A stretch of DNA of 41,603 bases, taken from contig CAKZPH010000147.1 of assembly GCA_937138605.1 (NCBI GenBank), positions 1 to 41,603 on the forward strand. The letters are read 5' to 3'. The notes under the pieces were generated by a model, which was given only the letters and a program-made list of their open reading frames with translations, was not told the origin of the DNA and did no database searches. Position 1 is the first letter of the stretch, and every line of letters starts with the position of its first letter. This document shows positions 1-41,603 of this stretch, one piece after another. The stretch is from an uncultured Ignavibacteriales bacterium. GTDB lineage: Bacteria; Bacteroidota; Ignavibacteria; Ch128b. The position numbers and the translations under genes were made by a program.

Positions 1-360
1 CGAATTTGCATTTAAATCGGACATCTTTAATAAAGCTATCTCTTTAATTTGTTCTTTAGTTACCTTACCAACTTTAACTTTATTAGGCTCTGAAGAACCT
101 TTTTCTAATTTAGCTGCTTTTAATAATAAAGTTGATGCTGGAGGAGTTTTTGTAACAAATGTAAAGGACTTGTCAGAGTAAACAGTAATAACAACTGGAA
201 TTATATAACCTATCTTATCTTGAGTTCTTGCATTGAATTGTTTGCAAAACTCCATGATGTTTACCCCTCTTTGTCCTAATGCCGGACCAACTGGAGGAGA
301 AGGATTTGCTTGTCCAGCGGGTATTTGTAGCTTGATATAACCAACTACTTTTTTAGCCAT
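1..360 (-). CDS. rplK: 50S ribosomal protein L11, partial (3' end outside window)
   Basis: Reverse-strand translation from the start at 360: [46 protein letters not shown]..., classic L11. Not in the ORF track because it is truncated. Confidence 0.97.
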
Positions 361-374
361 ATTATTCTCTCAAT

Positions 375-908
375 TTATTTTTCCAATTCTGCTTGAGTAA
401 AATCGATTTCTATAGGAGTTTTTCGACCAAAAATACTTACTTCGACTTTTAATTTTAGTTTTTCATTATTCACTTCTTTTACCGTTCCTTTAAAGTTGTT
501 AAATGGACCAGAAATTATTTTCACTGGATCACCAACTCTAAAAGGATTTTCAAGTCTCTCACCACTTTGTTCTTCTTGAATTTTTCCAAAAATTCTTTTG
601 ACCTCTTGGGGTTGCAGAGGTTGAGGTTTGTTTTTTGACCCTAAAAACCCCATTACAGATGGTACACTCAAGATAATATCAATAACTTTCTTATCAAGTT
701 CAGCTTCTATTAAAATGTACCCAGGGAAAAAACTTTTACTTTTAGATTTTTTCTTACCCTCTTTTACTTCAATAACCTTTTCTATTGGTAAAACGATTTG
801 TTTGATGTATGGTTGAAGATTTTGACGATCTATTTCCTTCTCAATAGCAATTTTAACCTTATTCTCATGCCCAGAAAATGTTCTCAAAACATACCATTGA
901 TAAACCAT
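375..908 (-). CDS. nusG: Transcription termination/antitermination protein NusG
   Basis: WYVLRTFSGHENKV N-terminus, FFPGYILIEAEL, C-terminal KOW (GDPVKIISGPFNNFKGTVKEV); adjacent to secE and rplK. Confidence 0.97.
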   Translation of the reverse strand: MVYQWYVLRTFSGHENKVKIAIEKEIDRQNLQPYIKQIVLPIEKVIEVKEGKKKSKSKSFFPGYILIEAELDKKVIDIILSVPSVMGFLGSKNKPQPLQPQEVKRIFGKIQEEQSGERLENPFRVGDPVKIISGPFNNFKGTVKEVNNEKLKLKVEVSIFGRKTPIEIDFTQAELEK

Positions 909-909
909 T

Positions 910-1092
910 CTAAAAAATCCCCTTAAAGATATTTGTTAAGATTTGATCAATTATATAAACAAACACTGCGAGAATAAGACAAGTTATTATAATAAGTGAA
1001 GTTGACCCTTTTAACTCTTCTTGAGTTGGCCAACTAACCTTTTTCATTTCTTTAACGACATCGGAAAAATAGTTGATAATTTTTTCTTTCAT
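910..1092 (-). CDS. secE: Preprotein translocase subunit SecE
   Basis: 60 aa, VVKEMKKVSWPTQEELKGST then a single TM; adjacent to nusG. Confidence 0.95.
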   Translation of the reverse strand: MKEKIINYFSDVVKEMKKVSWPTQEELKGSTSLIIITCLILAVFVYIIDQILTNIFKGIF

Positions 1093-1111
1093 AGTAAAAG
1101 TCCTCTATTAG

Positions 1112-1184
1112 CACGTCTGGAGGGACTCGAACCCCCAACCTGCGGTTTTGGAGACCGCTGCTCTACCAATTGAGCTACAGACGT
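1112..1184 (-). tRNA. tRNA-Trp (anticodon CCA)
   Basis: Reverse complement ACGTCTGTAGCTCAATTGGTAGAGCAGCGGTCTCCAAAACCGC...GGTTCGAGTCCCTCCAGACGT; 7-bp acceptor pairs, CCA anticodon. Confidence 0.95.
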
Positions 1185-1188
1185 ATGC

Positions 1189-1338
1189 CTATTTCGTTTC
1201 TTTATGAATTGTATGTTTATTGCACCACTTGCAGTATTTCTTGAACTCTACTCTTCCTGAATGGAGTTTTTTGTTTTTTGTAGTGGTGTAATTTCTTCTT
1301 TTACATTCGGTACATTCTAAAGTAATAATTTCTCTCAT
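1189..1338 (-). CDS. rpmG: 50S ribosomal protein L33 (zinc-ribbon, four-Cys type)
   Basis: Manual translation [49 protein letters not shown] (49 aa), CxxC...CxxC. Below the ORF-track length cutoff. Confidence 0.96.
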
Positions 1339-1357
1339 TTCAACTTCTCAAATTTAG

Positions 1358-1430
<73 letters not shown>

Positions 1431-1499
1431 AATTATTTCTACAAAAGATTTTCCGATCATTTGAAAACTTACGTTCACATTTAAATTTAATTTAGCTTG

Positions 1500-1572
1500 A
1501 GCGGGAGACGGGACTCGAACCCGCGACCAACAGCTTGGAAGGCTGTGACTCTGCCAACTGAGTTACTCCCGC
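1500..1572 (-). tRNA. tRNA-Gly (anticodon TCC)
   Basis: Reverse complement GCGGGAGTAACTCAGTTGGCAGAGTCACAGCCTTCCAAGCTGTTGGTCGCGGGTTCGAGTCCCGTCTCCCGC, complete cloverleaf. Confidence 0.95.
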
Positions 1573-1650
1573 ATTACTATAAAATCAAAACACTTCTGAA
1601 ATAATATTAACAAGTTTTAAGACTCGACTAAAAATTTAAAAGAACTAATG

Positions 1651-1735
1651 TGGGTAGCGAGGGATTCGAACCCCCTAAGGCGTTAAGCCAACGGATTTAC
1701 AGTCCGCCCCGGCTCTCCAACTCCGGCGTCTACCC
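1651..1735 (-). tRNA. tRNA-Tyr (anticodon GTA), class II with long variable arm
   Basis: Reverse complement GGGTAGACGCCGGAGTTGGAGAGCCGGGGCGGACTGTAAATCCGTTGGCTTAACGCCTTAGGGGGTTCGAATCCCTCGCTACCCA; GTA anticodon in GGACTGTAAATCC. Confidence 0.93.
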
Positions 1736-1754
1736 ATTATTATTCCACATCTTA

Positions 1755-1790
1755 GCTTGCAATTATAGTTATTTTAATCAATATGTGCAA
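1755..1790 (-). promoter_or_regulatory. Putative sigma-A promoter for the tRNA-Tyr/Gly/Thr-rpmG-tRNA-Trp-secE-nusG-rplK operon
   Basis: Minus strand: TTGCAC (1790-1785), 17-nt spacer, TATAAT (1767-1762), about 27 nt upstream of the tRNA-Tyr 5' end. Confidence 0.55.
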
Positions 1791-2621
1791 GAAGTCAATA
1801 TTCGATATCAAATTTTCTAGTTTTTTAATTATTAATAGTAATTTTAAAGCGAAAAAGTGATAAGCACAACAGAAAAACTTGTAAAGAAAAACACTAACTT
1901 AATATTGAACCTTAAATTAATAATGAAAAATACTATATAGTATTCAACAGCTTGCAATTAAGAATCCTCTAATCATTTAAAGATTAATATTAAATCAAAA
2001 ATTAGTTTTTTAATCGAGTAAAAGTTTATGCGAATTAAATTCTGGAAAATTTTATTTAACGAGTTACTTATATTTTATAGAAGACAATTTTAATAAAGTA
2101 TAGATCACGTGCTTTAAGCAGTCAAACATTAAAATCAATAAATAATTTAAGTTTTATAATTTATTTGAAGAGAAGTAGTTATTTTCAAGTTAAATTCTGT
2201 TTTAATTTACTTTATTCCAAAAGGATTAAGAAAATTTTTAGCTAAAAAAACTTTCAAAGATCTAAGTGAATCAACTGTATAGGACTATAAATATAAAGAT
2301 TCTTCATTATCCCAAATGAATTCTTGAAAAATAATCACGTTTTATTTTTTATTACATTCATGTGATCTGATTAATAAAAAAGTCAGTTCTCCAAAACCAT
2401 TGTAAAATAGTACTTGTTTAGCGTGTGCTATTTAATGTATTAATAGTTTATAATAAGTTAGGTGATAATAATTTGCTCGTTATGGAAACGTAAAGTTTTT
2501 GGAAACATTAAATTGATCAAAGAGATAATCTCACTTACAATAAATTAAATTTAGTAGTTAATAAAACTAATTGATACTAAGTTAACTAATAACGAGATTC
2601 ATATTACAATTTTTATAAATA

Positions 2622-4163
2622 TTAGAGTAATCCCCAATGGCTCCGATCAAGACTTCTATATTGAATTGCTTCACTTAAATGATGGGGCAATATTCTCTCA
2701 CTTCCATCAAGATCAGCAATGGTCCTTGAAACCTTTAGAATTCGATCATAAGCTCTAGCTGAAAGCCCAAGTTTTGTAATTGCATTTTTAAGAAGTTCTT
2801 CTCCAATAGAGTCGATAACACAAAATCTTTTTACAAGCTTTGAATTCATACTCGCATTAGAATAAATACCGGGATGTTCCTTAAATCTTCTTAATTGAAT
2901 TTCTCTTGCACGAGTCACTCTTTCACGAATTGTTTTTGAACTTTCGCCCTGAGATGATGAGAGTAATTCTTTAAACTTCACGGCAGGAACCTCCACATGA
3001 ATATCTATTCTATCTAATAATGGCCCAGAAATTTTTGCAACATACTTTTGAATCTGTTGAAGAGTACATGTACATTCTTTGGTTGGATCGGTATAATAAC
3101 CGCATGGACATGGATTCAATGCCGCTAACAACATGAAGTTTGCAGGAAATTCTAAAGTCAATTTTGACCGACTAATTGTAACCTTTCTATCTTCTAATGG
3201 TTGACGTAAAACTTCTAAAACGTTTTTCTTAAATTCAGGTAGCTCATCAAGAAAAAGAACTCCATTATGGGCAAGTGACACTTCACCTGGTCTAGGATAA
3301 GTACCACCCCCTATTAAAGCTACATCTGATGAAGTATGATGGGGATTTCGAAATGGCCTATTAGTAACAATCGGACTATCATGTTTTAATAGGCCAGCGA
3401 CTGAATGTATTTTTGTAGTCTCTAAAGCTTCTTCAAAAGTAAGAGTTGGAAGGATAGTAGGTAGCCTTCGAGCTAACATTGTTTTGCCTGAGCCAGGTGG
3501 ACCAATCATTAAAATATTGTGAGCACCCGCTGCTGCAACTTCTAAAGCTCGTTTAACATTTTCTTGACCTTTAACCTCAGAAAAATCAACAGGATACTCA
3601 CTTGAACTTTCAAAAATCTTTTTAATATCAGTCTTAACGGGATTGTAGTTACTTATATTGTTTATAATTTCGATACAATGTGTCAAACTCGTTGCTGAAT
3701 AAATATCTAAACCATGCACAATACTGGCTTCAATAGCATTCTTCTCAGGTAGAATAACACCTTTGAAACCAGCACTTTTAGCTTTTATACATATTGGAAG
3801 AACTCCATGGATTGGTCTTAAGTAACCATCAAGAGAAAGTTCCCCTAGAATTAAATAGTCAGAGAGATTATTAAACTCAAAATTTTGGTTAGCTTGAAGA
3901 ATACTTAGAGCAATAGGTAAATCAAATGCACTCCCTTCTTTCTTTACATCTGCAGGAGCAAGATTGATTGTAATTTTTTTACTTGGAAAGGTAAAACCTG
4001 AATTTTTAATTGCTGCTATGACTCTTTCCCTGCTTTCCTTCACAGTATTATCAGGTAAACCTACTATAATAAAATTGGGTAGTTGATTCTCAATGTGTAT
4101 TTCAACTTCCACTATTAAAGCATCGATTCCAAAAGTTGCAGCAGAGTATACCTTGCCAAACAT
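2622..4163 (-). CDS. comM: YifB/ComM family Mg chelatase-like AAA+ ATPase
   Basis: MFGKVYSAATFGIDALIVEVEIHIENQLPNFIIVGLPD N-terminus; Walker A MIGPPGSGKTMLARRLPTILP; NPCPCGYYTDPTKECTC. Confidence 0.95.
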   Translation of the reverse strand: MFGKVYSAATFGIDALIVEVEIHIENQLPNFIIVGLPDNTVKESRERVIAAIKNSGFTFPSKKITINLAPADVKKEGSAFDLPIALSILQANQNFEFNNLSDYLILGELSLDGYLRPIHGVLPICIKAKSAGFKGVILPEKNAIEASIVHGLDIYSATSLTHCIEIINNISNYNPVKTDIKKIFESSSEYPVDFSEVKGQENVKRALEVAAAGAHNILMIGPPGSGKTMLARRLPTILPTLTFEEALETTKIHSVAGLLKHDSPIVTNRPFRNPHHTSSDVALIGGGTYPRPGEVSLAHNGVLFLDELPEFKKNVLEVLRQPLEDRKVTISRSKLTLEFPANFMLLAALNPCPCGYYTDPTKECTCTLQQIQKYVAKISGPLLDRIDIHVEVPAVKFKELLSSSQGESSKTIRERVTRAREIQLRRFKEHPGIYSNASMNSKLVKRFCVIDSIGEELLKNAITKLGLSARAYDRILKVSRTIADLDGSERILPHHLSEAIQYRSLDRSHWGLL

Positions 4164-4262
4164 TAATAATGCCTTTTTTATAAAATTAACTATTCAGTAT
4201 TCTAATTACAATAATTAAAGAAGGTTAGCGAACGTGTACTCATTTATGAAAAATACAATTAC

Positions 4263-4859
4263 TTAAGAACTCAATTTATTCTTGGAGATTAAATATTCTT
4301 TCAACTTTTCTAATGCATTATATCTATGACTTATCTTGTTTTTAACCTCAATTGGAAGTTCAGCAAAAGTTAAATCGTATCCATCTGGTTTAAATAAAGG
4401 ATCATAGCCAAAACCATTTTTACCACGTGGTTCATCAACAATTTCACCTTTACATTCACCAAAAAAGATTTCATCATCGTCTTCTGATTTTAAATTAATT
4501 ACGCAAACAAATCTAGCCCTATGGGGTTTGGGTTTTCTTATTAATTCTTCTAAAAGTTTTGCGTTGTTTTTGTCATAATTATGTTCTTCTCCAGAATAAT
4601 TTGAAGAGTTAATACCTGGTTTTCCCTCCAATATTTCAACCTCAAGTCCGGAGTCATCTGCAATGGTTGGAATTTTAGTTAATTCAAAAATTGTGGTAGC
4701 TTTTTTTCTTGCATTAGCCTCAAAAGTACTACCATCTTCAATAATTTTAACATCAATATTAATATCTTGAAGGGTAATTAAATCTATTGGTAAGTCTCGC
4801 AGAATTTCTTTGACTTCGCTGATTTTATCAGGATTATTTGAAGCAAAAAGAAGTTTCAT
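4263..4859 (-). CDS. rdgB: XTP/dITP pyrophosphatase (Ham1/RdgB family)
   Basis: LLFASNNPDKISEVKEIL, TIADDSGLEVEILEGKPGINSSNYSG, GKNGFGYDPLFKPDG, ELPIEVKNKISHRYNAL. Confidence 0.95.
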   Translation of the reverse strand: MKLLFASNNPDKISEVKEILRDLPIDLITLQDINIDVKIIEDGSTFEANARKKATTIFELTKIPTIADDSGLEVEILEGKPGINSSNYSGEEHNYDKNNAKLLEELIRKPKPHRARFVCVINLKSEDDDEIFFGECKGEIVDEPRGKNGFGYDPLFKPDGYDLTFAELPIEVKNKISHRYNALEKLKEYLISKNKLSS

Positions 4860-4867
4860 AAATATTA

Positions 4868-6211
4868 TCAGTTTACACGATTTAATAATTTTTTTAATTC
4901 TTCTCTGGCTCTTTCCTTTACGAGCTCTACATCAAGAGTTGTATATTCTCTATTTAGATAAACCCATCTGCCGTCAATCATTACGCTGTTAACATTAGTA
5001 TGGTCGCAAGTATAAACTATTGTCGAATAGATTTTATCCTCATCAAAAATTAGAGCGTTATGAATATTATTAACTTCAAGTAAGACCAAATCAGCTTTTT
5101 TACCAACTTCAATGCTGCCAATTTCTTTTTCTAAATGCAAAGCCTTTGCACCACCATACGTGGATAGTTCAAAAACTTGTTTTGCGTTCATAACCTCTTG
5201 CCCATAAAAGGGTTTTTGAATAAGAGATGCCATCCTCATCTCGATAAAAATGTCTAGAAAATTATTGCAAGGTGCACCATCAGCACCCAAGGATACTGAA
5301 ATTCCTTCATTAAGATATCTTGGAATCTTAGCAATACCAGAGGCGAGCTTTAAATTCGACGATGGACAATGAAGAACTCTAGCCTCCCTATGTTTCATTA
5401 GGTTTATTTCTTTATCATTTAACCAGATACAGTGGGCAATACAACTTTTATCATCTAAAATTTCAAGTTCTTCAAAGACTTCAATGTTATCTTTACCAAA
5501 ACGATTTCTAACATTTTCCAGTTCAATACGATTTTCGCTTGCGTGAGTGTGAAATAAAGTCCCCGGAAATTCATTCATAAGCTCTTTGGTAGTTTTCATT
5601 AACTCATCTGAACAAGACAGAATAAATCTTGGAGAAAAAGCATACTTAATTCTTTCATCAGCTTTGTTATGAAATTCTTTGGCAAGTTCTTCTGTAGTTC
5701 GGATAGCATCTTTTGTTGGTTCAGAAAGTTTAGAATAAAGTGTGTTTATATCCATCATTGCTTTGCCATGAAATGCACGCATTCCAGTAATTTGTAATTG
5801 TTCAAAGATTACATCTGAATGATTCAGGCTACCTATATCAAGGATTGTAGTTGTTCCACATCTAATCAATTCAGATATTCCAAGGAGGGCTGAATATTTC
5901 ATTGACTCTTTATTATGAGCGAATTCATATGGCATAATTTTTAATTGCAGCCAGTCGAGTAGTTCTAAATCATCTGCTAACCCACGGAAGAGAGTTTGAC
6001 AAAGATGAATATGCGTTTGGACGAAACCAGGTATTAATATTAAATCAGGAAATTGGAATAGTTCCCAACCAAATTCTTTTGCTTTTGATTCTAAAGCACT
6101 TGTTTTTTCGATTGAAACAATTCTGTTTTTAGAAATTAACAATGAATGATCTCGAAGTATCTCATACTTAGCATTCATTGTAACGATTATTGCAGGTGAT
6201 ATAACTTTCAT
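4868..6211 (-). CDS. Amidohydrolase, MtaD/TrzA-type (adenosine-derivative or S-adenosylhomocysteine deaminase-like)
   Basis: IPGFVQTHIHLCQTLFRGLADDLELLDWLQ, HTHASENRIELE, SLGADGAPCNN, GKKADLVLLEVNN; the ORF overlaps the upstream gene by 4 bp. Confidence 0.85.
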   Translation of the reverse strand: MKVISPAIIVTMNAKYEILRDHSLLISKNRIVSIEKTSALESKAKEFGWELFQFPDLILIPGFVQTHIHLCQTLFRGLADDLELLDWLQLKIMPYEFAHNKESMKYSALLGISELIRCGTTTILDIGSLNHSDVIFEQLQITGMRAFHGKAMMDINTLYSKLSEPTKDAIRTTEELAKEFHNKADERIKYAFSPRFILSCSDELMKTTKELMNEFPGTLFHTHASENRIELENVRNRFGKDNIEVFEELEILDDKSCIAHCIWLNDKEINLMKHREARVLHCPSSNLKLASGIAKIPRYLNEGISVSLGADGAPCNNFLDIFIEMRMASLIQKPFYGQEVMNAKQVFELSTYGGAKALHLEKEIGSIEVGKKADLVLLEVNNIHNALIFDEDKIYSTIVYTCDHTNVNSVMIDGRWVYLNREYTTLDVELVKERAREELKKLLNRVN

Positions 6212-6555
6212 TTCACTCGCTCATAAATTTCATCAATAATTGAAAAAGCATATCTAAGATGAGGTATTACTATAGATCCTCCAATTATTAGAGCAATGTT
6301 TAGCGATTCTAATAATTCCTCTTTAGTTGCACCAGCCTTTATACTTTCTTCAATGTGATAGAAAATACAATCATTGCACCTCAATACCATTGACCCAACA
6401 AGCCCCATTAATTCCTTATATTTTTTTGGTATAGCTCCTTCGTGATATGCTTTTGAATCAAGAGCAAAAAATTTTTTAAAGTCAGAAAATCCAGATTCAA
6501 GAATTTTCTGATTCATCTTATTTCGAAATTCATGAAAATCATCATATCTACTCAT
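6208..6555 (-). CDS. Carboxymuconolactone decarboxylase/AhpD-like family protein
   Basis: CNDCIFYHIEESIKAGATKEELLESLNIALIIGGSIVIPH: CxxC-x3-H motif typical of the CMD family. Confidence 0.85.
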   Translation of the reverse strand: MSRYDDFHEFRNKMNQKILESGFSDFKKFFALDSKAYHEGAIPKKYKELMGLVGSMVLRCNDCIFYHIEESIKAGATKEELLESLNIALIIGGSIVIPHLRYAFSIIDEIYERVK

Positions 6556-6596
6556 TGAAATTCTCTTTTTTATAATTTGAATAGAATGACTTTACT

Positions 6597-7100
6597 TTAC
6601 CAAATATAACCTAAATTAACTCCTGCGATTAATGATGCGCCACCAAAATTCAAATTCGAAATATGTCCCAAATAATATCTCAAACCTCCAAACAATTCTA
6701 CACCAAATTGGTTGAAGTTCCATTTATAACCTACCTCACCACCTAATCCTAAAAATAAACTTTGATGAGTTTCAGGTAAAGTTTTATTTTTTTCCTCAGC
6801 TGTCCAAATTAGTAAGTCGACTGAAGGGCCATAAAATAAACCAATTATTGGCTTTTTATCATGATACCATCTATAAGAAGCTCCAGCTCCAAGTGCATTA
6901 TTCGAAAAAGAACCAATACTATAACCGACAAAATTACCTCTTATGGCTATGGAATTATCTTTATCATAATGAAATTCATATTGAATATTCAATACACCCC
7001 AAAATAAACCTAAGGGATTTACACCAATAAATTTTTTAGATTGAGCAGAAATAAAATTTGGCAATAGTATCAGAAGAGAAAATAAAATGATTTTCTTCAT
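6597..7100 (-). CDS. Small predicted outer-membrane beta-barrel protein with signal peptide
   Basis: N-terminal MKKIILFSLLILLPNFISAQ signal, then alternating aromatic/Gly beta segments (YRWYHDKKPIIGLFYGPSVDL, VELFGGLRYYLGH). Confidence 0.6.
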   Translation of the reverse strand: MKKIILFSLLILLPNFISAQSKKFIGVNPLGLFWGVLNIQYEFHYDKDNSIAIRGNFVGYSIGSFSNNALGAGASYRWYHDKKPIIGLFYGPSVDLLIWTAEEKNKTLPETHQSLFLGLGGEVGYKWNFNQFGVELFGGLRYYLGHISNLNFGGASLIAGVNLGYIW

Positions 7101-7111
7101 ATTTCCCCCTT

Positions 7112-9943
7112 TTAACTTGTTATAACTAGTTTATTTTTAAGAAATTGTCCAGTATAACTGGCTTTTATTTTAGTTAACTCTAATGGAGTACCTTCAGCAA
7201 CAATGTATCCGCCAAGATCACCTCCTTCAGGACCAAGATCAATTATCCAGTCTGCCGATTTAATAACATCCAGGTTGTGTTCAATAACTATTACTGTATT
7301 TCCTTTATCAACCAAATTATTTAAAACTTTCAAGAGAATCCTAATATCTTCGAAATGAAGACCTGTTGTAGGTTCATCAAAAACATAAAGTGTTTTCCCG
7401 GTTTGAACTTTTGAAAGCTCAGCAGCAAGTTTTACTCGTTGAGCTTCACCTCCAGAAAGAGTAGTGGCTTGTTGCCCCAGTTTAATATAACCAAGTCCAA
7501 CATCACAAAGAGCTTGCAATTTTCTTTTTATGCGTGGAAGGTCTTCGAAGAAATGAAAAGCTTCTTCAACCGTCATATCGAGAACATCTGCAATAGATTT
7601 TCCTTTGTAAGTAACTTCAAGGGTTTCTTTATTGTATCTTTTACCTTTACAAACTTCACAGAGTACATAAACATTTGGTAAAAAATTCATTTCTATTTTT
7701 CTAAGACCATCACCTTCGCATTTTTCGCATCTACCACCTTTGACATTAAAACTGAATCTCCCTGCTTTAAATCCACGAATTTTTGATTCAGGTAATTCGG
7801 CAAACAAATCACGAATCAGGTTGAAAAGTGTGGTATAGGTCGCAGGATTAGACCTGGGTGTTCTTCCTATGGGTGTTTGATCAATTTGTATCACTTTATC
7901 AATTTCTGAAAGACCTTCAATTGAGTCATAAGAAAGAGGTACAAGTTTTGAGTTATAAAATTTTTTGAAAAGAATTTTAGCTAAAGTGTCAATTATTAAA
8001 GTAGATTTTCCAGAACCACTAACACCTGTCACACAGATAAATTTTCCAAGTGGAAATTTGACCGTAATATTTTTAAGGTTATTACCACGAGCACCTTTAA
8101 GAATAAGATACTTACCATTACCAATTCTTGGAGTAATATTAAATCCAATTTCCCTTTTATTAAAAAGATAATCTAAAGTAATCGAATTTAATTCATGATT
8201 ATCATTACGCATTAAATCTTCAAGATATCCTTGAACTACAACTTTCCCACCATTTTGCGCAGCTCCAGGTCCAAGGTCAATCAAATAATCTGCATTAATA
8301 ATTGTTTCCTCATCATGTTCAACAACTATAATTGTATTGCCTAAGTCCCTTAACTTTTTCAAACTGTTAATCAGTTTAATGTTATCCCGTTGATGTAATC
8401 CGATGCTCGGTTCATCTAAAACGTAAAGTACACCTGTAAGTTGAGAACCTATTTGTGTTGCTAATCTAATTCTTTGTAGTTCTCCACCTGAAAGAGTTGC
8501 TGCATTTCTATTTAATGAAAGATAATCAAGTCCCACATTCATCAAAAAATCAAGACGCATTTTAATTTCACGTAAAATGGGCCGAGCTATCTCTGCATTT
8601 CTACCTTCAAATCTTAACTCGTTGAAAAATTCTGTTAAGTCTTTAATTGATAATTCAGCAAGTTGACCAATATGTTTGTTATTGATTTTTATACTTAAAG
8701 ATTCCTTTTTCAATCGATAACCATTACAATCGGGGCACTCTTCAACTGTCATATATGCTTCAACCCATTGACGAATATTCCTGGAGGCTGTTGTTCTATA
8801 AACTCTTTGTAAAAATGGAATGACTCCAACGAACGAATGAGGCGATGTTAGATAATCCCCACTTGCCAATTTATACTTAAACTCAAATTTCTTATTCCCT
8901 GAACCAAAAAGTATAACTTGACGAATATTGCTTGCGATATCCTTCAATGGTGTATTAAAATCAAAATTGCAAGTTTCAGCCAGTGAACTCAAATTATAGA
9001 AAAACCACATTTCTCTTGGTTTACCGAAGGGCGCAATGGCTCCTTGATTGATAGATAAATTTAAGTCTGGTATTACTAATTCTGGATTTACTGTTTTTGT
9101 AACTCCAAGACCTTCACAGGAAGGACAGGCCCCATATGGAGAATTAAATGAAAAAGAATTGGGTGCAGGCTCAGATAGGCTTATTCCACAACGAAGGCAA
9201 GCGAGAGTTTTATTATAAATTTTTTCATTTTCATCATCTGAAATTATTACTACTCCATTTCCATAAAGCAAGGCATATTCCAGTGATTCCCGGATTCTTC
9301 TTTCTGATTTTCTTAAAATCTCAACACGATCGATTAAAATTTCAATATTATGAATTTTGTATCTCTCAACTTGCATTCCTTTGGTTATTTCATAAATTTC
9401 ACCATCCACTCTAGCCTTTATAAATCCATCTTTTAATATATCTTCGAACAATTCACGATAATGTCCTTTTCTTCCTCGCACAACTGGGGCTAAGATGTTA
9501 ACCTTTTTACCAAAAAAGTCTCTCAACACTGATTCATATATTTGATCACCGCTCATTTTTTCAACGGGATTAAAACACTGAGGACAATAGGGCGTACCCA
9601 CTCTAGCAAATAACAAACGTAGAAAATCATATATTTCAGTGATTGTTCCAACAGTTGAACGTGGATTGGCTGAAGTAGATTTTTGTTCGATGGAAATCGA
9701 AGGGCTTAAACCTTCGATGAAATCTACATCTGGTTTTTCCAAATCTCCTAAAAATTGTCGAGCGTATGCAGAAAGTGATTCTATAAATCTTCTCTGTCCT
9801 TCCGCGTAGATCGTATCAAAAGCAAGAGAAGACTTACCAGATCCAGAAAGACCCGTAATTACGATAAATTTATCACGAGGAATCTCTATGTCCAAATTTT
9901 TCAAATTATGTTCACGTGCACCTCGAATGATAATCTTGTCCAT
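7112..9943 (-). CDS. uvrA: Excinuclease ABC subunit A
   Basis: [62 protein letters not shown]; two ABC signature motifs; Zn fingers CPSC / CEKC...CEVC. Confidence 0.99.
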
Positions 9944-10163
9944 CGTATTTTTCTATTTGAAATATTTATCTACTCATTTTAATTAATAATTATGTCTTTT
10001 TCAAATGACTAAATCGGGAAGCTTTAGCGTTAAAGATGTTAATTTTTAATAAGGAACATTCAATGATACGATTACAACATTGATTTCTTTGGTCTCTAAG
10101 ATTTTATTATAAGAATTAAATCAATTGATTGAACCAGTTAATTTAGAAGGTGATATCTTTTGA

Positions 10164-10595
10164 TTAATGAGATCTTTTTCGTGCATTGAGAAACAGTTTT
10201 AATTCTGTAAAGTCTTCAATTAATGAAAGAAGTTTTCCGAAAGATGCGTGATGCATTTCAAAGTATCTAGTTTCAAAAGAAAGTTTTTCCATTTCCTCAA
10301 AATTGTGTATAACTTCTTTCAATTTTGTTTTAAAAGTTTCAATAGATTCAGAAAAATTTTGAGTTAGATCTTTCCAGTATTCTTCTTTTACTTCGAGATT
10401 ACGATCTTGAAGTAAATTATAAATCCCTGAACAATATTTGGAAATAAACGCAATATCCTCCAATAATTGAAATCTATCCATCTTGAAAATTGTTTCTATT
10501 ATCCTGGATATATCCAACTCATTATGAAGTTGTTTGTTTGAAAAGCTCTTGAATTCATTAATAAAAATTTCCGCTTTCGTACATGAACTTAACAT
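10164..10595 (-). CDS. Hypothetical protein, predicted largely helical
   Basis: Open 143-aa ORF immediately downstream of the S8 protease in the same orientation; no family recognised. Confidence 0.6.
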   Translation of the reverse strand: MLSSCTKAEIFINEFKSFSNKQLHNELDISRIIETIFKMDRFQLLEDIAFISKYCSGIYNLLQDRNLEVKEEYWKDLTQNFSESIETFKTKLKEVIHNFEEMEKLSFETRYFEMHHASFGKLLSLIEDFTELKLFLNARKRSH

Positions 10596-10602
10596 GGCTA
10601 TT

Positions 10603-12591
10603 TTATCTTAGAATGGTTAATTTTTTGGTAACGTTGTAGTCTTGCGATAAAAATCGATAAAAATAAACTCCACTAGAAAGCACCCGTCCAGTGTCATCCG
10701 TTCCATCCCAAACAAACTCGTGGTTATTCCCTCTACTTACACCCACATCTTTCAATAGTGTCTTCACTTTTCTTCCAAGGACATCATAAATTTCGAGTGT
10801 AATCCATTGCTGAGTAGGTAAATCAAATCTAAACCTGGTTATACCATTAAATGGATTCGGGTAATTCTGATACAATACAAAATCTCTAACAACGTTTAAA
10901 CTCTTTCTAGGTGCAAAAACTTTTTTAGATAATAAATGGAATGAATAGTTTAACTCACTTTTTTCAGGAATTCTCACCGTACGCGTTGGTGTATGATAAG
11001 TAAAATAAAACTTGTATACATCATCTTCATTTAGTTCATTTGGTAGTTTTACTTCAAACTTAAAATTATTACCTAAATCTAACAGTTCAATTTCTTTATA
11101 GATACTATTATCCTCAGAAAAAATAACAACGTTTAATTTGTTTATTGTCTGATTTTCGAAGATCGTTTTAAGCAAATAGTAACCATCATTTCGTTTCACA
11201 ATTAAAGGAAAAGACAACGCTTCTTTTGCACGAGCTATTCCCCAACCATAAACAGTATCAGGTTTATCAGATTGACTTGCTGTTAATCGAATCGCATCCC
11301 TTACTTGATATTGATTGATTTCTGAATAATGAGAAATTAAAAGTCCTACAATTCCAGCTACTATTGGTGTTGAAGCAGAAGTACCCGATGCATAACTATA
11401 AGATGCAAAACCATTAGTTGTTGCCGTGTAAACAGACATTCCCATAGCACAAACATCAGGTTTAATTCTTCCATCACTAGTGGGACCACGCGAAGAAAAA
11501 GGCGCTATAATTGACGAAGACGAAACTGCCCCAACAGCTAGCACATAACGAGCATCCGCAGGAGAAACAATATATTTCCAAGGACTCATAAATTCATTTC
11601 CAGCTGCTGTTACTGTAACAACACCACGAACAAATGCTGAATCAACTGCCCTGGCAACAATTGTAGTTGAACCGTTCATGTCTTGATATGTGTAGCTTTC
11701 ATTTGGATCATCAAACTCACTATAGCCTAGTGAGCTACTTGTCACATCAACTCCTTGTTGTTCCATCCAAATTAATGCTCTAGCATAATTATCCTCTTCA
11801 ACACGCCTTTCACTTCTGATATCTTCGGTTTTTGCAAGAATATAATTTGCGTCATAAGCAACACCAATAAGACGACCATCTTTTTTCCCTGCAACTATAC
11901 TCATAATCTGAGTTCCATGAGCATCCTGTCCTGCTACATCACCTGGTTGATTAGCTGTAATGGAATCACCAAATATAAAATCATATTCAGCGATAACTTT
12001 GGTACTCATTAAAGCTTCATGAGTTTTCCAGCGAAAACCTGTATCAAGTAATCCAATCAAAACATTTTCGCCTCTTATTCCCCGTGAGTGAACCTCAGGA
12101 ATTTGAGAAAGATTATTTTGATCAAAAGATGGTCCATAATTATTCGTTAATTTGTTTAATTCAAATAATGGAGCAATTGATTCGTCTCTATATGATGACT
12201 TAAAAACTTTTACTTTTTCCACTTTTTCCACAAAAGGCAGACTTGAAATTAATTGTTTTTGATTTTCATCCAAATAAGCAGATACTGCATTAAACCATGT
12301 TAATTCGTGAACGATTTGCACATTTAACTCTTTTAAGTTATCGATGTAAGGTTTGTAAATAAAATAATCGCCGTAAGAAAAAATTTCATTACCTAAAGCT
12401 TTCTTTCTTCTTTCAATTGCCTTATTAGAAAAAGTTTTTAAGAGTTCAGCTTCAATGATTTCTTTTTTGAAATATTTTTTATCACTTTCGCCTTTGTCTT
12501 TGAAATAAATAAGATACTTTGTTTGGGTAAAAGCAACTACAGGCAATAATAAAAAGAGGACATTAAAAATAATTTTCAAGTAAAATTTCAT
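10603..12591 (-). CDS. Secreted subtilisin-like S8 serine protease with T9SS type A-like C-terminal sorting domain
   Basis: Signal peptide; triad motifs LLDTGFRW (D), DAHGTQIMSIVAG (H), SGTSASTPIVAG (S); TAAGNE oxyanion; C-terminus LYQNYPNPFNGITRFRFDLP...EIYDVLGRKVKTL...SSGVYFYRF...VTKKLTIL. Confidence 0.93.
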   Translation of the reverse strand: MKFYLKIIFNVLFLLLPVVAFTQTKYLIYFKDKGESDKKYFKKEIIEAELLKTFSNKAIERRKKALGNEIFSYGDYFIYKPYIDNLKELNVQIVHELTWFNAVSAYLDENQKQLISSLPFVEKVEKVKVFKSSYRDESIAPLFELNKLTNNYGPSFDQNNLSQIPEVHSRGIRGENVLIGLLDTGFRWKTHEALMSTKVIAEYDFIFGDSITANQPGDVAGQDAHGTQIMSIVAGKKDGRLIGVAYDANYILAKTEDIRSERRVEEDNYARALIWMEQQGVDVTSSSLGYSEFDDPNESYTYQDMNGSTTIVARAVDSAFVRGVVTVTAAGNEFMSPWKYIVSPADARYVLAVGAVSSSSIIAPFSSRGPTSDGRIKPDVCAMGMSVYTATTNGFASYSYASGTSASTPIVAGIVGLLISHYSEINQYQVRDAIRLTASQSDKPDTVYGWGIARAKEALSFPLIVKRNDGYYLLKTIFENQTINKLNVVIFSEDNSIYKEIELLDLGNNFKFEVKLPNELNEDDVYKFYFTYHTPTRTVRIPEKSELNYSFHLLSKKVFAPRKSLNVVRDFVLYQNYPNPFNGITRFRFDLPTQQWITLEIYDVLGRKVKTLLKDVGVSRGNNHEFVWDGTDDTGRVLSSGVYFYRFLSQDYNVTKKLTILR

Positions 12592-12600
12592 AGTTAAACT

Positions 12601-13545
12601 TCAGTTTGTTATGATTTTTGCTATTCTTTCTAATCGGATAGAAGATAATTTTCTAATTACATCTGGTAACAAAGGTAAATCTCGATTCCATGACCAATAA
12701 ATTATTAAAGGTTCACCAATTATAAGGTCATCTGGAACATATCCCCAAAATCTGCTATCTGCACTGTCATCACGATTATCACCTAACATAAAATAGTAAT
12801 CTTTTTTAATCACGTATTTATCCGTTGGTTTACCATCGATAAGTATTGTATTACCTGAAATGCTTACAGCTCTTCTTCCTTGTTCACGGTCTATTAAAGT
12901 ACGATATTGTTCGATATTATTAATCGATAGAGTAATTGTATCACCTTTTTTAGGGACGTAAAGAGGTCCATAGTTATCCTCATTGAAATTAGAAAATCTT
13001 GGAAATATATAAGGATTTCCTATTCGATTAGGTGTAGGAATAGGATTGAGAAATTTCATTTTAGGTGGAGGCGGGAACAATTCTCCGTTTACATATAAAA
13101 CTTTATCAACAATTGTTATAGTATCACCAGGCAAACCAACACATCTTTTAACATAATTCATCACAACATCACTTTTGAGTTTATCTCTATCACCCGGATA
13201 TTCAAAGACAATTACATCACCGCGTTTAATTTCTCTTAATCTTGGAAATCGATAATATGGAAGAGCAATACTGGTAAACGGAATATAGCGAGGGGTCGTT
13301 GAGCCTAAAGTAAACTTTGTAACCAATAAAAAGTCACCCGGTAGAAGTGAATCTTCCATTGAACCTGTTGGAATTGTATAAGCTTCGATCACGAAAATTT
13401 TTAAAATCATTGCAACAACGAATGCCCACAAAAGACTCTTTAAATTATCAATAAATTTTTCCTTTATAGTTCTTTGTGCTTTATATTCTTCCTTTAATCT
13501 TTTTCTTTCCCTTATTCTTTCGACTAGTTTTTTAAGCCATTCCAT
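12601..13545 (-). CDS. lepB: Signal peptidase I
   Basis: IPTGSMEDSLLPGDFLLVTKF (catalytic Ser), VVMNYVKRCVGLPGDTI (catalytic Lys), FMLGDNRDDSADSRFWGYV. Confidence 0.96.
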   Translation of the reverse strand: MEWLKKLVERIRERKRLKEEYKAQRTIKEKFIDNLKSLLWAFVVAMILKIFVIEAYTIPTGSMEDSLLPGDFLLVTKFTLGSTTPRYIPFTSIALPYYRFPRLREIKRGDVIVFEYPGDRDKLKSDVVMNYVKRCVGLPGDTITIVDKVLYVNGELFPPPPKMKFLNPIPTPNRIGNPYIFPRFSNFNEDNYGPLYVPKKGDTITLSINNIEQYRTLIDREQGRRAVSISGNTILIDGKPTDKYVIKKDYYFMLGDNRDDSADSRFWGYVPDDLIIGEPLIIYWSWNRDLPLLPDVIRKLSSIRLERIAKIITN

Positions 13546-13564
13546 AATTTATCCCTGTTATATT

Positions 13565-15361
13565 CTACTGATCTTCCATTGATAAAATTGCAAGGAAAGC
13601 TTCTTGCGGAATTTCAACATTACCTACTTGTTTCATTCGCTTCTTCCCTTCTTTTTGTTTTTCAAGTAACTTTCTTTTTCGAGTCACATCACCACCGTAA
13701 CATTTAGCAAGAACATTTTTTCTTAAAGGTTTAATCACATCACGAGCAATGACTTTACTTCCTATTGCTGCTTGAATCACAACTTCAAAAAGTTGTCTTG
13801 GTATTAATTCTTTCAACTTTGAACAAAGTTTTCTTCCCCATTCATATGCTTTTAATCGATGAACAATAAAAGAAAAGGCATCTATAGGATCTCCATTGAG
13901 CAAAATTTCTACTTTGACTAAATCAGACTCACGGTAGCCAGTGTATTCATAGTCGAAAGATGCATAGCCTCGTGAGATGGATTTCAATTTATCATAAAAA
14001 TCAAATATTATTTCTGAAAGCGGAAGTTCGTATTGCATATCAACTCGATTTGTACTAATGTAGGTGGTACTTTTGTGAATTCCTCTTCTATCCATGCAAA
14101 GTTTCATTATGCCACCTATGTAATCAGCAGGAGTTACTATCTGTGCTTTAACAAATGGTTCTTCTATAAAGTCAATTTCTCCAAGCTGAGGCATCAAAGC
14201 AGGATTTTCAACAATTACTTTTTCACCGTTTCGTTTTGTAACGTGATATTCTACATTTGGAATTGTTGTTATAATATCCTGATCAAATTCTCTTGCAAGT
14301 CGTTCCTGAACAATTTCCATGTGAAGTAAGCCAAGAAAACCGCAACGGAAACCAAAACCCAGTGCTGCTGAAGTCTCTGGTTGGTAAGTTAATGCAGCAT
14401 CATTTAGCACATATTTATCCAGAGCATCACGTAATTCTTGATAATTATCACTGTTTGTGGGATATAATCCACTAAAAACCATAGGCTTTACTTCTTTGTA
14501 ACCAGGAAGTGGTTCAGATGCAGGATTGTCGTAAGTAGTGATAGTATCACCAACTTTAGTATCATGAACATCCTTAACTCCTGCTATCAAATAACCAACG
14601 TTTCCTGATTCAAGATAACCACGACGGATTCTCTTGAGTCCAAGAACTCCAACTTCTTCAGCCAAAAATGTCTTTGCTGTTCGGAAGAATTTAATTTTCT
14701 GACCTTCTTTTAATTCACCATCAAAAACTCTGATGTAAGTGACAACTCCTCTATAAGGATCATACTTTGAATCAAATATTAAAGCACGTAATGGTTCATT
14801 ACTCCTCTCATCTGATGGAGGAATTCTTTCAACAATTGCTTCCAAAATTTCATCAATGCCAATTTTTTGTTTAGCTGATGCAAGAATTATTTCCTCTCTT
14901 TTACAACCAATTAAGTCCATTATTTGCTGAGCAACCGATTCAATATCAGCACTGGGTAAATCTATCTTGTTTATAACTGGAATAATCTCAAGTCCTGCAT
15001 CAATTGCCATATAAAGGTTACTTATTGTTTGAGCTTCTACTCCTTGAGAAGCATCCACAACCAATATTGCTCCCTCACACGCTGCAAGAGAACGTGAAAC
15101 TTCATAAGTAAAATCAACATGACCGGGCGTATCAATTAGATTAAGAATGTATTCCTTTCCATCCTTATGAATATACTTCATTTGAACAGCGTGAGATTTT
15201 ATTGTTATTCCTCTTTCACGCTCAAGGTCCATATCATCGAGAACTTGATCGACAAGTTCTCTTTCAGAAATTGTACCTGTTTTCTCCAATAATCGATCAG
15301 CTAAGGTCGACTTACCGTGGTCTATGTGGGCTATGATGCAAAAGTTCCTGAAATTTGGCAT
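13565..15361 (-). CDS. lepA: Elongation factor 4 (LepA) GTPase
   Basis: [77 protein letters not shown]-terminal [24 protein letters not shown]. Confidence 0.99.
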
Positions 15362-15429
15362 AGTAACTTCATCACTTTACTAAGTAAAATTTTTCATGAA
15401 ATGCTTTCTTCATAAAAAAATAAAAAATC

Positions 15430-15453
15430 AAATTCAATATAACGATTGAATTT
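15430..15453. promoter_or_regulatory. 9-bp perfect inverted repeat AAATTCAAT-N6-ATTGAATTT in the divergent lepA / metallophosphoesterase intergenic region
   Basis: Read directly: aaattcaat ataacg attgaattt. Confidence 0.35.
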
Positions 15454-15519
15454 ATGTTTTTTCAATGATTGAAAATACTCATTTTTCGAAGCAGATTTAC
15501 ATTTCATATTTTTGAAAAA

Positions 15520-17361
15520 ATGCTTTTAAATATGAAAATTAAAACTTCTTTTAGATTAACTTTTTCAATTTTACTTTTTATTCCCTGCTATCTGTTCCCA
15601 CAATTAAAATTTGCTTGGATTACTGATACACATATTGGTTCACCAAATGCTACAGATGATGTGATTGAAATTATCCAGGATTTAAATAAACGTGACGTTA
15701 AATTTACCATACTAACAGGTGACATCACAGAAAAAGGAAAAAATTCCGAACTGATTGAAGCAAAAAGAATTTTAACAGAATTAACTAAACCATATTTCAT
15801 AATTCCAGGAAACCACGATACTAAATGGAGCGAATCGGGTTGCACTTTGTTTAAAAATTTATTTGGTGAAAACAGATTTTATTTTATTTATGAAGATTAT
15901 GTTTTTATTGGACTTAACAGTGGAATTCCACTCCGTGGTGGTGGCGGACACATTCCAATTGAAGAACTTATCTGGTTAAATGCTAAACTTGAAAAACTTC
16001 CGAAGAATTCAAAAATCATTTTAGCAGTTCATCATCCACTTGATAATGATATTGATAATTCGTTTGAAATCATTAATAGACTAAAAAAGTTTGACTATGC
16101 TTTCATCTTAGTTGGACATGGTCATGCAAATCGTGAATACAATTTTTACGGTATAAATGGTGCAATGGGGAGGTCAGCATTAAGAGGAAACAAAACGCCC
16201 GGGTACAACCTTGTTACATTGAAAGAAGATAGCATTTTTATTGAAGAAGTTAATTTGATTGAAAGAAAACCTTGGTATAAAAATTCGATCATGATAACAA
16301 ATAAAACTAAGCATGTTTACTTAACCAAGAAAATTTTTAGGCACCGTAACGCGGATGTTCACAAAATTTTTGATACAAAATCAACTTTGGTAAAAACCGG
16401 CGTTATTCAAGATGGTTTGATTTATTTTGCCGATTTAGATGGAAATGTTTATGCAATTAATCAAAAAGGTAAATTGATCTGGAAAAGAACTTTTCACACT
16501 TCTTTTTTTGCCAATCCATCTATTCATAAAAATCAAGTCATAGTTTGCGGCACGAATGGTTTTATCTATTTTCTTCATAGAAAAAATGGAAACATCTTAA
16601 AGAAGATAGATGTTAATTCTACAATCATCGCTTCACCCGTAATAAACAAAGGAAAAAATCTTCTAATAGTGTTTTCAAATGATGGTTATGTTAATTACAT
16701 AAATCCTGAAAATTTTGAAATAAAGCGAAAGAAAGTTTCTGACCTCAATTTTGAGGCAATTCCGCTATACATTGATAATAAAATTATTTTAGGATCATGG
16801 GATAACTATCTCTACTCAATACCGGATTATTTTATCGAGACATTACAATACTATTGGAGATGGACCGAATATAAAAATTTCTACTATTCACCAGCTGCAT
16901 GCTCTCCCGTAATTGATAAACAAAATAGAATTTTTATTTCCACGCCCGATAAATTCATCTCAGCAATTGATATTCATACAGGAAAAACAATTTGGCGAAG
17001 TAATGAATATAACGCATGGGAATCCATTGGAATTAACCAGGAAAAAAATGTAATATTTATTAAATCAGTAATTGATACAATCTTCGCTTTATCATTAATT
17101 GATTCAATCCCAAAACTTCTTTGGAAAAATGGAATTGGCTATGGTGTGGACACTAATCCAGTTAATTTATTTGAAGCACAAAATAAACTATTTATTCCCG
17201 CAAAGAATGGAACTCTTTACATCCTCGATTCAAAAGATGGTCACTTGATTACTAAATTTAATTTAGGTTACTCTAGATTAAACAACATTGTACCAGTATC
17301 TAAAAACGTTTTTATAATTTCAAACATGGATGGAGATATTTTTAGAATTAAACTTAAATGA
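15520..17361 (+). CDS. Secreted/periplasmic calcineurin-like metallophosphoesterase fused to a PQQ-like beta-propeller
   Basis: WITDTHIG, LTGDITEKG, IPGNHDTKW, AVHHPLDN, GHGHANREY; then repeated WKR/GTNGFIYFLHRKNGNILKK-type propeller blades. The ORF-track start (15469) is a TTG; the ATG at 15520 or 15532 fits a signal peptide better. Confidence 0.85.
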   Translation: MLLNMKIKTSFRLTFSILLFIPCYLFPQLKFAWITDTHIGSPNATDDVIEIIQDLNKRDVKFTILTGDITEKGKNSELIEAKRILTELTKPYFIIPGNHDTKWSESGCTLFKNLFGENRFYFIYEDYVFIGLNSGIPLRGGGGHIPIEELIWLNAKLEKLPKNSKIILAVHHPLDNDIDNSFEIINRLKKFDYAFILVGHGHANREYNFYGINGAMGRSALRGNKTPGYNLVTLKEDSIFIEEVNLIERKPWYKNSIMITNKTKHVYLTKKIFRHRNADVHKIFDTKSTLVKTGVIQDGLIYFADLDGNVYAINQKGKLIWKRTFHTSFFANPSIHKNQVIVCGTNGFIYFLHRKNGNILKKIDVNSTIIASPVINKGKNLLIVFSNDGYVNYINPENFEIKRKKVSDLNFEAIPLYIDNKIILGSWDNYLYSIPDYFIETLQYYWRWTEYKNFYYSPAACSPVIDKQNRIFISTPDKFISAIDIHTGKTIWRSNEYNAWESIGINQEKNVIFIKSVIDTIFALSLIDSIPKLLWKNGIGYGVDTNPVNLFEAQNKLFIPAKNGTLYILDSKDGHLITKFNLGYSRLNNIVPVSKNVFIISNMDGDIFRIKLK

Positions 17362-17364
17362 ATT

Positions 17365-18015
17365 ATGGAAAGAAAATTCAAAGGAATTATTTTCGACATT
17401 GATGGTACATTAACTTCGACTAACCAACTTATCTTTGCAACATTTAATCATATTGCACAAAAATATGAGAATAAAACTTATTCTGATGAAGAGATAATTG
17501 CAATGTTTGGTCCACCTGAAGATGTAATATTGAAAGAGAAATATAATGGAGAAAACTTTGAGAGAGTTTATCATGATTATTACAAGTTCTATAGAGATAA
17601 TCATCCAAGAATGGCTGATTTATATCCTGGCATTGTAGATATTCTTGAAACTCTAAAGTCAAAAAAAATTATCACTGCAATTTTTACTGGCAAAGGAAGA
17701 AATACCACTCAAATAACATTAGAAGTTCTGGGTATAATGCATTACTTTGATATGATAATTACAGGAGATGATGTGATAGAACACAAGCCCTCCCCTGAGG
17801 GAATTCTACGATTTTTAGAAAAATTTAAGTTTGAAAAAAAAGAAGTATTGATGGTGGGTGACTCAATTGCCGATATTCTTGCGGCGCGTGAAGCCGGTGT
17901 AGAAATAGCTTCAGTTGTGTGGGATTCTTATGCAAAATATCAAGTTATTAAAATGAATCCACTTCATTTTGAACAAGTACATTCTTTTCGTGATTGGTTG
18001 GAAAAATATATTTGA
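17365..18015 (+). CDS. HAD-family hydrolase (phosphoglycolate phosphatase/beta-phosphoglucomutase-like)
   Basis: IIFDIDGTLTSTNQ, IFTGKGRNTT, KPSPEGILRFLEKF, LMVGDSIADILAAREAGVEIASVVW. Confidence 0.9.
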   Translation: MERKFKGIIFDIDGTLTSTNQLIFATFNHIAQKYENKTYSDEEIIAMFGPPEDVILKEKYNGENFERVYHDYYKFYRDNHPRMADLYPGIVDILETLKSKKIITAIFTGKGRNTTQITLEVLGIMHYFDMIITGDDVIEHKPSPEGILRFLEKFKFEKKEVLMVGDSIADILAAREAGVEIASVVWDSYAKYQVIKMNPLHFEQVHSFRDWLEKYI

Positions 18016-18049
18016 TAAATCGATTATATATTCAAATTAAAATCTTTAT

Positions 18050-18490
18050 ATGAAGAATATCAAATGCTCTGATATTTTTATACCAGTAACATTTTTAATC
18101 TTACTTTCGCTTGCAACTACTTACTTTTTAATTCCATCAAATGCAATAAAAATCAGTCTAATTAATTCTTTTTCTTATGTGTGTCATCAAAATCCTGATC
18201 GAAGTTACAAGTTATTAGAGAATCAAATGTTAATATGTTCAAGATGTACAGGAATTTACACTGGAATCGTAATTACAAACATAATTGTTTTGATAAGCAA
18301 AAGGCTGAAGAAAATATTTTCTCAAATTGATGTAAAGACTTCAGTTATATTTCTAGTTCCAATAACAATTGACTGGTTTATAAATTTTTTATTCAATGTA
18401 GATTCCGGTAATTTTGTACGGTTTATAACCGGATTTTTATCTGGATTTGCTTTATTAATAGTGTTAGCAAACTTTGAATCAAAGGATTAA
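18050..18490 (+). CDS. DUF2085-like small membrane protein
   Basis: VCHQNPDRSYKLLENQMLICSRCTGIYTGI: CHQ.P.RS...ICSRCTGIY motif, several TM segments. Confidence 0.75.
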   Translation: MKNIKCSDIFIPVTFLILLSLATTYFLIPSNAIKISLINSFSYVCHQNPDRSYKLLENQMLICSRCTGIYTGIVITNIIVLISKRLKKIFSQIDVKTSVIFLVPITIDWFINFLFNVDSGNFVRFITGFLSGFALLIVLANFESKD

Positions 18491-18495
18491 GTTTT

Positions 18496-18987
18496 ATGTT
18501 CAAGAAAAAATTCTTGCCTGCCCTTGTGACAGGCTTTTCTTTAGCGGTTATATCAATAATTCCTTTACTTCAAATTGGAACTTGTTGTCTATTTGCTCCA
18601 ATTGCAGGAATTGTAGCAATAACTCTTTTTCATATGCAAATTAAAAACCTTGCAGAGTTTCAATTAAAGAGATCAGATGGAATATCAATTGGAATAATGG
18701 TTGGGATTATTGCTGGATTTTTCGAATCCATTTTTCAATCACTTCTAATTTTTGTATCAAAAACTAATCCCGTTAATGATGCAATTATATTTATCCAACA
18801 AAATTTTAATAATCTACCAATTCCTGATATACTAAATGAAATTTCAAAAGAGATAGATGAAAAACGTTTTAGTTTATTGTTAAGTCTATCCATATTTTTT
18901 AATGCTTCTATTATTTATTCCATCTTTGCCTCAATTGGAGGAGTTATAGGAGTTTCAGGAATTAAAAGAAAAAATCAAATTATTTGA
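18496..18987 (+). CDS. Hypothetical multi-pass membrane protein
   Basis: 163-aa ORF, four or so hydrophobic segments; 5 bp after the previous gene. Confidence 0.65.
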   Translation: MFKKKFLPALVTGFSLAVISIIPLLQIGTCCLFAPIAGIVAITLFHMQIKNLAEFQLKRSDGISIGIMVGIIAGFFESIFQSLLIFVSKTNPVNDAIIFIQQNFNNLPIPDILNEISKEIDEKRFSLLLSLSIFFNASIIYSIFASIGGVIGVSGIKRKNQII

Positions 18988-19005
18988 AATAAACGTAGAA
19001 TTTTT

Positions 19006-19305
19006 ATGATAGCAGTATTTTTGTTCTACATTCATTTGATTTTTGGTTTATATGTATTTACAAAAAGATGGCAGGAAGAAGGTCTAAGTGCAGCTTTTCT
19101 AATACTAATATTTGTGGGAATTATTTTTTCAGTTGGATGGACACTTTCTTACTTGATTGCGTCATTAATTTTTCCGACCGAAGGTTTAGGAAAATTTTAT
19201 AATCGTGATACAATTTCACTTACAATAGTCACCATTTTTGAATATTTCTTTTACAATAATTACTTCAGGGGAAAATTAAAAAAAGAAAAAGCGCCTCTAT
19301 TATAA
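19006..19305 (+). CDS. Hypothetical small membrane protein
   Basis: 99-aa hydrophobic ORF collinear with the two preceding membrane-protein genes; ends 1 bp from the convergent tonB-like stop. Confidence 0.6.
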   Translation: MIAVFLFYIHLIFGLYVFTKRWQEEGLSAAFLILIFVGIIFSVGWTLSYLIASLIFPTEGLGKFYNRDTISLTIVTIFEYFFYNNYFRGKLKKEKAPLL

Positions 19306-19306
19306 A

Positions 19307-19984
19307 TTACTCAAGCCTGTATGGTATAGTGATAATAACCTGCTGTTCAAATTGAATTTGGTTTGGTCTTAAAGACTCAAATTTCCATGTCTTAAGTGCT
19401 TGAATAGCAGCATCTTCAAGTTGAGTGTCCGCTTTAATTAAAGGAATGGGTGAAACTACTGAACCATCAGGTAAAATTGTAAATTTAATTTTGATGTCTA
19501 TTTCTTTCTGAACACCCGGAGGAAATTTGGGTTTCTCCCATCTTAAAATTTTTCTCGTTCCACGACCACCCCAATCAAAGCTATATCCACTGGAACCAAT
19601 GGGCGATTCACCTGCTGGATTTTTTGAAATGTTATTACTCAAATTTTCTGATTGATTTACTCGTTCGAATTTCTCCTTTTTCTTTTCCTGCTGTTCTTTT
19701 TTCTTTAAGATTTCATCAAATTCTTGTTTTACTCTGGGTTTTTCAATGTTATCCTCTTTTTTCTCAATAGATTCATTTTTATCATCTATGGCTTTTTCCT
19801 TTTGAGCAATAAGAGGATCTGAACCCGGCTTACCACTTCCCGGTGCTCCAAAATCAATTGTGACGTATTCGGGTACTACCGGTAATGTTCCAAGTGTAAT
19901 AAAAGAAAATATTATCAATAGAATTACATGAAGAAAAGAAGAAGCAATATATGTGAATCTAAGATCTGTAAAAAATCTTTTCAT
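19307..19984 (-). CDS. TonB/TolA-like energy transducer
   Basis: N-terminal TM anchor, charged Lys/Glu linker, C-terminal TonB fold (IKFTILPDGSVVSPIPLIKADTQLEDAAIQALKTWKFESLRPNQ); follows ExbB/ExbD genes. Confidence 0.9.
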   Translation of the reverse strand: MKRFFTDLRFTYIASSFLHVILLIIFSFITLGTLPVVPEYVTIDFGAPGSGKPGSDPLIAQKEKAIDDKNESIEKKEDNIEKPRVKQEFDEILKKKEQQEKKKEKFERVNQSENLSNNISKNPAGESPIGSSGYSFDWGGRGTRKILRWEKPKFPPGVQKEIDIKIKFTILPDGSVVSPIPLIKADTQLEDAAIQALKTWKFESLRPNQIQFEQQVIITIPYRLE

Positions 19985-20382
19985 AGCGTTTCTTTTTCGG
20001 TCGCAATTGTAAACTTATTAACCCCCGTTCCTTTTGCAATATCTATTACTTTTATCAATATATCTATTGATACTTCTTTATCAGCTTTAATGACTAAATT
20101 TTTATCAAGCTGATTTTTTTGCTGTAAAATTTTTTCACCAAGTTCAGCAAGACTTATCTTATCACTACCGAAATAAATATCATTTGTTTTAGTAATTGTT
20201 ACAATAAACTGATTTTCATTTACAGTATCTGAAGTTTCAGATTTTGGAAGTTTAACCTGTACACCCGTTGTAATTACAAATTGAGAAGTCAGCAAGAAGA
20301 AGATGAGCAAAAGCATCACTATATCTGTTAATGAAGAATAATTAAAAGCGGTGAGCAATTTTCTCTCTGATTCAAACTTCAT
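19981..20382 (-). CDS. ExbD/TolR family biopolymer transport protein
   Basis: MKFESERKLLTAFNYSSLTDIVMLLLIFFLLTSQFVITTGVQVKLPKS, conserved TM Asp. The ORF track starts at 20421; the ATG at 20382 matches the family N-terminus. Confidence 0.92.
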   Translation of the reverse strand: MKFESERKLLTAFNYSSLTDIVMLLLIFFLLTSQFVITTGVQVKLPKSETSDTVNENQFIVTITKTNDIYFGSDKISLAELGEKILQQKNQLDKNLVIKADKEVSIDILIKVIDIAKGTGVNKFTIATEKETL

Positions 20383-21010
20383 GTTTAACTCTACCAAATT
20401 CTTTTTCGTAAAGTACATCAATGAAATCTGTAGAAGTAATTTCCATTTCAGATATAAGTTTATTTATGCGTGTTACAAAATAATTATAGAATAGATAGGC
20501 AATTATTCCTACTGACAAACCAAAAGCAGTAGTAATTAACGCTTCCCAAATTCCACCGGCAAGATCACTAGGCGAAGCATTTCCACCGAGGGTTTCTATT
20601 TTGATAAAAGCGGAGATCATTCCCGTTACCGTTCCGAGAAATCCTAAAAGCGGAGCTACACCTGAGATGGTTGCGAGAATTGAAAGACCCTTTTCCAATT
20701 TATAAATTTCCTGTTTACCAGCACTTTCAATCGATTCTTTAATTCTTTCCATTCCAAAGTGATACTTTGTGAGTCCTTTACGAACAATATTGGCAATTGG
20801 TGAGTTAAATTCAGAACAGTAGTTGATCGCTTCGACAATGTCACCTTTCTTCATGTGTTGACGAATCTGAATCATAAATCGTGGAACGTTTACAGATGCT
20901 TGTCTTAATATAAAGTATCTTTCGATAACAATTGCGAAAGTTATTACCGAACATAAAAGAATGGGCCACATAAGCAGCCCTCCTTTCAAGAAACCAGAAA
21001 GTAAATCCAT
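20372..21010 (-). CDS. ExbB/TolQ/MotA family proton channel
   Basis: GGLLMWPILLCSVITFAIVIERYFILR, ISGVAPLLGFLGTVTGMISAF, GGIWEALITTAFGLSVGIIAYLFYNYF. Confidence 0.95.
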   Translation of the reverse strand: MDLLSGFLKGGLLMWPILLCSVITFAIVIERYFILRQASVNVPRFMIQIRQHMKKGDIVEAINYCSEFNSPIANIVRKGLTKYHFGMERIKESIESAGKQEIYKLEKGLSILATISGVAPLLGFLGTVTGMISAFIKIETLGGNASPSDLAGGIWEALITTAFGLSVGIIAYLFYNYFVTRINKLISEMEITSTDFIDVLYEKEFGRVKHEV

Positions 21011-21025
21011 ATATATTTCCTATTT

Positions 21026-22417
21026 CTATTTCCTGTTTACGTAAATATCTTCTCGTTTTAGTAACAATCTTAAATTGTGGTAATCTTTCTCCAAGTCAGT
21101 TTCATTTAAGTAATAGCCAACTTTAACACGATACATCAAACCAAATTCTGGGACGTTTGCCGATTCAACGAATGATCGATATCCTTTGTTCCTCAAATTT
21201 CTTGCAAATGAAAGGGCAAACTTTTCATCTTTTGTGGAACTTACCTGTATGTAAAAGTCGCCTTGAGCTTGTGCTTTCCTAGTAGAAGCAACTCTTTCTT
21301 TTACGACTTTACGCTTAATAGGCGTTTTTTTAGGTTCAACTGTTGAAATTAATTTAGACGTAGTTGTGGTTTCTTTTTTAGTCAAATCCTGGCTCTTAGT
21401 TGCTTTCTCTTCAACTTTTTCAGTTTCCGGTTGTTCTATAATCATACCTCGCTTTTCTTTTAACTCGCTTTCAGATGGTGTTTGGGCAAATTCATCAGGA
21501 GCAATTATAATCTTTTTTTGATCTGGACTTACTGGACGTTTTTCAACTACTACTGGTGGTGCAGTTTCTTTTTTTCTTTCAATCACCGGTTCTTTTTTTA
21601 TTTGTGTTACATCAGTGCTTAATGCCCAATATATTCCAACGCCAATAATTCCAAGAAACAGTAAAACTAAAGTGATCCACAAAGCTGGTGATCCTTCTCG
21701 TCTAATTAAATCTGAACTTGTCATCGAAGATAAATTCGGTGGAGGTGTATAAGACCCAGATCCAACTGATCCGGATGTTAAATCTTCCCCAAATGTAAAT
21801 TTAGGTTTTTCAGTGCCTTTATCTGGCATTTTTGTTACCTCCTCGTTTTTAGTTGTAAAATCTTTTTCAGAAATTTTTAATTCTTCTAATAACCCCTTTT
21901 CAGCATCTTTTTCAGTTGAATCTATGGATGACAAAATCTCCTCACCTATGCTCAACTCGTCTGATACTTCCCCCTCGAAATCGAAAAGTCCAACTTTTTC
22001 TTCTTCCAGGGAAATTTCCTCAGGACCCATCTCTGCTTCGGTAACTCTCTCTTTTTCCATCTCAGGTGAGATAATAGAAATTTTCTTTTCTATTTCTCTT
22101 TCTGAGCCTGGTTTCAAAATCTTAGGTTCTTCAGCAGCGTATTTAATATTTATTTCTTTAGCTAATTTTGATGAAGGTGAAAATCTTACAGTAAATTTCT
22201 CTGGTATTTCAATCTCTTTACCAAGAAGGGCACTATATCTCTTTGTAGCTTTAGTAATTTTGGGTAGAAAGGTTCCAAAATTCGATAAAAATACTTTTTC
22301 ACCATCTCTAAGTGCAACAATAATATGCTCAATAAGTTTTTGAAAAACTAATTCTACCTCTTTAATACTGGCACCTGTTTTTGTACTTACTTTTTCAATG
22401 AATTCAATCTTGTTCAT
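21026..22417 (-). CDS. Membrane-anchored HU-like domain protein with C-terminal SPOR domain
   Basis: aa 1-92 HU fold (MNKIEFIEKVSTKTGASIKEVELVFQKLIEHI...FGTFLPKITKATKRYSALLGKEIEIPEKFTVRFSPSSKLAKEIN); acidic linker; one TM (ALWITLVLLFLGIIGVGIYWAL); C-terminal SPOR (FYIQVSSTKDEKFALSFARNLRNKGYRSFVES...YRVKVGYYLNE). Confidence 0.88.
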   Translation of the reverse strand: MNKIEFIEKVSTKTGASIKEVELVFQKLIEHIIVALRDGEKVFLSNFGTFLPKITKATKRYSALLGKEIEIPEKFTVRFSPSSKLAKEINIKYAAEEPKILKPGSEREIEKKISIISPEMEKERVTEAEMGPEEISLEEEKVGLFDFEGEVSDELSIGEEILSSIDSTEKDAEKGLLEELKISEKDFTTKNEEVTKMPDKGTEKPKFTFGEDLTSGSVGSGSYTPPPNLSSMTSSDLIRREGSPALWITLVLLFLGIIGVGIYWALSTDVTQIKKEPVIERKKETAPPVVVEKRPVSPDQKKIIIAPDEFAQTPSESELKEKRGMIIEQPETEKVEEKATKSQDLTKKETTTTSKLISTVEPKKTPIKRKVVKERVASTRKAQAQGDFYIQVSSTKDEKFALSFARNLRNKGYRSFVESANVPEFGLMYRVKVGYYLNETDLEKDYHNLRLLLKREDIYVNRK

Positions 22418-22686
22418 TCTTCAGTCTTAAAAATATTTTTAGATGGTTTGAAAATAAAAACCTCCTTAGGAGGTAATAACACTAAGTCACCAGTTTGAGG
22501 ATTAATGCCACGCTTCTCTTTTTTAAATTTTCTTTCAAACTTACCAAAATTATTAAATGTAATTGAACCATCTACTTTAACAACTTCGATTATCGTATCG
22601 AGTATACATTCAATTATTTCCTCAACTTTCTTCTGAGTAAGGTTGGTCTCGCTAGAAATAATTTTTTTTAAATCATCTTTTGTCAT
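22414..22686 (-). CDS. HU-family DNA-binding protein
   Basis: 90 aa: ITFNNFGKFERKFKKEKRGINPQTGDLVLLPPKEVFIFKPSKNIF, canonical HU beta-arm with NPQTG. Confidence 0.93.
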   Translation of the reverse strand: MTKDDLKKIISSETNLTQKKVEEIIECILDTIIEVVKVDGSITFNNFGKFERKFKKEKRGINPQTGDLVLLPPKEVFIFKPSKNIFKTEE

Positions 22687-24293
22687 TAAAACCTCAACTT
22701 TAAAATTAACTCAAAATCAAAAGGTCTTTGTAAATAATTAAACCATCGTTCGTTATTTTTGTTCAATATATTGTTTAGTCCAAGTTCCAAATCAATTAAA
22801 TCAGAAATCATATAATTAAAACCAATGCTCAAATTCAGTGTCGGGTCAATACTAATTTGATTGTTTATATCTGCATAACTACGTGAATAATACAAAAAAC
22901 TTAATCTTAAATAAAGTGGAAATTCAAATTTATACGTATAAGTTAAGTTTAGATTTAGGTTTGGTGTGTGAGGTGTATTTTTCGTGTTATCCTTGAGTTT
23001 TGAAGAGATATAATTAATATTCAAAATGAAATTACCTGACTTGTTTAAATCAATAAAGAGACTTGTATTCAAGTCTAATACTTCAACATTACGTTTTACT
23101 ATATTAAAAAATCCCTGCACAGAATTTTTGGGAATAAAAATATTTTTACCCGCCACATCATAACGAGCAAATTCCAATTTTATGTTACTTAAATGGGTAA
23201 AATATATTATTGTGCTAAACCCAAATTTATTTTTTATTCTTTCAATTGAATAATTGTAATTAACTGTATCTAAATAAGGATTTATTTTCCAAAGTTGTGA
23301 AGGTGTGTAGTTTAACAATTTGTTTGAATAAAACAGTGAAAGTGACCAGTAATCACTTAATCCAATACCAAGACTTGCACTTGGAGCTAAAAATTGCTTA
23401 CCATCATCTCTTTCAGATTGATAATCCAGGCCAATAATAATGTTTATAATTTTAAGTAACCGTCTTAAATACATTTCTCCATTGGCATTTAAAATTAAGG
23501 TATTGAATGTTTTCCAAGTTGACCTTTTATAGAGATATGGATTTACGTTTGCAGTTATTTCAAAATGTTCAAATGTCGATTTTAACTTTCCATAAGGTGA
23601 AAAAGTAAAGAATGAAAATCCACTTCTACTTAAACTTTGATATTCAATTTGCCCACCCAAAGATAAGTTGAATTCTCTCCAAAAAAGATTCTCAAATTCA
23701 GATTTAATTTGAAATTTAGAATTAACTTCTTTTCCAACTGAATCAGGATTCAATGCCTTGAAGTTATAATAACTGAATCGAGTAAAATCAGTTCGTAACT
23801 TTAAACGGGCTGGTGGTTCTCCTTCTTTTTCAATTATTAACGAACCTAATGCATTTAAATTTAATAACGAATGCCTTGAATACTTTACATAATCACGAAT
23901 GTTTTCAAAATCTCCACCAAAATTAATATCAACCGAACTTATCTTTCCAGAATAGAAAACTTCGGTTTTTGGTAATGAATACAAACCAGCAACCAATTTA
24001 GCCCTAGCATAATATTTTTTTGAAGTATCTAATATTGATGGTTGTAATTTTGTTGGGTCTGTTAAACCTTCAAGTTTTAAATCCTCTACTCCTATTCGAG
24101 ATAAAATAAATTCTGGAGATAATGGAGTAATTAATTCTGGAGTTGCCTTTTCTTGAACAGGCACATCAACTTGAGCTTGACCTGTTATAACAAAATCAGG
24201 AAGCTCTATTTCTGGAATTCTGGATCTAACGGTATCTTGTTGTGTGAATAATACTGAAAATAAAACTAAGTGTAAGACTAAAACCTTTTTCAT
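22686..24293 (-). CDS. Predicted outer-membrane beta-barrel protein with N-terminal TonB-box-like segment
   Basis: Signal peptide, IPEIELPDFVITGQAQVDVP, then many amphipathic beta strands ending with aromatic ...FDFELILKLRF. Confidence 0.72.
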   Translation of the reverse strand: MKKVLVLHLVLFSVLFTQQDTVRSRIPEIELPDFVITGQAQVDVPVQEKATPELITPLSPEFILSRIGVEDLKLEGLTDPTKLQPSILDTSKKYYARAKLVAGLYSLPKTEVFYSGKISSVDINFGGDFENIRDYVKYSRHSLLNLNALGSLIIEKEGEPPARLKLRTDFTRFSYYNFKALNPDSVGKEVNSKFQIKSEFENLFWREFNLSLGGQIEYQSLSRSGFSFFTFSPYGKLKSTFEHFEITANVNPYLYKRSTWKTFNTLILNANGEMYLRRLLKIINIIIGLDYQSERDDGKQFLAPSASLGIGLSDYWSLSLFYSNKLLNYTPSQLWKINPYLDTVNYNYSIERIKNKFGFSTIIYFTHLSNIKLEFARYDVAGKNIFIPKNSVQGFFNIVKRNVEVLDLNTSLFIDLNKSGNFILNINYISSKLKDNTKNTPHTPNLNLNLTYTYKFEFPLYLRLSFLYYSRSYADINNQISIDPTLNLSIGFNYMISDLIDLELGLNNILNKNNERWFNYLQRPFDFELILKLRF

Positions 24294-27262
24294 CTTAAAC
24301 GCCTCAGCCTATTTTTTGCTTCTTTACCAAGTTGACCACTCGAATCCAACTTAATAACTTCATTATAGAATTCTCTCGCTTTCACCTTGTTTTTCAAAGC
24401 TTCATAACTTTCAGCAATTTTGAAAAAGCCCTTTATTAACCAATCAGTGTGTCCAGCAAAAGCATATCTTAATTTCAAAAATTCTGAAATAGCGTCGTTA
24501 TATTTTTTTTGTCTAAAATAAATTTCACCGATAAGATATTGACCTTCTGCACCAAATTCATCATTACGTAGTTCAACCACCTTCTTAAAATAATTAATTG
24601 CTGAATCAGGTCTAACTTCCCTTTCCAATTTTCCAATTTCAAATAAAGCTCGGGAATAAAAACCCGACTCTTGATATGTTTTAATTATTTTATCGAATAT
24701 AATTTTTGCTTGAGCTACTTCACCTTGTTCTAAATGACTTTTTGCTAACCAATAATTTGCTTCCGCCACTAAATTTGATTGTGAATAATTGTTTATGAGC
24801 GATTGATAACTCTTAATAGCAGCATCTAAATCCCCTTTCAAACGAAAAATATTTCCCGTTTCCAGAATGGCATCGTCTGTTAACTCATCTCCAGAATAAT
24901 TTCGAATAACTATTGAAAGATTATAAAGTGCATCATCATACGATTTAAGTTGAATGAATGCTTTGGCAATTGAATAATATGCAATGGTTACTAATGAACT
25001 TGTCGGGAAGAAAGAGATAAACTCACGATAACTTGCAATAGCTTCTTGAAATCTTCTCTGAGATAAATACAGATCTCCTTTTTTAATTAAAAGCCTGTCC
25101 AGGTTTTTAACATTTGGATTGGAGTATACAAATTTTGTAATAGCATCAGCAGCCTCTTCAATCTTACCTTGAGAAACATACGCATATTGAATACCATTTA
25201 TTGCATCAATTACAAAATCTGAATTAGGATAATCCCTTAAAACAATATTATAGTTTTCAATTGCTTTATCATATTTACCTTGATTAAAATATGCATCACC
25301 AATTGAATAATAGACTAAGGGTATAATCGGGGACATAGAATGATTTACTATGACTTTTTGATAATCTTCTATACTTGAATCGTACTTACCTAATTTAAAT
25401 TTAATCCAACCAATTAAGTATTGAACTTCATCAGCGTATTTTGAGAAAGGATACTTTCTTAAGAGCTCCATTAATTCGTGGATTGCTCCATCTAAATTTC
25501 CAGCACGATATAATGCCTGAGCTAATTGATACGAAACATAATCACTTGACTTTGCTTCTGGATCCGAAAAATAACTCCTATAAATCTCAATAGCCATTTT
25601 AAAGTTTTTCAACCCGTAATAAGCATCAGCAAGACGCAACTTTACCTCATTTAATAAAGGAGAATAAGTAAATTTCTCTAAAAACTGTTGAGCATATTTT
25701 ACTACGTTCGAATAGTCTTTTCTATTAAAATTCGAATATATAATTCCATACAAAGATAATTCTTTAAGGTCGTCATCCTGAGTTGTCTTTATAACCTGCT
25801 CATAGTTTTTTATGGCCTCACTATACTTGTTTTGAGCAAATAAACATTCGGCAAGATAAAATCTTACTTTGTCTATTTCTCCCGGATTTTTAAGCGTTAA
25901 AATTCTATTCAAAACTGAAGTAGCTACTACGAAGTTGTTCAAGTAATAATTTGCAGTTGCAAGTCCAAGAAGAGCTAAGGTATAATGATTGTTATTTTCA
26001 TTAAGGAGACTAATAGCAATTTCATAGTGAGTTTTCGCCAAGGCAAAATTTTTTCTTTCAAGAGCAATTGCACCAAGAACAATGTTTGAATTCGATTTAA
26101 TCGTGTCATCCGTAGAATCTTCTAATAAGCTCAATAAATAACTTTCAGCAACTTGAAATCTCTTTAATTCAAAATAAATGATTCCAATTTGATATTTTGC
26201 ATGAGTAGAATATATGTGATCAGGATATTTTTCAATATATGATTTGAATTCTTCAATGGCTTGGATATTTTGACTCATATTTCTACTGATGTAACCAAGC
26301 CAATAGCTTGATCTTTCAGCTAATGAATCATTGCCTAAACTTAAATCCTTTAATATTCGATGAGTTTGTTCGAACCTATTTTGTTGATAAAATGACCATG
26401 CTAAACCATATTTAGATGGTCTCACCATTTTTGAATTAGGAAATCTATTAATAACATTTTGAAATTCAACTTGAGCGTCGTAAAATCTCCCCAATTTATA
26501 ATAACTATTAGCAAGAATATAGTAAGCCTCTGCAAGGTCTAGATTTGAGAGTTGTTTGATTTTTGGATCTGTTAATCTTTGAACTGCTCTTTGGTAATTA
26601 CCTAGATTATAATATGTGAACGCTACTCGTACCAACGCCATTGGAGTAATTTGAGATTCAGGAAATTCATTTAAAAGCTTATCATAGTAAATTTCGGCTC
26701 TGTCGTAAAGTTTTTTTTGTTCATAAACGAAACCTAAAGAAAAAAGAGTATGATCAATTTTTGAATTTGTTTTGGAATTATTTAATGCTTCCAGATAACA
26801 TCTTTCTGCAGCAACAATATCGTTTAATGCCATATAAACTTCACCAAGCCAATAGTAAGCAAGTCCATAATATTTACTGAAAGTCAGCTCATTGATAAAT
26901 TTTTGTAAGTAATTTTTAGCGACATTATAGTTCCCAGCTTTATGATTAATTTGACCTAAACGAAGAAGAGCTAAATCATAATTTCTATCATGTGGAAATT
27001 TGATTCGATAATTTTCAAATTCAAGATTTGCCTCGAAAAATTCATTCTGTCTAAACTTAATTTCACCTAGAAGAAAATGTATTTGTGCCCGATTCTCTAT
27101 AGAGAAGGATTCATCATTTTTTAACTCTTCCAAAATTTTATATGCTTCACTAAGATGACCTCGAGTATAAAGGTTTATCGCTCTTTCGTATAGGTCAAAT
27201 CTAACTTGAGAGTATGATGGTAAAAAAATTAACAGAAGTAATAATACAATTAGGCGTTTCAT
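24290..27262 (-). CDS. Large TPR-repeat protein with signal peptide
   Basis: MKRLIVLLLLLIFLPSYSQ signal followed by continuous TPRs (e.g. YYSIGDAYFNQGKYDKAIENYNIVLRDYPNS). Confidence 0.9.
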   Translation of the reverse strand: MKRLIVLLLLLIFLPSYSQVRFDLYERAINLYTRGHLSEAYKILEELKNDESFSIENRAQIHFLLGEIKFRQNEFFEANLEFENYRIKFPHDRNYDLALLRLGQINHKAGNYNVAKNYLQKFINELTFSKYYGLAYYWLGEVYMALNDIVAAERCYLEALNNSKTNSKIDHTLFSLGFVYEQKKLYDRAEIYYDKLLNEFPESQITPMALVRVAFTYYNLGNYQRAVQRLTDPKIKQLSNLDLAEAYYILANSYYKLGRFYDAQVEFQNVINRFPNSKMVRPSKYGLAWSFYQQNRFEQTHRILKDLSLGNDSLAERSSYWLGYISRNMSQNIQAIEEFKSYIEKYPDHIYSTHAKYQIGIIYFELKRFQVAESYLLSLLEDSTDDTIKSNSNIVLGAIALERKNFALAKTHYEIAISLLNENNNHYTLALLGLATANYYLNNFVVATSVLNRILTLKNPGEIDKVRFYLAECLFAQNKYSEAIKNYEQVIKTTQDDDLKELSLYGIIYSNFNRKDYSNVVKYAQQFLEKFTYSPLLNEVKLRLADAYYGLKNFKMAIEIYRSYFSDPEAKSSDYVSYQLAQALYRAGNLDGAIHELMELLRKYPFSKYADEVQYLIGWIKFKLGKYDSSIEDYQKVIVNHSMSPIIPLVYYSIGDAYFNQGKYDKAIENYNIVLRDYPNSDFVIDAINGIQYAYVSQGKIEEAADAITKFVYSNPNVKNLDRLLIKKGDLYLSQRRFQEAIASYREFISFFPTSSLVTIAYYSIAKAFIQLKSYDDALYNLSIVIRNYSGDELTDDAILETGNIFRLKGDLDAAIKSYQSLINNYSQSNLVAEANYWLAKSHLEQGEVAQAKIIFDKIIKTYQESGFYSRALFEIGKLEREVRPDSAINYFKKVVELRNDEFGAEGQYLIGEIYFRQKKYNDAISEFLKLRYAFAGHTDWLIKGFFKIAESYEALKNKVKAREFYNEVIKLDSSGQLGKEAKNRLRRLR

Positions 27263-28737
27263 AAAATCAAAAATAGAAAATAGATTTTACTAAGTAAAAG
27301 AACTGATGAGAAGTTCACAAAATCGTTATTAATAAACGTCAATCCTTTATAATATTCAGTTGAAGAGTCACAATGAATTAATTTCTCCGTCATTTTCCAG
27401 CATTTTTTACAGCGATAAGTCACCTGAAGTGTTGCACCAAGAAAACTATCGAACAAATTTCCTAAAGTTGCAAAGATGTTGATAATAATAAGATCACTTA
27501 TAAGAAACTGATGAAAAAGCATTGCACAAAAAGTAATGGTAATTGATCCCAGCAACCCACCCAAAGTACCAACTAACGAAATTCCACCAGAAATACCTGC
27601 CTCAACCCGAGCGAAATTTGTGATTAAAAAGATGTTCTTAGCGAAAAGAGTTCCAATTTCTGTTGACCATGTGTCAGCCATTGCGATAGCAATGGAGAGG
27701 ATATAAATGAAATACCAGTTTGTTAAATCAGGAAAAAGATAATTCAATAAGCTAATCATCAAAGGAACGCCACCATTAGCAAGAACTTGAAACATATCAC
27801 GCTTACTTCCTTTATTAAAAACGTCATTTAATTCTTTACTTCGATAAAACTCGCTGAATTTAGAAAGAACAGAAGATAAAATAAAAAATGTTAAAATCGG
27901 TATTGTCCACGTCCAGCTTCCCAAACCAAAAATGAACAAGGCAAGAATAAAGGTTACAAACGATCCACTTAAAGAAAGCAATTTATATTTCAATGATATC
28001 AATGAAATTAAAAAGGCAAGAAAAGAAGCTAATAAGAAATTAGGGAGATCAATTCCTTTATGAAAAAATATAAACCCTATGAAGGCTAAAACTACAGGTA
28101 AGTAAAGATTATCTGTGCCTTTTGAACTTAATGCCTCGACTATTCCTGCAATAATTGAAGTCATAAGAGCAAGAAATAAAAAACTTAAAAAATCATACTT
28201 AATAAAATTCAAATAATCATAGAACGTATACCTCAGGAAAATCAGTACTAGTAAACTCGAAATAATTGTGGCAAATAAACCATTAAAAGTTTTAGGTTCA
28301 CCGTGTATTTTAAGATAACGTTTAATTTTTGCACCTGTACCAACTAATCCAGCGGCAGCATCGCTAATCGAAAAAATAAAAAAGCTAAAGGCAAGAATAT
28401 ATTTGTTTACATTCCAGAAAATCAGAACAATAATCAAAAAAGCAAGAGGATAATAAAAAATTCCCAAATGAGTTGTCAGATTACCGTCAATTTGTTTTAA
28501 TATTTTTCTTTTGATTAAAATGTAATTTAATAATGAAAAAACAAGTCCAATAAAAACCATAATTCCGAAAGAATTGATCAAAAAAGTTGCAAGTATAACA
28601 ACAAACCCGGTTGTTATATGAAGAGTTTTTCTAGCTACTATTTTAGAAATAACCTCTTTTCTAGCTAAGAATTCCAACAAAACAATTAGAAGAATAGTAA
28701 TACCAGAGAGAATTAATAAATTAGTATATTCCTTCAT
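27259..28737 (-). CDS. Fused phytol/dolichol kinase-like (VTE5/SEC59-type) and DUF92 (VTE6/TMEM19-type) integral membrane protein
   Basis: N half: LLEFLARKEVISKIVARKTLHITTGFVVIL...ISDAAAGLVGTGAKI...EPKTFNGLFATIISSL...IIAGIVEALSSKGTDNLYLPVV. C half: GLGSWTWTIPILTFFILSSVLSKF...QVLANGGVP...IAMADTWSTEIGTLFAK...GISGGISLVGTLGGLLGS. Confidence 0.82.
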   Translation of the reverse strand: MKEYTNLLILSGITILLIVLLEFLARKEVISKIVARKTLHITTGFVVILATFLINSFGIMVFIGLVFSLLNYILIKRKILKQIDGNLTTHLGIFYYPLAFLIIVLIFWNVNKYILAFSFFIFSISDAAAGLVGTGAKIKRYLKIHGEPKTFNGLFATIISSLLVLIFLRYTFYDYLNFIKYDFLSFLFLALMTSIIAGIVEALSSKGTDNLYLPVVLAFIGFIFFHKGIDLPNFLLASFLAFLISLISLKYKLLSLSGSFVTFILALFIFGLGSWTWTIPILTFFILSSVLSKFSEFYRSKELNDVFNKGSKRDMFQVLANGGVPLMISLLNYLFPDLTNWYFIYILSIAIAMADTWSTEIGTLFAKNIFLITNFARVEAGISGGISLVGTLGGLLGSITITFCAMLFHQFLISDLIIINIFATLGNLFDSFLGATLQVTYRCKKCWKMTEKLIHCDSSTEYYKGLTFINNDFVNFSSVLLLSKIYFLFLIL

Positions 28738-28798
28738 AAATTTTTAGAAAATAACTTGCCTTATTGATAATAACAAATAAAAGCATCTAAAACTGAAA

Positions 28799-28817
28799 CC
28801 GCCTCTTTTCGAGGCGG
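28799..28817 (-). terminator. Rho-independent-type terminator downstream of the TPR gene 28828-29589
   Basis: Minus strand CCGCCTC-GAAAA-GAGGCGG followed by TTTCAGTTTT; GC-rich stem in an AT-rich context. Confidence 0.75.
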
Positions 28818-28827
28818 CTAGAGGATT

Positions 28828-29589
28828 TTATTGTTTAGGGAGGTTCTTCAACTCGTAATCACAAACTTGTCTATAGGTAGGATCCTTCTTACCTTCTTCA
28901 AAGGCAACTTTTGCTTCGCTAAATTTACCTAAAAATTTTAACGCTAAACCTTTATAGTAATATATCCCACCTTTTGGAATAGAACTTCTGTATTTAAGGG
29001 CATTATCAGCTGCAGAAATCGCATCATCGTATTTCCCTTTTTCTATGTATGAACGGGCAAGAGCAAGATAAGCCGCATCATTTTTAGGCTGGTATTTTAA
29101 AGCCTTGTTTAGATTTTCAATTGCTTTATCGTACTCAAAATTTTTAAGATTAATATCAGCAAGTTTTGTGTAAGAGAGCGATATATTTTTCTCAACTTGA
29201 GATTTTAATTGTGCATTTTTTGTCAGTTCAAGAGTTTTAGAAAAGTGATTAATTGCTTCATCATAATTTCCTCGAGTAAATTCAAGTGTACCAAGTGCAT
29301 TGTAAGCCAAATCAAAATCCGGTTTTAATTCAATTACTTGTTTTAAGTCAGAATATGCTTCACTTAATTTATTTTGTTTTCTTAAAGCAATACCTTTTTG
29401 ATAAAGAATACGATAATCTTTTTGTATCTCAAGTGCTTTGTTATATGCTAAAATAGCTGCAGCGATATTTCCTTCTTTTAATTTTTGATTTCCTTCATTA
29501 TAAAACTTTGCTGCATCCGGGTTCATATCTTGAGCAAAAATTACTGTTACAAATAAAAACAATAAAAGATGAGCCTTTATGTATTTCAT
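28828..29589 (-). CDS. TPR-repeat protein with signal peptide
   Basis: MKYIKAHLLLFLFVTVIFAQ signal; repeats such as AYNALGTLEFTRGNYDEAINHFSKTLEL. Confidence 0.88.
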   Translation of the reverse strand: MKYIKAHLLLFLFVTVIFAQDMNPDAAKFYNEGNQKLKEGNIAAAILAYNKALEIQKDYRILYQKGIALRKQNKLSEAYSDLKQVIELKPDFDLAYNALGTLEFTRGNYDEAINHFSKTLELTKNAQLKSQVEKNISLSYTKLADINLKNFEYDKAIENLNKALKYQPKNDAAYLALARSYIEKGKYDDAISAADNALKYRSSIPKGGIYYYKGLALKFLGKFSEAKVAFEEGKKDPTYRQVCDYELKNLPKQ

Positions 29590-29644
29590 AACTATCTCCT
29601 TTTTATAAATTTAACGGGAAAACTTAACTCTACAATAAAATTAG

Positions 29645-29727
29645 TGCGGAAGGCGGGACTTGAACCCGCACGCCTACGCGGCGCCACCCCCTCAAGATGG
29701 TGTGTCTACCAATTCCACCACTTCCGC
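29645..29727 (-). tRNA. tRNA-Leu (anticodon GAG)
   Basis: Reverse complement GCGGAAGTGGTGGAATTGGTAGACACACCATCTTGAGGGGGTGGCGCCGCGTAGGCGTGCGGGTTCAAGTCCCGCCTTCCGC+A; class II variable arm. Confidence 0.94.
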
Positions 29728-30026
29728 AAAGAACTGCTGCAAAATTATAATATCGTGAATATTTTTACAAGAGCATTTTTACTGTTGTTCCATAACTTCC
29801 AGCGATTAAACAAAATAAAAATTTATTCCAATTTAATTAGTAAACCACCAAAAGGACATTTCATATAGCACTAAAAAAGTTAACATCAAACTAAAACATT
29901 TTTAATCAGATAGGTACTTGATATATCTTTAAATCAAAATAATTTTCAGAAGATCAACCTTGTATTGTAAAAATGATATCAAAAACTTCCAATTGATCAA
30001 ATACATCATTCATCCTAACTTTTTGA

Positions 30027-30045
30027 TTAAGTAACATTTACTTAA
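30027..30045. promoter_or_regulatory. 8-bp perfect inverted repeat TTAAGTAA-CAT-TTACTTAA upstream of the yicC operon
   Basis: Read directly in the 346-bp intergenic region, ending 28 bp before the yicC start. Confidence 0.35.
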
Positions 30046-30073
30046 GTTTGCTAATTAAGTATCGGCAAATCAA

Positions 30074-30949
30074 ATGATAGTAAGTATGACAGGTTTTGGA
30101 AATGCTGAATTTGTAATGAATGGCATTTCCTATTCTTGTGAAGTTAAAACGCTAAATAGTAAGTTCCTTGAGTTTTCAATCAGGATTCCACGTGTCCATT
30201 TACAAAAGGAAAATGAAATCAGGGAACTTATAAGAAGGTACATTTCCCGTGGTCGTGTTATGGTTTCTGCTACGATTCAAAAATTTGATGGGATTAATTT
30301 ACCCATTGAAATAAATCAAGAAGTAATAAGGTACTTGAATAAACTACTTAAGCAAATCAAAAAAATAACCAAATCAAAGGAACAAATAAAACTCGAACAT
30401 TACCTGAAATTCTCTGAAATCTTTCAGTACAAAGAGGAAGAACTTTCTGATGAAGAATTCCAAAATCTTTACGATTGTCTCGAAATAGCTTTGCAAAAGA
30501 CAAAGGAAATGAAATTAAATGAAGGTAGAGAACTTGAAAAAGATTTATTAAACCGGATCAAGATAATTGAAATTAAAGTTAATGAAATTGAATCGATTTG
30601 GTCGGAAAAAGAAAAAGAAGAACTCGAAAGATTATTAGAAAAAGCAAAGAAATTACTACAAGATGTTGAAGTTAATAAAGAACGACTAGAATTAGAGCTT
30701 GTGCTATTATTAGATAAGATGGATATTACGGAAGAATGTGTAAGATTAAAAAGTCATATCAAATTCTTTATTGAATCAATAAACAGTCCAGAGCCAAGTG
30801 GCAGGAAATTAGGATTCATTGCTCAAGAAATTTTAAGAGAAGCCAACACGATTTCTTCGAAATCCGCAAGTGCTGAAATATCCAAGTGTGTTGTTATAAT
30901 TAAAGAAGAAGTTGAAAAAATAAAAGAGCAAGTTCAGAACATTGAGTAA
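30074..30949 (+). CDS. yicC: YicC family protein
   Basis: MIVSMTGFGNAEF...VKTLNSKFLEFSIRIPR; C-terminal VRLKSHIKFF...GRKLGFIAQEILREANTISSKS. Confidence 0.95.
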   Translation: MIVSMTGFGNAEFVMNGISYSCEVKTLNSKFLEFSIRIPRVHLQKENEIRELIRRYISRGRVMVSATIQKFDGINLPIEINQEVIRYLNKLLKQIKKITKSKEQIKLEHYLKFSEIFQYKEEELSDEEFQNLYDCLEIALQKTKEMKLNEGRELEKDLLNRIKIIEIKVNEIESIWSEKEKEELERLLEKAKKLLQDVEVNKERLELELVLLLDKMDITEECVRLKSHIKFFIESINSPEPSGRKLGFIAQEILREANTISSKSASAEISKCVVIIKEEVEKIKEQVQNIE

Positions 30950-31514
30950 CGAAAAAAAATTAATCGCAATCTCAGCCCCAAGCGGCACAGGTAAGACAAG
31001 CATTATCCAAGAAATTCTAAAATTAAATCAGAATAAATTAATTTTTTCCATATCTGCTACGACAAGAGAAAAAAGATTGAATGAGATTGACGGAGTTGAT
31101 TATTTTTTCCTGACACGTGAAGAGTTTGAGCACAAAATTCAAAATGACAAATTTATTGAATGGGAAGAAATATATGGCGATTATTATGGAACTTTGAAAT
31201 CAGAAATTGAGAGAGCAAAAAAACTTAATAAACATATTCTTTTTGAACTTGATGTAAATGGTAGTCTTAAACTTAAAAAACTATATCCTCAAACAATTAC
31301 TATTTTTATTGCTCCTCCAAGCATTGAAGAACTCGAGAATAGATTAAAAACTAGGAAAACCGAAACTTCAGAAAGTTTGCATAAAAGAATTGAAAGAGCA
31401 AAGATAGAGATGGAGAAGGCTAAACTTTTCGATTTTCTAGTAATGAATGATAATTTGAATAATGCTATAAGTGAGGTGAATCAAATAATTCAAAAAACAA
31501 TTGAAGATTGTTAA
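30942..31514 (+). CDS. gmk: Guanylate kinase
   Basis: IAISAPSGTGKTSIIQEI, SATTREKRLNEIDGVDYFFL, FIEWEEIYGDYYGT; TTG start overlapping the yicC 3' end. Confidence 0.95.
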   Translation: MSNEKKLIAISAPSGTGKTSIIQEILKLNQNKLIFSISATTREKRLNEIDGVDYFFLTREEFEHKIQNDKFIEWEEIYGDYYGTLKSEIERAKKLNKHILFELDVNGSLKLKKLYPQTITIFIAPPSIEELENRLKTRKTETSESLHKRIERAKIEMEKAKLFDFLVMNDNLNNAISEVNQIIQKTIEDC

Positions 31515-31600
31515 ATATCAATTAGCAAATAAAAAGTTAAGATTTTTTTATATTTGTATTTTAAGTAGAGATTAAAGAATATTAATAATTTGAGGGTACT

Positions 31601-31891
31601 ATGCCGTTAAAACCGCTTGAGATTAAAGAAATAGAAAAACATGCTGAGAGTATCTACGAAGCGATAATTGTAACTGCAAAAAAAGCTCGTCAGATTTCGG
31701 CTGAACAAAAAATCGAATTTAACAAGCGACTTTCGGAGCTTCCACCTCAGGTACAGTTGGATGACCATGAGGAAGTAGAAAATCCTGATTTGATTCGAAT
31801 CAGTAAAGAATTTGAATTAAGAGGCAAAGCAACAGAACAAGCTCTTGAAAAACTACTTCTAGGCGAAATTGTATATAGATATACTAAGTAA
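31601..31891 (+). CDS. rpoZ: RNA polymerase omega subunit (RpoZ-like)
   Basis: YEAIIVTAKKARQISAEQKIEF...KATEQALEKLLLGEIVYRY; located gmk-rpoZ-coaBC. Confidence 0.85.
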   Translation: MPLKPLEIKEIEKHAESIYEAIIVTAKKARQISAEQKIEFNKRLSELPPQVQLDDHEEVENPDLIRISKEFELRGKATEQALEKLLLGEIVYRYTK

Positions 31892-31896
31892 TTTGA

Positions 31897-33105
31897 TTGG
31901 AAATACTTAAAAATAAAAAAATAATTTTAGGGGTATGCGGCGGGATTGCCGCTTATAAGTCCTGTTTCCTAGTTCGTGAACTAATAAAACACGGTGCAGA
32001 AGTTCGCGTTATTATGACACCTGCTGCCTGTGAATTTGTAAGCCCACTTACATTTTCTACTTTATCTCGTAACGAGGTTATAGTTAACATTTTTCCTGAA
32101 AAAAAATCTAATACAGCTACATCAACATGGCATATTGACCTAGCACTCTGGGCTGACTTGTTTGTAATTGCACCAGCTACTGTTAACACGATTTCAAAAA
32201 TTAATTACGGAATTGCTGACAATGCTCTTACAACACTTGTTTCTGCCAGACGCTCACCATTGCTTATCGCTCCAGCTGCCGATGAAGACATGTATAACAG
32301 CTTTGAAAATCAAAAAAACATAAATGATTTAAAGTTAAAAGGTGTATTTTTCACAGAAGCAGAATACGGCGAATTAGCAAGCGGTTTAACCGGATTTGGT
32401 AGAATGGCTGAAGTTGATGAGATATTGAATCACATTAAAAAAATTTTATCAGGGTATCATAAAGACTTGTTAAAAAGAAAAATCCTAATTACTTCAGGTC
32501 CCACATATGAACCCATAGATGTCGTCAGGTTTATCGGAAATAGATCCAGTGGGAAAATGGGACATGCACTTGCTTGCGCAGCATTCTATCGTGGAGCAAA
32601 TGTTACAGTTATAACTGGTCCAACACAGTTAAAATATCCCAATGGAATTAAAGTAATTCACGTTGTAACAGCAGAGGAAATGTATAAGGCGGTTATTCAA
32701 GAATTTAAAAGAAATGAAATTTTTATATCTGCTGCAGCTGTTTCGGATTTTAAACCAAAAATTGTTTCAAAATCAAAAATCAAAAAAAATAGTGAAAAGT
32801 TTTTCATTGAATTAATACAAAATAAAGACATTTTGCTTGAAGTATCGAAATTTAAAAAGAAAAATCAAAAGTTGATTGGTTTTTCTGTCGAGACGGAAAA
32901 CGAAATTGAAAATTCTTTTGAAAAGATGAAAAAGAAAAAATTGCACTTGATTATTGTAAATAATCCTTTGGAAAAAGGCGCTGGTTTTGAAGTTGATACA
33001 AATAAAATAACAATTTTGAGAAAAGATGGAACAGTAAAATCATTTCCATTAAAATTTAAATTTGACATTGCAAACGACATTTTAAATGAAATAAAAGATT
33101 TATAA
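31897..33105 (+). CDS. coaBC: Bifunctional phosphopantothenoylcysteine decarboxylase/phosphopantothenate-cysteine ligase
   Basis: ILGVCGGIAAYKSCFLVRELIKHGAEVRVIMTPAACEFVSPLTF, ITSGPTYEPIDVVRFIGNRSSGKMGHALA, VSDFKPK; TTG start. Confidence 0.96.
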   Translation: MEILKNKKIILGVCGGIAAYKSCFLVRELIKHGAEVRVIMTPAACEFVSPLTFSTLSRNEVIVNIFPEKKSNTATSTWHIDLALWADLFVIAPATVNTISKINYGIADNALTTLVSARRSPLLIAPAADEDMYNSFENQKNINDLKLKGVFFTEAEYGELASGLTGFGRMAEVDEILNHIKKILSGYHKDLLKRKILITSGPTYEPIDVVRFIGNRSSGKMGHALACAAFYRGANVTVITGPTQLKYPNGIKVIHVVTAEEMYKAVIQEFKRNEIFISAAAVSDFKPKIVSKSKIKKNSEKFFIELIQNKDILLEVSKFKKKNQKLIGFSVETENEIENSFEKMKKKKLHLIIVNNPLEKGAGFEVDTNKITILRKDGTVKSFPLKFKFDIANDILNEIKDL

Positions 33106-33116
33106 ATCAACATAGA

Positions 33117-33869
33117 ATGGAAGTTAATCTGGAAAATATTCTCAAAAAAATAGAAGATTTTTTTCAGTATCAGTCAGAATTGAACGTTCCGATTTATCTT
33201 CCTGAAAAATTCTTAGAAATAATCAATCAACAAATAAAACTTAATACTCAATTCATTGATTCTTTTCTATCAAAAATTAGTGAACCATTTGTAGGAGCAA
33301 AATCTCTTTCAGAACTAGATTCATTAATTAATAAGTGTGTTAAATGCTCATTAGGCAATTTGAGAAAGAATTTTGTTTTTGGAGTGGGCAATCCAAATGC
33401 TGATATAGTCTTTGTGGGCGAAGCACCAGGTGCAGATGAAGATGAACAAGGCGAACCTTTCGTTGGGAAAGCTGGAAAGCTTTTAACTGAAACTTTATCG
33501 ACTCTAGGTTTTCGTAGAGACGAAGTTTACATATGTAATATTTTAAAATGTCGACCGCCTAATAATAGAGACCCCCTACCAGCCGAAGTTGAAAAATGCG
33601 AACCGTATTTGCTTAAGCAACTGAGTCTTATCAAACCAAAAATAATTGTAGCACTTGGTAGAATTGCTGGAAACACGTTATTGAAGAAGAATGAGACACT
33701 ATCAAATCTTCGAAAGAATATTTTTAATTACTATGATATTCCCTTTTTTGTAACTTTTCATCCTGCTGCAATTTTACGTAATCCCAATTGGAAAAGAGAT
33801 TTTGAGAAGGATCTTGAAATAATGAAAGAGTTTTATTTAAGTTTAGCAGAGAAGAAAAAAGTTTTATAG
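33117..33869 (+). CDS. Uracil-DNA glycosylase, family 4-like (Fe-S type)
   Basis: KCVKCSLGNLR, VFVGEAPGADEDEQGEPFVGKAGKLL, YICNILKCRPPNNRDPLPAEVEKCEPYL, TFHPAAILRNP. Confidence 0.93.
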   Translation: MEVNLENILKKIEDFFQYQSELNVPIYLPEKFLEIINQQIKLNTQFIDSFLSKISEPFVGAKSLSELDSLINKCVKCSLGNLRKNFVFGVGNPNADIVFVGEAPGADEDEQGEPFVGKAGKLLTETLSTLGFRRDEVYICNILKCRPPNNRDPLPAEVEKCEPYLLKQLSLIKPKIIVALGRIAGNTLLKKNETLSNLRKNIFNYYDIPFFVTFHPAAILRNPNWKRDFEKDLEIMKEFYLSLAEKKKVL

Positions 33870-33879
33870 TTAAGCTTTT

Positions 33880-35325
33880 ATGGCTAAGTCAAAACAAAAT
33901 AAAATTCAAACAAAAATCACCTTAGATACTCATCAAACTCAATTACCCCATGCCTTTGATATTGAACAAAGTGTATTAGGAGCCGCCCTCTCTGATTCTC
34001 ATTCACTAAGTAAAGTCATTGAATTTATTCAAAATGAAGAAGTGTTTTATTACGAAGCGCATCAAAAAATATTCAGAATAATAAAGGCATTATACAACTT
34101 TGGAACGCAAGTCGATACTTTAGTTGTAGTAGAAGAACTTCGCAGACGAAACGACTTAGAAGAAGTAGGTGGTGCTGCATATATTGCAAGCCTATCAAAC
34201 AATATTTTAAGTCAGGCCTACGTCGATCAGCACTGCAAAATTTTAATAGAGAAATATATGTTGCGTCAATTAATCAATCATTCACTTAGAATTGCGCAAC
34301 TTTGTTATGAGAATCAAAAAGATACATTTGAAATTCTAGATGAAGCTGAAAGTGGAATATTTGAAATTTCTGAGAACAAATACAAAAAAACTTACTTCTC
34401 AATAAAAAGCATTTTACCCTCAACAGTTGAAATCATAAACAAAGCAAGAGATAAACAAATATCAGGTATTGCCACAGGATTTTATAAATTTGATGAACTA
34501 ACCGACGGCCTGCACAATTCGGACTTAATAATTTTAGCAGCAAGACCGGGCGTTGGTAAAACCGCCCTGGCTCTCTCCATAGCAAGAAACATTACTAAAA
34601 ATTTGGAACTTCCGGTAGGATTTTTCAGTCTTGAAATGTCCCTTCAGCAAATCATTTTGCGTTTGCTTTCGATGGAAAGTGGCATAAGTATGCTAAAACT
34701 TCGTTCGAAGAGATTAAATAACGATGAAGAGTTAAATTTAATGAAAGCGATTCGTGCTCTTTCTAATTACAATATTTTCATTGACGATACTCCCGCCTTA
34801 AGTTTACTTGAATTGCGTGCAAAAGCCAGAAGAATGATTGTTGAAGAAGGTGTTAAAATAATTTTTGTTGACTATTTGCAGTTAATGCAAGGACCTGCAA
34901 ACTCAGAGACTCGTGAACGGGAAATTTCTTTTATATCGCGTGGTCTAAAAAGCTTGGCAAAAGAGTTAGATATTCCAGTGGTAGCATTAGCACAGTTAAA
35001 TCGACAGGTGGAAGCAAGAAGAGACAGAAGACCAATTCTATCAGATTTACGTGAGTCTGGTGCAATTGAACAAGATGCTGATATAGTTACATTTATTCAT
35101 CGCCCCGAAACTTCTGTCGAAGAAGATGAAATCAATACTCGTAACCTGGTTGAAATCATCATAGCCAAGCAAAGAAATGGTCCAACAGCAGAATTCCCAC
35201 TCGTTTTCATTCCAAACGCAGCAAGATTCGAAAATCCAGAATTGGATTTTGCATTGAATTACAAAGTCTCGAATCTGGCTGGTCAAAACCAATTCCCCGA
35301 TATAGATAGAGAACCGAACTTTTAG
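33880..35325 (+). CDS. dnaB: Replicative DNA helicase DnaB
   Basis: PHAFDIEQSVLGAAL, LIILAARPGVGKTALALSIARN, FFSLEMSLQQIILRLLSMESG, IIFVDYLQLM, DLRESGAIEQDADIV. Confidence 0.98.
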   Translation: MAKSKQNKIQTKITLDTHQTQLPHAFDIEQSVLGAALSDSHSLSKVIEFIQNEEVFYYEAHQKIFRIIKALYNFGTQVDTLVVVEELRRRNDLEEVGGAAYIASLSNNILSQAYVDQHCKILIEKYMLRQLINHSLRIAQLCYENQKDTFEILDEAESGIFEISENKYKKTYFSIKSILPSTVEIINKARDKQISGIATGFYKFDELTDGLHNSDLIILAARPGVGKTALALSIARNITKNLELPVGFFSLEMSLQQIILRLLSMESGISMLKLRSKRLNNDEELNLMKAIRALSNYNIFIDDTPALSLLELRAKARRMIVEEGVKIIFVDYLQLMQGPANSETREREISFISRGLKSLAKELDIPVVALAQLNRQVEARRDRRPILSDLRESGAIEQDADIVTFIHRPETSVEEDEINTRNLVEIIIAKQRNGPTAEFPLVFIPNAARFENPELDFALNYKVSNLAGQNQFPDIDREPNF

Positions 35326-35346
35326 ATTTTGTTAATCTGATTTTTT
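35322..35346 (+). terminator. Possible weak terminator after dnaB
   Basis: TTAGATT-TTGTT-AATCTGA stem-loop followed by TTTTTT; AT-rich stem with one G-U pair. Confidence 0.4.
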
Positions 35347-35453
35347 GTCAACTCCTCTACATTAATAAAAATTTATAAATAGCTTTGTAAAGTACATACC
35401 TTAATTCTTAAGCTTTTTAATTATTTTTGCATGACATTTAAGCGAGTTAGTGA

Positions 35454-36422
35454 ATGAAAAGCAAAGCAACTATACTTGGAATTGATGTCGGGGGAACCAC
35501 AATAAAATTTGGTGTGGTAAAAAATAATAAGATAATCTTTGAATATATGTTACCAACGTTAGCTTACGAAAATCCAGGTAAAGTTCTTTCACAACTCAAT
35601 ATAGGTGTAAAAAAAATTTTTGAAGTTTATAAAAAGTCTGATTTTATTGGTATTGGCATCGGATTCCCGGGAAAAGTTGATATTGAAACAGGAATAGTAA
35701 CATCAGCACCAAACTTTAGAAATTGGAAGAAAATTCAAGTTAGAAAATCATTGGAGTCGTATAAACTACCAATTTTTATTGATAACGATGCAAACTGTGC
35801 CGCTCTCGGAGAACTTTATTTTGGTTCTGGCAATAATCTTGAAAATTTCATAATGGTAACACTTGGAACAGGCGTTGGTGGTGGAATTATAATCAACAAG
35901 AAACTATTCCGTGGTGAAAGTGGTGGAGCAGGAGAAATTGGGCACATCACAATTGATTACTCTGGACCAAAATGTAAGTGTGGAAAGCACGGCTGTGTTG
36001 AAGCTTACGCAGGTAATAACTACATCAAACAACGAACTATTCAAAAACTAAATGAATATCCTGATTCACTTATATTAAAATTAGTTGATCATAATTTAGA
36101 GGCTATCGAGCCTAAAATAATTAATGAGGCAGCTAAAAAAGGTGATGAACTTGCCATAAAAATTTTAAAGGAAACTGGTTATTACATTGGTATTGGATTA
36201 GCAAATATTGCAAATACTCTCGATATTAAAACATTTATAATTGGTGGTGGAACATCAGGTGCAGGAAAAACTTTACTAGATGCAATAAAACAATCAATTA
36301 AAAATCATGGCATTCATGATATCGTTAGAGACGTGAGAGTTATCCAGGCACGATTAAAAAACAAATCTGGAATCTTTGGCGCTGCATCGTTAGTATTAAG
36401 TTCACAATTATATCAAAAATGA
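35454..36422 (+). CDS. ROK family sugar kinase (glucokinase-like)
   Basis: ILGIDVGGTTIKFGVV, LGTGVGGGIIINKKLFRG, GEIGHITIDYSGPKCKCGKHGCVEAYAG (ROK Zn motif). Confidence 0.94.
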   Translation: MKSKATILGIDVGGTTIKFGVVKNNKIIFEYMLPTLAYENPGKVLSQLNIGVKKIFEVYKKSDFIGIGIGFPGKVDIETGIVTSAPNFRNWKKIQVRKSLESYKLPIFIDNDANCAALGELYFGSGNNLENFIMVTLGTGVGGGIIINKKLFRGESGGAGEIGHITIDYSGPKCKCGKHGCVEAYAGNNYIKQRTIQKLNEYPDSLILKLVDHNLEAIEPKIINEAAKKGDELAIKILKETGYYIGIGLANIANTLDIKTFIIGGGTSGAGKTLLDAIKQSIKNHGIHDIVRDVRVIQARLKNKSGIFGAASLVLSSQLYQK

Positions 36423-38944
36423 AAATTAAAAATTTCCTTATTTTACTTTTTCTCTCATCACTTCACAGTTTTATATATTCTCAATCCGATACAACTGCTA
36501 CAATAGATACAGTCAAAAAAAGATCATCTGTTGATGATATAATTTATTATTCCTCCTATGATTCAATCATCTATGATATTACAAACAAAAAAATGTTCCT
36601 TTATGGTAGATCAGAGATAAAGTATAAAACAATGGAGTTGAATTCTGAAAATATTGATATTGATTGGAACATAAGTTTACTTAAAGCTAAAGGAATAATT
36701 GGTAGAGATTCAATTGATACTGCAAAGACAATCTTGATAAATCCACCAATTCTTAAAGATGCAGGTGAAGAATATCGTGGTACCGAAATTCGTTATAACT
36801 TTCAAACTCAACAAGGTTCAATATCCTATGCTGAATCGGAAAGTGATGGACAAAAATATTATGGTAAAAAAATCAAAAAGATTGAAAGTAAAACTTATTT
36901 AGTATGTGATGGTCAATATACGTCTTGTGATGCCTCTGAGCCACATTATTATTTTTATAGCCCGCAGATGAAAGTTATTCATCAAGAGCAAATCATAGCA
37001 AAATGGATTTGGTTTTACGTAGCAGATATTCCCTTTCCATTTCCTTTACCCTTTGCTGTTTTTCCAAATCAATCAGGAAGGCGAAGTGGGATAATTTCGC
37101 CAGCGTTTGGATATCGTAAGGATTTAGGAAGATATCTTTCCCATCTCGGTTATTTTTGGGCTATAAATGATTACGTCGATTTAGCATTGATTGGTGATCT
37201 TTATTCGAAAGGAGGTTACTCTATTAATTCACGTTTTAGATATGTGAAAAGATATAATTACAATGGGCAGTTAGAATTATCATACGTCGATAACGATTAT
37301 GGAGAACCAACTGATCCAGATTATTCTAGACGGCAGGAATACCGAATTTTTTATTATCACAATCAAGAAATAAGTCCAACCACTCGTCTTAATATCAATT
37401 TAAACTTTTTATCAAATAATTACTTTCAAAACAAAAGCTCATCCATTTCTGAAATTTTAAATGATCAGGTAAATTCCTCTGCAAGTTTCACAAAAAATTT
37501 TGAGGAAAAAGGGATTAATCTTTCAGTTTATTACAGCAGAAATCAAAATCTAAGAAGTGGGAATATATCTGAAGTTTTACCAAGCATTCAGTTATCATTT
37601 CAACCAATATATCCATTTAAAAAAGACATAAAGAAAAAAATCAAAGAAGGTGGATTGCTTGAAGAGGCTTGGTATGAAAAAATAGGAATAAACTACGGCA
37701 CCCAGCTTCTAAATAAACGTGATATAGTCAATCGAAATATCAACATCCGTGGTGGAATAAGTCACAATGCATCCGCCTTCATCTCAAGCAAATTAAAGTA
37801 TTTCAATATTACAAACTCGTTGAGTTATTCCGAATTATGGTATAACAAAAAAATTGAAAAGCTCGCATATATTAACTATCGAGGTGAAGATTCAATTGTT
37901 ACAAGAGATGTCAGAAGAATTAGTGCTGTGAGAACCTTTCGATACAGTACATCAATAAACACCAAACTTTACGGAATTCTTAGACCTGATGCGTTAGGAG
38001 TAACGGCTTTTCGTCACACACTCACTCCCTCTATAAGCTACCACTATCAACCTGATTTTTCAAAACCCTTCTGGGGATACTACGGAACTTACGTTAACTC
38101 AAAAGGAAACATTGTAAAATATTCTTACTATGAACGAGAAATTTTTGGTGGTCCCGGTATTGGAGAAGTTCAAAGCATTGGACTTAATATAGGTAATAAC
38201 TTTGAAATGAAACTGAAACCCTCAAAAAGAGATACAGCACAACAAGAAAGGAAAATTCAACTTCTCAATTTAAGTGGAAACATATCTTATAATTTTGCAG
38301 CAAGTGAATTTAAACTTTCAAACTTGAACATAAACTTTTACACTAATGTGGCAAATTTACTATCAATAAATGGTGGAATGAGTTATGACCCTTATGTATA
38401 TGATCGTGAAAAGAAACAACGGGTAAATAAATTGCTGCTCTCTGAAGGAATCGGCTTTCTTAGACTTTCTGACTTTAATTTAAGCTTTAGCATGTCATTA
38501 TCAGGTGAACAGCTCAAATCAAAAAAACAGACAGAGAAGGACACAATTGAAGGGACTTCTGTAGCAAATCCAGTATTTCAGCAGACGATGAGCCAAAACG
38601 ACATCCCTGATTATACAATACCATGGAATTTATCACTCGGTCTCTCTTATTACTTGAGTAAACCAACACCGGATTTTGTTACTAAAAATATAAATTTGAA
38701 CTACTCTTTAAGTTTCAACCTAACTGATCATTGGAAGTTTTCTATAAATGGTGGATATGATTTTTCAGATAAGGAACTTACTGCTACAGTAGTGAGAATT
38801 TCCCGTGATTTACACTGCTGGAACCTGAATTTTGATTGGACTCCAATGGGGTATTATCGTGGATACAGGCTTGAGATAAAAGTTAAGGCACCACAACTGC
38901 AAGATTTAAAGATTACAAAGCAAGGTGGAATTTACGCAAGGTAA
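36419..38944 (+). CDS. lptD: LPS-assembly protein LptD-like outer membrane protein
   Basis: Signal peptide; OstA-like N-terminal domain (ITNKKMFLYGRSEIKYKTMELNSENIDIDW); ADIPFPFPLPFAVFPNQSGRRSGIISPAFGYRKDLG; large beta-barrel C-terminus. Confidence 0.85.
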   Translation: MKIKNFLILLFLSSLHSFIYSQSDTTATIDTVKKRSSVDDIIYYSSYDSIIYDITNKKMFLYGRSEIKYKTMELNSENIDIDWNISLLKAKGIIGRDSIDTAKTILINPPILKDAGEEYRGTEIRYNFQTQQGSISYAESESDGQKYYGKKIKKIESKTYLVCDGQYTSCDASEPHYYFYSPQMKVIHQEQIIAKWIWFYVADIPFPFPLPFAVFPNQSGRRSGIISPAFGYRKDLGRYLSHLGYFWAINDYVDLALIGDLYSKGGYSINSRFRYVKRYNYNGQLELSYVDNDYGEPTDPDYSRRQEYRIFYYHNQEISPTTRLNINLNFLSNNYFQNKSSSISEILNDQVNSSASFTKNFEEKGINLSVYYSRNQNLRSGNISEVLPSIQLSFQPIYPFKKDIKKKIKEGGLLEEAWYEKIGINYGTQLLNKRDIVNRNINIRGGISHNASAFISSKLKYFNITNSLSYSELWYNKKIEKLAYINYRGEDSIVTRDVRRISAVRTFRYSTSINTKLYGILRPDALGVTAFRHTLTPSISYHYQPDFSKPFWGYYGTYVNSKGNIVKYSYYEREIFGGPGIGEVQSIGLNIGNNFEMKLKPSKRDTAQQERKIQLLNLSGNISYNFAASEFKLSNLNINFYTNVANLLSINGGMSYDPYVYDREKKQRVNKLLLSEGIGFLRLSDFNLSFSMSLSGEQLKSKKQTEKDTIEGTSVANPVFQQTMSQNDIPDYTIPWNLSLGLSYYLSKPTPDFVTKNINLNYSLSFNLTDHWKFSINGGYDFSDKELTATVVRISRDLHCWNLNFDWTPMGYYRGYRLEIKVKAPQLQDLKITKQGGIYAR

Positions 38945-38946
38945 GC

Positions 38947-39423
38947 ATGAGGAAATATTTAATTGATGGAAATAACATTATTCACGCAGATAAGAACCTG
39001 AAAAGCTTATTTGAGAAAGACAAACTTCTTGCTCGAGATACTTTAATTTCATTAGTAAATGATTTCATGCTTAATTCAAAGAACGAAGCGATTATTTTTT
39101 TTGATGGATTTGAGTATGTAAAATCATATTCCCGTGTGGGCAAAAACGTTTTCGTAAAATTTGCAAAGAATCATCCAGCTGATAAAGCAATCCGAATTAC
39201 GATAGACAATGAAAAGAATAAAAAAATTTTAATTGTTGTCTCATCCGATTATGAAATTCAGAATTATGCGAGAATAAATTTAGCTCAGGTTCAATCTGCA
39301 GAAATTTTTCTAAAATCGATTAGCAAATCAAAGAAAACAAACAATCCTAAGTTTGATGGTAAAATTCCCAACAGTGAAATAAGAGAATGGATAGAAATTT
39401 TTGAGAAAGGAAAAGAGAATTAG
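38947..39423 (+). CDS. NYN/YacP-like predicted RNase domain protein
   Basis: RKYLIDGNNIIHADK, NEAIIFFDGFEYVKS, ILIVVSSDYEIQNYAR: PIN/NYN acidic-residue pattern. Confidence 0.82.
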   Translation: MRKYLIDGNNIIHADKNLKSLFEKDKLLARDTLISLVNDFMLNSKNEAIIFFDGFEYVKSYSRVGKNVFVKFAKNHPADKAIRITIDNEKNKKILIVVSSDYEIQNYARINLAQVQSAEIFLKSISKSKKTNNPKFDGKIPNSEIREWIEIFEKGKEN

Positions 39424-39432
39424 TAGTAAATT

Positions 39433-40143
39433 TTATTCTTCTGTTTCTAATTGATTTTTTGATTGTTCCTTCTCAGCCCACTTCATCAATTTGTGTTTGT
39501 GAGAGACAATTTCAGCACTAATCATAAAAATCACATCTTCTGCAATGTTTGTTGAATGATCTGCAAGTCTTTCCACATGTCTTGATAAAATCATAAGATG
39601 AGAAGCTGGTTCAATTAGTTCATGTTTTTCTTTCATCTTATCAATTAAGTAGTAGAAAATATTTTTGTTGTAACCATCAACCACATTATCTTCACCGCAT
39701 ACTTTATTTGCTAATTCAAGATCACGATTAATAAATGAATCGATGGCTTCTTTAAACATTTGTTTGGAGAATTTAACCATATCAATAATTTTTGATTCCA
39801 CTACAAGGTCATAATGATTAATGAGTGGCTTTACTCTTTGAGTTATATTAACAGCAATATCTCCACATCTTTCAAGCTGATTGTTCACCATAAGTGATGT
39901 AAGAATAAATCTTAAATCAACAGCGAATGGCTGAAAGAGAGCTAAAATATTTTCGCATTGAGTTTTAATAAGATTATCATAAGCATCTATTTCTCGATCC
40001 TTTGCTTTGATTTTTTTGCAAAGTTCTAAGTCAGATGTTTCCAATGCTGTTAGAGCATTTTCGACCATTTCATCGACAATACTAGCCATTTTAACAATAT
40101 TAGTTTTAAGTGACTCTAATTCTTGTTCGAAATGTTTTTGCAT
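39433..40143 (-). CDS. phoU: Phosphate-specific transport system accessory protein PhoU
   Basis: FEQELESLKTNIVKMASIVDEMVENALTAL, PFAVDLRFILTSLMVNNQLERCGDIAVNI, SRHVERLADHSTNIAEDVIFMI. Confidence 0.95.
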   Translation of the reverse strand: MQKHFEQELESLKTNIVKMASIVDEMVENALTALETSDLELCKKIKAKDREIDAYDNLIKTQCENILALFQPFAVDLRFILTSLMVNNQLERCGDIAVNITQRVKPLINHYDLVVESKIIDMVKFSKQMFKEAIDSFINRDLELANKVCGEDNVVDGYNKNIFYYLIDKMKEKHELIEPASHLMILSRHVERLADHSTNIAEDVIFMISAEIVSHKHKLMKWAEKEQSKNQLETEE

Positions 40144-40151
40144 AAATCCTC

Positions 40152-40910
40152 CTATCCAAACCGACCTGTAATATAATCTTCAGTTTGTTTTTCTTTTGGA
40201 GAAGTGAACATAATTCTCGTCTCATCAAATTCAATTAGTTTTCCCATATAAAAAAATCCAGTGTAGTCACTTACTCGTGCTGCCTGTTGCATATTGTGGG
40301 TTACGATTACAATAGTGTAATTCATTTTTAGTTCAAAAATTAAATCTTCAATCTTGGTTGTTGAAATTGGATCGAGTGCACTAGCTGGTTCATCCATAAG
40401 TAAAATTTCTGGATCTATCGCAAGCGCTCTGGCAATACATAATCTCTGCTGCTGTCCCCCTGAAAGCATAAGAGCACTTTTCTTGAGTTCATCTTTAACT
40501 TCATCCCACAAAGCGGAACGACGTAAACTTCGTTCAACAATTTCATCAAGTGTGGTTTTATCTTTTATACCTTGAATTCGCGGACCATACGCCACATTAT
40601 CATAAATAGATTTTGGAAATGGATTAGACTTTTGAAAAATCATTCCAACTCTTTTTCGCAACTCAACTACATCAATATTGTCTTTATAAATATTAACTCC
40701 ATCAATAAAAATATCCCCTTCAACTTTTATATCTTCAATTAAATCATTCATACGATTTAAAGTTCTCAAAAAAGTTGATTTTCCACATCCTGATGGGCCA
40801 ATTAGTGCAGTAACTTTCTTTTCCGGAATATCCATGGAAATATCAAACAGAGCTTGCTTTTTGTTGTAATAAAAATTCAGATTGCGAGTTTTTATCTTTA
40901 TGTTTTCCAT
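40152..40910 (-). CDS. pstB: Phosphate ABC transporter ATP-binding protein PstB
   Basis: [83 protein letters not shown]. Confidence 0.97.
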
Positions 40911-41603
40911 TTAACGTCCAGTTCTCAATTTTTCTCTAACTTTGTATCGCAAAAATATAGCAGTGAAGTTCAATGTGAAAGTCAAGAGCAAAAGAACTAA
41001 AGTTGTTGCGTATTGTATTCCAATAGTTTCTTCAACATTTGGAGATTGTGTGCTCATTATATAGATATGATAACCCAAATTCATAAATTGGTCAGAAAGT
41101 GAAGAAGGTAAGTAAGGCAAAAAGTATGCAGCTCCTGTAAAAAGAATTGGTGCGACTTCTCCTGCCCCACGACTTACTGCAAGTATGGTTCCAGTTAAAA
41201 TTCCTGTAAGTGAATTTGGGATTACGATCTTTTTTATAGTCTGCCACTTTGTTGCACCGAGAGACAGACTGGCTTCTCGTAAATCTCGCGGAACTGCTCT
41301 TATTGCTTCTTCAACCGAAACTACAACAACGGGCAAAGTTAAAAGTGCTAAAGTTGTTCCAGCCCAGAGGACATTTGGTTGCCCCCACTTCAGAATAGCA
41401 TTTCCATAGAGAACTGAATCTAATCCTTTCCCAACAAATTGAATGAAGAATCCCAAACCAAACAATCCAAAAACAATTGAAGGTACGCCAGCTAGAGTGT
41501 TTATAGCAAATCGTATCAATTTAACAAAAATAGATCCACTCGACGCATATTCACTTAAATAAATTGCAGAGATAATACCAATTGGAACACTCAAGATTGA
41601 CAT
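40911..41603 (-). CDS. pstA: Phosphate ABC transporter permease PstA (5' end lies outside the window)
   Basis: PIGIISAIYLSEYA, INTLAGVPSIVFGLFGLGFFI, EAIRAVPRDLREASLSLGATKWQTIKKIVIPNSLTGILTGTILAVSRGAGEVAPI. Confidence 0.94.
   Translation of the reverse strand: MSILSVPIGIISAIYLSEYASSGSIFVKLIRFAINTLAGVPSIVFGLFGLGFFIQFVGKGLDSVLYGNAILKWGQPNVLWAGTTLALLTLPVVVVSVEEAIRAVPRDLREASLSLGATKWQTIKKIVIPNSLTGILTGTILAVSRGAGEVAPILFTGAAYFLPYLPSSLSDQFMNLGYHIYIMSTQSPNVEETIGIQYATTLVLLLLTFTLNFTAIFLRYKVREKLRTGR

Follow-up and report, generated by a model that had tools for sequence, protein, structure and literature searches.

A conserved TPR-barrel-SPOR-ExbBD-TonB operon as a candidate Tol/Ton-type trans-envelope force transducer in Bacteroidota

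We lean towards the view that an operon in the genome of an uncultured Ignavibacteriales bacterium encodes a Tol/Ton-type trans-envelope force transducer, which occurs across most of the Bacteroidota and replaces Tol-Pal at division. The operon lies in a window (the whole stretch of DNA analysed, 41,603 nucleotides) corresponding to contig C147 of a 2.57 Mb genome that is about 98% complete. In the proposed mechanism, the TolQR-like ExbB and ExbD would use the proton motive force to move a dedicated TonB-like rod. This rod would pair with an LPDFVITG strand at the flexible periplasmic N-terminus of an outer-membrane barrel, which would take up the force as an anchor in the outer membrane, no transport plug being pulled. 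An inner-membrane SPOR protein would put the machine on denuded septal peptidoglycan, while a large TPR protein would act as a periplasmic scaffold or bridge in a CpoB-like role. In the cytoplasm, the HU-like domain(s) of the SPOR protein would serve for dimerisation; in this lineage their partner may be a free HU, which may itself contact DNA. The outcome would be an outer membrane kept attached to, and invaginating with, the peptidoglycan at division.

A 2025 survey reports that Bacteroidetes have no tol-pal loci and states that other systems stabilising the outer membrane remain to be revealed (PMC12204202). It thereby raises the question of how the outer membrane is attached and constricted without Tol-Pal in the Bacteroidota, a phylum of importance in the gut and in the environment. 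The locus offers a concrete and widespread candidate with defined parts, in which the TonB-box-like motif, the SxxxH motif and the transmembrane aspartate are amenable to point tests. If the proposal is true, the barrel of a TonB-dependent receptor (TBDT) would have been turned from transport to mechanical anchoring.

Organisation and conservation of the operon

The preliminary description of this DNA had listed eight open reading frames, all on the minus strand, together with the overlaps between them. An ORF check of the window reproduced their positions, and the junctions agree to the base: DUF92/TPR 4 bp, TPR/barrel 4 bp, barrel/HU 1 bp, HU/HU-SPOR 4 bp, a 15-bp gap before ExbB, ExbD/TonB 4 bp, and ExbB/ExbD 11 bp, the last presuming that ExbD starts at the ATG at 20382. 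Pfam matches among the operon genes include ExbB, ExbD, TonB_C, HU (twice), SPOR and TPR. A terminator-like hairpin (28797-28819, minus strand; a 9-bp stem with 6 GC pairs and a T-rich tail) stands between the operon and an upstream TPR gene (28828-29589); since the hairpin sets that gene off, the transcription unit probably begins at the DUF92 gene. A promoter scan of the locus performed no better than chance level. Convergent with the 3' end of the operon is a gene for a membrane protein of about 100 aa (19006-19305) without a Pfam match; its presence next to the operon is conserved in about seven families.

The first gene (27259-28737, minus strand), previously called a kinase, is a genuine ORF whose Pfam match is to DUF92 only (PF01940, 1.3e-59); the N-terminal half of this membrane protein looks by eye like the dolichol/phytol kinases. 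At least four families (f1, f10, f12 and f26) have it immediately before the TPR gene, and it is an optional neighbour, not a general member of the operon; the adjacency makes a link with polyprenol or lipid phosphate metabolism possible. The second gene (24290-27262, minus strand) encodes a predicted periplasmic protein of about 990 aa matching many TPR families, with a signal peptide and no lipobox seen. In NCBIfam it scores best against TIGR02795 (YbgF/CpoB; 313 bits), a match of the unspecific kind that TPR repeats give.

The gene order TPR (about 990 aa)-barrel-(optional HU)-(HU-)TM-SPOR-ExbB-ExbD-TonB is near-invariant in the Ignavibacteria, and the synteny search called for in the preliminary description found it conserved far beyond close relatives, over dozens of genera. 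Five genomes of the same family keep the order over the part that their contigs cover, 20 loci from other families of the class read TPR-barrel-(HU-)SPOR-(ExbB-ExbD)-TonB with few gaps, and the same order was found in about 15 families of the class. The least biased test took ExbB as the sole bait against named genomes. It gave 80 loci, of which nearly all carry the labels Ignavibacteria, Melioribacteraceae or Ignavibacteriaceae; the isolate Stygiobacter electus is among them. Where enough flanking sequence was available, the barrel and SPOR genes were upstream in 63/63 and the TPR gene in 52/53 loci, with ExbD downstream in 73/74 and TonB in 74/74. A chance arrangement is ruled out by these counts and by the conservation over dozens of genera. 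The conserved content and order support the earlier proposal that one operon encodes a trans-envelope assembly in which a motor driven by proton motive force is joined to a barrel and to a scaffold of TPR type. The divergence of five operon proteins is also correlated (r 0.77-0.93); this was not counted as evidence because shared phylogeny alone would produce it.

A barrel profile matched 309 of 346 genomes sampled from the phylum, some of them weakly. Loci outside the class have the order TPR-barrel-HU-SPOR-ExbB-ExbD, and in several of them the SPOR protein bears Pfam HU-CCDC81 domains (an HU-CCDC81-TM-SPOR form). An independent search with PF18175 matched 126 genomes, none of them listed in family f35 (see below), and comparison of coordinates showed that in at least 34 genomes the match is the immediate 3' neighbour of the barrel gene. 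Families f16 and f39 have no adjacent ExbBD/TonB genes; in f39 another gene lies between the TPR and barrel genes, and the HU-CCDC81 protein is encoded elsewhere. In f16 the TPR and barrel genes are separated by a gene for a small c-type cytochrome that has two CxxCH motifs (L037:12826-13239, with equivalents in L033-L039), and at one locus outside the class a Mur-ligase-type (folC-like) gene follows the motor genes (L125:13467-14759). Searches of the open-access literature on HU-SPOR, CCDC81 and Tol/Ton division systems of Bacteroidetes found no earlier description of the locus, and the complete phylum-wide TPR-barrel-SPOR-motor locus with its plugless, TonB-box-like barrel appears to be new.

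The plugless barrel and the motor

The barrel gene (22686-24293, minus strand) has no Pfam match in the window copy. The AF2 model, which is of moderate quality (pLDDT 70, from an alignment of 13 sequences), predicts about 22 strands and a disordered N-terminus, and its top Foldseek matches against the PDB are all TBDTs. Among 26 homologues, Pfam found PF00593 in seven and the Plug domain PF07715 in none, and an ordinary TBDT is thus ruled out. The most conserved segment lies just past the signal peptide: LPDFVITG (residues 31-38; 24180-24203, minus strand) has a mean column identity of 0.96, as against 0.42 for the whole barrel and 0.70 for the next best 8-mer. It begins 22-37 residues after the start codon in most barrels and is strict in 57/66, with a near match in 8; the one remaining sequence is truncated at its beginning. 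A scan of 480,000 ORF residues found the strict pattern in no other place. A plug-bearing TBDT of the same genome (L093) has a similar LEEVVVTG at the corresponding place, and outside the Ignavibacteria the same position holds weaker and less clear E-x-V-x-V-like strands. By sequence and position LPDFVITG fits a TonB box, and it is a putative site of TonB contact. The coupling of barrel to motor, as first proposed, is retained with the barrel redefined as a plugless TBDT type whose TonB-box-like N-terminus would give the motor a concrete target.

The motor genes comprise ExbB/TolQ (20372-21010, minus strand; PF01618, 5e-35), ExbD/TolR (19981-20382, minus strand; PF02472, 8e-29) and a TonB-type force transducer (19307-19984, minus strand). 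ExbB scores closer to TolQ than to ExbB in NCBIfam (tolQ 112 bits, exbB 73 bits), both values being below the equivalog cut-offs. The transmembrane aspartate of ExbD (SLTDIV) is kept in 58/58 sequences, one of which reads SLTDIT, and the S-x3-H transmembrane motif of TonB is likewise kept in 58/58; the motor is therefore expected to be active. The C-terminal domain of the transducer is TonB_C, with a match to PF03544 (26 bits) just above the cut-off. The genome encodes a second TonB_C protein, an orphan canonical TonB on contig C243 (L090:1069-1731) without adjacent ExbBD, and the operon TonB is accordingly probably specialised; the operon ExbBD may serve both. The other member of the MotA/ExbB family, of which the genome has two, stands beside an ExbD gene on contig C240 (L003:3-1932), where the gene after the ExbB-ExbD pair encodes a DUF4159 protein that has a TM helix and may be a further transducer driven by proton motive force, distinct from TonB/TolA. 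With only two such genes in the genome, the operon motor may also power nutrient receptors.

These observations bear on an alternative in which the operon serves the TonB-dependent uptake of one widespread substrate through a reduced TBDT, the short N-terminus being a mini-plug and the SPOR and HU parts only positioning the barrel. The operon shares with Ton systems ExbB, ExbD and TonB_C, a 22-strand TBDT-type barrel and a TonB-box-like N-terminus, and its ExbBD is the only pair of the genome not associated with DUF4159, in a genome with 19 plug domains. It differs from them in its barrel without a plug (no Plug match in the 26 homologues), in its obligate TPR and SPOR genes, one per locus, and in a host that has a separate canonical TonB; moreover, no substrate-binding lipoprotein is linked to it, and the barrels diverge to a mean pairwise identity of 28% while the motif remains fixed. 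We regard uptake as unlikely. In other systems a TPR protein paired with a barrel exports polysaccharides (PgaA, BcsC, AlgK/AlgE) or lipoproteins (Slam), and the operon gives weak cross-matches to TPR_Slam and BcsC. A TPR-barrel machine driven by TonB/ExbBD and exporting a polysaccharide, lipoprotein or surface protein is nevertheless quite improbable, as the cluster has no conserved synthase or cargo gene and the barrel fold is of the TBDT type and not 16-18-stranded. Exporters of the PgaA, BcsC, AlgK/AlgE and Slam types are not known to have a TonB box or a motor driven by proton motive force. Uptake and export account less well for the SPOR and TPR partners than does a force transducer.

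The SPOR and HU domains

The inner-membrane component is an HU-TM-SPOR fusion (21026-22417, minus strand; PF00216 and PF05036). Its AF2 model places the HU domain at residues 1-93, the TM segment at 244-267 and the SPOR domain (PF05036) at 388-462, in the periplasmic C-terminus of a protein anchored in the inner membrane, and Foldseek of the model finds HU/IHF. SPOR domains are described in PMC6895207 as recognising denuded septal glycan. The genome has five SPOR matches, i.e. four besides that of the operon, and SPOR proteins are not all septal, which counts against the proposed septal placement.

The gene between the barrel and the fusion (22414-22686, minus strand) encodes a free HU protein of 90 aa (PF00216, 2.2e-23) with an intact NPQTG tip on its DNA-binding arm; by alignment with E. 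coli HU/IHF, this lineage keeps the whole NPxTG tip in its free HU. In the fused HU domain, by alignment with HU/IHF, the arm tip is degenerate in the window copy and the arm is wholly deleted in other classes. The separate HU gene is optional, and some families are without any recognisable HU domain. A link to the nucleoid is thus lineage-limited at best. As regards the earlier proposal of an inner-membrane protein contacting both DNA and peptidoglycan, the TM and SPOR parts stand, while contact with DNA becomes doubtful in view of a fused HU arm that is mostly not intact; for the same reason, and with the HU gene optional, a role in chromosome position is also doubtful. Nucleoid contact is the weakest part of the interpretation.

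The architecture of the fusion and the intact tip of the free HU in this lineage would accord with an alternative in which the HU-TM-SPOR protein ties the nucleoid to septal peptidoglycan for partition, the motor and barrel being co-regulated for some other task. Burroughs and colleagues reportedly predicted in 2017 a role in chromosome partition for the bacteroidete HU-CCDC81 proteins. We consider such a tether very unlikely to be the main role, given the degenerate or deleted arm of the fused HU in most lineages and the families in which HU is undetected; as TPR, barrel, SPOR and TonB persist there, HU is the dispensable part. A fuller version of the force-transducer reading, in which the operon is the missing Tol-Pal counterpart of most Bacteroidota, with TonB pulling a plugless barrel where SPOR marks the septum and with an HU heterodimer, in this and some other lineages, also joining the outer membrane to the nucleoid, is put forward tentatively and is itself rather doubtful.

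The HU-CCDC81-SPOR proteins of Bacteroidetes (PF18174/PF18175 and SPOR) share with the operon the HU-like domain(s), the TM segment and the SPOR domain, and fill the same slot 3' of the barrel in other classes. Here, by contrast, the protein is split into a free HU and an HU-TM-SPOR protein with canonical PF00216 HU domains. The HU-CCDC81-SPOR family is known; its TPR, barrel and motor partners are a new context.

Relation to Tol-Pal and PorE

The preliminary description had noted that the window holds neither tolB nor pal, and this extends to the whole genome, about 98% complete, which has no full-length TolB and no Pal; its only protein with an OmpA domain is a fragment of OprF/TSP3 type, situated at the edge of a contig. 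No canonical tolQRAB-pal locus was found elsewhere in the genome, in agreement with the earlier view of the locus as a non-standard Tol. Membership of canonical Tol-Pal is ruled out by the absence of TolB and Pal.

Across the 346 genomes, counted from the listed families, full-length TolB is present in 64/66 genomes of family f35 and 0/280 of the others. Family f35 carries TolA-TolB-Pal-CpoB without the plugless barrel. Its matches to the barrel profile are weak (best 3e-17), partial and several per genome, and were rejected as plugless barrels, three inspected loci all being plug-bearing TBDTs by eye; roughly 228 of the 280 genomes outside f35 have barrel matches stronger than any in f35. This reciprocal distribution within the phylum, which is one phylogenetic contrast between a single family and the rest, suggests functional replacement of Tol-Pal. 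Family f35 presumably represents the Chlorobiaceae or a Chlorobi-like group; Tol-Pal has been reported in Chlorobi (PMC7391070, PMC12204202), and the gene content of f35 fits.

The operon and Tol-Pal (TolQRAB-Pal-CpoB) have in common a motor driven by proton motive force, with the operon ExbB nearest TolQ by score, an S-x3-H transducer, a periplasmic TPR protein, a peptidoglycan-linked part and a single chromosomal operon. They differ in that the operon lacks TolB and Pal, its transducer ends in TonB_C, its outer-membrane partner is a plugless barrel, its peptidoglycan binder is an inner-membrane SPOR protein, and its TPR protein is about 990 aa long and encoded upstream.

PorE, like the operon, has been proposed as a tether between outer membrane and peptidoglycan in Bacteroidetes without Tol-Pal (PMC12204202). 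It differs in being one multi-domain lipoprotein with an OmpA domain. If PorE, as a CpoB-TolB-Pal-like lipoprotein, were the Tol-Pal analogue of Bacteroidetes, as proposed in that survey, the locus would be an auxiliary Ton system. This appears highly improbable, as the operon is present in a host in whose genome no PorE-like OmpA protein was seen, the sole OmpA-domain protein being OprF-like. PorE and the operon could also act together. Elsewhere in the window (10603-12591) lies the gene for a subtilase whose C-terminal sorting domain is that of type IX secretion, and the organism thus probably has a T9SS.
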